From Serratia marcescens (lineage in GTDB: Bacteria > Pseudomonadota > Gammaproteobacteria > Enterobacterales > Enterobacteriaceae), in NCBI RefSeq assembly GCF_006715005.1, contig NZ_VFMJ01000001.1, positions 496,001 through 560,000 on the forward strand: DNA of 64,000 nt. The letters are read 5' to 3'. The notes under the pieces are model-generated. The model ran no database searches and had not been told where the DNA came from. It saw nothing but the letters and a program-made list of their open reading frames with translations. Each line of letters opens with the position of its first letter. Positions within the stretch are counted from its first letter, which is position 1. Shown in pieces: positions 1 to 64,000 of the stretch. Both the position numbers and the translations under genes were made by a program.

Positions 1-875
1 GCTTTGAACAGCTCACTTCCGGCTCGATTCGCATCCATGGCCAGGAAGCCGCCAACCTGCCGCCGTATCAGCGCGACGTGAACACCGTGTTTCAGGATTA
101 CGCGCTGTTCCCGCACATGTCGGTGCTGGAAAACGTCGCCTACGGCCTGATGGTGAAGGGCGTCGCCAAACGCGAGCGGCTGGCGCGGGCGCAAGAGGCG
201 CTGGAGAGCGTGGCGCTCGGTTTCGTCGCCGAACGCAAGCCGGCGCACCTGTCGGGTGGCCAGCGGCAGCGCGTGGCGTTGGCGCGCGCGCTGGTCAATC
301 GGCCGCGGGTGCTGCTGCTGGACGAACCGCTCGGCGCGCTGGATCTCAAGCTGCGCGAGCAGATGCAGGGTGAGCTGAAGAAGCTGCAGCGCCAGTTGGG
401 CATCACCTTTATCTTCGTCACCCACGATCAAAGCGAAGCGCTGTCGATGTCCGATCGGGTGGCGGTGTTCAATAACGGCCGCATCGAACAGGTGGATACG
501 CCGCGCGAGCTTTACATGCGGCCGAAGACGCCGTTCGTCGCCGAGTTCGTCGGCACCTCCAACGTGGTGCGTAGCGAACTGGCGCAGCGCCTGCTCGGCG
601 AAAGCCGAACCTTCTCGATCCGGCCGGAGCATATTCGCCTGCTGGAGCAAGGCGGCCCGGCGCAGGACGAGATCCAGGTGCAGGGCACGCTGCAGGAAAT
701 CCATTACCAGGGTGCGGCCACGCGGTATGAAATCGCGCTGAGCGGCGGCGAAAAGCTGCTGGTCAGCCAGGCTAATCCGCAGTGGATCGCCGCAGGGCAA
801 CAGCGGCAGATCGGCCAGCCGATCGTCGCCTGCTGGCCGCGCACGGCGATGGTGCCGCTGCTGGAGGAGAGGTGA
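1..875 (+). CDS. ydcT: Polyamine-type ABC transporter ATP-binding protein, 5' partial
   Basis: ATPase subunit of a PotA/YdcT-type importer that powers uptake of a polyamine or related amine. The frame is open from base 3 and the start codon and Walker A lie outside the window. Visible in order are the Q-loop (FQDYALFPHM), the ABC signature LSGGQRQRVALARAL, Walker B with VLLLDEPLGALD, the H-loop FIFVTHDQSEAL and a C-terminal TOBE-like region. The stop is followed one base later by the permease gene, and the order ATPase-permease-permease-aldehyde dehydrogenase matches E. coli ydcT-ydcU-ydcV-patD. The substrate (putrescine, spermidine or an aminoaldehyde) is inferred from this context. The substrate-binding gene ydcS would be expected upstream, outside the window. 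Confidence 0.88.
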   Translation, partial: FEQLTSGSIRIHGQEAANLPPYQRDVNTVFQDYALFPHMSVLENVAYGLMVKGVAKRERLARAQEALESVALGFVAERKPAHLSGGQRQRVALARALVNRPRVLLLDEPLGALDLKLREQMQGELKKLQRQLGITFIFVTHDQSEALSMSDRVAVFNNGRIEQVDTPRELYMRPKTPFVAEFVGTSNVVRSELAQRLLGESRTFSIRPEHIRLLEQGGPAQDEIQVQGTLQEIHYQGAATRYEIALSGGEKLLVSQANPQWIAAGQQRQIGQPIVACWPRTAMVPLLEER

Positions 876-876
876 G

Positions 877-1821
877 ATGGACATGAGCATCGATTCCCCC
901 TCGGCGCGCGGCGGTACCGTGCGCGCGCTGTCGACCTGGCTTTATCGCCGGCCGACGCTGTATCTGCTTTTGCTGCTGGTGCCGCCGCTGCTGTGGTTCG
1001 GCGCGGTGTACCTCGGTTCGCTGCTGACGCTGCTGTGGCAAGGTTTTTACACCTTCGACGACTTCACCATGGCGGTGACGCCGGATCTGACCTTCGCCAA
1101 CCTCGCGGCGCTGTTCAACCCGGCCAACTACGACATCATCCTGCGCACGCTGACCATGGCGGTGCTGGTGTCGCTGGCCAGCGCGGCGCTGGCGTTCCCG
1201 ATCGCCTATTACATGGCGCGTTACACCAGCGGCCGCGTCAAGGCGTTCTTTTATATCGCGGTGATGATGCCGATGTGGGCCAGCTATATCGTTAAAGCCT
1301 ATGCCTGGACCCTGCTGCTGGCGAAAGACGGCGTGGCGCAGTGGTTCCTGCAGCACCTGGGGCTGGAACCGCTGTTGGCTTCGCTGCTGACGGTGCCCGG
1401 CGTCGGCGGCAACACGCTGTCGACCTCGGGGCTGGGGCGTTTTCTGGTGTTCGTCTATATCTGGCTGCCGTTCATGATCCTGCCGATCCAGGCGGCGCTG
1501 GAGCGCCTGCCGCCCTCGCTGCTGCATGCCTCGGCGGATCTGGGCGCGCGACCGGCGCAGACCTTCCGCCACGTCATTTTGCCGCTGGCGGTGCCGGGCA
1601 TCGCCGCCGGATCGATCTTCACCTTCTCGCTGACGCTGGGCGACTTTATCGTGCCGCAGCTGGTGGGGCCGCCGGGCTATTTCATCGGCAGCATGGTGTA
1701 CGCCCAGCAGGGTGCGATCGGCAATATGCCGATGGCCGCGGCCTTTACGCTGGTGCCGATCGTCCTGATCGCCATCTACCTTTCTATTGTCAAACGTCTG
1801 GGGGCTTTCGATGCACTCTGA
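877..1821 (+). CDS. ydcU: ABC transporter permease, YdcU-like
   Basis: Inner-membrane permease of the same importer, 314 residues. There is a cytoplasmic N-terminal stretch of about 35 residues, then hydrophobic segments typical of a six-helix PotB-type permease. The EAA-like coupling loop toward the C-terminus (around [20 protein letters not shown]) contacts the ATPase. The start ATG lies one base after the ATPase stop and is preceded by GGAGAGG. The gene overlaps the next permease by 11 bases, so the two are probably translationally coupled. Function is assigned from family and neighbours. Confidence 0.88.
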
Positions 1822-2617
1822 ACGCGCGCCCTTAGGGCTGAAGCTGGCCGCCTGGGGCGGACTTGTCTTCCTGCATTTCCCGTTGGCGATCATCGCCATC
1901 TACGCCTTCAACACCGAGGATGCGGCCTTCAGCTTCCCGCCGAAGGGCTTCACGCTGCACTGGTTCAACGTTGCCGCCGGGCGGCAGGACATCATCGATG
2001 CGGTGCTGCTGTCGGCGCAGATCGCCTGTCTGGCGACCGCCATTGCGCTGGTGCTCGGCACGCTGGCGGCGGCGGCGCTGTATCGGCGCGATTTCTTCGG
2101 CAAGGACAGCATTTCGCTGCTGCTGCTGCTGCCGATCGCGCTGCCGGGGATCGTCACCGGTCTGGCGCTGCTGGCGGCGTTCAAGGCGCTGAACATCGAA
2201 CCGGGCATCCTGACTATCGTCGTCGGCCATGCGACGTTCTGCGTGGTGATCGTGTTCAACAACGTTATCGCCCGGTTCCGCCGAACCTCGTACAGCCTGA
2301 TCGAAGCGTCGATGGATCTCGGCGCCGACGGCTGGCAAACCTTCCGTTACGTGATCCTGCCGAACCTCGGCTCGGCGCTGCTGGCCGGGGGCATGCTGGC
2401 GTTCGCGCTGTCGTTCGATGAAATCATCGTGACCACCTTTACCGCCGGCCACGAGCGCACGCTGCCGCTGTGGCTGCTGAACCAGCTCGGTCGCCCACGC
2501 GACGTGCCGATCACCAACGTGGTGGCGCTGTCGGTGATGCTGTTGACCATGCTGCCGATCCTCGGCGCTTACTACCTGACCAAAGGTGGAGAAAGCGTCG
2601 CCGGCAGCGGCAAATAA
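1811..2617 (+). CDS. ydcV: ABC transporter permease, YdcV-like
   Basis: Second permease subunit, 268 residues, PotC/YdcV type. I chose the ATG at 1811 (MHSERAPLG) over an upstream codon at 1787 because it gives the usual length and only an 11-base overlap with ydcU. The EAA-like loop is visible as [20 protein letters not shown]. With YdcU it would form the membrane channel of the importer. It is followed after 35 bases by patD, consistent with one transcript. Confidence 0.88.
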
Positions 2618-2652
2618 TTTCCTTACCCGACCTCTGATAAAAGGATAACCCT

Positions 2653-4077
2653 ATGCAAAGCCAACTGTTGATTGACGGCCAACTGGTGAACGGCCAGGGC
2701 GCGACCCAGCCGGTGTATAACCCGGCGACCGGCGAAGTGATTGCGCAGGTGGCGGAGGCCAGCCCGGAGCAGGTCGATCGCGCGGTGCTGGCGGCGGATG
2801 CCGCGTTCACCGCCTGGGGGCAGACCACGCCGAAGGAGCGCGCCGAGCATCTGCTCAAGCTGGCGGATCTGATCGATGAGCATGCCGAGACCTTCGCCAA
2901 GCTGGAGTCGCTCAACTGCGGCAAGCCTTATCACTGCGTGTTGAACGACGAGCTGCCGGCGGTGGCCGACGTGTTTCGCTTCTTCGCCGGAGCCAGCCGC
3001 TGCCTGACCGGCATGGCGGCCGGCGAGTATCTGGCCGGGCATACCTCGATGATCCGTCGCGATCCGCTCGGGGTGGTGGCCTCGATCGCGCCGTGGAACT
3101 ACCCGCTGATGATGGCGGCCTGGAAACTGGCGCCGGCGTTGGCGGCGGGCAACTGCGTGGTGATTAAGCCCTCGGAGCAAACGCCGCTGACCACTTTCAA
3201 ACTGGCCGAACTGGCCGCCGGGCTGTTCCCGCCGGGCGTGCTCAACGTGCTGTTCGGCCGCGGCGCCGGCGTCGGCGATCGGCTGACCGGGCATGACAAG
3301 GTGCGAATGGTGTCGCTGACCGGCTCGATCGCCACCGGCGAGCACATCATCGCCCACACCGCCGCCGGCATTAAGCGTACCCATATGGAGCTGGGCGGCA
3401 AGGCGCCGGTGCTGGTGTTCGACGACGCCGATCTGCAGCAGGTGGTGGACGGCATTCGCGGCTTCGGTTTCTACAACGCCGGGCAGGATTGCACCGCCGC
3501 CTGCCGCATCTACGCGCAGAAAAGCATTTATCCCGAGCTGGTAAAGCGGCTGGGCGAGGCGGTGGCCAGCCTGAAGATCGGTGCGCCGGACGACGAGAGC
3601 ACCGAACTGGGGCCGTTGATTACCGCCCAGCATCTGGAGCGGGTCGCCGGTTTTGTCGAGCGCGCCAAAGCGTTGCCGCACGTGCAGGTGGTGACCGGCG
3701 GCGAGAAGGTGAAAGGGCCGGGTTACTATTTCCAGCCGACGCTGTTGGCCGGCGCGCGCCAGGACGATGAGATCGTGCAGCGCGAAGTGTTCGGCCCGGT
3801 GGTGACGGTGACGCCGTTTGACGACGAAGAGCAGGTGCTGGCCTGGGCGAATGAATCCAACTACGGGCTGGCGTCATCCGTGTGGACCCGCGACGTGGGC
3901 CGCGCGCATCGCTTAAGCGCTCGCCTGCAATACGGCTGCACCTGGGTGAACACCCACTTCATGCTGGTGAGCGAAATGCCGCACGGCGGCCAGAAACTGT
4001 CCGGCTACGGCAAGGATATGTCGATGTACGGGCTGGAGGATTACACCGCCATTCGTCATGTGATGTTCAAACATTGA
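2653..4077 (+). CDS. patD: Gamma-aminobutyraldehyde dehydrogenase
   Basis: NAD-dependent aldehyde dehydrogenase of 474 residues, the length of E. coli PatD (YdcW). It oxidises 4-aminobutyraldehyde (in equilibrium with 1-pyrroline) to GABA. The motif [11 protein letters not shown] carries the general-base Glu, and the catalytic Cys is residue 280 in GQDCTAACR. The family is clear. The substrate is supported by the upstream ydcTUV genes and by the downstream spermidine dehydrogenase, whose product is 4-aminobutyraldehyde. An AAGGAT ribosome-binding site lies just before the ATG. Confidence 0.9.
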
Positions 4078-4162
4078 TTTTACAATAATTATCCGCACAA
4101 TAGCGCGGCCTTCGGGCCGGCCCCGGCCGGCCGATGATAATAAAAATTGAAAGGAAGCCTAT

Positions 4163-6073
4163 ATGGGTATTACCCGACGCGATTTTCTCAACGGGGTGGC
4201 GATCACCATCGCCGCCGGGTTGACGCCGCTGCAAATCTTGCGCGCGTCGCCGCAAACTGCCAATCAAACCCTGTACTACCCGCCGGCGCTGACCGGGCTG
4301 CGGGGTAACCATCCGGGCTCGTTCGAGCATGCGCATCAACTGGGGCGCGACGGCAAAACCTTTGATTTCGGCAGCGTACCCGCCGTTGAAGAGTTCGATC
4401 TGGTGGTGGTCGGTGCCGGCATCAGCGGGTTGGCGGCCGCCTGTTTCTGGCAGCAGCTGAAAGGCGAGCAGCAGCGCATTCTGCTGATCGACAACCATGA
4501 CGACTTCGGCGGCCACGCCAAGCGCAACGAATTCAACACCGACGACGGCATGCTGCTCGGCTACGGCGGCAGCGAATCGCTGCAGTCGCCGCGCTCCAAC
4601 TTCAGCCCGGTGGCGATGGGGCTGCTGCACAAGCTCGGCGTCGATATCGACCAACTGGAGCAGGCGTTTGACACCATCTTCTACCCGGATCTTAACCTGA
4701 GCCGCGGGGTTTACTTCGATCGCAAGAACTTCGGCGTCGACAAGGTGGTGAGCGGCGATCCGGGCCGCACAGTGGCGGACGACATTCCGCGCGATCGCCT
4801 CAACGGCCGTTCGTATGAAGCGTTCATCGGCGATTTCCCGCTGCCGGAAAGCGATCGCCAGGCGCTGATCGCACTGCATACGGTGGAGAAAGATTATCTG
4901 CCGGAGATGACGCTGGAGCAGAAGGTCGAGTGGCTCGATACCCACAGCTACACCCAGTTCCTGCGTGAAAAAGTGGGCCTGAGCGAGCTGGCGATCCGTT
5001 ATTTCCAACAGACCACCAACGACTTCCAGGCGGTGGGCATCGACGGCACGTCGTGCAGCGATGCGCGCATCTGCGATCTGCCGGGCCTCGGCGGCATGAA
5101 TCTGCCGCCGCTGGACGAAGAGTCGCAGGCGGATCTCGACGATCCTTACGTGTTCCACTTCCCGGACGGCAATGCCACGCTGACGCGCCTGATGGTGCGC
5201 AAGCTGATCCCGGCGGTGGCGCCGGCCGGCAAAGACATGAATGACGTGGTGCTGGCCAAATTCGACTACAGCCAGCTCGATCGGCCGGAGTCGCCGGTGA
5301 AGCTGCGTTTGAACAGCACCGGGCTGCACGCGGCCAACGTTGGCGACAAGGTGGAAGTCACCTATATGACCGGCGAGAAGATGACCAAGGTGCGCGCCGG
5401 GCAGGTAGTGATGGCCGGCTACAACATGATGATCCCGTACCTGGTGCCGGAGATGTCGCACGAGCAGCAGGAGGCGCTGAAGCAGAACGTCAAGGCGCCG
5501 CTGGTGTACAGCAAGGTGGTGATCCGCAACTGGCAGCCGTTCATCAAGCTGGGCGTGCACGAAATTTATTCGCCGGCCGCACCGTACAGCCGCGTGAAGC
5601 TGGACTACCCGGTGAGCATGGGTGGATACCAGCACCCGCGCGATCCGGATCGGCCAATCGGCCTGCACATGGTCTACGTGCCGACGCTGCCGGGCAGCGG
5701 CCTCAGCCCGCGCGAGCAGTCGCGCAAAGGGCGCGCGCTGCTGCTGGGCACGCCGTTCGAGGTGCACGAGCAGATGATCCGCGAGCAGCTGCAGGGCATG
5801 CTGGGCGCGGCCGGTTTCGACCATCAGCGCGACATTCAGGCGATCACCGTCAACCGCTGGTCGCACGGTTACTCCTACTTCCTCAACGGACTGTTCGACG
5901 ACGAAGACGAAGCCAAGAAAATCATCGAAACGGCGCGGCAGCCGATCGGCAAGATCGTTATCGCCAACTCCGATGCCGACTGGAGCCCGTACGCCAACTC
6001 GGCGATCGATCAGGCGTGGCGCGCGGTGAACGAACTGGCCTACGGCAAGGTTGCCGCCAAGGAGGGAGCATGA
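4163..6073 (+). CDS. spdH: Spermidine dehydrogenase, Tat-exported FAD enzyme
   Basis: FAD-dependent amine dehydrogenase of 636 residues that cleaves spermidine to 1,3-diaminopropane and 4-aminobutyraldehyde. The N-terminus is a twin-arginine signal (TRRDFL at residues 4-9, then a hydrophobic stretch), so the folded enzyme should act in the periplasm. The FAD dinucleotide-binding motif is G84-A-G86-I-S-G89. No CxxCH is present, so any haem would be non-covalent. An FAD- and haem-containing spermidine dehydrogenase was purified from S. marcescens decades ago, which fits this gene. A strong AAGGAAG ribosome-binding site precedes the ATG. The stop overlaps the cytochrome c start (ATGA), which points to a coupled electron acceptor. 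The identity rests on family recognition plus context. Confidence 0.85.
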   Translation: MGITRRDFLNGVAITIAAGLTPLQILRASPQTANQTLYYPPALTGLRGNHPGSFEHAHQLGRDGKTFDFGSVPAVEEFDLVVVGAGISGLAAACFWQQLKGEQQRILLIDNHDDFGGHAKRNEFNTDDGMLLGYGGSESLQSPRSNFSPVAMGLLHKLGVDIDQLEQAFDTIFYPDLNLSRGVYFDRKNFGVDKVVSGDPGRTVADDIPRDRLNGRSYEAFIGDFPLPESDRQALIALHTVEKDYLPEMTLEQKVEWLDTHSYTQFLREKVGLSELAIRYFQQTTNDFQAVGIDGTSCSDARICDLPGLGGMNLPPLDEESQADLDDPYVFHFPDGNATLTRLMVRKLIPAVAPAGKDMNDVVLAKFDYSQLDRPESPVKLRLNSTGLHAANVGDKVEVTYMTGEKMTKVRAGQVVMAGYNMMIPYLVPEMSHEQQEALKQNVKAPLVYSKVVIRNWQPFIKLGVHEIYSPAAPYSRVKLDYPVSMGGYQHPRDPDRPIGLHMVYVPTLPGSGLSPREQSRKGRALLLGTPFEVHEQMIREQLQGMLGAAGFDHQRDIQAITVNRWSHGYSYFLNGLFDDEDEAKKIIETARQPIGKIVIANSDADWSPYANSAIDQAWRAVNELAYGKVAAKEGA

Positions 6074-7254
6074 GTCTGCGTTCGCTGTACCTGTTGAGCC
6101 TGCTGGCGGCCGGCGGCTCGGCCCAGGCGATGTCGGCCGGGGAATACGTCGCCAAAGCCGGCGACTGCACCGCCTGCCACACCGCGCCGGGCGGCGCTGA
6201 ACTGGCGGGCGGCATGAAGTTTCCGACGCCGCTCGGGGCTATCTACGCCACCAACATCACGCCGGACAAGCTGCACGGCATCGGCGCCTATTCGTTCGAG
6301 GAGTTCGATCGCGCCATGCGCCAGGGGGTAGCCAAAGACGGCCACCGGCTCTACCCGGCGATGCCGTACACCTCCTACGCCAAAATGAGCGCGGAAGACA
6401 TGCGCGCGCTGTATGACTACCTGATGAATGAGGTGCCGGCGCAGAACGTCGCCAACCGGGACAGCGACATCAGCTGGCCGCTGTCGATGCGCTGGCCGCT
6501 GGCGGTGTGGAACTCGCTGTTCCACGACGACCAGCCGTATCAGGCAGATCCGCAGCAAAGTGCCGAGTGGAACCGCGGCGCCTATCTGGTGCAGGGCGCG
6601 GGCCATTGCGGCAGCTGCCATACGCCGCGCGGCTGGGCGATGCAGGAGAAGGGCCTGGACGGTAAGGAATCGGTATTCCTGAGCGGCGCCGAGCTGGACG
6701 GCTGGTACGCCTCCAATCTGCGCGGCCTGCCGCCGGAAGAGGTGACGGCGCTGCTGAAAACCGGCCGCAGCCGCCATGCGGCAGTCGCCGGGCCGATGAG
6801 CGAGGTGGTGACCCACAGCACGCAGTATCTCAGCGACGGCGATCTGAACGCCATCGCGGTGTACCTGCGCAGTCTGGCGCCGGAAACCGCCGCCAAAGCC
6901 GCTGCGCCAGCCTCGCAGGTGGATAACCCGGGCGGCAAGGCGACCTATGCGATGTACTGCTCGACCTGCCACGGCAATAAGGGGGAGGGCACTGACTTCG
7001 CCATTCCGGCGCTGGCGGGCAATGCCACGGTAACGGCGGACAATCCGCTGACCGCGCTGCGGGTGGTGCTGGAGGGGGCGCATACGCCGATCACGCAGCA
7101 GGCGATGGCGTTTGACATGCCGGCTTATGGCTGGGCGTTGAACGATCGGCAGGCGGCCGATCTGATGAGCTACCTGCGGGGAAGCTGGGGCAACCAGGCG
7201 GCGCCGGTGACGGTGCAGCAGGTGCAGGACGCGCGCCAACTGCAGGCGAAATAA
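6070..7254 (+). CDS. Three-haem cytochrome c, likely electron acceptor of SpdH
   Basis: Periplasmic cytochrome c of 394 residues, resembling the cytochrome subunits of alcohol and gluconate dehydrogenases. I chose the ATG at 6070 (MSLRSLYLLSLLAAGG), which overlaps the spdH stop by four bases and opens a Sec signal peptide. The upstream in-frame ATG at 6016 lies inside spdH. Three CxxCH haem sites are visible: C33-TA-C36-H, C180-GS-C183-H and C297-ST-C300-H. Position and coupling suggest it carries electrons from spermidine oxidation to the respiratory chain. The partnership is inferred. Confidence 0.88.
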   Translation: MSLRSLYLLSLLAAGGSAQAMSAGEYVAKAGDCTACHTAPGGAELAGGMKFPTPLGAIYATNITPDKLHGIGAYSFEEFDRAMRQGVAKDGHRLYPAMPYTSYAKMSAEDMRALYDYLMNEVPAQNVANRDSDISWPLSMRWPLAVWNSLFHDDQPYQADPQQSAEWNRGAYLVQGAGHCGSCHTPRGWAMQEKGLDGKESVFLSGAELDGWYASNLRGLPPEEVTALLKTGRSRHAAVAGPMSEVVTHSTQYLSDGDLNAIAVYLRSLAPETAAKAAAPASQVDNPGGKATYAMYCSTCHGNKGEGTDFAIPALAGNATVTADNPLTALRVVLEGAHTPITQQAMAFDMPAYGWALNDRQAADLMSYLRGSWGNQAAPVTVQQVQDARQLQAK

Positions 7255-7258
7255 AGAG

Positions 7259-7284
7259 GGAGCGCGGTCTGACGGCCGCGCTCC
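7259..7284. terminator. Hairpin between the convergent cytochrome c and hmp genes
   Basis: A 9-bp perfect stem (GGAGCGCGG / CCGCGCTCC) with an 8-base loop lies in the short gap between two convergent genes. It has no T-run on either side, so it is a weak intrinsic terminator at best. Confidence 0.4.
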
Positions 7285-7291
7285 GCAAGCA

Positions 7292-8482
7292 TTACAGCAC
7301 CTTATGCGGGCCGAAGCATTCGTAGTGAATGCGTTCGGCCTCTACGCCCATCTCCAGCAGCTGTTTGCCCACGAACTGCATGAAGGCCACCGGGCCGCAG
7401 AAGTAATAGTGCATCTGCGGATCGGCCAGGCTGCCTTGCAGCGCGCTCAAATCCATCAATCCGCGGCTGTGGTAGTCGCGGCCTTCCACGTCATCGGCAC
7501 CCGGCTCGCGGTACCACACATGGCGGCTCAGATTCGGCATACGCCCGGCAATATCCGCTACCTCATCGGCAAAGGCGTGTACGCTGCCGTTTTCCGCCGC
7601 GTGCAGCCAGTGGACCTGCGCCTGATGTTGGTTGTCGTGCAGGCTGTTGAGCATGCCGAGCATCGGGGTTTGGCCGACGCCGGCGGAGATCAGCGCCACC
7701 GGCGTGGTCGGCGCCACGTCGAGGAAGAAGTCGCCGTGCGGCGGGGCGATGTAGATCACGTCGCCTTCCTGCGCCTGCTGGTGCAGGTAGTTGGAGACTT
7801 TCCCCTGATCTTCGCGCTTCACCGCGATGCGGTAGAACTCGCCGTTTGGCGAGGTGGTCAGCGAGTACTGGCGAATTTCCTGATGCTCCAGGCTGTCGTG
7901 CTTGATGTAGACCGCCAGGTATTGCCCCGGTTTGAAGTCCGCCACCCGGCCGCCGTCCACCGGCGCCAGCACGAAACTGCAGATCACGTCGCTCTGCGGC
8001 TGTTTCTTCAGGATGCGGAATGCGCGCAGATCGCGCCAGCCGCCGTTGTCGGTTTCGCTCTGCTGATAAATCTGCTCTTCACGCTGGATAAATACGTTGG
8101 CCAGCACGCCGTAGGCCTTGCCCCAGGCGTCCAGGACTTCCTGGCCCGGGCTGAACATTTCGTCCAGGGTCGCCAGCAGGTGACCGCCGACGATGTTGTA
8201 CTGCTCCGGCTGGATATTGAAGCTGGTGTGCTTCTGCGCGATGCGCTCCACCGCCGGCAGCAGCGCCGCCAGGTTCTCGATGTTGGCAGCATAGGCGCAG
8301 ATGGCGTCGAACAGCGCCTGACGCTGATCGCCGTTGCGCTGGTTGCTCATGTTGAAAATGTCTTTCAATTCTGGGTTGTGCGCGAACATGCGATCGTAAA
8401 AGTGGGCGGTCAGCTTCGGCCCGGTCGCAGCCAGCAGGGGAATGGTGGATTTCACGGTGGCGATGGTTTGGCTATCCAGCAT
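7292..8482 (-). CDS. hmp: Flavohaemoglobin, nitric oxide dioxygenase
   Basis: Cytoplasmic Hmp of 396 residues that converts NO plus O2 to nitrate using FAD, haem and NAD(P)H. The globin domain occupies about the first 140 residues. It is followed by an FAD-binding reductase domain ([11 protein letters not shown]) and a nucleotide-binding domain ([11 protein letters not shown]) ending in the typical FGPHKVL. An AAGGAG site at 8490-8495 decides the start. Upstream is a near-palindromic NsrR box, so NO-relieved repression is expected. It is divergent from glyA, as in E. coli. Confidence 0.97.
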
Positions 8483-8520
8483 GGAAGCGCTCCTTGGGTT
8501 GGGATCTTGACGATAATTGT

Positions 8521-8544
8521 AATGATGTATTTTAAATGCATCTT
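8521..8544. promoter_or_regulatory. Candidate NsrR operator of hmp
   Basis: Read on the minus strand the site is AAGATGCATTT followed by AAAATACATCATT. It agrees closely with the known enterobacterial NsrR motif (AAGATGCATTT-n-AAATGCATCTT) and lies about 40 bases upstream of the hmp start, as in E. coli hmp. Binding is inferred from the sequence match. Confidence 0.8.
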
Positions 8545-8703
8545 ATTGGGTTCCGCGTCGCTTGTAAATACCCTTGTTTTCGTTGCGGTGTTCTTCGGGC
8601 GTCGATCGTGCTCACAGAACATGAAAAAAGCGCATCGTTCGCATGAGGAAATGTCCGTTGATAAACGACGGTATTTAGCGGATCAAAGCCTTGCGCCACC
8701 TTA

Positions 8704-8719
8704 TGCCAATCGTTTGCGT
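8704..8719. promoter_or_regulatory. Candidate PurR box upstream of glyA
   Basis: TGCCAATCGTTTGCGT keeps the central CG and the right half of the PurR consensus ACGCAAACGTTTNCGT, and resembles the site described upstream of E. coli glyA. It lies about 120 bases before the glyA start, in the 357-base gap between hmp and glyA. I could not identify convincing MetR sites in that gap. Confidence 0.6.
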
Positions 8720-8839
8720 AAAAACCTCTGTCAAGACCTATCTTCGGTGGGGTGAAACGGTTTACACTGTGGCCCAGAACCCAAACGGGTAGTTATTTGG
8801 TGATTTTTTAGTTAGCTGATTTAAGTCAGGAGATGCCGG

Positions 8840-10093
8840 ATGTTAAAGCGTGAAATGAACATTGCCGATTACGATGCGGAACTGTGGCGTGCCATGGAGC
8901 AGGAAGTGGTGCGTCAGGAAGAGCACATCGAGCTGATCGCGTCTGAGAACTACACCAGCCCGCGCGTGATGCAGGCTCAGGGTTCCCAGCTGACCAACAA
9001 ATACGCTGAAGGCTATCCGGGCAAGCGTTACTACGGCGGCTGCGAATACGTGGATATCGTTGAGCAGCTGGCTATCGATCGTGCCAAAGAATTGTTCGGC
9101 GCCGATTACGCCAACGTGCAGCCGCACTCCGGCTCCCAGGCTAACTTCGCCGTGTACACCGCGCTGCTGCAGCCGGGCGACACCATTCTGGGCATGAACC
9201 TGGCGCACGGTGGCCACCTGACCCACGGTTCCCCGGTTAACTTGTCCGGCAAACTGTATAACGTGGTGCCTTATGGCATCGACGACAAAGGTCAAATCGA
9301 CTATGACGATCTGGCCAAACAGGCGCAAACCCACAAGCCGAAAATGATCATCGGCGGCTTCTCCGCATATTCCGGCGTGGTTGACTGGGCCAAAATGCGC
9401 GAAATCGCCGACAGCATCGGCGCTTACCTGTTCGTCGACATGGCGCACGTGGCGGGCCTGATCGCCGCCGGCGTGTACCCGAACCCGGTACCGCACGCGC
9501 ACATCGTCACCACCACCACCCACAAAACCCTGGCGGGTCCGCGCGGCGGCCTGATCTTGGCGAAGGGCGGCGACGAAGAGCTGTACAAGAAGCTGAACTC
9601 CGCCGTGTTCCCAGGCGGCCAGGGCGGCCCGCTGATGCACGTGATCGCCGGCAAGGCGGTGGCGTTGAAAGAAGCGATGGAGCCTGAGTTCAAGGTTTAC
9701 CAGCAGCAAGTGGCGGTCAACGCCAAGGCGATGGTGGATGTGTTCCTGCAGCGCGGCTACAAAGTGGTCTCCGGCGGCACCCATAACCACCTGTTCCTGC
9801 TGGATCTGGTCGATAAAAACCTGACCGGTAAAGAAGCGGACGCCGCCCTGGGCCGCGCCAACATCACCGTCAACAAAAACAGCGTGCCGAACGATCCGAA
9901 GAGCCCGTTCGTCACCTCCGGCGTGCGTATCGGCACCCCGGCCGTGACCCGTCGCGGCTTCAAAGAAGCCGACGTGCGCGAACTGGCCGGTTGGATCTGC
10001 GATGTGCTGGACAACATCAACGATGAAGCCACCATCGAACGCACCAAGAAGAAAGTGCTGGATATCTGCGCCCGCCTGCCGGTTTACGCATAA
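8840..10093 (+). CDS. glyA: Serine hydroxymethyltransferase
   Basis: PLP enzyme of 417 residues, the family's usual length, converting serine plus tetrahydrofolate to glycine plus 5,10-methylene-THF. It is the main source of one-carbon units. The PLP lysine is K229 in [14 protein letters not shown]. The start [16 protein letters not shown] is preceded by CAGGAG. A candidate PurR box lies upstream and a strong intrinsic terminator follows the stop. Confidence 0.98.
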
Positions 10094-10110
10094 TCCCGCT
10101 TTTGCCTGAT

Positions 10111-10135
10111 AAAACCCGCTGCGGCGGGTTTTTTT
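10111..10135 (+). terminator. Intrinsic terminator after glyA
   Basis: The stem ACCCGC-TGC-GGCGGGT is followed by a run of T (10129-10135), with A residues on the 5' side. It sits 18 bases after the glyA stop. Confidence 0.85.
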
Positions 10136-10249
10136 GTGGCCGCTCGCGGTAAACTGTGAGCTGTCTGGCACTCTAACGCATTGAAGCGGAATGAAGATTG
10201 CGGGGCGGTGTGAGCTCTGTCAAAGTATTGCCCTCACTCCGGAGGGATC

Positions 10250-11395
10250 ATGGTTCTGCAATCCACGCGTTGGCTCGCGCTCAGCTATTTCACCTACTTC
10301 TTTTCCTATGGCATCTTCTTACCGTTCTGGGGCGTGTGGCTGAAAGGCGAAGGTATCGCGCCGGAAACCATCGGCATATTGCTCGGCGCCGGTTTGGTGG
10401 CCCGCTTCCTCGGCAGTTTACTGATTGCACCCCGCGTTAAAGATCCCTCTCATTTAGTCTCCGCCCTGCGCCTGCTGGCGCTGCTGACACTGGCTTTCGC
10501 GGTTGGCTTCTGTTTCGGCAACGGTTGGGGCTGGCTGATGCTGGTGATAGCGGGGTTCAACCTGTTCTTCTCGCCGCTGGTGCCGCTGACCGACGCGCTG
10601 GCCGGCACCTGGCAAAAGCAGATCCGTATGGACTACGGCCGGGTAAGGCTGTGGGGCTCGCTGGCGTTCGTCATCGGCTCGGCGCTGACCGGGCAGCTGG
10701 TGGCGGTGTGGGGCCATAACGCCATTCTCTACAGCCTGATCTTCAGCGTGCTGGCGATGCTGCTGGGCATGTTGCTGAAGCCGAGCGTCATGCCGCAGGG
10801 CGAAGCACGCACCCACAGCGATACCGAACGTTCGCTGTGGGCACTGCTGAAAGAAGGGCCGGTCTGGCGCTTCCTGCTGTGCGTCACGCTGCTGCAGGGG
10901 GCGCACGCCGGCTACTACAGCTTCGGCTCCATTTACTGGCAGGAGGCGGGCTATTCGGCCTCGACCATCGGCTATCTGTGGTCGCTGGGCGTGGTGGCGG
11001 AGGTGATTATTTTCGCCAGCAGCAACGTGCTGTTCCGCCGCTGGAATGCGCGCAACCTGCTGTTGCTCTCCGCCTGCTGCGGCGTGTTGCGCTGGAGCCT
11101 GATGGCCTACAGCACCGAGTTGGGCTGGCTGCTGCTGATCCAGATCCTGCATTGCGGCACCTTCACCGTCTGCCATCTGGCGGCGATGCGCTTTATCGCC
11201 GCGCGCCAGGGGCAAGAGGTGATCCGGCTGCAGGCGGTGTATTCGGCGCTGGCGATGGGCGGCGGTATCGCCGTCATGACGGTCATTGCCGGGTTCCTGT
11301 TCGAACATTGGCAGGGCGGGGTATTCTGGGTGATGGCGGCGGTCGCGGTGCCGGCCTTGTTCATCCGGCCGCCGGCGGTCAGCGTCAGCCGCTGA
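10250..11395 (+). CDS. hcaT: MFS transporter, HcaT family (3-phenylpropionate type)
   Basis: Twelve-helix major facilitator of 381 residues, matching the HcaT/YfhS family (MVLQSTRWLALSYFTYFFSYG). Family members are annotated as phenylpropionate/H+ symporters or nucleoside-type permeases, so the real substrate is uncertain here, and no hca catabolic genes are nearby. A GGAGGGA ribosome-binding site lies at 10241-10247. The stop codon directly abuts the stop of convergent csiE with no intervening base. Confidence 0.8.
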   Translation: MVLQSTRWLALSYFTYFFSYGIFLPFWGVWLKGEGIAPETIGILLGAGLVARFLGSLLIAPRVKDPSHLVSALRLLALLTLAFAVGFCFGNGWGWLMLVIAGFNLFFSPLVPLTDALAGTWQKQIRMDYGRVRLWGSLAFVIGSALTGQLVAVWGHNAILYSLIFSVLAMLLGMLLKPSVMPQGEARTHSDTERSLWALLKEGPVWRFLLCVTLLQGAHAGYYSFGSIYWQEAGYSASTIGYLWSLGVVAEVIIFASSNVLFRRWNARNLLLLSACCGVLRWSLMAYSTELGWLLLIQILHCGTFTVCHLAAMRFIAARQGQEVIRLQAVYSALAMGGGIAVMTVIAGFLFEHWQGGVFWVMAAVAVPALFIRPPAVSVSR

Positions 11396-12661
11396 TTAAG
11401 GCGCTTCCAGCAGCGCGCGGATGGCCTGGCGCTGCCGAGTTTCTAGCGGCAATTCGGTATAGATCAGCGGCGGGTGCGGATCGCTGTGCACCGCCGCATA
11501 AGGGGTGATCACCAGCATGACGCCCTGCGGCGCCCCGCCGCGCAGATAGTCGCTCAGCGGCAGGTACTTGATGTTCAGCGGCAGCAGCGTGAGCTCGCGG
11601 ATCTGGTATTCCACTTCCTCTTCCAACTGCGGGTTATCCAGCGTCAGCAGCAGCACCTGTTTTTCCTGCAGCGCGTTGTCCTGCATCAGCCAGGCGCCGA
11701 AGCTGATGGCCATCAGGCCCGCCTCCTCGTTGGAAAAATGCACGCCGTATTCCTGTTCCAGCGGTTTCAACGCTTCCTGCGTGGTGCGCATTAGCCGCGG
11801 GTATTTGCGCACCACTTCTTCCAGCAGCATATTGTCGATGCCGATGGCGAAACGGCAGCGCTCCAGCGCCGGCGCCAGGTGGGCGAACAGTTGGCTGACC
11901 AGCTCCGTCTTGCTGCTGAAGGCCATGCCGGAAAGCTGCTGGAAACGCTCGACCATGCTGTCGATCGCCGCCATCAATCTCTGCTCTTGCGCCGAGTCAT
12001 TGCTGTGGTAGCTGTGATTTTTCAACATGGTGAAGGTCAGCGCCAAAAAATCGCGCTCGTCTGCCTGCGGCGGCTGGTTAAACAGCCGGTTGCAGGCCTG
12101 ATGCAGCCAGGCGGCGGCCTGTTGCTCCGGCTTTTGCCGCAGCCAGTCGCGTTGAACGGCGTCGAAATGCGGATGGCGCTGCAGGCGATTTTGCCAGGCG
12201 CAGTAGAGCAGATAATGCTGCAGGAATTGGCGGTCGCGCGCATCGAAGCGGCGGTTGAGCAGCGGCTCGCAGGCGTCGATCGCCTCTGTCAGTGCAGACG
12301 CCGGGGCGGCGTCGGCCGCCAGCGCGTGCCGCAGGCGCGGGGCGAAATCACCTTCAACAAACTGCGGGCTGCAGCGCAGTGCCCGCCGCAGCCAATGGAT
12401 CAGGCACAGACGCTGGTTGAGCGCGCTGCCCCGCAGGTGGTAGCCATGGTCGGGATCGACGGCGATCTCCAGGTGATGGAAACGCTGGATTTCACTGGCC
12501 ACCTCGGCTATATCTTGCCGGGTTATCGGGGGGGCAACGCCGTTGATTCGGCTTAGGGTCTCCAGCTGTAACTCGGGCTCCGGCGTGTACAGCATCAGCA
12601 GCAGATGGCAGCGCCGTTGTTGTCCGGAGAGCGCGGGCACGGGAGAGGTGTCCAGGCTCAT
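11396..12661 (-). CDS. csiE: Stationary-phase-inducible protein CsiE
   Basis: CsiE homologue of 421 residues. In E. coli csiE is induced in stationary phase, and the protein carries a PRD-type regulatory domain of unknown output. The start at 12661 (MSLDTSPVPALSGQQ) is chosen because GGAAGG lies seven bases upstream. A longer start at 12703 has no such signal. The N-terminal part looks like a winged-helix region and the middle and C-terminal parts are helical and PRD-like. The hcaT-csiE-suhB neighbourhood matches other enterobacteria. No molecular activity can be assigned. Confidence 0.85.
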   Translation of the reverse strand: MSLDTSPVPALSGQQRRCHLLLMLYTPEPELQLETLSRINGVAPPITRQDIAEVASEIQRFHHLEIAVDPDHGYHLRGSALNQRLCLIHWLRRALRCSPQFVEGDFAPRLRHALAADAAPASALTEAIDACEPLLNRRFDARDRQFLQHYLLYCAWQNRLQRHPHFDAVQRDWLRQKPEQQAAAWLHQACNRLFNQPPQADERDFLALTFTMLKNHSYHSNDSAQEQRLMAAIDSMVERFQQLSGMAFSSKTELVSQLFAHLAPALERCRFAIGIDNMLLEEVVRKYPRLMRTTQEALKPLEQEYGVHFSNEEAGLMAISFGAWLMQDNALQEKQVLLLTLDNPQLEEEVEYQIRELTLLPLNIKYLPLSDYLRGGAPQGVMLVITPYAAVHSDPHPPLIYTELPLETRQRQAIRALLEAP

Positions 12662-12808
12662 TATCACCTTCCGGCATAAAAGGTTGCGATTATGCCTAAG
12701 CATAGCAAAAGGCTTTGTGACGGCAGGGTTACCGCGCAGCTTTTACTTCGGCTTACAACTTTCGTCACAAATATCGCCGGGAGAGGCGGGCCGTTCGGTA
12801 TTTATTTG

Positions 12809-12823
12809 TGTTACGTTATAACA
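12809..12823. promoter_or_regulatory. Candidate Zur box
   Basis: TGTTACGTTATAACA matches 12 of the 14 defined positions of the zinc-uptake regulator core TGTTATA-n-TATAACA. It lies 20 bases upstream of the DUF1007 gene at 12844, where it would overlap the promoter. It is embedded in a wider A/T palindrome (TATTTGT ... ACAAATA, 12803-12827). Assignment is by consensus only. Confidence 0.6.
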
Positions 12824-12843
12824 AATACAGGTAAGGCAGGATA

Positions 12844-13479
12844 ATGATGAAGTTACGTCGTCTTTTGGTTGCTTTCGGCGCCGTGTTCAGCGCCGGTGCG
12901 ATCGCGCATCCGCACAGCTTTATCGACATGAATACCACCTTCGTCGCCAAAGACCAGCGGCTGGTCGGCCTGAAAATGGTGTGGGTGATGGATGAAATCA
13001 CCTCGGCGGATCTGCTTTACGATGCGAAAAACGCCAAGAGCGATTCGGAAGTGTGGAAAAAGCTGGCGGCGGAAGTGATGGCCAACGTGCTGGGGCAGCA
13101 CTATTTCACCGATCTTTACCGCGACGGCAAGCCGGTGAAATATCTGAACTTGCCCAGCGAATATCACCTGTCGCGCCAGGGCAATCAGGCGGTGCTGGAG
13201 TTCGTGCTGCCGTTGGCCGAACCGCAGCCGCTGGCGGGCAAGCCGTTCGAACTTTCTACTTACGATCCGACTTATTTCGTGGATATGACCTATAAAGACC
13301 AAAATGCACTGCATCTGCCGCCGGAGATGGCGCCGCTGTGCAGTTACAAGCTGATGACGCCGAAGCCGAATGCGTCGCTGCAGGCCTATGCGCTGTCGCT
13401 CGACAAGAACGACTCGCCCGGCGAAGACCTGGCGCTGGGGCAACAGTTCGCCCAGCGGGTGACGCTGCAATGTCGTTAA
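12844..13479 (+). CDS. DUF1007 family periplasmic protein (metal-transport associated)
   Basis: Exported protein of 211 residues with an N-terminal signal peptide (RRLLVAFGAVFSAGAIAHP) and a mature N-terminus beginning HPHSFID, a histidine pair that could bind metal. It belongs to the DUF1007 (COG3683) family, regularly paired with NicO-type permeases. Here the permease start overlaps its stop by 10 bases. With the Zur-like box upstream, a role in zinc or other divalent metal delivery is the best guess. No activity is established from the sequence. Confidence 0.75.
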   Translation: MMKLRRLLVAFGAVFSAGAIAHPHSFIDMNTTFVAKDQRLVGLKMVWVMDEITSADLLYDAKNAKSDSEVWKKLAAEVMANVLGQHYFTDLYRDGKPVKYLNLPSEYHLSRQGNQAVLEFVLPLAEPQPLAGKPFELSTYDPTYFVDMTYKDQNALHLPPEMAPLCSYKLMTPKPNASLQAYALSLDKNDSPGEDLALGQQFAQRVTLQCR

Positions 13480-14492
13480 ATCTCTCGCAACCGACGACGA
13501 GCCGGCGTCACTGGGCCTTCGGCCTGTGGCCGCTGCTGCCGTTCACACTGGTGCTGGCGGCCGCCGCGCTGCTGGCGTGGCACTATTGGCCGCAGCTGCT
13601 GATGCAGAGCGTGGTGTGGCAAAAAGCGCTGCACCAGCAGATGGCGGGGATGTTGCAGCAGGTGAAGGCCGCGCCGCAGCAGGCCGGGCTGGCGCTGATG
13701 CTGTTCAGCCTCGGCTATGGCGTCTTGCATGCGCTCGGCCCCGGCCACGGCAAAGTGGTGATCGCCACCTATCTGGCTACCCATCCGGCGCGGCTGAAAA
13801 GCAGCCTGAAGCTGACCTTTGCGGCTTCGCTGGTGCAGGGCGGGGTGGCGATCGCGCTGGTGACGCTGATGCTGGTGGTATTGCAGCTCTCTTCGCGCCA
13901 GCTGCACCAAAGCAGTTTCTGGCTGGAGAAGGGCAGCTTTATTCTGGTGATGCTGCTTGGCGTGCTGCTGAGTTGGCGCGCGCTGAAACGCCTGTTTGCG
14001 GCGATTAAGGCGATGCGCCCGGCGCCGGCGCTGCGCATCAACAGCCTGACGCCATTGACGGCGGATCATGTGCACAGCGCCAATTGCGGCTGCGGCCACC
14101 GGCATCTGCCGAGCGACAGCGAGCTGCAGGCGGGAAGCGACTGGCGCACTCAGGCCGCCATCGTGCTGGCGATGGGCATGCGTCCCTGTTCGGGGGCGAT
14201 TTTAGTGCTGCTGTTCTCCAAGGTGATCGGCGTGTTCGGCTGGGGAGTGATCTCCGCGCTGGCGATGGCGTTCGGCACCTCGTTGACCATCTCGATGCTG
14301 GCGCTGCTGGTGCATTACAGCCGCCGGCTGGCGGTGCGCCTCAGCCGTTCGCGTGCCCCCGCCGCCTGGAGCGCGGTGGCCTGGGGGGCGCTGGCGTTGG
14401 CCGGCGGCCTGATCCTGTTGGCCGCCGGGCTGTTGCTGTACGTCAGCGCGCAGCCGGAATTCGGCGGCGGCATCCGCCCCTTCTCCCGCTAA
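13470..14492 (+). CDS. NicO/RcnA-family divalent metal transporter
   Basis: Membrane protein of 341 residues of the NicO superfamily (COG2215). The ATG at 13470 overlaps the previous stop. The signature HALGPGHGK (around residues 86-95) resembles the metal-binding HxxxPGH of RcnA. A Cys/His-rich loop near residues 197-210 (DHVHSANCGCGHRH) would face metal ions between helices. The later motif RPCSGAILVLLFSK is conserved in the family. Family members move Ni or Co, but the Zur-like operator suggests zinc. Direction of transport is not shown by the sequence. Confidence 0.8.
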   Translation: MSLNLSQPTTSRRHWAFGLWPLLPFTLVLAAAALLAWHYWPQLLMQSVVWQKALHQQMAGMLQQVKAAPQQAGLALMLFSLGYGVLHALGPGHGKVVIATYLATHPARLKSSLKLTFAASLVQGGVAIALVTLMLVVLQLSSRQLHQSSFWLEKGSFILVMLLGVLLSWRALKRLFAAIKAMRPAPALRINSLTPLTADHVHSANCGCGHRHLPSDSELQAGSDWRTQAAIVLAMGMRPCSGAILVLLFSKVIGVFGWGVISALAMAFGTSLTISMLALLVHYSRRLAVRLSRSRAPAAWSAVAWGALALAGGLILLAAGLLLYVSAQPEFGGGIRPFSR

Positions 14493-14500
14493 CGGGCATA

Positions 14501-14530
14501 AAAAAAGCGCTGCATCGGCAGCGCTTTTTT
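14501..14530. terminator. Bidirectional intrinsic terminator between the NicO gene and suhB
   Basis: A perfect 13-bp stem with loop ATCG (arms AAAAAAGCGCTGC and GCAGCGCTTTTTT) lies between convergent genes and has T-runs on both strands. Confidence 0.9.
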
Positions 14531-14548
14531 TCGATTCGCTTCTGGCGA

Positions 14549-15352
14549 TTAACGCTTCAGCGCTTCGCTCAGTTCTTCACGCATGGTGGCCAGCATGGCT
14601 TTCACCACGCGTGGGTTGCCTGCGACCAGGTTACCTGAGCTGAAGTGGTTGTGGCCGCCGACGAAGTCGGTCACCAGGCCGCCGGCTTCACGCACCAGCA
14701 GCTCGCCCGCGGCGAAGTCCCACGGCTTCAGGCCGATTTCGAAGAAACCGTCTACGCGGCCGGCGGCCACATAGGCCAGATCCAGCGCGGCGGAACCGGT
14801 GCGACGGAAGTCTGCGCACTGGGTGAACAGCTTGCCGACGATGTTGATGTAAGGCGTTGCGTGCTGTTTGACTTTGAACGGGAAGCCGGTCGCCAGGATG
14901 GTGCCATCCAGATCTTTGGCGTTGGTACCGCGCAGGCGGTAGCCGTTGAGCTGTGCGCCCTGACCGCGAGTGGCGGTGAACAGTTCGTTGCGCATCGGAT
15001 CGTAAACCACGGCCACTTCAGTACGGCCTTTGATGCGTACGGCGATGGAAACGGAGAAATGAGGGAAACGTTTGATGAAGTTTGCAGTGCCATCCAGTGG
15101 ATCGATCACCCATTGCACATCGCGATCTTCGCCGATCAGCTCACCGCGTTCTTCGCTCACGATACTGTGTTGCGGATAAGACTTGCGGATGACGTCGATG
15201 ATCAGATGCTCTGCATCGCGATCGACGTTGGTGACGAAGTCATTGGTCCCTTTCTGGCTCGCTTCTACAGCGTCCGGGGTTTCGTAGTTTTTGGCAATCA
15301 GGTTACCGGCCTTGCGCGCAGCGCGCACGGCGATAGTCAGCATCGGATGCAT
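14549..15352 (-). CDS. suhB: Inositol-1-monophosphatase / rRNA transcription factor SuhB
   Basis: SuhB of 267 residues, as in E. coli. It is an Mg-dependent inositol monophosphatase fold whose main bacterial role is as a partner of Nus factors in rRNA antitermination. The metal sites are visible as EERGE and DPLDGTANF, and a further Asp in KPWDFAAGELLVREAGG. It starts MHPMLTIAVRAARKAG and is divergent from trmJ, as in E. coli. Confidence 0.97.
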   Translation of the reverse strand: MHPMLTIAVRAARKAGNLIAKNYETPDAVEASQKGTNDFVTNVDRDAEHLIIDVIRKSYPQHSIVSEERGELIGEDRDVQWVIDPLDGTANFIKRFPHFSVSIAVRIKGRTEVAVVYDPMRNELFTATRGQGAQLNGYRLRGTNAKDLDGTILATGFPFKVKQHATPYINIVGKLFTQCADFRRTGSAALDLAYVAAGRVDGFFEIGLKPWDFAAGELLVREAGGLVTDFVGGHNHFSSGNLVAGNPRVVKAMLATMREELSEALKR

Positions 15353-15471
15353 GGGTATCTTCCAACTAGGATGTTAAAGAACAGGAAACGGCGCGAAGTA
15401 TAGCAGCTGTTCGGCAAATTGCCTACGGCTGTGTTAAGATGCTGCGATTTTCCGCCACGCTCAGAGTTTGT

Positions 15472-16206
15472 ATGCTGCACAATATCCGCATTGTTCTGGT
15501 AGAGACTTCACATACCGGCAACATGGGCTCGACCGCCAGAGCCATGAAAACCATGGGTTTAACCAACCTTTATCTGGTTAATCCGCTGATCAAACCCGAT
15601 TCTCAGGCCATCGCCCTGGCCGCCGGCGCCAGCGACGTGATCGGCAACGCCACTATCGTCGATACCCTCGATGACGCCATCGCCGGCTGTAGCCTGGTGG
15701 TGGGCACCAGCGCACGTTCTCGCACCTTGCCGTGGCCGATGCTGGAGCCGCGTGAATGCGGCGTGCGCGCGGTACACGAAGGCGAACACGCGCCGGTGGC
15801 GCTGGTGTTCGGCCGCGAACGCGTCGGGCTGACCAACGATGAATTGCAGAAGTGTCACTACCACGTCGCCATTCCGGCCAACCCGGACTACAGCTCGCTG
15901 AACCTGGCGATGGCGGTGCAGATCCTGGCGTATGAAGTGCGCGTGGCTTACCTCGATCGCCAACAGGCGGGCGCGCCGCAGCTGGAAGAGACGCCGTATC
16001 CGCTGGTGGATGACCTCGAGCGTTTCTATCAGCACCTGGAGCAGACGCTGCAGCGCACCGGCTTTATTCGCCCGTCCCATCCGGGCCAGGTGATGAGCCG
16101 CCTGCGCCGGCTGTTCACCCGCGCGCGCCCGGAAGGGCAGGAGCTGAATATCCTGCGCGGCATGCTGACGTCGATCGAGAAACAGGATAAACATCAAGGT
16201 AATTAA
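15472..16206 (+). CDS. trmJ: tRNA (cytidine/uridine-2'-O-)-methyltransferase TrmJ
   Basis: SPOUT-class methyltransferase of 244 residues that 2'-O-methylates position 32 of tRNAs. I use the ATG at 15472 ([17 protein letters not shown]), which matches the E. coli N-terminus. An in-frame ATG at 15439 lacks support. The SPOUT knot motifs ([16 protein letters not shown] and [17 protein letters not shown]) are clear. It lies between suhB and iscR, as in E. coli. Confidence 0.97.
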
Positions 16207-16305
16207 TTGATGTGGCATAACGGTGGGCGACAATAGTATTAGTTATCCAAAGGTTATAACATGTATTTTATATACCTTTGTTCTTGCTAAGTTCAAAACG
16301 TGCTA

Positions 16306-16355
16306 ATACTTGAGTCAATTACTAGGTTAAATAGTTGACTGTTTTACTCAGGAAT
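16306..16355 (+). promoter_or_regulatory. Promoter region of iscR with two candidate IscR type-1 sites
   Basis: Two adjacent 25-base segments fit the [2Fe-2S]-IscR motif (ATASYYGACTR-www-YAGTCRRSTAT): one beginning ATACTTGAGTC at 16306 and one beginning ATAGTTGACTGTTTTACTCA at 16331. The E. coli iscR promoter is autorepressed through sites of this kind. This implies feedback control of the whole isc operon by Fe-S status. Confidence 0.75.
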
Positions 16356-16399
16356 GTCAGACTTTCGGCCATATTTGACCAACAGGTAACCATTGAGCT

Positions 16400-16894
16400 A
16401 TGAGACTGACATCCAAAGGCCGTTATGCCGTAACCGCTATGCTTGACGTAGCGCTGCATTCCCAGGAAGGGCCGGTGCCACTGGCGGACATTTCCGAACG
16501 CCAGGGTATTTCGCTCTCTTATCTGGAACAATTATTCTCCCGTCTGCGCAAGAATGGCCTGGTGGCCAGCGTGCGCGGTCCGGGCGGTGGTTATCTGCTG
16601 GGTAAAGACGCGGGTGAGATCGCCGTTGGCGCTGTCATCACTGCCGTCGATGAATCGGTAGATGCAACCCGTTGCCAGGGCAAAGAAGGCTGTCAGGGCG
16701 GCGATCGCTGCTTGACCCACGCCCTGTGGCGCGATCTGAGCGAGCGCATCAGCGGGTTCCTGAACAACATTACGCTGGCAGAACTGGTCAACAACCAGGA
16801 AGTGCTGGTGGTGGCGGATCGTCAAAACAACGATACGCGCCGCACGGCCAACGGTCGTCCGCAAGAAACTATCAACGTTAATCTGCGCGCATAA
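16400..16894 (+). CDS. iscR: Fe-S cluster assembly regulator IscR
   Basis: Rrf2-family winged-helix repressor of 164 residues that senses Fe-S status through a [2Fe-2S] cluster. The recognition helix region is near [19 protein letters not shown]. The cluster ligands Cys92, Cys98 and Cys104 lie in the segment [13 protein letters not shown], and the fourth ligand in E. coli is His107, here in LTH. It heads the operon iscRSUA-hscBA-fdx-iscX. Confidence 0.98.
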
Positions 16895-16948
16895 GCAGCT
16901 GGCGAAATTATTTTAGTTTTTGGAAGTGATGTACGGAGCACAAGAGCA

Positions 16949-18163
16949 ATGAAATTACCGATTTATCTGGATTACTCAGCAACGACGCCGGTTGACCCGC
17001 GCGTTGCTGAGAAGATGATGCAGTTTTTGACCCTGGACGGCACTTTTGGCAACCCGGCTTCCCGTTCCCACCGTTTCGGTTGGCAGGCGGAAGAGGCGGT
17101 AGACATCGCCCGTAACCAAATCGCCGAACTGGTGGGCGCCGACCCACGCGAAATCGTCTTCACCTCCGGGGCGACCGAATCCGACAACCTGGCGATTAAA
17201 GGTGCTGCCAATTTCTACCAGAAAAAAGGCAAGCACATCATCACCAGCAAAACCGAACACAAAGCCGTGCTGGACACCTGCCGTCAGCTGGAGCGCGAAG
17301 GGTTTGAAGTGACCTACCTGGCGCCGCAGAGCAACGGCATCATCAGCCTGCAGGATCTCGAAGCGGCGATGCGCGATGACACCATCCTGGTCTCCATCAT
17401 GCACGTCAACAACGAGATCGGCGTGGTGCAGGACATCGAAGCGATCGGTGAAATGTGCCGTGCGCGCGGTATCATCTACCACGTTGACGCCACCCAGAGC
17501 GTGGGCAAACTGCCTATCGATCTGAGCAAGCTGAAAGTCGACCTGATGTCGTTCTCCGGCCACAAAATCTATGGCCCGAAAGGCATCGGTGCGCTGTACG
17601 TGCGTCGCAAGCCGCGCATCCGCATCGAAGCGCAGGTACACGGCGGCGGTCACGAGCGCGGCATGCGTTCCGGCACCCTGCCTGTCCACCAGATCGTCGG
17701 CATGGGCGAAGCTTACCGCATCGCCAAAGAAGAGATGACCGAAGAGATGGCGCGTCTGCGCACCCTGCGCGATCGTCTGTGGAACGGCGTGAAAGATATG
17801 GAAGAAGTTTATCTGAACGGCGATCTGGAGCACGGCGCACCGAACATCCTGAACGTCAGCTTCAACTACGTTGAAGGCGAGTCGCTGATCATGGCGCTGA
17901 AAGACCTGGCCGTTTCTTCCGGTTCAGCCTGTACCTCCGCCAGCCTCGAGCCGTCCTACGTGCTGCGCGCGCTGGGCATGAGCGATGAATTGGCGCACAG
18001 CTCGATCCGTTTCTCCCTGGGGCGTTTCACCACGGAAGAAGAGATCGACTACACCATTCAACTGGTGCGTAAATCCATCGGCCGTCTGCGCGATCTGTCC
18101 CCACTGTGGGAGATGTTCAAGCAGGGCGTGGACATCAACAGCATCGAATGGGCGCATCATTAA
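16949..18163 (+). CDS. iscS: Cysteine desulfurase IscS
   Basis: PLP enzyme of 404 residues that takes sulfur from cysteine and passes it to IscU, ThiI and TusA. The PLP lysine is in [10 protein letters not shown]. The mobile loop with catalytic Cys328 is [17 protein letters not shown]. Length and N-terminus ([23 protein letters not shown]) match E. coli. It is second in the isc operon. Confidence 0.98.
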
Positions 18164-18187
18164 TTCTCAGGTTTCAGGAGCAAGGTC

Positions 18188-18574
18188 ATGGCTTACAGCG
18201 AAAAAGTAATCGATCATTATGAAAACCCGCGTAACGTGGGTTCTTTCGACAACGAAGATCCTACCGTCGGCAGCGGCATGGTAGGGGCACCGGCTTGCGG
18301 CGACGTGATGAAGCTGCAAATCAAGGTTAACGATGAAGGCATCATCGAAGACGCGCGCTTTAAAACTTACGGCTGCGGTTCCGCCATCGCCTCCAGCTCG
18401 CTGGTGACCGAATGGATGAAAGGCAAGTCGCTCGATCAGGCTGAAGCGATCAAAAACACCCAGATCGCCGAAGAGCTGGAATTGCCGCCGGTCAAAATTC
18501 ACTGCTCGATCCTGGCTGAAGACGCCATCAAAGCAGCGATTGCCGACTATAAGAGCAAGCATAGCGCCGAGTAA
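18188..18574 (+). CDS. iscU: Fe-S cluster scaffold IscU
   Basis: Scaffold of 128 residues on which clusters are built. The three ligand cysteines are all present (PACGDV, YGCGSAIA, KIHCSILAE). The HscA recognition motif is LPPVK. It lies 24 bases after iscS. A GC-rich hairpin follows in the iscU-iscA gap. Confidence 0.98.
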   Translation: MAYSEKVIDHYENPRNVGSFDNEDPTVGSGMVGAPACGDVMKLQIKVNDEGIIEDARFKTYGCGSAIASSSLVTEWMKGKSLDQAEAIKNTQIAEELELPPVKIHCSILAEDAIKAAIADYKSKHSAE

Positions 18575-18628
18575 TTTGTCTGAGTCGGCCCGGCCGCGCC
18601 GGGCTTTGATTTGAAGTGTGAGGTTGTG

Positions 18629-18952
18629 ATGTCTATTACCATGAGCGACAGCGCTGCGCAGCGTGTTCAGGCGTTTTTGACGAACCGCGGCAAGGGTCTC
18701 GGCCTGCGTCTGGGAGTGCGAACTTCCGGCTGCTCCGGGATGGCCTACGTGCTGGAATTTGTTGACGAAGCCAACGATGACGACATCGTGTTTGAAGACA
18801 AAGGCATCAAGGTGATCATCGACGGCAAGAGCCTGGTCTACCTTGACGGCACCGAGCTTGATTTCGTTAAGGAAGGCCTGAACGAAGGCTTCAAGTTCAA
18901 CAACCCGAACGTCTCAAGCGAATGCGGCTGCGGCGAGAGTTTCAACGTCTGA
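18629..18952 (+). CDS. iscA: A-type Fe-S carrier IscA
   Basis: Iron-sulfur carrier of 107 residues. The start at 18629 ([13 protein letters not shown]) matches E. coli IscA, whereas the ATG at 18611 adds six unsupported residues. The conserved cysteines are in TSGCSGM and the C-terminal SECGCGES. It transfers clusters from IscU to target proteins. Confidence 0.97.
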
Positions 18953-19014
18953 CAGTCCATCGTGCTCCCCCGTTTCGGCGGGGGAACTTCATCCGCTAAC
19001 GCCCAGAGCACGCT

Positions 19015-19536
19015 ATGGATTACTTTACTTTATTCGGGCTGCCAGTTCGCTACACCGTGGACGGCAGCCTGCTTGCGTCCCGCTTCCAGGATCTGCAGCG
19101 CCAATTTCACCCCGATCGTTTCGCCAACCAGCCGGAGCGCGAACGCCTGATGGCGTTGCAGCAGGCGGCGACCATCAATGAAGCTTACCAGTCGCTGAAG
19201 CACCCGTTAAAACGCGCGGAGTATATGCTATCTTTGCACGGCTTCGATCTGGGCAACGAACAGCATACGATGCGCGACACCGCCTTTCTGATGGAACAGC
19301 TGGAGCTGCGCGAAGAGCTCGATGCCATTGAGCGCAAACCGGAAGCGGAAAGCCTGCTGGCCGATTTCGGCGCGCGGCTGGCCACCTCCATCAAGCAGCG
19401 CAGCGCGCTGATGCTGCAGCAGTTGGACAGTGAACAGTGGGCGGATGCCGCTGACACCGTGCGCAAGCTGCGCTTTTTGGACAAACTCCAGCAACAGGTT
19501 GAACAACTCGAAGAAAAACTGCTGGGTTTTGAGTAA
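19015..19536 (+). CDS. hscB: Fe-S assembly co-chaperone HscB
   Basis: J-domain co-chaperone of 173 residues. The HPD motif is in FHPDRFANQ, within the N-terminal J domain. The C-terminal helical domain binds IscU and delivers it to HscA. A G/C hairpin (CCCCCG-TTTCGG-CGGGGG) sits in the 62-base gap before it. Confidence 0.97.
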
Positions 19537-19568
19537 CACCTTCTGATTCTGATTGTGGAAGCTTCAAC

Positions 19569-21419
19569 ATGGCCTTATTACAAATTAGTGAGCCTGGCCT
19601 CAGCGCCGCGCCGCACCAGCGACGTCTGGCCGCCGGCATCGACTTAGGCACCACCAACTCGCTGGTCGCCACGGTGCGCAGCGGGCAAGCGGAAACGCTG
19701 GCCGACGATCAGGGACGCCATTTGCTGCCTTCGGTGGTGCATTATCAGGCGGACGCGCAGCGCGTCGGCTGGGATGCGCGCCAACAGGCGGCGCAGGATC
19801 CGGCCAATACCGTCAGCTCCATCAAACGCATGATGGGCCGTTCGTTGGCGGACGTCCAGCAACGTTACCCGAACCTGCCGTATCAATTTCAGGCCAGCGA
19901 CAACGGCCTGCCGCTGATCGTCACCGCCGCCGGCCCGGTTAACCCGGTTGGCGTCTCCGCCGATATCCTGCGGGCTCTGTCCGCGCGCGCGCAAGCGGCG
20001 CTGGAAGGCGAGCTGGATGGCGTCGTGATTACCGTTCCCGCTTACTTCGACGACGCGCAGCGCCAGGGCACCAAAGACGCGGCGCGTCTGGCCGGCCTGC
20101 ACGTCCTGCGCCTGCTGAATGAACCGACCGCGGCGGCGATTGCCTACGGGCTGGATTCCGGCCAGGAAGGGGTGATCGCGGTTTACGATCTGGGCGGCGG
20201 CACCTTTGATATCTCCATTCTGCGCCTCAGCCGCGGCGTGTTCGAAGTGCTGGCCACCGGCGGCGATTCCGCGCTGGGCGGCGACGATTTCGATCACCTG
20301 CTGGCCGACTGGTTGCGCGAGCAGGCCGGCGTGGCCGATCGCAGCGATCACGGTGTGCAGCGCCAACTGCTGGACGCCGCCATCGCCGCCAAAATCGCGT
20401 TGAGCGATGCCGACAGCGTGTGCGTTGAGGTAGCCGGCTGGCAGGGCGAGGTGACCCGCGCCCAGTTCGAAGCGCTGATCGCTCCGCTGGTGAAACGTAC
20501 GCTGATGGCCTGCCGCCGCGCGCTGAAAGATGCTGGCGTCGCCGCGGACGAGGTGCTGGAAGCGGTGATGGTCGGCGGTTCCACCCGCGTGCCGCTGGTG
20601 CGTGAGCAGGTGGGCGCCTTCTTCGGCCGCACGCCGCTGACGTCTATCGATCCGGATAAAGTGGTCGCCATCGGCGCCGCGATCCAGGCCGACATCCTGG
20701 TGGGCAACAAGCCGGACAGCGACATGCTGCTGCTGGACGTGATCCCGCTGTCGCTGGGCCTCGAAACCATGGGCGGCCTGGTGGAGAAAGTTATCCCGCG
20801 CAACACCACCATTCCGGTGGCGCGCGCGCAGGAGTTCACCACCTTTAAAGATGGCCAGAGCGCGATGATGATCCACGTGCTGCAGGGCGAGCGCGAGCTG
20901 GTGCAGGATTGCCGTTCGCTGGCGCGCTTCACGCTGCGCGGCCTGCCGCCATTGCCTGCCGGGGGCGCGCATATTCGCGTCACCTTCCAGGTGGATGCCG
21001 ATGGTCTGCTGAGCGTCACCGCGATGGAGAAATCCACCGGCGTTGAGGCCTCGATCCAGGTCAAGCCGTCATACGGTCTGTCGGACAGCGAAATCGCCGG
21101 CATGATCAAGGATTCGATGGCCAACGCGCAAAGCGACGTGGGCGCGCGCAAACTGGCGGAGCAACGCGTGGAAGCCGCGAGGGTGCTGGAAAGCCTGCAG
21201 GGCGCGCTGGCCACCGACGCCGCGCTGCTGAGCGAGGCGGAAAGCCAGGCGATCGCCGCCGCGACTCAGGCGTTGCAGCAGGCGGCGCAGGGTGAAGATC
21301 CCGCCGCTATCGAAGACGCCATCAAAACATTAGATGCACAAACGCAAGATTTTGCCGCGCGCCGCATGGACGCTTCCATTCGCCGCGCGCTGGCTGGCCA
21401 TTCTGTGGATGAGGTTTAA
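19569..21419 (+). CDS. hscA: Fe-S assembly Hsp70 chaperone HscA
   Basis: Specialised Hsp70 of 616 residues that releases clusters from IscU at the expense of ATP. The N-terminal ATPase has the phosphate-1 motif [12 protein letters not shown] and the phosphate-2 motif [12 protein letters not shown]. The substrate-binding domain follows from about residue 390. It is followed by fdx after two bases. Confidence 0.98.
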
Positions 21420-21421
21420 CC

Positions 21422-21757
21422 ATGCCTAAAATTGTTTTCCTGCCCCATCAAGACCTTTGCCCGGAAGGGGCGGTTCTGGAAGCCGAAAAAGGGGAGTCGA
21501 TCCTCAACGTTGCGCTGCGCAACGGCATTGAAATCGAGCATGCCTGCGAGAAATCCTGCGCCTGCACCACCTGCCACTGCATCGTGCGTGAAGGCTTCGA
21601 TTCGCTGGAAGAGAGCAGCGAGCTGGAAGACGACATGCTGGACAAAGCCTGGGGGCTGGAGCCGGAAAGCCGTCTGAGCTGCCAGGCGCTGGTCGCCGAC
21701 GAAGATCTGGTGGTCGAAATGCCGCGCTACACCGTCAACCACGCGCGTGAGCATTAA
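21422..21757 (+). CDS. fdx: [2Fe-2S] ferredoxin Fdx
   Basis: Adrenodoxin-type ferredoxin of 111 residues that supplies electrons for cluster assembly. Cluster cysteines are visible in [12 protein letters not shown] and near the C-terminus in RLSCQAL. The start follows the hscA stop by two bases, so the genes are probably translationally coupled. Confidence 0.98.
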
Positions 21758-21789
21758 TTGTTAGCCGCAGCGTCAACCCGGAGATCATA

Positions 21790-21990
21790 ATGGGACTGAA
21801 ATGGACCGACAGCCGTGAAATCGGCGAAGCCCTGTACGACCAATACCCGGATACCGATCCGAAAACCGTGCGTTTTACCGACCTGCATCAGTGGATCTGC
21901 GATCTGGAAGAGTTCGATGACGATCCGCAGGCTTCCAACGAAAAAATACTGGAAGCGATCCTGCTGGTCTGGTTAGATGAAGCGGAGTAA
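21790..21990 (+). CDS. iscX: Fe-S assembly protein IscX
   Basis: Small acidic protein of 66 residues ([17 protein letters not shown]) that binds IscS and iron and modulates sulfur transfer. It is the last gene of the isc operon and is followed by an intrinsic terminator. Confidence 0.97.
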
Positions 21991-21999
21991 ATAGCGTAA

Positions 22000-22030
22000 C
22001 GGGCTGCCATGGGCGGCCCGTTTATTTTGT
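22000..22030 (+). terminator. Intrinsic terminator of the isc operon
   Basis: The stem CGGGCTGCC-ATG-GGCGGCCCG (nine pairs, one G-U) is followed by TTTATTTTGT. Confidence 0.8.
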
Positions 22031-22073
22031 ATCCGACAAGATTAATAAAAGAATAATCCGGAGTAAGAAGGCT

Positions 22074-23369
22074 ATGACAACAGAATTCATGCAGGTTACG
22101 CTGTCGCAACAACCTGCCGACGCCCGCTGGGGCGAAAAAGCGCTGCTCAGCACCAACGGCGAAGGGATGACCATCCACCTGACCGGCGCCGACAAGCTGG
22201 GCGCGATCCAGCGTGCGGGCCGCAAAATTGACGGTCAGGGCATCAAAAACGTCAGGCTGGCCGGCGACGGTTGGGATTTGGAAAACAGCTGGGCGTTTTG
22301 GCAGGGTTACCGCGGGCCGAAAGGGCAACGCAACGTCGAATGGGCCGAACTGCCGGAAGCCGCGCGTCAGGAGCTGGATCAGCGCCTGAAGATCGTCGAC
22401 TGGGTGCGTGACACCATCAACATGCCGGCGGAAGAGCTGGGGCCGGAGCAACTGGCGACCCGCGCCGTCGATCTGATGTGCGACGTCGGCTGCGATGCCG
22501 TCAGCTACCGCATCACCAAGGGCGAAGATCTGCGTGAGCAGAACTATGCCGGCATCCACACCGTCGGCCGCGGCTCCGAGCGCCCGCCGGTGCTGCTGGC
22601 GCTGGACTTCAACCCGACCGGTAACCCGGACGCGCCGGTGTTCGCTTGCCTGGTCGGCAAGGGCATCACCTTCGATACCGGCGGTTATAGCCTGAAACAG
22701 AGCGCCTTTATGGATTCGATGAAGGCTGACATGGGCGGTGCGGCCACCATCACCGGCGCCCTGGCGCTGGCGGCGGCGCGTGGTCTGAAGCAGCGCGTGA
22801 AGCTGTACCTGTGCTGCGCCGACAACATGGTCAGCGGCAACGCCTTCAAACTGGGTGACATCATTCGCTACCGCAACGGCAAAACCGTCGAGGTGATGAA
22901 CACCGATGCGGAAGGGCGCCTGGTACTGGCCGACGGCCTGATCGACGCTTCTGAGCAGAATCCGCAGCTGATTATCGACTGCGCGACCCTGACCGGCGCG
23001 GCCAAAACCGCGGTAGGCAACGACTACCACGCCCTGTTCAGCTTCGACGATGCGCTGGCGCAGGAACTGCTGAGCAGCGCCGCCGCCGAGCAAGAGCCGT
23101 TCTGGCGTCTGCCGTTGGCCGAGTTCCACCGCAGCCAGCTGCCGTCCAACTTTGCCGAGCTGAACAACGTGGCCGGCCCGGCTTACACCGCTGGCGCCAG
23201 CACCGCGGCGGCCTTCCTGTCGCACTTCGTCAAGAACTACCAGCAAGGCTGGCTGCACATCGACTGTTCCGCCACCTACCGCAAAGGCGCGGTGGATCAG
23301 TGGTCGGCCGGCGCGACCGGTCTGGGCGTGCGTACCCTGGCCAATCTGCTGCTGAGCAAAGCCAAATAA
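22074..23369 (+). CDS. pepB: Aminopeptidase B
   Basis: M17-family metallo-aminopeptidase of 431 residues that releases N-terminal residues, with a preference in E. coli for acidic ones and for Cys-Gly. Metal and active-site motifs are [15 protein letters not shown] and [14 protein letters not shown]. It follows iscX, as in E. coli, with its own spacing after the terminator. Confidence 0.95.
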
Positions 23370-23457
23370 TTGAACGCCCGCCGCGTCGGGCGCTAGAATG
23401 CGCATTATCTTCGGGGCCCAGCATGCTGGGCCTCGCTATTTGATCCTGGAGTTTGCC

Positions 23458-24288
23458 ATGAGTTCCCATCATCACGATGCCGCCCCGAGCGAGAACGAAC
23501 TTGAACGCCTGCTGAAGCTGGCGGTGACGGAGCCGGCCCACCGCCCGGCGTTCTTCCGTGAACTGCTCGAGGCCACGGTGCTGATCCTCGGCGACAGCGA
23601 ACAGGTGCAGCAGGACGGCGACATCACGCTGAACGCGGATACGCCGGTCAATATCCAGCATTGGGAAAAGCAGGACGGCGGCAGCATCATTCCGTTCTTC
23701 ACCTCGCTGGAAGCACTGCAGAAGGCCGTTGAGGACGAACAGCCATTCATCGCCATGCCGGCGCGGGTGCTGTTCGAAATCACCCAGGGCGCGGATCTGT
23801 TCCTCAACCCGAAGGCGGAGTACGGCAAAGAGTTCTATCCGGAAGAGGTGGCGATGCTGCTGGCGACCGGCGGCGTCGTCAAACCGGTGGAGCATTACGT
23901 CGATAAAGAGACCCAGATCCTGCTGGGGCAGCCCGAGGAATATCCGTCGGCGATGGTGGATGCGTTGACCACGCTGTTCAGCCAGCGCAAACCGGTGCGC
24001 CGCGCGTTTCTGGCGCTGATGCATGACCAGGCGGCGGACGAGAAGCCGAATCTGCTGGTCGGACTGGAAGTGGACGCCGAGCCGGCGGAGATCGAGGCGC
24101 TGATCAACGAGGCCGGCAGCGTCGCCAGCGAAACGGCGCCGAACGACGAACCGGTGGATTTCTGCCTGGTGTCGGAGAACGAGCGCGGCATCAGCCACTA
24201 TCTGATCTCCCATACGCAGCCGTTTTATCAGCGCCGCTGGGGCAGTTGGCTACGCAATTTGATCCCGTCTACCGACAAGACCCAGTAG
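23458..24288 (+). CDS. sseB: Enhanced serine sensitivity protein SseB
   Basis: SseB-family protein of 276 residues. In E. coli the gene is linked to serine sensitivity, and no biochemical activity is established. I use the ATG at 23458 (MSSHHHDAAPSENELERLL), preceded by CTGGAG, rather than the ATG at 23398. The pepB-sseB order matches E. coli, but sseA does not follow here. A perfect 18-bp palindrome lies 26 bases before the start. Confidence 0.88.
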   Translation: MSSHHHDAAPSENELERLLKLAVTEPAHRPAFFRELLEATVLILGDSEQVQQDGDITLNADTPVNIQHWEKQDGGSIIPFFTSLEALQKAVEDEQPFIAMPARVLFEITQGADLFLNPKAEYGKEFYPEEVAMLLATGGVVKPVEHYVDKETQILLGQPEEYPSAMVDALTTLFSQRKPVRRAFLALMHDQAADEKPNLLVGLEVDAEPAEIEALINEAGSVASETAPNDEPVDFCLVSENERGISHYLISHTQPFYQRRWGSWLRNLIPSTDKTQ

Positions 24289-24450
24289 CGCCGCCGCGTG
24301 GTCGAAAATGACCCATGAAGATCATATTTTTTTAATGAAATGTTGATTTTCCCGTAGGCAAGCGTTAACGGCGCACATATAATCTGCGCCACTTGAGAAG
24401 GCCGGCAACATTGCAGACCGGCCTGTTTTGGAAGTCATACAGAGGCCATC

Positions 24451-24876
24451 ATGACCGTAGAACGTACCTTTTCCATCGTTAAACCAAACGCTGTAGCCAA
24501 CAACGACATCGGCGCTATCTACGCGCGTTTCGAGCGCGCCGGTTTCAAAATCATCGCCGCTAAAATGCTGCGTCTGACTCGCGAACAAGCTGAAGGCTTC
24601 TACGCTGAGCACAAAGGCCGCCCATTCTTCGACGGTCTGGTTGAGTTCATGACCTCCGGCCCAATCATGGTGCAGGTTCTGGAATCTGAAAACGCCGTGC
24701 AGCGCAACCGTGACATCATGGGCGCAACCAACCCGGACAACGCACTGGCCGGTACCCTGCGTGCCGACTACGCGGACAGCTTCACCGCTAACGCCGTTCA
24801 CGGTTCCGACTCCGTTGAATCCGCACAGCGCGAAATCGCTTACTTCTTCAACGAAAGCGAAATCTGCGCACGTTAA
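24451..24876 (+). CDS. ndk: Nucleoside diphosphate kinase
   Basis: Ndk of 141 residues that equalises NTP pools through a phosphohistidine. The active His is in NAVHGSDS and the start is [22 protein letters not shown] -10 lies at 24378-24383, and a leader hairpin (AGGCCGG ... CCGGCCT, 24399-24424) followed by TGTTTT precedes the gene and might act as a weak attenuator. Codon use looks like that of a highly expressed gene. Confidence 0.98.
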
Positions 24877-24984
24877 TCGTGCCGTTTCTTGGCTGAGAAC
24901 CCAGCATTCACCGGCTGAAACAATAAAAATGCCCTGAATGCCTTTCAGCCGTAGCCACCCGCTACTAAAATTTGTACAATGCCG

Positions 24985-25021
24985 CGCCCCTGATAAGACG
25001 ACTTGTCAGGGGCGTGTTTTT
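24985..25021 (+). terminator. Strong hairpin terminator between ndk and rlmN
   Basis: A 13-bp stem (CGCCCCTGATAAG / CTTGTCAGGGGCG, one G-U) with loop ACGA is followed by TGTTTTTA. It sits 108 bases after the ndk stop, so the ndk mRNA would have a long 3' tail. Confidence 0.8.
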
Positions 25022-25113
25022 AGTGCCGCCACCCGAATCATGCGGGCTGAAATGCACAACTTACTGTCCATTCTTTAGCGCCATAACGTGTAATAACGAG
25101 GCCAGAGATCATT

Positions 25114-26310
25114 ATGTTAGAACCCATCACGTCCGAGCACACCGTGTCTGAAAATAATTCGCTGACTACCCCCTCCGTTAACGTGGAGCAACCGGCTGCG
25201 GCCAAAATCAACCTGCTGGATCTGAACCGCCAGCAAATGCGCGAGTTCTTCGCCGAAATGGGCGAGAAACCGTTTCGCGCCGATCAGGTGATGAAGTGGA
25301 TTTACCACTACTGCTGCGACGATTTCGAGCAGATGACCGACATCAACAAAGTCCTGCGCGGCAAGCTGCAGCGCGTGGCGGAGATCCGCGCGCCGGAAGT
25401 GGCGGAAGAACAGCGTTCGGCCGACGGCACCATCAAGTGGGCGATTAAAGTCGGCGATCAGCAGGTTGAAACCGTGTACATCCCTGAAGCCGACCGTGCG
25501 ACGCTGTGCGTCTCCTCGCAGGTAGGCTGCGCGCTGGAGTGCAAATTCTGTTCGACGGCGCAGCAGGGCTTCAACCGCAACCTGCGCGTGTCGGAAATCA
25601 TTGGCCAGGTGTGGCGCGCGGCGAAAATCATCGGTGCGCTGAAGGTGACCGGCCAACGCCCGATCACCAACGTGGTGATGATGGGCATGGGCGAGCCGCT
25701 GCTCAACCTGAACAACGTGGTGCCGGCGATGGAAATCATGCTGGACGACTTCGGCTTTGGCCTGTCCAAACGCCGCGTGACCCTGTCCACCTCCGGCGTG
25801 GTGCCGGCGCTGGACAAGCTGGGCGACATGATCGACGTGGCGCTGGCGATTTCGCTGCACGCGCCGAACGACACCATCCGCGATGAGATCGTGCCGATCA
25901 ACCGCAAGTACAACATCGAGACCTTCCTGTCTGCGGTGCGTCGCTATCTGGAGAAATCCAACGCCAACCAGGGCCGCGTGACCGTCGAGTACGTGATGCT
26001 GGATCATATCAACGATAGCACCGACGATGCGCATCAGCTGGCGGAAGTGCTGAAAGACACGCCGTGCAAGATCAACCTGATCCCATGGAACCCGTTCCCG
26101 GGCGCTCCGTACGGCCGCAGCTCCAACAGCCGGGTGGATCGTTTCTCCAAGGTGTTGATGGAATACGGCTTTACGACTATTGTTCGTAAAACCCGTGGTG
26201 ACGATATCGACGCCGCCTGCGGGCAACTGGCGGGTGAAGTGATCGACCGTACCAAGCGTACCCTGAAAAAGAAAATGGCCGGGGAACCTATCAACGTACG
26301 GGCGGTCTGA
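25114..26310 (+). CDS. rlmN: Dual-specificity rRNA/tRNA adenine-C2 methyltransferase RlmN
   Basis: Radical-SAM methyltransferase of 398 residues acting on A2503 of 23S rRNA and A37 of some tRNAs. The 4Fe-4S motif CxxxCxxC is visible in [12 protein letters not shown], and the second conserved Cys region is near the C-terminus ([11 protein letters not shown]). The N-terminal 30 residues are variable and the true start could be slightly downstream of 25114. Confidence 0.97.
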
Positions 26311-26397
26311 ACCCTATAGCACCATTTTTTTGTTATCTAACAGCCTGTTATGCGAAAAATTGACGCTAATGGGCGTTAGCTGACGGCCGATAAGGAA

Positions 26398-27159
26398 ATG
26401 AATGCGGGCATGAAGCTGAAACTGTGGGGAGTGTGGCTGGCGGCCGGGTTGTTGGCCGGGTGTTCCGGTTCAGCGCCGGAAAAGGAAGCACAAGTCTCTG
26501 AGGCGGGCCAGACGCGCTTGCAACTGGGCCTGGAGTACCTGCAGCAAGGCGACATGGACGCCGCGCGCCAGAACCTGGAAAAGGCGCTGGACGCGGCCCC
26601 ACAGGATTACCGCACGCAGTTGGGCATGGCGCTCTACGCGCAGCGTATCGGTGAAAATGCCGCGGCCGAACAGCGTTATCGGCAAGCGCTCAAACTTGCG
26701 CCAGGCAATGGCACCGTGTTGAATAATTACGGTGCGTTTCTTTGCGGTTTAGGGCAGTATGTACCGGCGCAACAGCAGTTTAGCGCTGCGGCGCTGGCGC
26801 CCGATTTTGGCCAGGTCGCCGACAGCCTGGAAAACGCAGGTTACTGTTTTCTCAAGGCCGGACAAAACGATGAGGCGCGCACGCTGTTGAGCCGCGCGCT
26901 GAAGGTTGATCCGGACAAAGGCACTCCGCTGTTGGCGGAGGCCGAAAAGCAATTTGGAGAAGGGAAGCGCGCCCAGTCGCAACTTTTATTGGATGTTTAT
27001 CAGCATGTTCTGCCGGCTAGCGCCAGCAGCTTATGGTTACAGATTCGTTTCGCCGCGTTAGCCGGCCGCCAGGATAGCGTTCAACGCTATGGCAAGCAGC
27101 TAGCGCGAAGTTTTCCACAATCCAAACAGTACCAGCAGTTCTTAGCTAATGAATACTGA
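26398..27159 (+). CDS. pilW: TPR lipoprotein, PilW/PilF family
   Basis: Outer-membrane-type lipoprotein of up to 253 residues with a lipobox LLAGC and tetratricopeptide repeats over about residues 45-190. PilF/PilW proteins help assemble type IV pilus secretins, and in enterobacteria the gene commonly sits between rlmN and rodZ even without pilus genes nearby. The start is ambiguous: 26398 sits directly on AAGGAA, and 26410 ([10 protein letters not shown]) gives a cleaner signal peptide. It overlaps rodZ by 11 bases. Confidence 0.8.
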
Positions 27160-28123
27160 AGCCTCCCAAGATAAAACCGTATCCATGACGACGGGCCAGC
27201 GCCTGCGTCAGGCCCGTGAGCAACTCGGGCTGAGCCAACAGACCGTTGCAGAACGCCTGTGTCTCAAAATGTCCACCGTGCGCGATATCGAGGAAGACAG
27301 CGTGTCTGCTGACCTCGCGTCCACCTTCGTGCGCGGCTACATCCGTTCCTACGCCAAGCTGGTGCATTTGCCGGAAGACGAACTGCTGCCGATGCTGGCC
27401 AAGCAGGCGCCGTTGAAGATGGCGAAAGTGGCGCCGATGCAAAGCTTCTCGCTGGGCAAGCGCCGCAAGAAACGCGACGGCTGGCTGATGAGCTTCACCT
27501 GGCTTATCGTGTTCGTGGTGATCGGCCTGACCGGCGCCTGGTGGTGGCAAAACCACAAGGCGCAGCAGGAAGAGATCGCCACCATGGCCGATCAATCCTC
27601 GGCGCAGCTTTCACAGAATAACGAAGGGCAGTCCGTGCCGCTGACCGACGGCAATGCCGACGCCGGCACCAACGTGCCGTTGGTCGACAACAGCGCTACG
27701 CCGGCCGATACCGGCGCAGCGGCTCAGGCACCGGCGGCTACCGCCCAGGCGCCGAGCGCGGCTCAGCAGCAGCCTGCCGTGGTGTCGCCAAGCCAGACTA
27801 CCCTGCCGGAAACCGCGCCGGCGGCACAAGCGCCGTTGCCGACCGCCGATGCGGGCGTGGCTGCGCCGGCGGCCGATCCGAACGCGCTGGTGATGGATTT
27901 CTCCGCCGACTGCTGGCTGCAGGTGAGCGACGCGAGCGGTAAAACGCTGTTCAGCGGCACTCAGAAGAAGGGCGGCAAGCTGAACCTGACCGGCACTGCA
28001 CCGTATAAACTGACCATCGGCGCGCCGGCGGCAGTACAGATCCAGTATCAGGGTAAGCCGGTTGATTTAAGCCGGTTCGTTAAGTCAAACCGTGTTGCTC
28101 GCCTGACCGTCGCCGCGCAGTAA
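27149..28123 (+). CDS. rodZ: Cytoskeleton protein RodZ
   Basis: Bitopic inner-membrane protein of 324 residues that links MreB to the cell-wall elongation machinery. The N-terminal Xre-type HTH domain (about residues 14-85) is the MreB-binding part. It is followed by a basic patch (KRRKKR), one transmembrane helix near residues 112-133, a long Ala/Pro/Gln-rich periplasmic linker and a C-terminal beta domain. The start overlaps the end of pilW, and ispG follows 45 bases later, as in E. coli. Confidence 0.95.
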
Positions 28124-28168
28124 TCGCGCGGCTGGTCGTGATGTCAGAGCAGCAATGGAGAGTAAGTA

Positions 28169-29290
28169 ATGCATAACCAAGCGCCCATCAACCGTCGAAA
28201 ATCTACACGCATTTACGTCGGCAAGGTGCCTATTGGTGATGGCGCGCCGATTGCCGTGCAGTCGATGACCAACACCCGTACCACCGATGTTGAAGCAACG
28301 GTTAATCAGATCAAAGCGCTGGAGCGCGTGGGCGTCGACATCGTCCGCGTTTCGGTTCCTACCATGGACGCCGCCGAGGCGTTCAAGCTGATCAAGCAGC
28401 AGGTCAACGTGCCGCTGGTCGCCGATATCCACTTCGATTATCGCATCGCGCTGCAGGTTGCCGAATACGGCGTAGACTGCCTGCGCATCAACCCGGGCAA
28501 CATCGGCAACGAATCGCGCATTCGCTCGGTGGTGGACTGCGCCCGGGACAAGAACATCCCGATTCGCATCGGCGTCAACGGCGGCTCGCTGGAGAAAGAC
28601 CTGCAGGAAAAGTACGGCGAACCTACGCCGGAAGCGCTGCTGGAATCCGCCATGCGCCACGTGGACATTCTCGATCGCCTCAACTTCGACCAGTTCAAGG
28701 TCAGCGTCAAGGCGTCGGACGTGTTCCTGGCGGTGCAATCCTACCGTCTGCTGGCGTCGCGCATCGATCAGCCGCTGCATCTGGGCATCACCGAAGCCGG
28801 CGGCGCACGCAGCGGGTCGGTCAAATCGGCCATCGGCCTGGGCATGCTGCTGTCTGAAGGCATCGGCGACACCCTGCGCATCTCGCTGGCGGCGGACCCG
28901 GTTGAAGAGGTGAAGGTCGGTTTCGATATCCTGAAGTCGCTGCGCATTCGCGCGCGCGGCATCAACTTCATCGCCTGCCCGACCTGTTCGCGTCAGGAAT
29001 TCGACGTGATCGGCACGGTGAACGCGCTGGAGCAGCGCCTGGAAGACATCATCACGCCGATGGATGTTTCGATCATCGGCTGCGTGGTGAACGGCCCGGG
29101 CGAAGCGCTGGTGTCCACCATGGGGGTGACCGGCGGCCATAAGAAGAGCGGCTTCTATGAAGACGGCGTGCGCCAGAAAGAGCGTTTCGACAACGAACAG
29201 ATGATCGACCAGCTGGAAGCGAAAATTCGCGCCAAGGCCGCGATGATGGACGAAAGCAACCGCATCACGGTCAACCTGCTGGAAAAATAA
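28169..29290 (+). CDS. ispG: 4-hydroxy-3-methylbut-2-enyl diphosphate synthase (flavodoxin)
   Basis: Fe-S enzyme of 373 residues that catalyses the penultimate step of the MEP isoprenoid pathway. Conserved cluster Cys are in [11 protein letters not shown] and [10 protein letters not shown]. Length and ends match E. coli GcpE. It is followed by a terminator before hisS. Confidence 0.97.
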
Positions 29291-29306
29291 GCGTTATTGC
29301 TACACG

Positions 29307-29330
29307 GCGGGCCTGTTGGCCCGCTTGTTT
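29307..29330 (+). terminator. Intrinsic terminator after ispG
   Basis: A perfect 7-bp stem (GCGGGCC-TGTT-GGCCCGC) is followed by TTGTTT, 16 bases after the ispG stop. Confidence 0.75.
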
Positions 29331-29362
29331 ATGAACCTGAAGGGCAGAAAACCGCATCCGCG

Positions 29363-29392
29363 TTGAATACCGGGCGGCAAAGTCCCTATAAT
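29363..29392 (+). promoter_or_regulatory. Sigma-70 promoter of hisS
   Basis: A TTGAAT -35 at 29363-29368 and a perfect TATAAT -10 at 29387-29392 are separated by 18 bases, 38 bases before the GTG start. Confidence 0.75.
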
Positions 29393-29429
29393 CAGGTTCA
29401 TTTTTACAGACAACGGACAGAGAACTCAC

Positions 29430-30704
29430 GTGGCAAAGAACATTCAAGCCATTCGCGGCATGAACGACTACCTGCCGGAAGAAACGGCATTATGGCAGCG
29501 TATTGAAGGCACCCTCAAGCAGGTGCTGGGCAGCTACGGTTACAGCGAAATCCGGTTGCCGATTGTAGAGCAGACCCCGTTATTCAAACGCGCGATCGGC
29601 GAAGTGACCGACGTCGTGGAAAAAGAGATGTATACCTTCGAAGACCGCAACGGCGAAAGCCTGACGCTGCGTCCGGAAGGGACGGCCGGCTGCGTGCGCG
29701 CCGGCATCGAGCATGGTCTGCTGTACAATCAGGAACAGCGTCTGTGGTACATCGGCCCGATGTTCCGCTACGAGCGCCCGCAGAAGGGCCGCTACCGTCA
29801 GTTCCATCAGCTGGGCGCGGAAGTGTTCGGTCTGCAAGGCCCGGACATCGACGCCGAGCTGATCTTGCTGACCGCCCGCTGGTGGAAAGCGCTGGGCATC
29901 GCCGAGCACGTCAAGCTGGAGCTGAACTCCATCGGTTCGCTGGAGGCGCGCGCCAATTACCGCGACGCGCTGGTGGCGTTCCTGGAGCAGCACGTCGAGG
30001 TGCTGGACGAAGACTGTAAACGCCGCATGTACAGCAACCCGCTGCGCGTGCTGGACTCCAAGAATCCTGAGGTGCAGGCGCTGTTGAACGACGCGCCGCG
30101 CCTGTCCGAGTACCTGGACGAAGAATCCCGTGCTCACTTCGCCGGTCTGTGTGAACTTTTGGCGCAGGCAGGTATCCCATATACCGTTAACGAGCGCCTG
30201 GTGCGCGGTCTGGATTACTACAACCGCACCGTGTTTGAGTGGGTGACCACCAGCCTGGGCGCGCAGGGCACCGTCTGTGCGGGCGGCCGTTACGACGGCT
30301 TGGTCGAGCAATTGGGCGGCCGTGCCACCCCGGCGGTCGGTTTCGCCATGGGCCTCGAGCGCCTGGTGTTGCTGGTGCAGGCGGTTAACCCGGAATTCAA
30401 GGCGCCGTCGGCTATCGACGTGTACGTCATCTCTTCCGGCGCGGGCACCCAGAGCGCGGCGATGCAGCTGGCTGAACAGGTGCGCGATGCGGCGCCGCAG
30501 CTGAAGCTGATGACCAATTACGGCGGTGGCAACTTCAAGAAGCAAATCACTCGTGCGGATAAATGGGGCGCGCGTATCGCGCTGATCCTGGGTGAGAGCG
30601 AAGTGGCGGCGCAGCAGGTGGTGGTGAAAGACCTGCGCAGTGGTGAACAAGAAACGCTGGCGCAAAGCGAAGTCGCTGCGCGTCTGGCTTTGATGTTAGG
30701 TTAA
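29430..30704 (+). CDS. hisS: Histidyl-tRNA synthetase
   Basis: Class II aminoacyl-tRNA synthetase of 424 residues with a GTG start ([18 protein letters not shown]). Motif 2 is near [16 protein letters not shown], the histidine-specific loop is [15 protein letters not shown] and motif 3 is GFAMGLERL. The C-terminal domain reads the anticodon. It is followed by yfgM after 13 bases. Confidence 0.98.
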
Positions 30705-30717
30705 GGAGAAGGACACC

Positions 30718-31338
30718 GTGGAAGTCTATACCACTGAAAACGAACAAGTCGACGCACTGCGTCGGTTCTTTGCCGAGAACGGCAAAGCGCTGGCGGTGGG
30801 CGTGGTGCTCGGAATTGGTGCCCTGGTTGGCTGGCGTTACTGGCAGAGCCATGAAAACTCCAACATGATGGCGGCATCGCAATCCTATCAGGAAGCCAGC
30901 GATCGGCTGGCGGCCGGCAAGCCCGATGACGTGGCTGCCGCGGAGAAATTTGTCCAGGCTAACAGCAACAGCTACGGCGTATTGGCCGCGCTGCAGTTGG
31001 CCAAGCACTTTGTCGAACAGAATGATTTCGCCAAGGCGGAACAACAACTGGCGCTGGCGCAGGGCCAGACCAAAGACGACAACCTGTTGGCGATGATCGA
31101 CCTGCGTCTGGCGCGCGTCCAGCTGCAGGAGAAAAAGCTGGATGAAGCGCTGAAAACGCTGGATGGCGTGAAAGGCGAAGGCTGGGCGGCGATGATGCAG
31201 GATGTGCGCGGCGATGTGCTGCTGGCGAAGGGCGACGCCAAGGGCGCGCGCGAAGCTTACAGCAAAGGCATTGAGTCCAACGCTTCTCAGGCGCTGCAGG
31301 TTCTGCTGCGCATGAAATTGAATAACTTGTCCAGCTAA
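30718..31338 (+). CDS. yfgM: Ancillary SecYEG translocon subunit YfgM
   Basis: Inner-membrane protein of 206 residues with a GTG start (MEVYTTENEQVDALRRFFAENG). One transmembrane helix lies near residues 23-40, followed by a periplasmic TPR-like domain. YfgM binds PpiD and the Sec translocon, and it influences RcsB in E. coli. It lies between hisS and bamB, as in E. coli. Confidence 0.95.
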   Translation: MEVYTTENEQVDALRRFFAENGKALAVGVVLGIGALVGWRYWQSHENSNMMAASQSYQEASDRLAAGKPDDVAAAEKFVQANSNSYGVLAALQLAKHFVEQNDFAKAEQQLALAQGQTKDDNLLAMIDLRLARVQLQEKKLDEALKTLDGVKGEGWAAMMQDVRGDVLLAKGDAKGAREAYSKGIESNASQALQVLLRMKLNNLSS

Positions 31339-31349
31339 GGGGAATTCCC

Positions 31350-32531
31350 ATGCAATTGCGTAAAACACTCTTGGTCGGACTGGTTTCCGCTGCCTTGCTG
31401 AGTGGTTGCTCGCTGTTCAACAGCGAAGAAGACGTGGTTACCATGTCGCCGTTGCCGAAAGTTGAAAATCAGTTTACGCCGAACAAGGCGTGGAGCACTT
31501 CTGTGGGCGACGGCATCGGTGAGTATTACTCCCACCTGCGTCCGGCCTATCAGGACAGCACCATTTACGCCGCCGATCGCTTCGGCATCGTGAAAGCGAT
31601 GGACGCCGACAGCGGCAACGAAAAGTGGAAGGTCAATCTCTCCGAGAAGACCGGCTTCTTCTCCAGCAATCTGTCTGCGCTGCTGTCGGGCGGCCTGACG
31701 GTCGCGGGTGACAAGGTTTACGTCGGCAGCGAAAAAGCGGTGGTTTACGCATTGAATACCGCCGACGGCGCCATCGCCTGGCAGACCAAAGTGGCCGGCG
31801 AAGCGATTTCACGTCCGGTTATCAGCGATGGCATGGTGTTGGTGCATACCTCCAACGGCATGCTGCAGGCGCTGAACGAGGCCGACGGCGCGGTAAAATG
31901 GACGGTTAACCTGGACATGCCTTCGCTGTCGCTGCGCGGTGAATCCGCGCCGGCCGTCGCCTTTGGCGCCGCCATCGTCGGCGGTGACAACGGCCGCGTC
32001 AGCGCCGTGCTGATGCAGCAGGGCCAGATTATCTGGCAACAGCGCATTTCTCAGCCGAGCGGCGCGACCGAAATCGATCGTCTGAACGACGTGGACACGA
32101 CGCCGGTGATCGTTGACGGCGTGGTCTACGCGCTGGGTTACAACGGCAACCTGACGGCGCTGGATCTGCGTTCCGGCCAGATTATCTGGAAACGCGAGCT
32201 GGGGTCGGTGAATGATTTCATCGTCGACGCGGGCCGCATCTACCTGATCGACCAGAACGATCGCGTAGTCGCGCTCAGCACCGAAGGCGGCGTGACCGTG
32301 TGGACGCAGAGCGATCTGCTGCACCGCAACCTGACGCCGCCGGTGATGTATAATGGTTATCTGGTGACCGGTGACGCCGAAGGCTATCTGCACTGGATCA
32401 ACACCACCGATGGCCGTTTTGTCGCCCAGCAGGAAGTGGACAGCTCCGGCTTCCTGTCTGCGCCGATGGTGGCCAGTGACAAGCTGGTCATCCAGGCTCG
32501 CGGCGGGAAAGTTTACGCTTTCACCCGCTAA
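31350..32531 (+). CDS. bamB: Outer-membrane protein assembly factor BamB
   Basis: Lipoprotein of 393 residues with lipobox LLSGC, forming an eight-bladed beta-propeller built of PQQ-like repeats (for example ALNTADGAIAWQTKV). It is a subunit of the BAM complex that inserts beta-barrel proteins such as the autotransporter in this window. A palindromic repeat and a terminator separate it from der. Confidence 0.97.
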   Translation: MQLRKTLLVGLVSAALLSGCSLFNSEEDVVTMSPLPKVENQFTPNKAWSTSVGDGIGEYYSHLRPAYQDSTIYAADRFGIVKAMDADSGNEKWKVNLSEKTGFFSSNLSALLSGGLTVAGDKVYVGSEKAVVYALNTADGAIAWQTKVAGEAISRPVISDGMVLVHTSNGMLQALNEADGAVKWTVNLDMPSLSLRGESAPAVAFGAAIVGGDNGRVSAVLMQQGQIIWQQRISQPSGATEIDRLNDVDTTPVIVDGVVYALGYNGNLTALDLRSGQIIWKRELGSVNDFIVDAGRIYLIDQNDRVVALSTEGGVTVWTQSDLLHRNLTPPVMYNGYLVTGDAEGYLHWINTTDGRFVAQQEVDSSGFLSAPMVASDKLVIQARGGKVYAFTR

Positions 32532-32546
32532 CGCCGCTCGTCGTGA

Positions 32547-32676
32547 CCCTTCTTGCGCCCGAAAGATTTCGGGTTGCAGCCAGGCGGCAAGTGCATGAGT
32601 CCTCGGGAGCTTAGTGAGCTAAGTGACCGAGGCGAAGGTGCGCAGACAACGCCGCTGTGGCGCGAAAAATGAAGGG
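32547..32676. repeat. Imperfect palindromic intergenic repeat element
   Basis: About 130 bases bounded by inverted CCCTTC (32547) and GAAGGG (32676). It contains an outer imperfect stem (TTTCGGGTTGCAGC against GCTGTGGCGCGAAA) and an inner stem-loop CCTCGG ... CCGAGG enclosing GAGCTTAGTGAGCTAAGTGA. It resembles a family of dispersed intergenic palindromes I recall from Serratia, Pectobacterium and Yersinia. I cannot name it with certainty, and only one copy is in this window. Confidence 0.6.
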
Positions 32677-32677
32677 G

Positions 32678-32715
32678 AAAACGGCTCCTGAATGTTCAGG
32701 GGCCGTTTCGTATTT
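32678..32715 (+). terminator. Intrinsic terminator after bamB
   Basis: A 13-bp stem (AAACGGCTCCTGA / TCAGGGGCCGTTT, one G-U) with loop ATGT is followed by CGTATTTT. It lies just after the palindromic repeat. Confidence 0.75.
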
Positions 32716-32786
32716 TATAAGCTGCACCGCTGGTGTCTATCCACAGTGCAGTAACGCATTGATTATTAAGTAATGAGGCTTCAACA

Positions 32787-34277
32787 ATGATACCTGTCGT
32801 CGCGCTGGTCGGGCGCCCGAATGTGGGTAAATCCACCTTATTCAACCGTTTAACCCATACGCGTGATGCGCTGGTGGCGGATTTCCCGGGGCTGACGCGT
32901 GACCGCAAGTATGGTCGTGCTGAAATCGAAGGCAATGAATTCATCATCGTCGATACCGGCGGTATTGACGGTACCGAAGACGGCGTTGAAACGCGCATGG
33001 CCGGTCAGTCGCTGCTGGCGATCGAAGAGGCGGACATCGTGCTGTTCATGGTCGACGCCCGCGCAGGCCTGATGCCGGCGGATCAGGGCATCGCCCAGCA
33101 CCTGCGTAGCCGCCAGAAGGCGACCTTCCTGGTGGCCAACAAGACCGACGGCCTGGATCCGGACACCGCCACCGCCGATTTCTACTCGCTCGGCCTGGGT
33201 GAAGTGTTCGCTATCGCCGCTTCTCACGGCCGCGGTGTGACTCAGCTGATTGAACACGTGCTGGTGCCGTTCGTGCCGGAAAAACCGGAAGACGTCGAGC
33301 TGACCGAGGAAGAGGCCAATGCCGCTTACTGGGCCGAGCAAAACGGTGAAATGCTGGAAGGCGAAGAAGACGAAGAGCCGGAAGAAGAGTTCAACCCGCA
33401 GGACCTGCCGATCAAACTGGCGATCGTCGGCCGCCCGAACGTTGGTAAGTCTACGCTGACTAACCGCATCCTCGGCGAGGAGCGCGTGGTGGTGTATGAC
33501 ATGCCGGGCACCACCCGCGACAGCATCTACATTCCGATGGTGCGCGACGAACGCGAATATGTGCTGATCGACACCGCCGGGGTGCGTAAACGCGGCAAGG
33601 TGACCGAAACCGTCGAGAAATTCTCGGTGATCAAGACCCTGCAGGCGATTGAAGACGCCAACGTGGTGCTGCTGGTGATCGACGCGCGTGAAGGCATCTC
33701 CGATCAGGATCTCTCGCTGCTCGGCTTTATCCTCAATAGTGGGCGCTCACTGGTGATTGCGGTCAACAAGTGGGACGGCATGAGCGAAGAAGATCGCGAG
33801 CACGTGAAAGAGATGCTCGACCTGCGTCTGGGCTTCGTCGACTTCGCGCGCGTGCACTTCATTTCCGCGCTGCACGGCAGCGGCGTCGGCAACCTGTTCG
33901 AATCGGTACAGGAAGCCTATGAGTGCGCAACCCGTCGCGTAAACACCTCGATGCTGACCAAAATCATGCAGATGGCGGTTGACGATCACCAGCCGCCGTT
34001 GGTGCGCGGCCGCCGCGTGAAGCTGAAATACGCCCACGCCGGTGGTTACAACCCGCCGATCGTGGTGATCCACGGCAACCAGGTCAGCGATCTGGCCGAT
34101 TCCTACAAGCGCTACCTGATGAACTACTTCCGCCGCTCGCTGAACGTGATGGGGACGCCGATCCGTATCCAGTTCAAAGAGGGCGACAACCCGTTCGCCG
34201 GCAAACGCAACCTGCTGACGCCGACCCAGATGCGTAAGCGCAAACGCTTGATGAGCCACCTGAAAAAGAGCAAGTAA
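32787..34277 (+). CDS. der: Ribosome-assembly GTPase Der (EngA)
   Basis: Tandem-G-domain GTPase of 496 residues needed for 50S subunit maturation. Both P-loops are present (GRPNVGKST near residue 10 and again after an acidic linker). Each domain has its own DxxG (DTGG, DTAG) and NKxD (NKTD, NKWD). A C-terminal KH-like domain ends in a lysine-rich tail. It is followed by a terminator. Confidence 0.98.
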
Positions 34278-34287
34278 TTGCTCATGA

Positions 34288-34318
34288 GGGGCGCGGCAGT
34301 GATGCCGCGCCCTTTTTT
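34288..34318 (+). terminator. Intrinsic terminator after der
   Basis: The stem GGGCGCGGCA-GTGA-TGCCGCGCCC is followed by TTTTTT. Confidence 0.9.
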
Positions 34319-34375
34319 ATTGGCCCGAAATCGTTTTATTATCTGAAGATTACTTCGCCTGTCTGAAGGAACACC

Positions 34376-35332
34376 ATGTCCTGGGAAACCTGGAGTTTTG
34401 CGTTCAACGTCACCGTGCCGAATCTGCTGATGATGCTGCTGGGGATCCTGCTGCGCCATTGGCGCCTGATGGATGACCGCTTTGTCGACGGCGCGACCCG
34501 CCTGGTGTTCAATCTGGCGCTGCCGTGCCTGCTGTTTTTCAGCATCGCCACCAACCACCCGCAGCTGCTCGGCAACCTGCCGCTGGTGCTGTTCGGCGCG
34601 GTAGGCACGCTGGCGACCTTCCTACTCTTGGAGCTGGCGGCCAAGTGGCTGGTGAAAGAACCGCGTGAGCGCGGGGTGTTCGTGCAGGGCGGTTTCCGCG
34701 CCAATACCGCCATCGTCGGCCTGGCCTACGCCATGACCGCCTATGGCAGCGAAGGCATTGCGCTCGCCTCGCTGTACCTGACGGTGACGGTGATCCTGTT
34801 CAACATACTGTCGGTTATCACCCTCACGCGCAGCCTGCAGGGTGGGCAGGGCAAGAAAATCAGCCACCTGTCGCTGCTGCGCAGCATCGTCACCAACCCG
34901 CTGATCATCGGCCTGGTGTGCGGGCTGCTGTATGCGCAAACCGGGCTGGGCATCCCGACCGTGATCCGCCAGACCGGCAGCTATATCTCCGCGCTGTCGC
35001 TGCCGCTGGCGCTGCTGTGCACCGGTGCCAGCCTGGATTTTCGCGCCATGTTCCGCTCGTCCAACGTGGCGGCGCTGTCGTCGGCGGCCAAGCTGTTTCT
35101 GGTGCCGTGTCTGATGACGCTGGCCGGCTGGCTGTGCGGGTTTCAGGGGGCGGCGCTGGGCATTATTTTCCTGTTTTCCGCCACGCCGACCGCTTCAGGC
35201 AGCTATGTGATGACGCGCGCTATGGGCGGCAACGCCACGCTGGCGGCCAACATTATCGCCATCACCACCGTCGGTTCGTTTTTCACCACCGCGTTGGGGA
35301 TCTATTTCTTGCGCTCATGGGGCGCGATTTAA
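34376..35332 (+). CDS. AEC-family transporter
   Basis: Membrane protein of 318 residues of the auxin-efflux-carrier family with about ten hydrophobic segments in two halves. Bacterial members move organic acids such as malate or malonate, and the substrate cannot be read from the sequence. It lies between der and yfgJ, which are adjacent in E. coli, so it is an insertion relative to that order. Only 12 bases separate it from yfgJ, so the two may be co-transcribed. Confidence 0.8.
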   Translation: MSWETWSFAFNVTVPNLLMMLLGILLRHWRLMDDRFVDGATRLVFNLALPCLLFFSIATNHPQLLGNLPLVLFGAVGTLATFLLLELAAKWLVKEPRERGVFVQGGFRANTAIVGLAYAMTAYGSEGIALASLYLTVTVILFNILSVITLTRSLQGGQGKKISHLSLLRSIVTNPLIIGLVCGLLYAQTGLGIPTVIRQTGSYISALSLPLALLCTGASLDFRAMFRSSNVAALSSAAKLFLVPCLMTLAGWLCGFQGAALGIIFLFSATPTASGSYVMTRAMGGNATLAANIIAITTVGSFFTTALGIYFLRSWGAI

Positions 35333-35344
35333 TCAGGAGTCGTT

Positions 35345-35566
35345 ATGGAAGCGCACTGTCCGCAATGCAGTCAGACCATGAAGTGGGTAGCGGGTCACTA
35401 CCATTGTGAAGTCTGTCAGCGCGATTACCAGCAGCTGGCGAGCTGCCCGGAGTGCGGGCAGCCGCTGCAAGAATTGAAAGCCTGCGGGGCGGTGGATTAC
35501 CTGTGCCAGAACGGGCACGGGCTGATCTCCAAAAAACGGGTTCATTTCAGCTATCAGCCGCTGTAA
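35345..35566 (+). CDS. yfgJ: Zinc-ribbon protein YfgJ
   Basis: Small protein of 73 residues with three Cys pairs (CPQC, CEVC, CPEC), plus further Cys in KACGAVDYLCQNGH, forming zinc ribbons. It belongs to the DUF1407/YfgJ family. No function is established. It sits between der and xseA in E. coli, whereas here xseA is displaced by 6.5 kb. Confidence 0.88.
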   Translation: MEAHCPQCSQTMKWVAGHYHCEVCQRDYQQLASCPECGQPLQELKACGAVDYLCQNGHGLISKKRVHFSYQPL

Positions 35567-35570
35567 GCCC

Positions 35571-35912
35571 TCACTCATCCACCTGGCCGGTTTTCCACAG
35601 ATCCACCAGCGCCTGCGGCGCGCTGCTTTCCGGGATTAACAGCACGATCTCAGTGCTCAGGGTGGGGCTGGTGTAGTTGATTTGCACGCGGTAGTAGCGC
35701 TGGTCGCCGCAGCCGGGGGAGGAGGGCTGGCCTTCTTCCTGCGCATAGGGCAGCGTCTGGTTCAGCAACTGATTCAGGCGTTGCCGCTGCTCCGGCGTGA
35801 TATCGGCCAGCGCGATGCGGCGCTGGCCCGCCAGTTTGGGAATGTAGGCGAAGCCTCCCTCGCGCGCCAGCTCAATGACCGTATCCTGATTGAGCGTCGG
35901 CAGCGGTTTCAT
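35571..35912 (-). CDS. Emfourin, protealysin inhibitor
   Basis: Protein of 113 residues without a signal peptide. The start at 35912 (MKPLPTLNQDTVIELAREGG) overlaps the protealysin stop by one base (TAATG), which indicates translational coupling. In Serratia proteamaculans the gene next to protealysin encodes emfourin, a slow tight-binding inhibitor of M4 peptidases, and this gene has the expected position, size and fold-type sequence. The identification is by context and recalled similarity. It has no metal-binding or catalytic motif of its own. Confidence 0.8.
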   Translation of the reverse strand: MKPLPTLNQDTVIELAREGGFAYIPKLAGQRRIALADITPEQRQRLNQLLNQTLPYAQEEGQPSSPGCGDQRYYRVQINYTSPTLSTEIVLLIPESSAPQALVDLWKTGQVDE

Positions 35913-36937
35913 TATTCCACCCCCACCTGATGCCAGGCTTGCTGCACCTTGTCCGCCACGCTCTGGTCGAAACGCGCTAGCGCATGTTTCACCGTGGTGC
36001 GGGCGAAGGTGGCGAAGTCGGCGTTTTGCGGCAGCGCTTTGTCGCACACCGTGTCATACCAGACGTAGCCGGCTTTCTCCCAGGCGAAGCCGCCCAGCGC
36101 CGTCGCCGCCAGGTAGAAGGCGCGGTTGGGGATACCAGAGTTGAGATGCACGCCGCCGTTGTCTTCCTTGGTCTGGATATAATCCTTCATGCTGGCGGGC
36201 TGCGGGTCTTTGCCCAGCAGCGGATCGTCATAGGCGGTGCCGGGTGCCGACATCGAGCGCAGCCCTTTGCCTTTGATGCCCTTGGCGAGCAGCCCGGCGC
36301 CGATCAGCCAGTCGGCTTTATCCGCGGTTTGCTGCAGGTGGAACTGCTTGACCAACGAGCCGAATACGTCAGACAGCGACTCATTGAGCGCCCCGGACTG
36401 CTGGTAGTAGATCAGTCCGGCTTCGCTCTCGGTCACGCCGTGCGCCAGCTCGTGGCCGACCACGTCGATGGCGATGGTGAAACGGTTGAAGATCTCGCCG
36501 TCGCCGTCGCCAAACACCATCTGCTGGCCGTTCCAGAAGGCGTTTTGGTACTCCTTGCCGTAATGTACGCTGCCGACCAGCGGCAGCCCCTGGTTATCCA
36601 GTGAGTTGCGGCGGTAGGCCTGCCAGAAGAAATCGTAGGTGACGCCGAGGTAGTCGTAGGCTTCGTCCACCGCCACGTCGTGGCTGCTGGGCTGGCCCTC
36701 GTTACGCACCTGTTTGCCGGGCAGTTGGGTGCCGTTCTGCGCGTCGTAGATATCGCGGAGCGCTTCGCCGGCTCGGGCGTTTTTCTCGGTCGGCGAACGC
36801 AGCGGCTTATTGCCGAGCAGGCTTTGCACGTGGTTCAGGGTGTGCAGCGCGCAGTCGCGCTGCGGGGCGTTGCCGTGTTCAATGATGCGGCGCAGCATGT
36901 AGGGAGGAATGACGGAACGCATGCGCTGGGCTGGCAT
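35912..36937 (-). CDS. Protealysin-like M4 (thermolysin family) metalloprotease
   Basis: Zinc metalloprotease precursor of 341 residues, the size of protealysin/grimelysin of Serratia. There is no signal peptide. A short propeptide of about 50 residues (MPAQRMRSVIPPYMLRRI) precedes the catalytic domain. The zinc motif is HELAH followed downstream by the ligand Glu in GALNESLSDVFGS. Later active-site residues are in NSGIPNRAFYLAA. Relatives cleave actin and affect invasion of host cells. The 5' leader can pair with its own Shine-Dalgarno (see the site at 36948-36993). Confidence 0.92.
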   Translation of the reverse strand: MPAQRMRSVIPPYMLRRIIEHGNAPQRDCALHTLNHVQSLLGNKPLRSPTEKNARAGEALRDIYDAQNGTQLPGKQVRNEGQPSSHDVAVDEAYDYLGVTYDFFWQAYRRNSLDNQGLPLVGSVHYGKEYQNAFWNGQQMVFGDGDGEIFNRFTIAIDVVGHELAHGVTESEAGLIYYQQSGALNESLSDVFGSLVKQFHLQQTADKADWLIGAGLLAKGIKGKGLRSMSAPGTAYDDPLLGKDPQPASMKDYIQTKEDNGGVHLNSGIPNRAFYLAATALGGFAWEKAGYVWYDTVCDKALPQNADFATFARTTVKHALARFDQSVADKVQQAWHQVGVE

Positions 36938-36947
36938 AGTGGCTCTC

Positions 36948-36993
36948 CTTAGGCAAAAATTTTACCTCATCGAATGAATGCACTGTGCCTAAG
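36948..36993 (-). promoter_or_regulatory. Inverted repeat overlapping the protealysin ribosome-binding site
   Basis: On the minus strand CTTAGGCA (36993-36986) is perfectly complementary to TGCCTAAG (36955-36948). The second arm runs into the Shine-Dalgarno AAGGAG that precedes the protease ATG. Pairing in the mRNA leader would mask most of the ribosome-binding site. Confidence 0.5.
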
Positions 36994-36999
36994 TGTAGC

Positions 37000-38082
37000 C
37001 TACTCGTCATAAAGCCTGTGGTCATGCGTGCTCACCGCCGGCGCGGTCTTGTGCGGGCTGATGCGCCGCACCGAGGCGCGCACTGCCAGCCGGCCGTGCA
37101 GCAGCAGATTGCACGGCGGCGCGTCGGCACGCAGCATGCGCCGCTGCAGCAGTTGGATCGCCTCGTAGCCCAGCTCGTCGCGCGGCACCTGCACCGAGGT
37201 CAGCGGCACATCGTGAATTTCCGCCAGATTGAAGCCGTCGGTGCTCATCACCGAGACGTCGCCCGGCACGCTCAGGCCCCGTTTGTTGAGCGCCTTGACC
37301 GCCCCGACCGCCATGTAGTCGCCGCCGGCCAGGATCGCCGTCGGCAGCGGGGAGTGGCCGTGGATGCCGTCGAGATAGGTGGTCAGCGCCTGCTCGGCCT
37401 CTTCGCTGCCGAAGCCGGAGGTGGTGACCAGATGGCGGCCGTCATCGAACGGCAGATGATGCCGGGCGTAGGCCTGCCGAATGCCCGCCAGCCGCAGCTC
37501 CATGGTGTGGCGGCGCAGACACTGCAGATTGAGGATATGGCTGTGCCCCTGCTGGAGCAGGTAGCTGGCGGAGTAGTCGCCGATCAGCTGATGATCCGGC
37601 GAGACGCTGTCCAGCCGCATTTGCCGATCGCTGCAGTTGATCAGCACACAGGGCTTGTGCTGATCGGCGGCCAGAGTGTGGATATGTTCGTCGTCGATGC
37701 CGATGATCAGCGCCGCTTCGGTGTGCGGGTCGCTCATCTTTTCCAGAAACAGCGCGCCGTCGCTGTGCTGCTCTTCCAGCCCGCAGTAGCGGATGCGCAC
37801 CTCGTGCTCCATCAGCGCGGCGGCGATACCCTGAATGACCTTGTAGTAGAAGATGTCGGTGCGCACGTCGAACGCGCGCTGCGGCGCGAACACCATCACG
37901 TTGTTCAGCATCAGCCGGCCGCTGGAAATACCCTGCAGAATGCCGTTTTGCTGCGCACAGTCCAGCACCTTGCGGCGCGCCTCGGCGCTGGTGTTGGCCT
38001 TGCCCGCCAGCACGCGGGAAACCGTGCTGATCGACAACCCGGTTTGGCGAGCGATCTCCTGAATTTTCAGTTTTCCGTTCAT
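37000..38082 (-). CDS. LacI-family transcriptional regulator
   Basis: Repressor of 360 residues. The N-terminal LacI helix-turn-helix is KIQEIARQTGLSISTVSRVL, followed by a periplasmic-binding-like sensor domain. The start at 38082 is preceded by AAGGAGATC; the longer reading from 38109 is not supported. It is divergent from an MFS transporter and a GH31 glycosidase, which it presumably represses until a sugar is present. The inducer is unknown. Confidence 0.9.
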   Translation of the reverse strand: MNGKLKIQEIARQTGLSISTVSRVLAGKANTSAEARRKVLDCAQQNGILQGISSGRLMLNNVMVFAPQRAFDVRTDIFYYKVIQGIAAALMEHEVRIRYCGLEEQHSDGALFLEKMSDPHTEAALIIGIDDEHIHTLAADQHKPCVLINCSDRQMRLDSVSPDHQLIGDYSASYLLQQGHSHILNLQCLRRHTMELRLAGIRQAYARHHLPFDDGRHLVTTSGFGSEEAEQALTTYLDGIHGHSPLPTAILAGGDYMAVGAVKALNKRGLSVPGDVSVMSTDGFNLAEIHDVPLTSVQVPRDELGYEAIQLLQRRMLRADAPPCNLLLHGRLAVRASVRRISPHKTAPAVSTHDHRLYDE

Positions 38083-38440
38083 TCTGTGATCTCCTTCAAA
38101 TTCGTCCATGAGAATATTTTCACCGAAGATTTTCAGCGTCTTGACCGGCTTTCATGCCCATTATGACTATTTTTTCACCCGCCTGTGAAAATCTTTGCAA
38201 AAAACCCCGTTTCGCTGCGCGCTATCGCTGAGTAGTCTGCATTGGTACACCAATTTAAGCGACCTGTCAGTCCAATTTTAACGGTGTGCGAAAAAGAAAA
38301 CAAAAAATAAATCATGGGGTTGTGATTGTCTGTCGGTCAATGATAGGGCGCCGACCTGGTTTCACCGTCCCGTGTTTGATGGCACAACGTACCCTACCAA
38401 AACGCACGCGCCGTAGCCGGCGGCTGCGGGGAGAGAACCG
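38083..38440. promoter_or_regulatory. Divergent control region of the LacI/MFS/GH31 locus
   Basis: This is a 358-base gene-free stretch. It holds three palindromes: TGAGAATATTTTCA at 38109-38122 (12 of 14 symmetric); TTTTCAC-CCGCCT-GTGAAAA at 38172-38191 (perfect arms); and ATTGGT-AC-ACCAAT at 38241-38254 (perfect arms). A weak CRP-like TGTGAAAATCTTTGCA overlaps the second. The first two share TTTTCA/TGAAAA halves and are the best operator candidates for the LacI regulator. The third looks more like a GntR (UxuR/ExuR) operator. Confidence 0.5.
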
Positions 38441-39751
38441 ATGAGTGTGGAGATCAATCAGGCGGTCGCGCAGAGCGGCCGGCGCAAGTTCAAATCGCTG
38501 CGCTGGTGGATGCTGGCGCTGTTCTTGCTGGGCGTCACGGTCAACTACATCACCCGCAACTCGCTGGGCATTCTGGCGCCGGAGCTGAAAACCAGCTTGA
38601 ACATGAGCACCGAGCAATATGCCTGGGTGGTGGCGTCGTTCCAGCTGGCCTACACGGTGTTTCAGCCGATCTGCGGCTGGCTGATCGACGTTATCGGCCT
38701 GAAGATGGGCTTTCTGATCTGCGCCGGCATTTGGGCGGTGGTATGCATGCTGCACGCCGGTGCCGGCAGCTGGCTGCAACTGGCCATTCTGCGCTTCTTC
38801 ATGGGGGGCGCGGAGGCGGCGGCCACCCCGGCCAACGCCAAGGCGATCTCCGATTGGTTCCCGAAGAAGGAGCGGCCGATCGCTGCCGGCTGGGCGGGCG
38901 TCGGTTTCTCCATCGGCGCCATGCTGGCCCCGCCGATCATCGTCATCGCTCACGTCTCCTTCGGCTGGCAAGGCGCCTTCCTGTTCTCCGGCGGGCTGGC
39001 GCTGATCTGGGTGGTGCTGTGGTGGCTGTTCTACCACTCGCCGCAGCAGCACCCGAACCTCAGCCAGCAAGAGCTGGATCTGATCCGCGAAGACAACGAG
39101 CCGGTGCTGCCGAAGCTGCCGTTCCTCACCTCGCTGGCCAGCCTGTGCAAGAACAAGAAGTTTTACGGCATCGCCATCCCGGCCTTTCTCGCCGAGCCGG
39201 CCTGGGCGGTCTTCAGTTTCTGGGTGCCGCTGTACCTGGCCACCGAACGCGGTATGGATCTGAAACAGATCGCGATGTTTGCCTGGCTGCCGTTCCTGGC
39301 GGCGGATATCGGCAGCGTCGCCAGCGGCTATCTCACCACCCTGTACCGCAAATGGTTCGGCTGCAGCCGCGTTAACTCGGTGGTCGCCAGCTCGGTGACC
39401 GGCGCTTTCCTGATGGTGTCGCTGGCGTTTGTCGCGATCACCCAGGATCCCTATGTGGCGATCGCGCTGATCTCGATCGGCGGCTTCGGCCATCAGGTGA
39501 TCTCCTGCATGCTCAGCGCGCTGGTGGTGGAGTCGTTCGATAAAAACCAGATGGCGACGGTGAACGGCATGCGCGGCTCCAGCGCCTGGATCGCCAGCTT
39601 CCTGTTCACGCTCCTGATCGGCGCAGTGTCCGACACCCTCGGCTTCAACCCGCTGTTTATCGCCATGGGCTTCTTCGACCTGATCGGCGCTGTGTTCCTG
39701 ATTGCCCTGATCGCCGAGCGCGGCGGTAAGAAAACACCTTCACACAGCTAA
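38441..39751 (+). CDS. MFS transporter, anion:cation symporter (ExuT-like) type
   Basis: Twelve-helix major facilitator of 436 residues. The N-terminal motif NYITRNSLGILAPELKTSLNMS and the segment GGAEAAATPANAKAISDWFPKKER are typical of the ACS family, which includes hexuronate and galactonate carriers. It is followed by a GH31 glycosidase after 11 bases, so it probably imports the glycoside that the enzyme cleaves. The exact substrate is unknown. Confidence 0.85.
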   Translation: MSVEINQAVAQSGRRKFKSLRWWMLALFLLGVTVNYITRNSLGILAPELKTSLNMSTEQYAWVVASFQLAYTVFQPICGWLIDVIGLKMGFLICAGIWAVVCMLHAGAGSWLQLAILRFFMGGAEAAATPANAKAISDWFPKKERPIAAGWAGVGFSIGAMLAPPIIVIAHVSFGWQGAFLFSGGLALIWVVLWWLFYHSPQQHPNLSQQELDLIREDNEPVLPKLPFLTSLASLCKNKKFYGIAIPAFLAEPAWAVFSFWVPLYLATERGMDLKQIAMFAWLPFLAADIGSVASGYLTTLYRKWFGCSRVNSVVASSVTGAFLMVSLAFVAITQDPYVAIALISIGGFGHQVISCMLSALVVESFDKNQMATVNGMRGSSAWIASFLFTLLIGAVSDTLGFNPLFIAMGFFDLIGAVFLIALIAERGGKKTPSHS

Positions 39752-39762
39752 GTGGGATATTT

Positions 39763-42129
39763 ATGAAAACCTTGAAAAATTGGACGCTGGCGGCGCAGCA
39801 TGCCGACCACGTTGAGCTGCTGGTCGATGAACGCCACCGTTTCTGCCTGTACGTACTGGAAAACGATCTGTTCCGCGTGCTGATCAAACGTGAGGGCGAG
39901 CTGGCGCTGGATCGCACCTGGAGCATCGCGCCGCAGGAGGATGTGCCCTGGGAGGGGCGCGATCGGCTCAGCGTCGCCGGTTTCAGCCTGCCGGGCTATC
40001 AGCTGCGCCAGGAGGGCGATCGGCTGGTGGTCAGCACGCCGTGGCTGCGCGTGACGGTGCATCAGCCGCTGTGGTTGGCGTGGGAGTATTGCAATGCCGC
40101 CGGCGAGTGGCGGCCGCTGGCGGCGGATCGGCCGACCAGCGCCTACCTGCTCAATGCACACGGCGACGGCGTGGCGCACTACCAGCGGCGTTTTGCCGAT
40201 GAACGCTATTACGGCCTGGGGGAGAAAGCCGGCGATCTGGAACGCACCGGCCGCCGCTTCGAGATGCGCAATCTGGACGCCATGGGCTACAACGCCGCCA
40301 GCACCGATCCGCTGTACAAACACATTCCGTTCACCATTACCCGTGGGCCGGAGGCGAGTTTCGGCCTGTTCTACGATAACCTGAGCAGCTGCTGGCTGGA
40401 TCTGGGCAACGAGATCGACAACTACCATACGGCCTATCGCCGCTATCAGGCCGAAGCGGGCGATCTGGATTACTACCTGTTCCTCGGGCCGAAGGTTTTG
40501 GACGTCACCAAGGCCTTCGTGCGCCTGACCGGCCGCACCCACTTCGGGCCGAAGTGGAGCCTGGGCTACAGCGGTTCGACCATGCACTACACCGACGCGC
40601 CGGACGCCCAGCAGCAGCTGCAGCAGTTCATTGCGCTGTGCCGTCAACACGCCATTCCCTGCGACTCTTTCCAGCTGTCGTCGGGCTACACCTCGATCAA
40701 CAACAAGCGCTACGTGTTCAACTGGAACTACGACAAGGTGCCGCAGCCCAAGCTGCTCAGCCAGGCGTTTCACGACGCCGGCCTCAGGCTGGCTGCCAAC
40801 ATCAAGCCGTGCCTGCTGCAGGATCACCCGCAGTATCAGGCGGTGGCGGCACAGGGGCTGTTTATCCGCGATTCGCAAAGCGACGCGCCCGAGCGCTCCA
40901 GCTTCTGGGACGACGAAGGATCGCACCTCGACTTCACTAACCCGGCGGCGGTGCGCTGGTGGCAGCAGGGCGTCACACAGCAGCTGCTGGAGATGGGCAT
41001 CGACTCGACCTGGAACGACAACAACGAGTACGAAGTGTGGGACGGCGAAGCGCGCTGCCACGGCTTCGGGCGGCCGATCGCCATCAAGCACATCCGCCCG
41101 GTGATGCCGCTGCTGATGATGCGCGCCTCGATGGAGGCCCAGCAGCGCTTCGCGCCGCAGAAGCGGCCGTACCAGATCTCGCGCTCCGGCTGCGCCGGCA
41201 TGCAGCGCTACGTGCAGACCTGGAGCGGCGACAACCGCACCAGCTGGCAGACGCTGCGCTATAACATCCGCATGGGGCTGGGCATGAGCCTGTCCGGGCT
41301 GTATAACCTCGGCCACGACGTCGGCGGCTTCTCCGGCGACAAACCGGACGCGGAGCTGCTGGTGCGCTGGGTGCAAAACGGCGTGATGCATCCGCGTTTC
41401 ACTATCCACTCCTGGAACGACGACGCCACGGTCAACGAGCCCTGGATGTACCCGGCCGCCACCCCGGCGGTGCGCGAGGCGATCAACCTGCGTTACCGGC
41501 TGCTGCCGTATTTCTACACCCTGCTGTGGCAGGCCTGCGCGGACGACGAGCCGATGCTGCGCCCGACCTTCCTCGACCATGAACTGGATGCGCGCACCTT
41601 CGGCGAGAACGACGATTTTCTGATTGGCCGCGATCTGCTGGTGGCCAGCGTGGTGGAACCGGGGCAGCGCCGGCGTTCGGTGTATCTGCCGGACAACGGC
41701 GAAGGCTGGTACTGCTTCTACAGCGGCCAGTGGTTCGGTGGCGGCCAGACGGTAACGCTGGCGGCGCCGCTGGAGCGTCTGCCGCTGCTGGTGCGTGCCG
41801 GGGCGGCGCTGCCGCTGTCGCAGCGGCTGGCGCATGTGGACGTGGCCGCCGACGATCGGCGCGAGCTGCGGCTGTTTCCGCTCAAGGGCTGCGGTGCAAG
41901 CAGTGGGCTGCTGTTTGAGGACGACGGTGAAAGCGACGGCTGGCGTCAGGGTGATGCGCTGTGGCTGCACTGGGAAATGCGCTGCGACAATCAGCGCATA
42001 ATGCTGGATATCACGACGGAAGGGCGTTTCCGCCCGGCCTGGCGCACGTTGGCGCTCAGCCTGCCGGAAGGCGAAACGCGCGCGCTGTGGGTGAACGGCG
42101 AACCGGGCGAGCGTTTTACGCTGGAGTAG
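39763..42129 (+). CDS. Glycoside hydrolase family 31 (alpha-glycosidase)
   Basis: Enzyme of 788 residues without a signal peptide, so cytoplasmic. The GH31 nucleophile region is GIDSTWNDNNEYE (the Asp of WND) and the acid/base Asp is in TWSGDNRTSW, followed by the typical GHDVGGFSGD. An N-terminal beta-sandwich and C-terminal beta domains fill the rest. GH31 covers alpha-glucosidases, alpha-xylosidases and sulfoquinovosidases. The WND variant argues against sulfoquinovosidase, but specificity stays open. It forms an operon with the MFS gene. Confidence 0.88.
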   Translation: MKTLKNWTLAAQHADHVELLVDERHRFCLYVLENDLFRVLIKREGELALDRTWSIAPQEDVPWEGRDRLSVAGFSLPGYQLRQEGDRLVVSTPWLRVTVHQPLWLAWEYCNAAGEWRPLAADRPTSAYLLNAHGDGVAHYQRRFADERYYGLGEKAGDLERTGRRFEMRNLDAMGYNAASTDPLYKHIPFTITRGPEASFGLFYDNLSSCWLDLGNEIDNYHTAYRRYQAEAGDLDYYLFLGPKVLDVTKAFVRLTGRTHFGPKWSLGYSGSTMHYTDAPDAQQQLQQFIALCRQHAIPCDSFQLSSGYTSINNKRYVFNWNYDKVPQPKLLSQAFHDAGLRLAANIKPCLLQDHPQYQAVAAQGLFIRDSQSDAPERSSFWDDEGSHLDFTNPAAVRWWQQGVTQQLLEMGIDSTWNDNNEYEVWDGEARCHGFGRPIAIKHIRPVMPLLMMRASMEAQQRFAPQKRPYQISRSGCAGMQRYVQTWSGDNRTSWQTLRYNIRMGLGMSLSGLYNLGHDVGGFSGDKPDAELLVRWVQNGVMHPRFTIHSWNDDATVNEPWMYPAATPAVREAINLRYRLLPYFYTLLWQACADDEPMLRPTFLDHELDARTFGENDDFLIGRDLLVASVVEPGQRRRSVYLPDNGEGWYCFYSGQWFGGGQTVTLAAPLERLPLLVRAGAALPLSQRLAHVDVAADDRRELRLFPLKGCGASSGLLFEDDGESDGWRQGDALWLHWEMRCDNQRIMLDITTEGRFRPAWRTLALSLPEGETRALWVNGEPGERFTLE

Positions 42130-42132
42130 GGG

Positions 42133-43509
42133 TTACTCAGCCGCGCGTTTCTTGCGCGGCTTCTTGGCGACGGTGATGGTTTTCACCTCGCTTTCCACCC
42201 AGCCATCCTGCAGGCGGGTTTTCAGCAGTTCGCCGACCTGCGCCTGCTTGGTGGTTTTCAGCAGCTCGCCGCGCGGGGTTTGCGTCACGCTGTAGCCGCG
42301 CGCCAGCGTCGCCAGCGGGCTGACGGTCTCCAGCTGGCTGCAGGCCACGCCGAAGCGCTGGCGGTAGGCGTTGAGCTGCCGCTCCATCGCCTGCTGCAGG
42401 CGGTATTCCTGCTGCTGCACGCGCTGTTGGTAGCGGTGAATGCGGCCCTGTGGCTGCACCTGCGCCAACCGCTGCTGGGCGCGTTCGCTGCGGCGGGCGG
42501 CCAGGCGCAGCTGTTGCTGCATGCCGTCTTCCATCCGGCGCTGCAGCTTGAACAGCAGCGTCTGCTGGCGCGCCAGGCGCAGATGCGGATGCTGCTGCTG
42601 TAAACGGTGGTGAATGCGGGTGAACTGCTGCTGGCGCTGCGCCAGGTAGTAATCCATCGCCATCTCCAGCCGCTGCTGCTGCGACTGCAGCTGGCGCAAC
42701 AGCTCAAGCTGATTGCGGCTGACCAGTTCGGCGGCGGCGGAAGGGGTCGGCGCGCGCAGATCGGCGACGAAGTCGGCGATGGTGACGTCGGTTTCATGGC
42801 CGACGGCGCTGACGATCGGAATACGGCTGGCGAAGATCGCCCGCGCCACGCGTTCGTCGTTGAAGCTCCACAGATCTTCCAGCGAACCGCCGCCGCGGCC
42901 GACGATCAGCACGTCGCATTCATCGCGGCGGTTGGCGGTCTCGATGGCGCGCACGATCTGCATCGGCGCTTCCGCGCCCTGCACCGAGGTGGGGTAGATG
43001 ACGATCGGCAGCGACGGATCGCGCCGCTGCAAGACCTGTAGAATATCGTGCAGCGCCGCGCCGCTGGCGGAGGTGATCACCCCGACGCGTTTGGCCGGGG
43101 CGGGCAGCGGCTGCTTGAATTGCTGATCGAACAGTCCTTCGGCGCTCAGGCGTTGTTTCAGCTGCTCGAACTGTTGCTGCAGCAGGCCGTCGCCGGCGGG
43201 CTGCATGCTCTCGGCGATCAGCTGGTAGTCGCCGCGCGGTTCATACAGCGTGATGCTGGCGCGCACCAGGACCTGCTGGCCGTTTTGCGGCCGGAAGGTG
43301 ACGCGGCGGTTGCTGTTGCGGAACATCGCGCAGCGCACCTGGGCGCGGTCGTCTTTCAGCGTGAAATACCAGTGGCCGGAGGCGGGCTGGGAGAGGTTGG
43401 AGATCTCGGCGGAGAGCCAAATCTGCCCCATTTCCATTTCCAGCAGTTGGCGAACCGTCTGATTCAGGCGGCTTACGGTAAAAATGGAAGGCGAAACAGG
43501 TAGCGACAT
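42133..43509 (-). CDS. xseA: Exodeoxyribonuclease VII large subunit
   Basis: XseA of 458 residues, the nuclease subunit that degrades single-stranded DNA to oligonucleotides together with XseB. An N-terminal OB fold (to about residue 105) is followed by the catalytic domain ([45 protein letters not shown]) and a long Gln/Arg-rich coiled coil. I use the start [16 protein letters not shown] at 43509. It is divergent from guaB, and a CRP site overlaps its start codon, as in E. coli. Confidence 0.96.
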
Positions 43510-43527
43510 GTGACCCAGATCAAATTT
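43506..43527. promoter_or_regulatory. CRP site between xseA and guaB
   Basis: The site ACATGTGACCCAGATCAAAT plus TT agrees with the 22-base CRP consensus at 18 positions. Its centre lies about 117 bases upstream of the expected guaB transcription start. This is the same place as the CRP site described for the divergent E. coli xseA/guaB promoters. Confidence 0.75.
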
Positions 43528-43601
43528 CAAAACAATCACTTAATTGGTCGATACTACATGGCTGAAAAAGGTAATCAAGACTTTTTGTAAGAAAGTGCTG
43601 G

Positions 43602-43627
43602 AGGCAACCGATTCCGCTCTGTATAAT
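43602..43627 (+). promoter_or_regulatory. guaB promoter with candidate PurR box
   Basis: AGGCAACCGATTCCGC (43602-43617) resembles the PurR consensus and the E. coli guaB PurR site. A perfect TATAAT -10 follows at 43622-43627, so bound PurR would cover the -35 region. Confidence 0.7.
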
Positions 43628-43679
43628 GCCTCGGCAATATTTTATCTTTTTCACAGCCCACCCTGGTGAGATATTGCCC

Positions 43680-45143
43680 ATGCTACGTATCGCTAAAGAA
43701 GCTCTGACGTTTGACGACGTCCTCCTGGTTCCAGCCCACTCCACGGTTCTGCCTAACACCGCAGAGCTCGGCACTCAACTGACCAAAACCATCCGCCTGA
43801 ACATCCCTATGCTGTCCGCAGCCATGGATACCGTTACCGAATCCGGCCTGGCCATCGCGCTGGCACAGGAAGGCGGCCTGGGCTTCATCCACAAAAACAT
43901 GTCTATCGAGCGCCAGGCTGAAGAAGTCAGCCGCGTGAAGAAGCATGAAAGCGGCGTAGTTACCGACCCGCAGACCGTTACCCCGTCCACCACGCTGCAG
44001 GAAGTGAAAGAGCTGACCGCGCGCAACGGCTTCGCCGGTTACCCGGTCGTTACCGAAGACAACGAGCTGGTCGGCATCATCACCGGCCGCGACGTGCGCT
44101 TCGTGACCGATCTGACCCAGCCGGTCACCGCGGTCATGACGCCGAAAGATCGCTTGGTCACCGTGAAAGAAGGTGAAGCGCGCGACGTGGTGCTGCAGAA
44201 GATGCACGAAAAGCGCGTAGAAAAAGCGCTGGTGGTGGACGACAGCTTCCACCTGCTGGGCATGATCACCGTTAAAGACTTCCAGAAAGCGGAACGTAAG
44301 CCGAACGCCTGTAAAGACGAGCACGGCCGTCTGCGCGTGGGCGCGGCGGTCGGCGCCGGCGCCGGCAACGAAGAGCGCGTTGACGCGCTGGTGGCGGCAG
44401 GCGTTGACGTCCTGCTGATCGACTCCTCGCACGGCCACTCCGAAGGCGTGCTGCAGCGCATCCGCGAAACCCGCGCCAAATACCCGGATCTGCAGATCGT
44501 CGGCGGCAACGTCGCGACCGCAGCGGGCGCCAAAGCACTGGCTGAAGCCGGCGTGAGCGCGGTGAAAGTGGGTATCGGCCCTGGCTCTATCTGTACCACC
44601 CGCATCGTGACCGGCGTGGGCGTACCGCAGATCACCGCCATCGCCGACGCGGTGGAAGCGCTGGAAGGCACTGGCATCCCGGTTATCGCCGACGGCGGCA
44701 TCCGCTTCTCCGGCGACATCGCCAAAGCGATCGCCGCGGGCGCATCCTGCGTGATGGTCGGCTCCATGCTGGCGGGCACCGAAGAATCCCCGGGCGAAAT
44801 CGAGCTGTATCAGGGCCGTTCGTTCAAATCTTACCGCGGCATGGGCTCGCTGGGCGCGATGTCCAAAGGCTCTTCCGACCGTTACTTCCAGACCGATAAC
44901 GCCGCCGACAAACTGGTGCCGGAAGGTATCGAAGGCCGCGTGGCCTATAAAGGCATGCTGAAAGCCATCGTGCACCAGCAGATGGGCGGCTTGCGCTCCT
45001 GCATGGGCCTGACCGGCTGCGCCACCATCGACGATCTGCGCACCAAGGCGGAGTTCGTGCGCATCAGCGGCGCCGGCATTCAGGAAAGCCACGTGCACGA
45101 CGTGACCATCACCAAAGAGTCGCCGAACTACCGCATGGGCTGA
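43680..45143 (+). CDS. guaB: Inosine-5'-monophosphate dehydrogenase
   Basis: NAD-dependent enzyme of 487 residues converting IMP to XMP, the first committed step to GMP. I use the ATG at 43680 ([19 protein letters not shown]). The (beta/alpha)8 barrel is interrupted by two CBS domains at about residues 90-215. The catalytic Cys is in [17 protein letters not shown]. It is co-transcribed with guaA. The 101-base gap between them carries a GGGGTGGGGC/GCCCCATCCC stem. Confidence 0.98.
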
Positions 45144-45244
45144 TGCCTTAACCTCTCCTGAGTGAGAGGCCGGGGTGGGGCGCCAAGCCCCATCCCGAAA
45201 CACACATTTTCGCTCTTTTTCTCTTGTTGCTGGAATTCGCCTCA

Positions 45245-46822
45245 ATGACACAAAATATCCATAAGCATCGCATCCTGATACTGGACTTCGGTTCGCAATA
45301 CACCCAACTGGTCGCCCGCCGCGTGCGCGAAATCGGCGTTTACTGCGAACTGTGGGCCTGGGACGTTAGCGAAGAGCAGATCCGCGAATTCAACCCAAGC
45401 GGCATCATCCTGTCCGGCGGCCCGGAAAGCACCACCGAAGCCGGCAGCCCGCGCGCCCCTGACTACGTGTTCAATGCCGGTGTGCCGGTGCTGGGTGTGT
45501 GCTACGGCATGCAGACCATGGCGATGCAGCTGGGTGGCCATGTGCAGGGTTCCAACGAACGCGAGTTCGGCTACGCGCAGGTGGAAATCGTCAAAGAGAG
45601 CGCGCTGCTGCGTGACATCGAAGACGCCATCAGCCCGGCCGGCAAACCGCTGCTGGACGTGTGGATGAGCCACGGCGACAAAGTGACCGCGATCCCGTCC
45701 GACTTCGTGACCATCGCCAGCACCGATACCTGCCCGTTCGCCATTATGGCCAACGAAGAAAAACGCTTCTACGGCGTGCAGTTCCACCCGGAAGTGACCC
45801 ACACCCGCCAGGGCCAGCGCATGCTGGAGCGTTTCGTACTGGACATCTGCCAGTGTGAAGCCCTGTGGACCCCGGCCACCATCATCGAAGATGCGGTCGA
45901 GCGCATCCGCGAGCAGGTGGGTGAAGACCACGTGATCCTCGGCCTGTCCGGCGGCGTTGACTCCTCCGTGACCGCGATGCTGCTGCACCGCGCCATCGGC
46001 AAACGCCTGACCTGCGTGTTCGTCGACAACGGCCTGCTGCGCCTGAACGAAGCCAAGCAGGTGATGGAAATGTTCGGTGACCACTTCGGCCTGAACATCG
46101 TGCACGTCGAGGCGGAAAACCGCTTCCTGACCGCACTGGCGGGCGTGGACGAGCCGGAAGCCAAGCGCAAGATCATCGGCCGCGTGTTCGTTGAAGTGTT
46201 CGACGAAGAAGCCTGCAAGCAAGAGCAGGTGAAATGGCTGGCACAGGGCACCATCTACCCGGACGTGATCGAATCCGCCGCTTCCGCCACCGGCAAAGCG
46301 CACGTGATCAAATCGCACCACAACGTGGGCGGCCTGCCGAAAGAGATGAAGCTGGGCCTGGTCGAGCCGCTGAAAGAGCTGTTCAAAGACGAAGTGCGCA
46401 AGATCGGCCTGGAACTGGGCCTGCCGTACGACATGCTGTTCCGTCACCCGTTCCCGGGCCCGGGTCTGGGCGTGCGCGTGCTGGGCGAAGTGAAGAAAGA
46501 GTACTGCGATCTGCTGCGCCGCGCCGACGCCATCTTCATCGAAGAGCTGCACAAAGCCGACCTGTACAACAAAGTCAGCCAGGCGTTCACCGTGTTCCTG
46601 CCGGTGCGTTCGGTCGGCGTGATGGGCGACGGCCGCAAATACGACTGGGTGGTCTCCCTGCGTGCGGTAGAAACCATCGACTTCATGACCGCGCACTGGG
46701 CGCACCTGCCGTATGACTTCCTCGGCCGTGTCTCCAACCGCATCATCAACGAAGTGAACGGCATCTCCCGCGTGGTGTACGACATCAGCGGCAAGCCGCC
46801 AGCGACGATTGAGTGGGAATGA
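45245..46822 (+). CDS. guaA: GMP synthase (glutamine-hydrolysing)
   Basis: Enzyme of 525 residues that aminates XMP to GMP. The N-terminal class I glutamine amidotransferase has its Cys in [10 protein letters not shown] and His/Glu in VQFHPEVTH. The ATP pyrophosphatase domain has LSGGVDSSV, and the C-terminus ends PPATIEWE. The start at 45245 ([18 protein letters not shown]) matches E. coli. A terminator follows, then a toxin-antitoxin pair. Confidence 0.98.
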
Positions 46823-46867
46823 TTTGACACTTCCCGCAGCCTGTTCGTAACTAGGCCGAAGTGACTG

Positions 46868-46897
46868 AAACCCTCTGTTTTTACAGAGGGTTTTTCT
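46868..46897 (+). terminator. Intrinsic terminator of guaBA
   Basis: The stem AACCCTCTGT-TTTT-ACAGAGGGTT is followed by TTTCTTT. Confidence 0.9.
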
Positions 46898-46957
46898 TTA
46901 TATGGCCATATCTTTTCCGCCATGTCTCCAGCCTTGGGTAAAGCCGAACATTGTTTG

Positions 46958-46995
46958 TGGTCTAAATATGGTCTATATTCAAACCTTGGTATGAT
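46958..46995 (+). promoter_or_regulatory. Candidate promoter and operator of the toxin-antitoxin pair
   Basis: Two direct copies of TGGTCTA start at 46958 and 46969, exactly 11 bases (about one helical turn) apart. They lie just upstream of a TATGAT -10 at 46990-46995. This layout suits autorepression by the antitoxin. Confidence 0.45.
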
Positions 46996-47015
46996 TGATA
47001 GCGCCTGGGGGCACG

Positions 47016-47243
47016 ATGAAAGTAGAGACCATCAGCTACGTTAAAAAAAACGCGGCCACGCTCGATCTCTCTGAGCCTATCTTGGTCACGCAAAATGGGG
47101 TTCCCGCCTACGTGATAGAATCCTATGAGCAGCAGCAGGAGCGGGAGAACGCCATTGCTCTGCTGAAATTGCTGACGCTGTCAGAGAAAGATAAAGCGGA
47201 AGGGCGCGTGTTCTCGAAGGAACAGCTGTTGAATGGGCTTTAA
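47016..47243 (+). CDS. Type II antitoxin, Phd/YefM family
   Basis: Protein of 75 residues (MKVETISYVKKNAATLDLSE) with the Phd/YefM fold pattern: an N-terminal DNA-binding part (PILVTQNGVPAYVIESYEQ) and a charged, flexible C-terminus that would wrap the toxin. The start at 47016 is preceded by GGGGGC; an ATG-less extension from 46995 is not supported. It is followed after 31 bases by the toxin gene. Base composition is lower in GC than in guaA, which suggests acquisition. Confidence 0.8.
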   Translation: MKVETISYVKKNAATLDLSEPILVTQNGVPAYVIESYEQQQERENAIALLKLLTLSEKDKAEGRVFSKEQLLNGL

Positions 47244-47274
47244 GCATTACAGTGCTCAACATTAAGGGATTGCA

Positions 47275-47607
47275 ATGGAACAGCAGGTGACCTTTGAGTA
47301 CACGCTTACGGTAAAGCACTGCATCGATACAATAGTGAACCATCTCCGTCGCGTTGATGTCGAACCGCGCCCGGTTATCGCAGATATTCTCACTCAATTT
47401 GAGAGCATCATTGGCCAGTTCCCGCAGGGATGCCAGATTTGCCCTGAGCTGCTCAAAATCGGCTGCGCAAAGTACCGGGAGTTTAATCATGCTGGCGGTT
47501 ACCGGGTTTTGTATTCCGTAGACGGAAGGTTGGTAACAGCACATGCGATTTTGTCACATCGGCAGGATATCCAGCAGCTGCTGTTTAAGCGTCTGATCAT
47601 GCCCTGA
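47275..47607 (+). CDS. Type II toxin, RelE/ParE family
   Basis: Protein of 110 residues with a RelE/ParE-like C-terminal core (YRVLYSVDGRLVTAHAILSHRQDIQQLLF). The YRVLY and HRQDI segments are typical of family members that act as ribosome-dependent mRNA interferases or gyrase poisons. The N-terminal half is longer than in the shortest family members. Pairing with a Phd-like antitoxin supports the call. Which target it hits is unknown. Confidence 0.78.
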   Translation: MEQQVTFEYTLTVKHCIDTIVNHLRRVDVEPRPVIADILTQFESIIGQFPQGCQICPELLKIGCAKYREFNHAGGYRVLYSVDGRLVTAHAILSHRQDIQQLLFKRLIMP

Positions 47608-47682
47608 TAGCCCGTTCGATTGCCTAATTCCTGTTTTCCGACAATGATGCGGCCTTCAATAATTGGAACAGGAGGAACCGCA

Positions 47683-48045
47683 TCACTCGCCCTGCTCATC
47701 ATACTTACGTTGGCACTCCTGAATCGCCTCAATATTCCCTAACGTCCAGTCGAACAGTATAGAGAACGGCCCCTGCAGGGATTTGCCGAGCGGCGTCAGC
47801 GAATACTCGACGCCAAGCACCCGCCCGTCCAACACTTTGCGATGCACCATGCCGTTGCGTTCCAGCTTGCGCAGGGTCTGGGTCAGCACGCGTTGTGTGA
47901 CGCCATCCAAACGGCGCTTGATGGCGTTGAAGCGCTGCGGTTCACGCAGCACTTCCAGCACCATCATGGACCATTTATCGGCAATCTGATCGAGGACGAT
48001 GCGGCTTGGGCAGTCGGCGCGGTAAACAAGGTCGGTCTTATCCAT
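47683..48045 (-). CDS. HxlR-family transcriptional regulator
   Basis: Winged-helix regulator of 120 residues. The family's N-terminal cysteine is present (RADCPSRIVLDQIADKWSMMVL), where it can act as a redox or electrophile sensor. The DNA-binding core is FNAIKRRLDGVTQRVLTQTLRKLERNG. A good AGGAGG precedes the start. It is divergent from the crotonase gene at 48168, which it probably controls. Confidence 0.88.
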   Translation of the reverse strand: MDKTDLVYRADCPSRIVLDQIADKWSMMVLEVLREPQRFNAIKRRLDGVTQRVLTQTLRKLERNGMVHRKVLDGRVLGVEYSLTPLGKSLQGPFSILFDWTLGNIEAIQECQRKYDEQGE

Positions 48046-48094
48046 CGGTATCCTCCTGCATCCCTGGGATGCTTAAGGTGCGTAATTGACGCCA

Positions 48095-48111
48095 GGTATG
48101 CAAAGTATACC
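48095..48111. promoter_or_regulatory. Candidate HxlR operator
   Basis: The inverted repeat GGTAT-GCAAAGT-ATACC lies between the divergent HxlR and crotonase genes, just downstream of a TTGACG that could be the -35 of the crotonase promoter. Confidence 0.45.
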
Positions 48112-48167
48112 ATTCGACACACGGCGTGAAAAACCCGCACTTGTACCCCAGGTAAAAGGACATTGAG

Positions 48168-49001
48168 ATGACAGATACAGATTTCAGCAAGCTCAGGCTG
48201 TCTCATGCGCACGGCGTGATGACGATCGCTATCGATAACCCACCGGTAAACGTGCTTGATGTGGCGCTGATGTCGGAAATCAGCCGTTTATTGCTCGCGG
48301 TGCGTGACGATCCGGATACGCGGGTGTTGGTATTCCAGAGCGCGAACCCAGCGTTCTTTATTGCTCACGTCGATATGACCTTGATCGATGATCCGCACGC
48401 TTTCGACGAACTGGCGAGCAACGCGCCGGAGGGGCTAAATCCGTTCCAGGCGTTTGGCGAGCTGCTGCGCAGCCAGCCGCAGGTCACTCTCGTTAAGCTG
48501 GCCGGGCTGGCACGCGGCGGCGGCGCCGAGTTTGTGGCGGCGGCCGATATGGCTTTCGCTGCAAGGGAAGCTGCGGGACTGGCCCAGTGCGAGGCCTTGA
48601 TGGGCATTACGCCCGGCGGCGGTGCGACGCAGTATCTGACCAGCCGAATGACGCGTGGCCGCGCTCTGGAGGTGATCCTGGGCGCCGATCTCATCGATGC
48701 CGCTACCGCAGAACGTTATGGCTGGATTAACCGCGCCTTGCCTGCTGCCGAGCTGGATGATTTCGTCGATCGGTTAGCACGCAATATCGCGGCATTACCT
48801 GTGGGCGTGATTGCGGCGGCCAAGCAGGCGATGCCTGCACCGGATCTGCAGGCCGGTTTTTATCGCGAGCACGACGCCTGGGCGGGATTGTTCGCACGCC
48901 CGGCCGCGGAGCGGTTGATCCGCGGTGGGCTGAAGGCCGGTGCGCAAACCCCGGAAGGGGAGCGCAACCTTGAAGGCCTGCTGCGGCATCTTGCCCGCTA
49001 A
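48168..49001 (+). CDS. Enoyl-CoA hydratase/isomerase family (crotonase) protein
   Basis: Crotonase-fold protein of 277 residues. The oxyanion-hole segments are visible: FQSANPAFFIAHVDM and LAGLARGGGAEFVAAADMAFA. The positions of the catalytic Glu pair of true hydratases are not clearly conserved (ALMGITPGGGATQYL has Gly-rich sequence instead), so it may act on another CoA or non-CoA substrate. It stands alone, controlled by a divergent HxlR regulator, with no fatty-acid genes nearby. Confidence 0.75.
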   Translation: MTDTDFSKLRLSHAHGVMTIAIDNPPVNVLDVALMSEISRLLLAVRDDPDTRVLVFQSANPAFFIAHVDMTLIDDPHAFDELASNAPEGLNPFQAFGELLRSQPQVTLVKLAGLARGGGAEFVAAADMAFAAREAAGLAQCEALMGITPGGGATQYLTSRMTRGRALEVILGADLIDAATAERYGWINRALPAAELDDFVDRLARNIAALPVGVIAAAKQAMPAPDLQAGFYREHDAWAGLFARPAAERLIRGGLKAGAQTPEGERNLEGLLRHLAR

Positions 49002-49015
49002 GGCACCGCCTCGCG

Positions 49016-50797
49016 CTAGCCGGCCCCCCACTGCGTCAGCAGCGCGTGCAGCCTGGCCGGCTCCAGCGGCTTGCGCAGCACCAGATAGCCTTCCTGCTCG
49101 GCCTCTTGCAATATCTGCGAGTTGAACTCGCCGCTGACCATCGCGCCGCTCACGTCCGGCAGGCGTTCGAACAGCGCTTTCAGGATGTCGAAACCGCTCT
49201 CGCCGGAGCGCAGGCGCTGGTCGCACAGCACGGCGAACGGCGTAAAACCGTCCTCGACAATGGCGAAGGCTTCCTCGGCGGAGGCCGCGCAGCGCACGGT
49301 GATGCCCCAGGTGCTCATCAGGCTCTCCCAGGCGGAGGTCACCAAGGGATCGTCGTCCACCACCAGGCAGGCGCCGCGCAGCGGCGCATAGCGGATAGGC
49401 GTGGCGGTGTTGTCGTAGGCGGCCGCGGTGTCCGGCGCTTTGTCTTCGCCGATGTATTGTGTGAAGCGCATCCAGAAGCGCGAACCTTTGCCTTCGACGG
49501 AGTGCATGCCGTACTTCACCTTCATCAGTTTGGCGCAGCGCGCCACCACCGCCAGCCCCAGCCCGTGGCCGGCGCTGTCGATTTTCCACGCCAGTTCGGG
49601 GCGGTAGTAAGGGGAGAAGATTTTGCTTTTCTCTTCATCGGCGATGCCCACGCCGGTATCCCACACTTCCACCAGGCACTCGGCGCCGCGCGGGCGGATG
49701 GCGATCAGCACGCCGCCCCGTTGCGTGTAGCGCAGGGCGTTTTGGATCAGGTTGATCAGCGATTGCCGCACCAGCAGCGGATCGCCCATCACGCTGATAC
49801 GCCGTCTGGGCCGCCAGGTGCGCAGCGCCAGGGCGCGGCTGTTGGCCTCTTCGCGGAACAGGGTGATCACCGAGTCGAGCAGGGCGCTGATATCCACATG
49901 GGTGGCGGCGGTGCGCACGTTGCCGGATTCGATCTTGCTGAGATCGAGCAGCGAATTGAACATCAAATGCACCGAACGCACGCTTTGTTGCAGATCCAGC
50001 AACTGCGGCATCAGGCTGTCGTCCCGGTTTTTGTGGATGATGGCTTCGATCAGAAAGCCCATGGCGTGCACCGGCTGGCGCAGATCGTGGCTGGCGGTGG
50101 TCAGGAACTGGTTCTTGTCCAGCAGCGCCTGTTCCGCCTCCTCTTTAGCCTGGCGGAACTGCTCCGCCAGGCGCGAGCTTTGTTCTTCGAGCAGCGCCTG
50201 CTGAATAAAGAACGCATGCGAGGTTAATGCGTGGCGATAAATGGCGAAGCCGTACAGCAAGTTCAGCATCAGCACGATGAACATCACGTCTTCCAGCCGC
50301 CAGATGATGCCGATGTTCAGCAGCCCCCAGGAGGCGAAGAAAAAGCGGGTAAAGGTGCTGATGACGGGCGTCAGGTGCGTTGCGTTGGCGGCGACGATCG
50401 CGGCGATGCTGATATTGAGCAGCAGAAAAAAGTCAAAGTTATGGGTCTGTGGGGTAATTAAATAGAGTGATGAGATCCCCAGCCCGTGAATAAAGGCCAC
50501 CTTATTAATGCGCGGCAGCCAGCGGCGCAGCACGGTGTCTTCATCATTTTCCTTGGCCTCATGCAGGTAGCGACGATGTCCTATTCGGATCGCCACGGCG
50601 CATAGCAGGTAAACGATGATCCAGGTAATGGTTGGGCCGAGTTCATCACCCAGCAAATAAATCCAGATGGCGAACGGGATGCCGACGAAAGGCACGGCGG
50701 TGAAGCTGAACACCAGCCGCATGAAGGTGTTGTCCAGCAGGCGGATCTGCGCGCGTGGAGAGATGCCATCATTTTGTAAATGCTGGAAAAACCTCAT
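49016..50797 (-). CDS. Hybrid sensor histidine kinase/response regulator
   Basis: Inner-membrane kinase of 593 residues. Several hydrophobic segments fill residues 25-200, then a coiled coil, then the HisKA H-box TASHDLRQPVHAMGFLIE with the phospho-His near residue 236. The ATPase has GVGIADEEKSKIF and GHGLGLAVV. A C-terminal receiver domain (ACLVVDDDPLV) has its phospho-Asp in VLCDQRL near residue 523. There is no periplasmic sensor of note, so it may sense the membrane or an internal cue. Its start overlaps the stop of the response regulator by four bases. Confidence 0.9.
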   Translation of the reverse strand: MRFFQHLQNDGISPRAQIRLLDNTFMRLVFSFTAVPFVGIPFAIWIYLLGDELGPTITWIIVYLLCAVAIRIGHRRYLHEAKENDEDTVLRRWLPRINKVAFIHGLGISSLYLITPQTHNFDFFLLLNISIAAIVAANATHLTPVISTFTRFFFASWGLLNIGIIWRLEDVMFIVLMLNLLYGFAIYRHALTSHAFFIQQALLEEQSSRLAEQFRQAKEEAEQALLDKNQFLTTASHDLRQPVHAMGFLIEAIIHKNRDDSLMPQLLDLQQSVRSVHLMFNSLLDLSKIESGNVRTAATHVDISALLDSVITLFREEANSRALALRTWRPRRRISVMGDPLLVRQSLINLIQNALRYTQRGGVLIAIRPRGAECLVEVWDTGVGIADEEKSKIFSPYYRPELAWKIDSAGHGLGLAVVARCAKLMKVKYGMHSVEGKGSRFWMRFTQYIGEDKAPDTAAAYDNTATPIRYAPLRGACLVVDDDPLVTSAWESLMSTWGITVRCAASAEEAFAIVEDGFTPFAVLCDQRLRSGESGFDILKALFERLPDVSGAMVSGEFNSQILQEAEQEGYLVLRKPLEPARLHALLTQWGAG

Positions 50798-51426
50798 GAT
50801 GATGGATCCCGTTTACCGTGCAACAGCGTGATGGCTTCCACCCGGCTGTTGACGCCGATCTTTTTCAATATATTGCTGATATGCTCTTTGACGGTGGGTT
50901 CGGAAATAGACAGTTGCGTCGCAATTCTTTTATTTGGCAGGCCGCGCAGCATCATGGTTAATACGTCTAATTGCCTTGGCGTTAAATTAAATTTATTTAA
51001 ATGTTCATGGTTGTTTTTTATGACGGATTCATTCCCTTCAGGGAACCATTCCTGATTATTATTCAGCGCAAAAACCGCCCTGGCGAATAATTCTGGCGGT
51101 TCATTTTTCAAAACGAACCCATGCCCTCCGGCATTGTTCACTTTCTGCCAGATATCGTTATTCTCGTCGCCGCTGACCACCAAAAGGCGCACCTGCGGAT
51201 AACGTTGTTTTACTTCTTTTAGTAATTTCAACGCAGTACCGGAAGAGAGCCAAAAATCAATCACCAGTAAACGCGGTGGGCCATTTTCCCTAATATGGCG
51301 GTAGCAATTCTCTTCATTGGTCACCACATGCGCCTGTTTGAATCGGCAATGCGTGCTGAGAAAATTGGCGATGCCGCTAGCTACCAATGGATGGTCATCA
51401 ACGACCAACGCATAATCCTGCCCCAA
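50794..51426 (-). CDS. LuxR/NarL-type response regulator
   Basis: Regulator of 210 residues, with a receiver domain starting YALVVDDHPLVASG, a phospho-Asp near residue 57 (LLVIDFWLSSG) and a C-terminal LuxR-type HTH (LTPRQLDVLTMMLRGLPNKRIA). It is the first gene of a two-gene operon with the hybrid kinase. Its DNA is clearly richer in A/T than the kinase gene. A small lipoprotein and an autotransporter lie divergently upstream and are candidate targets. Confidence 0.9.
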   Translation of the reverse strand: MGQDYALVVDDHPLVASGIANFLSTHCRFKQAHVVTNEENCYRHIRENGPPRLLVIDFWLSSGTALKLLKEVKQRYPQVRLLVVSGDENNDIWQKVNNAGGHGFVLKNEPPELFARAVFALNNNQEWFPEGNESVIKNNHEHLNKFNLTPRQLDVLTMMLRGLPNKRIATQLSISEPTVKEHISNILKKIGVNSRVEAITLLHGKRDPSS

Positions 51427-51478
51427 AGGATTCTCCTTTCGCCTTCAAATATCAGATAGGTCTGATGAATTATTATCA

Positions 51479-51505
51479 ACCCTCCCTACTTTAGGAGGGT
51501 TTTTT
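51479..51505 (+). terminator. Plus-strand intrinsic terminator with no upstream plus-strand gene
   Basis: The stem AACCCTCC-CTACTT-TAGGAGGGTT is followed by TTTTTCG. It points rightward, but the nearest upstream rightward gene ends at 49001. It would end an antisense or small RNA that starts over the response regulator leader, or protect the genes to the right from read-through. A small hairpin TCAGA-TAGG-TCTGA lies just before it. Confidence 0.6.
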
Positions 51506-51601
51506 CGTTTAGGAAAGGGAAATATATTATTCGAGGATTTGGATAAGAGAAAACATAAAGCCAATCGGTAATTTTAACTGATTGGTTATAAAGGATAATT
51601 T

Positions 51602-51916
51602 ATGAAGAAACCACTTATCGCTTTAACCGTTACGATGATGATAGCCGGTTGTTCCACCCTGAAAACCGATCAGGCCATTCCATTACTGCAGGCGGAAACC
51701 GCCAAAATGTTGGGCCTGGGTTCATCGGACGAAATTACCGTGACCAATGTGAATGGTGCACAGCCGGATGCGCTGGGCGGCCAAAAACTTTCTTATCGCG
51801 CCACCACGGAAAAAGGCCGTATTTTTGATTGCTCGTCGCTGATGATGCCGGGAATTTTAGGTTCCTCACCGTCGCTGAGTGCGCCGACCTGTACGCCGGT
51901 AGTCACGCATAAATAA
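51602..51916 (+). CDS. Small lipoprotein of unknown function
   Basis: Protein of 104 residues with a signal peptide ending in the lipobox IAGCST. After Cys the chain is soluble, with two further cysteines (FDCSSL and SAPTCTPV) that could form a disulfide. An AAGGA site precedes the ATG. It lies between the two-component operon and the autotransporter gene. I do not recognise the family. Confidence 0.8.
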   Translation: MKKPLIALTVTMMIAGCSTLKTDQAIPLLQAETAKMLGLGSSDEITVTNVNGAQPDALGGQKLSYRATTEKGRIFDCSSLMMPGILGSSPSLSAPTCTPVVTHK

Positions 51917-52111
51917 TTCGCTTTGGGGGCGGTATTACCGCTTCCTGGTTTTCCATCGTCGGAGCGCCAGCGCCGGGGGGCAATAAGCTTTTGCTTCGAC
52001 GATCACTAAACCGGCGTGCGCGGAATAACGCCTCACACCTCCTCTAGCGCAGTGAGTTTCCCTATAACAAGACATTCCGCGACATCACGCTAACGAGTAC
52101 GGAGATAGCCC

Positions 52112-55100
52112 GTGAATGACAAGACATCGCACCCTTTAGCGGTTAAAACACCGCTTTCCAAACTTTACCTCGCTCTATTTTCTGCGCCGCTGTTGATGCT
52201 GGCGCCCGCCGATATTGCTCGTGCAGACGATGCCATTTTTGACGGCGACTCAAAAATTACCGAATCATTGGCCTACACCGGGGACGTTTACGTCGGCCGC
52301 AATCAAAGCGGCAACCTGCTGATCGAGAATGGCAAGATCAGCGCCTATAACATCAATATCGGCCGGATGTTCAACGGCCAAATTCATGAGAGCGTAGTCA
52401 CGGTCCGCGGGCCGAACGCCGAGCTGAACGCGGTGAACGATCAGTTCGTGCTGCGTGGCGGCCTGAATCTGGGGCGGGGCACCTTGCGGGTTGAAGACGG
52501 CGCGCTGGCCAGCGCGAAAGAGATCGTGGTCGGCACCACCCGCGGCTACGACAGCCACCTGATCGCCACCGGCGCCGGTTCTCGCGTCACCAGCAATTTT
52601 CTCAGCGTCGGCACCGACTTAGGGGCACGATCCACGCTGGCGATTGAAGACGGCGCGGTGCTGAACACCGCCTTTGACGCGCGCATCGGTAATGGCAGCG
52701 GGCCGGGCGAGACCGATACGCTGAGCCCGAAAGCCACGGTCACGGGGGCCAATTCCCAATGGAACGTTGGCCGCGCGCTCACGCTTTACGGCGATCTGGA
52801 CGTGCTGAACGGCGGCGCGGTCAACGTCGGTAATATTCAGGTGGCGGGCGTCTCCGGCGCGCGTAAAACCGCCGAGCTGACGATCGCCGGCAACGGTTCA
52901 CGGTTTACCAGCGGCAGCAGCGTCAACGTCGGCGATTACGGCAATGGCGTGTTGGCGGTCATGGACGGCGGCACATTCTCCGCCGGCGGCAACGACGTGG
53001 TGCTGGGCGAGACCGGTTCCGGTTCTAACCGCGGCGCGCTGATTATCGGCAGCCGCGGCAACATGGATACCGGCACCGGGTTGACCGAGCCGACGCTCGG
53101 CGCGGCGGGCGCTGCAGGCACTATCGATGCCCAGACGGCGATCGCCCTGCGGGGCGGATTGTTCCGCAGCTATGTGTACTTTAACCATACCGACGGCAAT
53201 TACGTCTTCAGCAACAAGATGAGCGGCGAAGGCGAGGTGATCAACACCGCCGGGCACACGACGCTGAACGGCGATCTCACTGGCCTGCAGGCAAACGTCA
53301 CCGCGCGCGGCGGTAAGCTCATCATCGCCAGCGACATCAATACCCAGAAAGAAGACGATATCTTCGAGATCCAAACCCTCAGCGCCGAGAACGGCGGCAC
53401 GCTGATCCTCAATGCGACGGCGGGTGCCGACGTCAATAACGGGCAGGGCTACAGCAGCGCCGCGTCGATCAAGGCCGGCGGCACGCTGGGCGGCAACGGC
53501 ACGCTGGGCCAGACCGAGATCCAGTCCGGCGGCCATATCTCGCCCGGCGACGGCAATATCGGCACGCTGACGCTGAAACGCTACCTGAATTTTATCGGCG
53601 AATCCTTCTATGACGTCGATATCGCCGGCGATGGCCGCAGCGACCAACTGCTGGTGGCGGGCAAAACCACCATCAGCGATCGGGCCAAGGTGCAGGTGAC
53701 GGCGCTGGATCCGCAAACCAGCTATAAAACCGGCCAAAGCTACCGCATTCTGACCTCGGACGGCGGCATTGACGGCCAGTTCGCGGCGGCGGTCTCCAAG
53801 TCTGCCTTCCTCGATGTGGCGTTGAACCACAGCGCCAACGCCGTGGATCTGACCATTGCGCAGAAAGACACGGGCGGTGAAAACCCTGGCGGCGAGAATC
53901 CGGGTGGAGAAAATCCAGGCGGTGAAAACCCGGGCGGCGAGAATCCGGGTGGGGAAAACCCAGGCGGTGAGAATCCAGGGGGCGAGAATCCGGGTGGGGA
54001 AAACCCAGGCGGTGAAAATCCGGGCGGAGAGAACCCGGGCAGCGGCAAGCCGGGCATTTTCCAAACGGTGGCCGAGAGCAGCAACCAGTGGAATACCGCC
54101 GGTGCGCTCTCGACTCTGGTGCAGAGCGGCCCTTCGCTGGCTCTGTATAACTCGCTGCTGCTGCTGAGTGCGCCGGAAGCGCGCGAGGCGTTCAATCAGC
54201 TGTCCGGCGAAGTCTATCCGTCGATGCAGTCTAACCTGATCGCCGGCAGCACCCAGCTGTTCAACGTGCTGAACCAGCGCATGCTGCGCCTGTTCGACAA
54301 TGACAGCCTGCCGGTACCGCCGTTGGCGATGTCGCTGGTGCAACCGGCGCAGGCGCAAAACAGCGGCGTCTGGGGACAGACCTTCAGTTCCTGGGGCAAA
54401 AACAGCGGCAACGGCAACGTGGGCAAGCTGGATGGCAACACCACCGGCTTCCTGTTGGGGGCGGATCGCAAGCTGGCGGACCATAACGTGCGCATCGGCG
54501 GCTACTTCGGTTACAGCCGCGGCGACTACGACGTCGACAGCCGCCGTTCCAAGGCCGATACCGACAACTACCACCTCGGCCTGTATGCGGCGGGGCAGCA
54601 GGATGCGTTCTCGCTGCGCGGCGCGCTGGGTTACACCTGGCACAAGATTGAAGGCAAGCGCAACGTCGATTTCAGCGGCTTCTCGGATCGGCTGAAGTCG
54701 GACTACGACGCCAACTCGCTGCTGGCGTTCACTGAAGCGGGTTACCGTTTTGGCCAGCCGGAGATGAACGTCGAACCGTTCATCAACCTGAGCTATATCC
54801 GCCTGCATACCGACAGCTTCCAGGAGTCGGGTGGCGCGGCGGCGCTGAGCGTGCGCAATGAAACGATGAATACCTTCTACTCTACGCTCGGGGTGCGCGG
54901 CGTGACCGAGCTGCCGAAGAATGTCAGCCTTTACGGCTCGCTCGGCTGGCAGCACGCCTACGGCGATAAGAACACCTCATCGCGCATGGCGTTTGCCGGC
55001 AGCGACGCGTTCGTCACTCAGGGCCAGGCCGTGGATGACAACGTAATGGTGGGCGATATCGGCGTGAGCGTGAAGCTGTCGCGCGCCGCGACGCTGGATG

Positions 55101-55174
55101 TCGGCTATCAGGGGCAATTCGGCGCCGATACCCGCGTCAATTCGGTCAACGCCAACCTGCGCTGGTCGTTCTGA
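52112..55174 (+). CDS. Type Va autotransporter with GGENP-repeat linker
   Basis: Outer-membrane autotransporter of 1020 residues with a GTG start preceded by GGAG. A signal peptide (cleavage probably after ADIARA, residue 38) leads to a passenger of beta-helix type with short GS-type repeats (residues 40-585). Residues 588-642 are eleven tandem GGENP units. A helical linker follows, then a C-terminal 12-strand barrel from about residue 745 (GVWGQTFSSWGKNSG) ending in NLRWSF with the required terminal Phe. No protease, SGNH or adhesion motif is recognised in the passenger, so an adhesin or biofilm role is only a guess. BamB and the BAM complex would insert it. Confidence 0.9.
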   Translation: MNDKTSHPLAVKTPLSKLYLALFSAPLLMLAPADIARADDAIFDGDSKITESLAYTGDVYVGRNQSGNLLIENGKISAYNINIGRMFNGQIHESVVTVRGPNAELNAVNDQFVLRGGLNLGRGTLRVEDGALASAKEIVVGTTRGYDSHLIATGAGSRVTSNFLSVGTDLGARSTLAIEDGAVLNTAFDARIGNGSGPGETDTLSPKATVTGANSQWNVGRALTLYGDLDVLNGGAVNVGNIQVAGVSGARKTAELTIAGNGSRFTSGSSVNVGDYGNGVLAVMDGGTFSAGGNDVVLGETGSGSNRGALIIGSRGNMDTGTGLTEPTLGAAGAAGTIDAQTAIALRGGLFRSYVYFNHTDGNYVFSNKMSGEGEVINTAGHTTLNGDLTGLQANVTARGGKLIIASDINTQKEDDIFEIQTLSAENGGTLILNATAGADVNNGQGYSSAASIKAGGTLGGNGTLGQTEIQSGGHISPGDGNIGTLTLKRYLNFIGESFYDVDIAGDGRSDQLLVAGKTTISDRAKVQVTALDPQTSYKTGQSYRILTSDGGIDGQFAAAVSKSAFLDVALNHSANAVDLTIAQKDTGGENPGGENPGGENPGGENPGGENPGGENPGGENPGGENPGGENPGGENPGGENPGSGKPGIFQTVAESSNQWNTAGALSTLVQSGPSLALYNSLLLLSAPEAREAFNQLSGEVYPSMQSNLIAGSTQLFNVLNQRMLRLFDNDSLPVPPLAMSLVQPAQAQNSGVWGQTFSSWGKNSGNGNVGKLDGNTTGFLLGADRKLADHNVRIGGYFGYSRGDYDVDSRRSKADTDNYHLGLYAAGQQDAFSLRGALGYTWHKIEGKRNVDFSGFSDRLKSDYDANSLLAFTEAGYRFGQPEMNVEPFINLSYIRLHTDSFQESGGAAALSVRNETMNTFYSTLGVRGVTELPKNVSLYGSLGWQHAYGDKNTSSRMAFAGSDAFVTQGQAVDDNVMVGDIGVSVKLSRAATLDVGYQGQFGADTRVNSVNANLRWSF
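53873..54037 (+). repeat. Eleven 15-base tandem repeats coding GGENP
   Basis: Eleven in-frame units code Gly-Gly-Glu-Asn-Pro without a single amino-acid change, while the codons vary (GGC/GGT/GGG/GGA, GAA/GAG, AAC/AAT, CCG/CCA/CCT). Copy-number change would keep the frame. It separates passenger from barrel. Confidence 0.95.
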
Positions 55175-55203
55175 TTTTTCCTCTAGACTTCTCTGGTACT
55201 TGC

Positions 55204-55230
55204 AGGCCCGCTTGATGCGGGCCTTTTTTA
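55204..55230 (+). terminator. Intrinsic terminator after the autotransporter
   Basis: The perfect stem AGGCCCGC-TTGAT-GCGGGCCT is followed by TTTTTA, 30 bases after the stop. Confidence 0.9.
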
Positions 55231-55296
55231 TGGTGAGAACTCAGTGGCGGCCTGCGACTGACTTTTATGATAAAAAAGCCCGCGCAACGGCGCAAT

Positions 55297-55330
55297 GCCG
55301 CTCACTTAAGCCTGAGTGGCATTTTTTTAT
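55297..55330 (+). terminator. Second rightward terminator-like hairpin
   Basis: The stem GCCGCTCA ... TGAGTGGC (one G-U) around CTTAAGCC is followed by ATTTTTTTAT. The preceding AATGCCGCTCACTTAAG also resembles the end of IS4-family elements, so this could be a leftover terminal repeat rather than a dedicated terminator. No transposase is present. Confidence 0.55.
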
Positions 55331-55588
55331 CCAGCCTCTGGGCGTTCTGTGCAGGGGGAATTGCCGTAAATGTCCCGCATTTCTCTGCGGCCAATATGAA
55401 CGGCAATTGGAGGGGCCGATGGCGCGGCCCCTCCACCCGCGCCTTCGCTTAACACCATCTGTCCGCTACGCGGAAATTACTCGGCCCATCCTGGGCCTCG
55501 CCCCTTCGGGGCCGCTGCAAGCAGCGTTCAAATCTGCTCCCGGCAGATTTGTCCTCGCCGCGTCTGCGTTGTCGGGCGGGTCGGCTGC

Positions 55589-55638
55589 GACAAACGTCCC
55601 TGTTAGTCTCGCCTCAACCGGCCTTCCCTGGCCGGTTG
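55589..55638 (-). repeat. Two-hairpin GGA unit, copy M (minus orientation)
   Basis: Read on the minus strand: hairpin CAACCGGCC-AGGGAA-GGCCGGTTG, spacer AGGCGA, hairpin GACTAAC-AGGGAC-GTTTGTC, then GCA. It is homologous to the plus-strand unit at 55810-55859, with 34 of 45 bases identical from the right arm of the first hairpin onward. Confidence 0.75.
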
Positions 55639-55809
55639 ACCCTGACAACGCCGTCTTGCTCGGCAGACGGTGATGCGCGCTAAAGGTCAACACCTGAGCT
55701 GGCTGCTACCGGGAAATCTGTCGCTTATGAGCTTCTGGTAGAGAAGTTGGAGATGAGCGCGGTGTTGGGCGCCCTTGAAGACGCCGAACGCAGGCATAGC
55801 GCATTAGGC

Positions 55810-55859
55810 GAAACCGCCATGGACGGCGGTTTCAGGTGAGACAGGCAGGGACGCCTGTC
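55810..55859 (+). repeat. Two-hairpin GGA unit, copy P (plus orientation)
   Basis: Hairpin GAAACCGCC-ATGGAC-GGCGGTTTC, spacer AGGTGA, hairpin GACAGGC-AGGGAC-GCCTGTC, then GCA. Compared with the inverted copy, three base pairs of the first stem and two of the second have changed on both sides so that pairing is kept, while the second loop is identical. Confidence 0.75.
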
Positions 55860-56096
55860 GCAACCGGCCTCAATGCGGTATGGCGGAGGGAGGGGAGTTG
55901 GCAAAGCCAACCGTCTGATAGGGCAAAGGCGCGGGTTGCCAGGGGGCGCGCCTTCGGCCCCTGGCTCGGTCGAGGTGCGTGAGCCACATGGGGCATCTCA
56001 CTTTTATCGACCGAAAATGTCACGAACGCCTGCAGAAAAACGCTAACTGATCAGCATTGCGCACAACGGCGGGCTTGCGAGAAGCGCGAGCGGGGG

Positions 56097-56966
56097 TTAA
56101 CGCCCTTTTTTCTTGCGCCCTGGCTGGGCAAAGCGCTTGCGGCCGGCCGGTGCAGCGGCTTTGTCGGCGCTTTTGGGGCCGCCGGCGCTCGGTTTTTTCG
56201 CCGCGGCGGATTTGGCCGGGGCCTTCTTCGCCGGCTTTGCCTCGGACGAGGAGCCTTCAATCAGTTTGAACAGCTCGATCAGCTCGTCATCGGTCAGATC
56301 GCGCCATTCGCCCAGCGGCAAGCCTTTCAGGCCGACGTTCATGATGCGCGTGCGTTCCAGCTTGGTGACCTCGTAGCCGAAGTGTTCGCACATGCGGCGG
56401 ATCTGGCGGTTCAGCCCCTGTACCAGCGTGATGCGGAACACGAAAGGCGCCTCTTTCTTCACCTTGCACTTTTTGGTCACCGTGCCCAGCATCGGCACGC
56501 CGGCGCCCATGCCGCGAATAAACTCGTCGGTCACCGGCTTGTTGACCGTCACCAGATACTCTTTCTCGTGATTGTTGCCGGCGCGCAGGATCTTGTTGAC
56601 CAGGTCACCGTGATTGGTCAGAAAGATCAGCCCCTGCGAATCCTTGTCCAAACGGCCGATCGGGAAGATGCGTTTGCTGTGGTTGACGAAGTCGGCGATG
56701 TTGTCGCGCTCGCCGTCTTCGGTGGTGGTGACGATGCCGACCGGCTTGTTCAGCGCGATCAGCACCAGATCTTCTTCATTGCGCGGTTCGATCAGCTGAC
56801 CGTTAACCTTCACCACATCGCCGGCAAATACCTGAGCGCCCACGGTGGCGCGTTTACCGTTGATGAAAACGTTGCCCTGTTCGATGTATCGATCGGCGTC
56901 GCGGCGTGAGCAGATACCGCTCTCGCTAATGTATTTGTTCAGACGAATGGATGAGTTAGTCAGCAT
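56097..56966 (-). CDS. rluF: 23S rRNA pseudouridine(2604) synthase RluF
   Basis: Pseudouridine synthase of 289 residues for U2604 of 23S rRNA (also tRNA-Tyr U35 in E. coli). An N-terminal S4 RNA-binding domain ([22 protein letters not shown]) is followed by the RsuA-type catalytic domain with the active Asp in [10 protein letters not shown]. The last 50 residues are a low-complexity Lys/Ala/Pro tail ending GRKKKGR that probably contacts RNA. It is convergent with the hairpin cluster. Confidence 0.93.
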
Positions 56967-57178
56967 GGGATCTCCGTAAAACGCGGACTATACATTACCC
57001 GGATGACGCTGCGAAGCGAATCGTTAAGGCTTCCGGACGTGATTCACGTTAGACGTTAAGGTATAGATTCTTTTTTTAAGCAGGTTAGGATAATAAAACA
57101 ATTCAGACAGCGATGAGTGAGCATTAGTCGATAGGGAGCCTCTGCGGTATACAGAGCCGCGTATAAGGAATGGGTAGC

Positions 57179-57559
57179 ATGAAAAAATATGTGGTTCTAT
57201 TCACGGCCTGCTTCCTGGTCGGCTGTCCGGGGCCTGGCGATAAGCTGACTCCGCGCTTCTCCGCCGTCGTCACTGCCAAAGATAACCATGTCTGCATTCT
57301 TTCTTCTATGAAGGCGGGGGATAATATTCGCTTCGTTCAGATTTATAGCGAATCAGGCGATAAGCTCATTAAAGCTATCGATAATGACGTTTTCTTCGTT
57401 GAGCCGGGGAGGTGCATGCCGGTATTCGACTATGCTTTTCGGCCAGGGAAGTGTTATTCCGTCGCCTACGATATACAGACACCCGAAGGTTCGCATTTGA
57501 TTACCGCCGCATTCATGGTTGTCTCCGACGAACGGGGCAACCTGAGGGTTAACGATTAA
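57179..57559 (+). CDS. Putative T6SS-immunity-type periplasmic lipoprotein (orphan)
   Basis: Lipoprotein of 126 residues with lipobox LVGCPG. I chose the ATG at 57179 because AAGGA at 57165-57169 is nine bases upstream of it and directly abuts the alternative ATG at 57170. The mature part matches what I recall of small enterobacterial lipoproteins annotated as putative T6SS immunity proteins (GPGDKLTPRFSAVV, then CILSSMKAGDNIRFVQIYS and FRPGKCYSVAYDIQT). No effector, VgrG or Hcp gene is near. The gene is richer in A/T than its neighbours, consistent with transfer. The function is a family-level guess. Confidence 0.65.
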   Translation: MKKYVVLFTACFLVGCPGPGDKLTPRFSAVVTAKDNHVCILSSMKAGDNIRFVQIYSESGDKLIKAIDNDVFFVEPGRCMPVFDYAFRPGKCYSVAYDIQTPEGSHLITAAFMVVSDERGNLRVND

Positions 57560-57622
57560 CGTATTTCCTCATGATGGCAGGCGGTCTGGTTCTTCACATT
57601 ATTAATGGGTATTCCCTATAAT

Positions 57623-58072
57623 CTACCGTTCCTCCACCTTCACCACCCGGGTATTCAGCGGGGTGAGCGTTTGCCCGGCGTTGCCGATCGGCGTCAGGCG
57701 CGGGACGGGGCGGCCGCTGTCGCTTTCCACCAGCGTTGAGTGCGCTTCTCCCTCGGCGAACAGATGATCTTCCCCCCACTGGCGCAGGCCGACGATCACC
57801 GGAAACAGCGCGCGGCCTTTCTCGGTCAGTACATATTCCTGATAGGCGCTGCCGTCTGCGGCGGGCACGATCTCCAGCACGCCGTGCGTCACCAGCGCGC
57901 GCAGGCGGGTGGCAAGGATGTTCTTCGCCATCCCCAGCCCTTTTTGAAATTCGCTGAAGCGGGTGACGCCGTCGAAGGCGTCGCGCACGATCAGCAGCGA
58001 CCACCAGTCGCCAATCACATCCAGCGTGCGCGCCACCGGGCAGGGCGCGTCTTCCAGGCTTTTACGTTTCAC
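57623..58072 (-). CDS. HxlR-family transcriptional regulator
   Basis: Winged-helix regulator of 149 residues. I prefer the GTG at 58072 (MKRKSLEDAPCPVARTLD) because GGAG lies nine bases upstream and it matches the usual family N-terminus. The ATG at 58093 adds seven residues without a ribosome-binding site. The sensor Cys is in APCPVARTL. It is divergent from an MFS transporter, with a 19-bp inverted repeat between them. The C-terminal 45 residues extend beyond the minimal HxlR domain. Confidence 0.88.
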   Translation of the reverse strand: MKRKSLEDAPCPVARTLDVIGDWWSLLIVRDAFDGVTRFSEFQKGLGMAKNILATRLRALVTHGVLEIVPAADGSAYQEYVLTEKGRALFPVIVGLRQWGEDHLFAEGEAHSTLVESDSGRPVPRLTPIGNAGQTLTPLNTRVVKVEER

Positions 58073-58096
58073 GGCGGTTATCTCCAGCTGCATATT

Positions 58097-58154
58097 CTGG
58101 TTGCATTATAAAACCTCTGCACCTAAAGTTCATTGGGTTTAATAATGAAACCAG
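58097..58154. promoter_or_regulatory. Long inverted-repeat operator between HxlR and MFS genes
   Basis: CTGGTTGCATTATAAAACC (58097-58115) and GGTTTAATAATGAAACCAG (58136-58154) are complementary at 17 of 19 positions and separated by 20 bases. They fill the gap between the divergent genes, so this is the likely binding region of the HxlR protein. Confidence 0.65.
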
Positions 58155-58167
58155 ATTGAGGTGTGCA

Positions 58168-59397
58168 ATGAGCGACAAACTGCTGGATCCTCCTTGTGCG
58201 GCGCTGGGGCGCTTACCGGCCACCCTGGTGCTGCTGTTGGCCGGTGCCAGCGCGTTCAGCGTGGCCAACGTTTACTATGCGCAGCCGTTGCTGGATGCCA
58301 TTGCCCGTGATTTTTCCATCAGCCTGGCGGCGGTCGGCATGGTGATCTCCGTGACTCAGTTGGGCTGCGCGCTGGCGCTGCTGTTGGTGGTGCCGCTGGG
58401 GGATCGGTTGAACCGACATCGGTTGCTGGCGTGGCAGCAACTGGGGCTGATTGGCGCGCTGCTATTGGTGGGCTGGGCGCACAGCGCATCCGGGCTGCTG
58501 GTAGGGATGTTGCTGGTGGGGCTACTCGGCACCGCCATGACGCAGGGGCTGATCGCTTTTGCCGCGGCACTGGCGGCGCCGCAGGAGCGCGGGCGGGTGG
58601 TTGGTGCGGCGCAGGGAGGAGTGGTGCTGGGATTGCTGTTGGCGCGCACATTGTCCGGTGCGCTGGCGGACGTTGGCGGCTGGCGCACGGTGTATTTTTT
58701 CTCCGCCGGGGTGACGCTGGTATTGCTGCCGATCCTGTTGCGCCTGCTGCCTGCGCCGCGCACCGCTCCCAGTACGCTGAGTTATCCCGCGCTGCTGCGT
58801 TCAATGCTGACCCTGTTGCTGCATGACCGCACGCTGCAAATTCGCGGCATGTTGGCGCTGCTGATGTTTGGCGCTTTCAGCCTCTTTTGGAGTTCGCTGG
58901 TGTTGCCGCTGAGCCAGGCGCCGTTCAGCTTCAGCCATGCCGCGGTGGGGGCGTTCGGCCTGGTCGGCGCGGTGGGCGCACTGGCGGCGGTGCGCGCCGG
59001 GCATCTGGCGGATCGCGGGTTGGGGCAGGCGGCCAGCGGCGTGTGTTTGCTGCTGCTGACGCTGGCCTGGCTGCCGCTCGGTTTGCTCGGCAGCGGCCTG
59101 GTTTGGCTGGTGGCGGGCATCGTGCTGCTGGATCTGGCGGGCCAGGCGATCCACGTGCTGAACCAGAGCATGATCTTCCGCGCGCACCCGCAGTCGCACA
59201 GCCGGCTAGTGGGCTGCTATATGCTGTTTTACGCCGTCGGCAGTGGGCTGGGCGCCTTTGCCGGCACCCATATGTACGCCTGGGCGGGCTGGAGCGGCGT
59301 CTGCTGGCTGGGGGCGGGCGTCAGCCTGAGCGCGTTGCTGTTTTGGCGGCTGACGCTGCGCGGCATGCCGCCCTCAGCGACGGCGGTGGAGCAGTGA
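58168..59397 (+). CDS. MFS efflux transporter (DHA1-like)
   Basis: Twelve-helix major facilitator of 409 residues. The start at 58168 (MSDKLLDPPCAALGR) is preceded by GAGG. The first helix segment SAFSVANVYYAQPLLDAIARDF and the loop VPLGDRLNRHRLLAWQQ are typical of YnfM/sugar-efflux-like carriers. Control by a divergent HxlR regulator suggests export of a reactive or toxic compound. Its 3' end overlaps the convergent methyltransferase gene by 24 bases. Confidence 0.83.
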   Translation: MSDKLLDPPCAALGRLPATLVLLLAGASAFSVANVYYAQPLLDAIARDFSISLAAVGMVISVTQLGCALALLLVVPLGDRLNRHRLLAWQQLGLIGALLLVGWAHSASGLLVGMLLVGLLGTAMTQGLIAFAAALAAPQERGRVVGAAQGGVVLGLLLARTLSGALADVGGWRTVYFFSAGVTLVLLPILLRLLPAPRTAPSTLSYPALLRSMLTLLLHDRTLQIRGMLALLMFGAFSLFWSSLVLPLSQAPFSFSHAAVGAFGLVGAVGALAAVRAGHLADRGLGQAASGVCLLLLTLAWLPLGLLGSGLVWLVAGIVLLDLAGQAIHVLNQSMIFRAHPQSHSRLVGCYMLFYAVGSGLGAFAGTHMYAWAGWSGVCWLGAGVSLSALLFWRLTLRGMPPSATAVEQ

Positions 59398-60054
59398 AAG
59401 CTGGAAGCCCAGCGCACCGCACAACTGCTGAGGCGCAGTGAAGCCGCTTTCCGCAAAAAGAAGACGGCTGCGCGCCGCTGCCATCGGGTGCCAGTTGCGG
59501 TGGGTGCGTTCGATCACCTCCTGCGCCTGCGCCGCCGAATGCCCGGCGCTTTGCAGCCAATGTTGGTAGTGGCTGGCGGGCAGGCCATCCGGTTGATAGT
59601 CGAACAGCAGCAGCGGTGCGGCGGGGGAGAGGCGCTGCGCCAACTGCTGCAGGAAATCCAGTTTGGCGCCATCGTCGGCGATAAAGTGCAGCACCAATGA
59701 GCACACCGCCGCATCGTGGCGGGTTTGCGGCGCTAGTTGCAGCAAGGTGGGTTGGAAACTCACCCGTTGTGCATAACCCGCGGCTTCGGCCTTGGCGCGT
59801 GCGGCCGCCAGCATGCCGGCGGAGGGTTCCACGGCGCTGAAACGCCAGCTGGCGTTGGCGGCGGCCAGCGCCGTCAGTTCGCTGCCGGTGCCGCAACCGG
59901 CCAGCAACAGCGTGGTGTCATTCGGCAGCGTCTGCGCGAGCGTCGCCGTCAGCAGCGCCTGGGCAAACTGATAGCCGGGCACCAGGGTCAGAATGCGGCG
60001 ATCGTAGTCCGCCGCCGCGGCATCGGGGAAGCGTGTATCCGTTTGGTATTGCAT
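59374..60054 (-). CDS. Class I SAM-dependent methyltransferase, Fur-box preceded
   Basis: Methyltransferase of 226 residues. I use the ATG at 60054 (MQYQTDTRFPDAAAADYD), preceded by AAGGAAGG; an upstream ATG at 60087 lacks such a site. The SAM motif I is LLLAGCGTGSELTAL, with an acidic residue at the end of the next strand (FSAVEPSAGML). The substrate is unknown. A Fur box at 60106-60124 lies about 50 bases upstream, which implies induction by iron starvation. Confidence 0.82.
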   Translation of the reverse strand: MQYQTDTRFPDAAAADYDRRILTLVPGYQFAQALLTATLAQTLPNDTTLLLAGCGTGSELTALAAANASWRFSAVEPSAGMLAAARAKAEAAGYAQRVSFQPTLLQLAPQTRHDAAVCSLVLHFIADDGAKLDFLQQLAQRLSPAAPLLLFDYQPDGLPASHYQHWLQSAGHSAAQAQEVIERTHRNWHPMAAARSRLLFAESGFTAPQQLCGALGFQLSLLHRRR

Positions 60055-60105
60055 AACCTTCCTTGCCAAGTTCATTGAGAGAGACAAGGAAGGGTATGCT
60101 TAAAT

Positions 60106-60124
60106 GATAATGAAATCCATTATC
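60106..60124. promoter_or_regulatory. Fur box upstream of the methyltransferase gene
   Basis: GATAATGAAATCCATTATC matches 16 of 19 positions of the Fur consensus GATAATGATAATCATTATC. It forms a palindrome with 10-base perfect arms (AATGATAATG / CATTATCATT). It lies between the GNAT stop and the methyltransferase start, both on the minus strand. Confidence 0.8.
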
Positions 60125-60155
60125 ATTAATGAGTTATGTGACGGGAAAGGCGGCG

Positions 60156-60581
60156 TTAGCGGGCCGGCGAATGCATCAGGTAATAATCTTCTTCGCCGTC
60201 GTTGCCGGTAGAGATGATGCGCCAGCCGTGTTTGCGGTAGAACGCCAGCGCCTTTTCATTCTTCACCAGGCATTTCAGCGAGCCGGTAGCGGTGAAGGTA
60301 GCTTCCGCCACCTGCAGCAGCGCACTGCCGACGCCGCGCGGCGGCTGATGGGGATCGACATACAGGTTATGAATGAAGTTGTCTTCGCGGTAGACGGAGA
60401 CGAATCCCAGCAGCGTGCCGCCGTCTTCCGCCACCCAAATCGCTTCGCCCAGCGTCGCGCCGTCGAAATCTTCCAACTGATAGTTTGAGGTATCGCGCCA
60501 GCCGAACGCCGCCTTGCGCGACGCCAGGTACAGCGTGCGCAGGAAGGGGCGATCGGTCTCTTGGTAGGGTCTTATCTGCAT
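60156..60581 (-). CDS. GNAT-family N-acetyltransferase
   Basis: Acetyltransferase of 141 residues. The start at 60581 (MQIRPYQETDRPFLRTLYL) is preceded by GGGAG. The acetyl-CoA-binding motif A is LYVDPHQPPRGVGSALLQVA (Gln/Arg-x-x-Gly-x-Gly/Ala type). It ends with EKALAFYRKHGWRII, typical of GNAT motif B. The substrate is unknown. It lies upstream of the methyltransferase on the same strand, but the Fur box separates them. Confidence 0.85.
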   Translation of the reverse strand: MQIRPYQETDRPFLRTLYLASRKAAFGWRDTSNYQLEDFDGATLGEAIWVAEDGGTLLGFVSVYREDNFIHNLYVDPHQPPRGVGSALLQVAEATFTATGSLKCLVKNEKALAFYRKHGWRIISTGNDGEEDYYLMHSPAR

Positions 60582-60728
60582 GGCATCTCCCGGTGGTTTG
60601 TGCTCACTATAGCGCATTGTGCAGCGTATGCCCGCTGAGCCTATTTATTCGCTTGTTTGTCCGCGCCGCCGCTGGCATGATCCCCTGCAGGGATTAACGC
60701 AACGTTGATCACAACCTATTGATTTTCA

Positions 60729-60808
60729 TGACTCGGGGTGCCCTTCTACGTGAAGGCTGAGAAATACCCGTATTACCTGATCTGGATAATGCCAGCGTAG
60801 GGAAGTCA
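60729..60808 (+). promoter_or_regulatory. TPP riboswitch (THI element) of thiMD
   Basis: The aptamer has closing stem TGACT/AGTCA, the conserved GGGGTGCCC, CTGAGAAATACCCG, ACCTGATCTGGATAATGCCAG and GTAGGGAAG blocks in order. Downstream, a hairpin CCAGCCGGCG / CGCCGGTTGG (60816-60848) abuts the GGGAGGA ribosome-binding site of thiM, so control is probably at translation. Thiamine pyrophosphate would switch expression off. Confidence 0.97.
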
Positions 60809-60855
60809 CGGCCGCCCAGCCGGCGCCGCCTTCTTGAACGCCGGTTGGGAGGAAT

Positions 60856-61647
60856 ATGATCGCTCGACCTGATGCTCTACCCGGCGCACGCGCCGCGGCC
60901 TGTCTGACCCAATTCCAACAGCGGCCTCCGCTGATCCACTGCCTGACCAACGAAGTGGTGCAATCGCTGACCGCCAACGTGTTGCTGGCGCTCGGCGCTT
61001 CCCCGGCGATGGTAGTGGAGCCGCAAGAGGCGGCGCAGTTCAGCGCGCTGGCCGACGGTCTGCTGATCAACGTCGGTACCCTCAATGCGCTGCGCGCCGA
61101 ATCGATGCGGGCGGCGGTGGCCGCTGCCAATCGGGCCGGCAAGCCCTGGACACTGGATCCGGTGGCGGTCGGCGCGCTCTCCTACCGCACCGCCTTCGCC
61201 AAACAGCTGCTGGACGAGAAACCGGCGGCGATACGCGGCAACGCCTCGGAAATCATGGCGCTCAGCGGGTTGCTGGCCAGCGGCCGCGGCGTGGACAGTG
61301 GCGACGATTCGCTGGCGGCCTTGCCCGCCGCGCGTGAGCTGGCGCAGAGCAGCGGCGCGGTAGTCGCGGTCACCGGCGCGGTGGATTACGTCACCGACGG
61401 CCAGCGCGACTGGGCGATCGAAGGCGGTTCCCCGCTGATGACGCGGGTAGTGGGCACCGGCTGCGCGCTGTCGGCGGTGGCGGCGGCGTTTTGCGCCCTG
61501 CCGGGCGATCGCCTGGATAACGTGGCGACCGCCTGCCGAGTGATGTCTCACTGCGGTGGCCTCGCGGCCAGGCAGGCCGCCGGGCCGGGTAGCTTTACGC
61601 CGGCGTTCCTTGACGCGCTGTATCAGCTGCGTGGGGAGGATCTGTGA
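60856..61647 (+). CDS. thiM: Hydroxyethylthiazole kinase
   Basis: Ribokinase-like kinase of 263 residues that phosphorylates the thiazole moiety for thiamine salvage. The N-terminal part is [23 protein letters not shown], and the anion-hole motif with catalytic Cys/Gly is [14 protein letters not shown]. It sits directly behind the TPP riboswitch and its stop overlaps the thiD start by one base. Confidence 0.96.
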
Positions 61648-62447
61648 TGAAACGCATTAACGCCCTGACCATCGCCGGCACCGATCCCAGCGGCGGCGCC
61701 GGCATTCAGGCCGATTTGAAGGCTTTCTCGGCGCTTGGTGCCTACGGCACCTCGGTGATCACCGCGCTGGTAGCGCAGAATACCCGCGGCGTACAGTCGG
61801 TGTATTACATCGATCCGGCGTTCGTCGCCGCGCAGCTGGACTCTGTGTTCAGCGACGTGCGCATCGACAGCGTCAAGATCGGCATGCTGGCCAACGCCGA
61901 CATCGTGCAGGCGGTAGCCGAACGGCTGCGCCATTACCGGCCGGAATTCGTGGTGTTGGACACCGTGATGCTGGCGAAAAGCGGCGATCCGTTGCTGGCG
62001 CCGGAGGCGGTGGCGTCTATCCGGCGCGAGCTGTTGCCGCTGGTATCGATCATTACGCCGAACCTGCCGGAAGCGGCGGCGCTGCTGGCGTGCGCGCCGG
62101 CGGAAGATGAAGCGCAGATGCGCGAGCAGGGGCGGGCGCTGCTGGCGATGGGCTGCCGGGCGGTGCTGATGAAGGGCGGCCACCTGAGCGAAAGCGAGAG
62201 CCCGGACTGGCTGTTTACCGCAGAAGGCGAGCAGCGCTTTACCGCGCCGCGCGTCGCCACCCGCCACACCCACGGCACAGGTTGCACGCTCTCGGCCGCG
62301 CTGGCGGCGCTGCGCCCGCGCCATGCCGATTGGGCGGCCACGGTGGCCGCCGCCAAGGACTACCTGCAACAAGCGCTGCAACAGGCGGACACGCTGGAAG
62401 TGGGGCACGGCATCGGGCCGGTGCATCATTTTCACGCTTGGTGGTGA
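61647..62447 (+). CDS. thiD: Hydroxymethylpyrimidine/phosphomethylpyrimidine kinase
   Basis: Kinase of 266 residues that phosphorylates HMP and then HMP-P in thiamine synthesis. Signatures are TIAGTDPSGGAGIQADLKAF at the N-terminus and THGTGCTLSAALAAL near the C-terminus. The ATG at 61647 shares its A with the thiM stop, and GGGGAGGA precedes it. It is under the same riboswitch. Confidence 0.96.
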   Translation: MKRINALTIAGTDPSGGAGIQADLKAFSALGAYGTSVITALVAQNTRGVQSVYYIDPAFVAAQLDSVFSDVRIDSVKIGMLANADIVQAVAERLRHYRPEFVVLDTVMLAKSGDPLLAPEAVASIRRELLPLVSIITPNLPEAAALLACAPAEDEAQMREQGRALLAMGCRAVLMKGGHLSESESPDWLFTAEGEQRFTAPRVATRHTHGTGCTLSAALAALRPRHADWAATVAAAKDYLQQALQQADTLEVGHGIGPVHHFHAWW

Positions 62448-62531
62448 GTCAACTTTTTGCCGCAGCCGTGGTCTGACTAGTTCAGGCCCGGTTTGACGGG
62501 CGAAACCTGATTTAACCTAGGGAGAAGGACT

Positions 62532-62990
62532 ATGACGGGACACCAGGCGCTGCGTTGCGCCCTCTTCGGCGCACTGCTCAGCTTCAGCGCGGGCAGCTTT
62601 GCCCAGCAGATCGTCACCACGTCGGATTTGATTCAGCAGCCGGGGTACCAGGCCAGCTGGCAAAACATGGTGAAAGGCCAGGCGCGGATGCCGGGCTGGG
62701 CGCGCAAGGGCGTCGGCACCTCTACGCCGGCGCAAAACTTGAGCTGGAAGGGCAAAGAGTATCTGGTCGGCAATCTGTGCAAACCGCACGACTGCGGCAA
62801 CAACTTTTTGATCGTGGCGTTCAGCGCAGATAAATCCCAGGCCTGGGGCGTGCGGGTGGAAGTGGAAGATCGGCCGGAAGCCGTCGATCATCCGAAGAAG
62901 TATGCCAAGTACCAGTGGCTCGGCAAGCCGAATGACGACATGAAGGCGCTGCTGAAGCAGCAGTTCGAGAACAATCCTGACTGGAAATGA
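62532..62990 (+). CDS. ivy: Inhibitor of vertebrate lysozyme
   Basis: Periplasmic Ivy homologue of 152 residues that blocks C-type lysozyme and may restrain lytic transglycosylases. A signal peptide (cleavage after SFAQ) precedes the mature protein. The inhibitory loop CKPHDC is intact. GGAGAAGGA precedes the ATG. It lies after thiMD and is convergent with gutQ. It is separated from thiD by 84 bases holding a small GCCCG/CGGGC hairpin. Confidence 0.92.
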   Translation: MTGHQALRCALFGALLSFSAGSFAQQIVTTSDLIQQPGYQASWQNMVKGQARMPGWARKGVGTSTPAQNLSWKGKEYLVGNLCKPHDCGNNFLIVAFSADKSQAWGVRVEVEDRPEAVDHPKKYAKYQWLGKPNDDMKALLKQQFENNPDWK

Positions 62991-62995
62991 TCTGA

Positions 62996-63023
62996 CCGGG
63001 GGCGCCGGTGATGGCGCCCCCGG
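62996..63023. terminator. Strong hairpin between convergent ivy and gutQ
   Basis: An 11-bp perfect stem (CCGGGGGCGCC-GGTGAT-GGCGCCCCCGG) lies in the gap between convergent stops. There is no T-run, so intrinsic termination is doubtful and it may instead protect 3' ends. Confidence 0.45.
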
Positions 63024-63029
63024 CGTTGA

Positions 63030-64000
63030 TCAGCCGATGCCGGCCTGATGCAGATCGTGCAGGTTGAGCGCCCCCACCAGCACGCCGTCCATATCGACCA
63101 CCGGGGCCGCGCTGATGTGCTGTTCGTGCAGCGCTTCCAGCGCCTCGCCGGCGCGCCATTGCTCCGGCAGCCGATAGCCGGGGCGGGTGATCGCCGGGCT
63201 GAGCGGATCCTGCAGGCTGTTGCCCTTCACCAGCCAGCGGCGCAGGTCGCCGTCGGTAAACACGCCCACCACCCGCTGCTGCGCGTCGCAGACCGCCACT
63301 AACCCGAGCCCGGTGCGGCTCAGCTCCAGCATCGCTTCCATCACGTTGGCGCTTTCGCTCACGCGCGGCAGGCGATCGCCGGTGCGCATCAGGTGATGCA
63401 CGCGGTTCAGCAGGCGCGCCCCCAGGCTGCCGCCCGGGTGCGAGCGGGCGAAGTCTTCCGCGTTGAAACCGCGCTGGCGCATCAGCGCCATCGCCAGGGC
63501 GTCGCCCATCATCAGCGTGTTGACCGCGCTGGAGGTGGGCGCCAGCCCCATCGGGCAGGCTTCGCGCTCGACGCCGATATCCAGCACGCAGGCGGCGGCC
63601 AGCGCCAGCGGCGACTCTTTGCCGCCGGTGACGGCGATCACCGGAATGCCGTTCTCCGCCAGCAGCGGCAGGATCAGATCCAGCTCTTTGGCGCGACCGG
63701 AGTAGGAGATGAACACCACCACGTCGTCGGCGCCGATCATACCGAGATCGCCGTGCAGCGCCTCGGCCGGGTGCACGAAGAACGACGGCGTGCCGGTACT
63801 GGCCAGCGACGCGGCGATCTTCTTGCCGATATGGCCGGATTTGCCGATGCCGGAAATCACCGCCTTGCCACGGCAGTTCAGCAGCAGTTCGCAGGCGCAG
63901 ACGAAGTTGTCGTCCAGGCGCGCCAGCAGGCGTTGCGCTTCGGTCAGCTCGATCTCCAGCGTTTCGCGGGCGAAGGCGAGCAGGGCGTTGGCGTTACTCA
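63030..64000 (-). CDS. gutQ: Arabinose-5-phosphate isomerase GutQ, cut at the window edge
   Basis: SIS-domain sugar isomerase followed by two CBS domains. It interconverts arabinose 5-phosphate and ribulose 5-phosphate, and the GutQ paralogue normally sits at the end of the sorbitol (gut/srl) operon. The SIS motifs are SGIGKSGHIGKKIAASLASTGTPS and FISYSGRAKELDLILPL. The CBS part (LGLVAVCDAQQRVVGVFTDGD) closely follows E. coli GutQ rather than KdsD. The frame runs to the edge starting SNANALLAFARETLEIEL. The last two bases of the window complete an xTG codon, so only the first base of the start codon is missing. Confidence 0.88.
   Translation of the reverse strand, partial: SNANALLAFARETLEIELTEAQRLLARLDDNFVCACELLLNCRGKAVISGIGKSGHIGKKIAASLASTGTPSFFVHPAEALHGDLGMIGADDVVVFISYSGRAKELDLILPLLAENGIPVIAVTGGKESPLALAAACVLDIGVEREACPMGLAPTSSAVNTLMMGDALAMALMRQRGFNAEDFARSHPGGSLGARLLNRVHHLMRTGDRLPRVSESANVMEAMLELSRTGLGLVAVCDAQQRVVGVFTDGDLRRWLVKGNSLQDPLSPAITRPGYRLPEQWRAGEALEALHEQHISAAPVVDMDGVLVGALNLHDLHQAGIG

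Follow-up and report, generated by a model that had tools for sequence, protein, structure and literature searches.

A mobile element of Serratia marcescens carries an inverted pair of two-hairpin units resembling TwoAYGGAY RNA

We analyzed a 64,000-nucleotide stretch of a Serratia marcescens contig (hereafter the window) and found that the gap between an autotransporter-like gene (52112-55174, plus strand) and a pseudouridine synthase gene (56097-56966, minus strand), which from its sequence appears to be rluB, holds a mobile element with a pair of inverted two-hairpin units as cargo. The element is a non-autonomous transposon with IS4-subgroup ends, and the units are divergent relatives of the Rfam family TwoAYGGAY (RF01731) that fall below its cutoff. 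The best explanation overall for the units is a CsrA decoy or a CsrA-bound 3' end, to which we assign a probability of about 0.5. The first-pass annotation had placed an array of hairpins at 55409-55964; the hairpins do lie there, but the true feature is larger (55293-56059). Its parts are given below, where R1 denotes a covariance model built from 21 units, one row of which is a mixture.

55281-55292, no strand: left target duplication CGCGCAACGGCG (12-bp flank overlap at five empty sites, and alignment to one)
55293-56059, plus: whole mobile element, MITE-like, 767 bp, without transposase (inverted ends common to copies)
55293-55312, plus: left terminal inverted repeat CAATGCCGCTCACTTAAGCC (fits the IS4-subgroup end consensus -AATR--------WTW)
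55294-55330, plus: terminator-like hairpin inside the left end, an 11-pair stem followed by a T-run (sequence scan)
55411-55432, plus: left outer hairpin (inverted repeat I2; conserved among copies)
55470-55560, minus: nested hairpin array related to AaHKsRNA22, insert at about 55473-55553 (RF02902, 39.4 bits, cutoff 39.8)
55575-55649, minus: left two-hairpin unit, loops AGGGAA and AGGGAC (R1, 74.3 bits, its own seed sequence; RF01731, 31.8 bits, cutoff 43)
55658-55798, no strand: variable centre between the units, without protein family match (copy alignment and protein-family searches)
55799-55873, plus: right two-hairpin unit, loops AUGGAC and AGGGAC (R1, 72.8 bits, a seed sequence; RF01731, 33.6 bits, cutoff 43)
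55941-55962, plus: right outer hairpin (inverted repeat I2; conserved among copies)
56040-56059, minus: right terminal inverted repeat, read on the minus strand as CAATGCTGATCAGTTAGCG (end comparison of copies)
56060-56071, no strand: right target duplication CGCACAACGGCG, differing from the left one by one base (inverted-end and empty-site comparison)

The element interrupts the stem-loop of the terminator beside rluB. Twelve loci, the window's own being one, were compared at this insertion site. The site is filled in two of them (our genome and G011), and a clean empty site, at which the flanks overlap by exactly 12 bp, was observed in five of the eleven close relatives (L213, L214, L217, L218 and L219); the remaining five have altered or different flanks. 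The alignment of one empty site against the window agrees with a 12-bp target duplication. Other features were noticed in the window, namely a series of GENPG repeats in the central part of the autotransporter-like protein, a TPP riboswitch (60724-60820, plus; 72.9 bits, above the Rfam cutoff) and a match to the Rfam family IscS1_thermometer (16795-16977, plus; 141.5 bits).

The element family is mobile, which we regard as virtually certain given its dispersed copies, inverted ends, target duplications and empty sites; a family of mobile palindromes was one of the options entertained in the first-pass annotation. In the genome of the window itself, a 98% identical copy is found at 977 kb (G000:C1) and an 86-90% identical one at 5287 kb, both with flanks unrelated to those in the window. 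Among 30 genomes of the genus, ours included, the best match reached an E-value of 1e-100 or better in 14, 15 had only short matches (76-127 bases in the listed loci, mostly of the size of the array), and one had no match to the element. We examined 63 places, which were 60 regions chosen among the matches listed for the genus genomes and the three copies of our own genome. In 54 of them, both ends were located with three mismatches or fewer, and the other nine were dropped. The typical sequence of an end is (C/T)AATGC...TCA.TTA, and the copy sizes group near 235, 690, 770 and 850 bp with few intermediates, being set by the core together with zero, one or two arrays. A scored target duplication of 10-14 bp accompanies 45 of the 54 end-resolved copies (21 of 12 bp, 14 of 11 bp, six of 13 bp, and two each of 10 and 14 bp) and is missing from nine; 23 of the duplications are perfect, and seven contain three or four mismatches. 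When left and right flanks were swapped between copies as a control, 175 of 2862 pairings scored, 12 of them perfectly. For 39 of the 45 copies with a duplication, the rejoined empty site folds more than 2 s.d. better than shuffled sequences, and an A-run or T-run adjoins the site in 36 of the 45, as in a terminator.

According to the parts of PMC2266710 consulted, the IS4 subgroup has the end consensus -AATR--------WTW, and some of its members have a strong target preference. The window copy has the ends and the 10-13 bp direct repeats by which MITEs of this subgroup are recognized. IS4-type transposases are present in four of the 30 genus genomes, and ten of the 20 such loci examined, all of one genome, match the end pattern at both ends with zero mismatches. 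A search of our own genome for a transposase of the Nterm_IS4 type found none, and the window copy may therefore have become stranded.

Within the element, the region 55405-55970 folds 7.8 and 7.2 s.d. under shuffled sequences on the two strands. The two units lie inverted where the first-pass annotation had placed them, with the spacers AGGCGA and AGGTGA and with GGA in all four loops, and their folds confirm the arrangement. GGA is separated from GGA by 25 nt in each unit. A position-by-position comparison bore out the report of five base pairs that differ between the left and right units and remain paired in both; it also revealed a sixth, previously unmentioned position, where the left unit has a U.U mismatch and the right unit an A-U pair. 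Among 22 units from many genera, with letters taken by reference, 85.0% of the cells are paired, as compared with 62.9% in shuffled alignments and at most 45.2% in slid ones, and the covariation is 0.548, as compared with 0.167; none of 500 shuffles reached either value, which upholds the earlier claim that the structure is selected. The same units have 97 double-changed cells against 32.8 after shuffling. Of five measures, one, the number of further pair types, is not above the shuffles in this set (80 of 500 reach it) or in the set of 71 distinct model-aligned rows (128 of 500). These 71 rows gave 85.6% pairing and a covariation of 0.580 in an alignment biased towards the structure, and an earlier alignment (A1) was consistent with 81.4% and 0.503. 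Helix 3 is the weakest of the helices, with 73-75% pairing. In each unit, the stems change in step while the two GGA loops stay, and we conclude that the units are very probably under selection for hairpins with GGA loops.

The loops were also assessed by their conservation. When units were clustered at 90% identity, GGA was present in 50 of 51 clusters for loop 1 and likewise in 50 of 51 for loop 2, a count across genera that is partly circular because covariance searches favour GGA loops. For this reason, copies found by BLAST only were checked as well. In 38 such long copies, one row of which is gapped in the right unit, GGA is intact in 37/37, 37/37, 38/38 and 37/38 of the four loops, and the base preceding GGA in right hairpin 1 is T in 32 copies, G in three and A in two. 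The mean majority across copies is 0.980 and 0.950 for the units, 0.954 and 0.926 for the left and right outer hairpins, 0.888 for the centre, and 0.875 and 0.870 for the ends. The left outer hairpin thus equals the right unit by this value; by the share of invariant sites, the units are highest in the element with 0.77 and 0.73, and the share is at most 0.60 elsewhere. Such conservation is support rather than proof, since the copies in the genus are closely related. The motif CANGGAYG alone occurs at chance level in the window (16 found against 21 expected) and carries weight only through its placement in covarying hairpins.

These observations bear on the possibility that the palindromes act at the DNA level only, as parts of the transposon that have been neatened by template switching or gene conversion and have no role as RNA. 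In favour of it, elements of this kind are already known as mobile DNA, the stems, where paired, are nearly all Watson-Crick, both strands fold about equally well (the non-GGA strand of the units about equally well or better), and a consensus scan of 55150-56150 for sigma-70-like promoters found none. However, the short copies of roughly 235 bp, although devoid of units, share the ends and the duplications of the long ones, which indicates that the units are not required for jumping and argues against a role for them in transposition. Template switching would not keep GGA loops while stems change, and no other part of the element has as large a share of invariant sites as the units. We therefore consider an exclusive action as DNA rather unlikely. 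Selection on the RNA of the GGA strand would be expected to leave more G-U than A-C pairs. For helices 1 and 2 the counts of G-U and A-C are 10 and 1, for helix 3 they are 12 and 10, and among the pair types of variants within the genus they are 11 and 4. This excess only suggests a selected RNA, and RNA as the form under selection is likewise only suggested; on balance, RNA is probably the working form of the units.

Binding of CsrA to the units is plausible. In the portions of PMC7652899 consulted, the SELEX consensus of CsrA is RUACARGGAUGU with GGA in hairpin loops, mostly hexaloops, most of the winners have stems of four pairs or fewer, and one CsrA dimer bridges sites 10-63 nt apart; CsrA binding of TwoAYGGAY was predicted in 2014 from motif matches, as far as the text of PMC4333381 consulted indicates. 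As noted in the first-pass annotation, the loop contexts resemble CsrA sites: most unit loops are A-N-GGA-Y closed by C-G, and those in the window are A-N-GGA-N hexaloops closed by C-G. The units thus show the SELEX-type arrangement of GGA within hairpin loops, although their stems, of up to 7-9 pairs, exceed those of most SELEX winners as described in that source. A csrA gene is present in our genome. Counting against this reading, besides the long stems and the negative promoter scan, is the fold predicted for the entire minus strand: left hairpin 2 has its GGA loop and almost all of its stem paired with the right arm, whereas left hairpin 1 retains an open loop.

The route that we propose begins with the insertion of a non-autonomous IS4-subgroup transposon into the loop of the terminator adjoining rluB, which brought a pair of divergent TwoAYGGAY-type units as cargo. 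The terminator-like hairpin of the left end, in which stem changes between copies are compensated, would stand in for the split terminator and may make insertions into terminators cheap. The units could be transcribed, for example, when minus-strand transcription of rluB reads through into the split terminator. Of the two strands, the minus strand is more likely to be transcribed, because the split terminator appears, from the A-run in the left flank, to face rluB; such a transcript would include the array and the left unit, both in their GGA sense. The transcribed strand would expose the two GGA loops, 25 nt apart, of the like-oriented unit, which one CsrA dimer could bridge, and the RNA of the unit would act as a small CsrA decoy or a CsrA-bound 3' end. 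Transposition would then spread CsrA decoys round the genome.

The location of the insertions in terminators also fits RNA hairpins that act on the adjoining mRNAs as 3' end stabilizers or RNase sites independently of CsrA, as reported for ERIC and YPAL in the literature excerpts consulted. Stabilizing hairpins, however, need no fixed loop, yet GGA is fixed here, and we regard this explanation as unlikely. That the region encodes a small protein is hardly credible, since a 103-codon frame that is open in several copies is broken in others, the window's included, and the centre contains many indels; the earlier statement that no reading frame explains the region stands. The six frames tested gave no NCBIfam or PHROGs match up to an E-value of 1; in Pfam there was a single match, at chance level (E 0.28). 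A phage origin of the core (55554-55900) was rejected with a best phage match of only E 0.1, and the core had no match in E. coli up to E 0.1. A link to the c4/icd immunity RNA of phages was dropped as well; no C4 family appeared among the Rfam matches listed up to E 10.

The nested array is a different matter from the units. It matches the whole RF02902 model on the minus strand at just under the gathering score of AaHKsRNA22. The additional minus-strand hairpins with GGA reported at about 55483 and at 55530 are present. GGA in the array is not kept across genera, however (e.g. L143, L145 and L150), and the reading of the array as a series of CsrA sites is therefore weaker than that of the two units. 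The array is missing from the 5287-kb copy, and it stands alone at about 492 kb (491943) in our genome, where three more AaHKsRNA22-like matches of 34.9 bits each were seen (G000:C1:356114, 4626400 and 4752828). AaHKsRNA22 passes its cutoff in five of 60 genomes of the family. One genome (G070) has 53 AaHKsRNA22-like matches up to E 0.1, an abundance that suggests independent spread of the array. In a locus of another genus (L158, at about 630-708), an array-like stretch seems, from the alignment, to be inserted within the second hairpin of a unit; no array match was listed there by Rfam. Array-like chromosomal matches also occur in 674 of 5426 E. coli genomes; two of these records were examined, and in both the match falls outside annotated genes, in the yehK/yehL gap in one and near an IS66 element in the other. 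A comparison of the whole element with phages gave six Salmonella records, restricted to the positions of the array.

The search with a covariance model that had been suggested as a check did find matching units elsewhere. R1 identified six units in our genome, which form three inverted pairs, and it had matches in 38 of 119 genomes of the family at E 1e-3 (two or more in 36 of the 38) and in 16 of 229 genomes of the class at E 1e-4, where our own genome is counted in both surveys and some seed genomes are among the 119. Scoring was limited to the top candidates in each genome, which makes the copy numbers lower bounds. The best 150 hits in the family include 43 neighbouring pairs within 1 kb, of which 33 are divergent, seven convergent (all from one genome) and three oriented the same way, and at least 78 of the 150 have an inverted partner. 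Two other genera have the order seen in the window, that is, left outer hairpin, optional left array, minus unit, centre and plus unit, with ends unlike those of the window element; in one of them (G049), the centre motif GTGATGC..AAGGTCAA is in common with the window element. TwoAYGGAY itself passes its cutoff in seven of 60 genomes of the family, one of which has 37 matches up to E 0.1, and divergent pairs occur in loci from six of the seven (G031, G038, G049, G055, G068 and G076). The best score among the 16 loci scanned with RF01731 was 40.9 bits. The window units can be aligned with cutoff-passing members of TwoAYGGAY, with two GGA-loop hairpins and covarying stems.

An Rfam family of unknown function is thereby tied to mobile DNA, which suggests that its distribution may be re-read as the spread of transposons. 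A full-text search of the open-licence literature, as far as its texts were covered, found no paper calling TwoAYGGAY mobile. We put forward, as a tentative and rather doubtful generalization, that TwoAYGGAY, rather than being a host regulatory RNA, may travel as cargo in the transposon-like repeats of many Gammaproteobacteria and serve as a mobile CsrA decoy that tunes the Csr network through copy number and insertion sites or protects the element from the host. If CsrA binding is true, transposition would be a route for multiplying post-transcriptional decoys in genomes, and the window element offers a direct test of the binding prediction of 2014. The analysis also documents a MITE whose insertions fall in terminators and which supplies a terminator-like end itself.

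Among known systems, the window element is like IS4-subgroup elements in its ends and 12-bp duplication and unlike them in having no transposase, and the transposase-bearing IS4-type elements in the genus have ends like its own. AaHKsRNA22 corresponds to the array only, a nested and separately spread module. CsrB/RsmZ sponges resemble the element in having several GGA-loop hairpins in a CsrA-like context; the element, in contrast, is mobile, multi-copy and inverted, with two sites per unit and no promoter by the consensus scan. No family of this kind reached the gathering score in the whole window (neither of the two Rfam matches is such a family), and CsrB was missing from the Rfam matches listed up to E 10, from which overlapping matches of the same clan are suppressed. 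YPAL/RU-2 of Yersinia is a described mobile repeat, and its sequence as printed in the part of PMC2759123 consulted contains, on our reading, two A-N-GGA-Y hairpins. According to the sections seen of a review (PMC2229807, citing De Gregorio 2006), YPAL targets span or adjoin dyad symmetries, and the repeat is 'co-translated with upstream genes'. YPAL/RU-2 is thus like the window element a dispersed mobile repeat with two such hairpins, and differs from it in a length of about 168 bp with one unit, as opposed to 767 bp with two, in target duplications of 3-26 bp and in its second hairpin. An exact-pattern scan for YPAL found at least 120 stretches, mostly in Yersinia; the other hosts among the matches listed are Pectobacterium, Aliidiomarina, Pantoea, Erwinia, Sodalis and one contig labelled Verrucomicrobia. 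R1 matched YPAL loci weakly (16-27 bits, E 0.0002-0.09), the two best matches lying elsewhere in those loci, in a run that was not unbiased because the places had been chosen by the exact YPAL pattern. All eight YPAL loci scanned matched Ysr224 (RF02770), four of them above cutoff, on the strand opposite to GGA. The likeness between YPAL/RU-2 and the units is clear from their sequences, and a common ancestry is not clear. TwoAYGGAY (clan CL00106), like the window units, consists of two GGA-loop hairpins within an outer stem; it is typed by Rfam as a cis-regulatory RNA, whereas the window units are mobile cargo arranged in inverted pairs.
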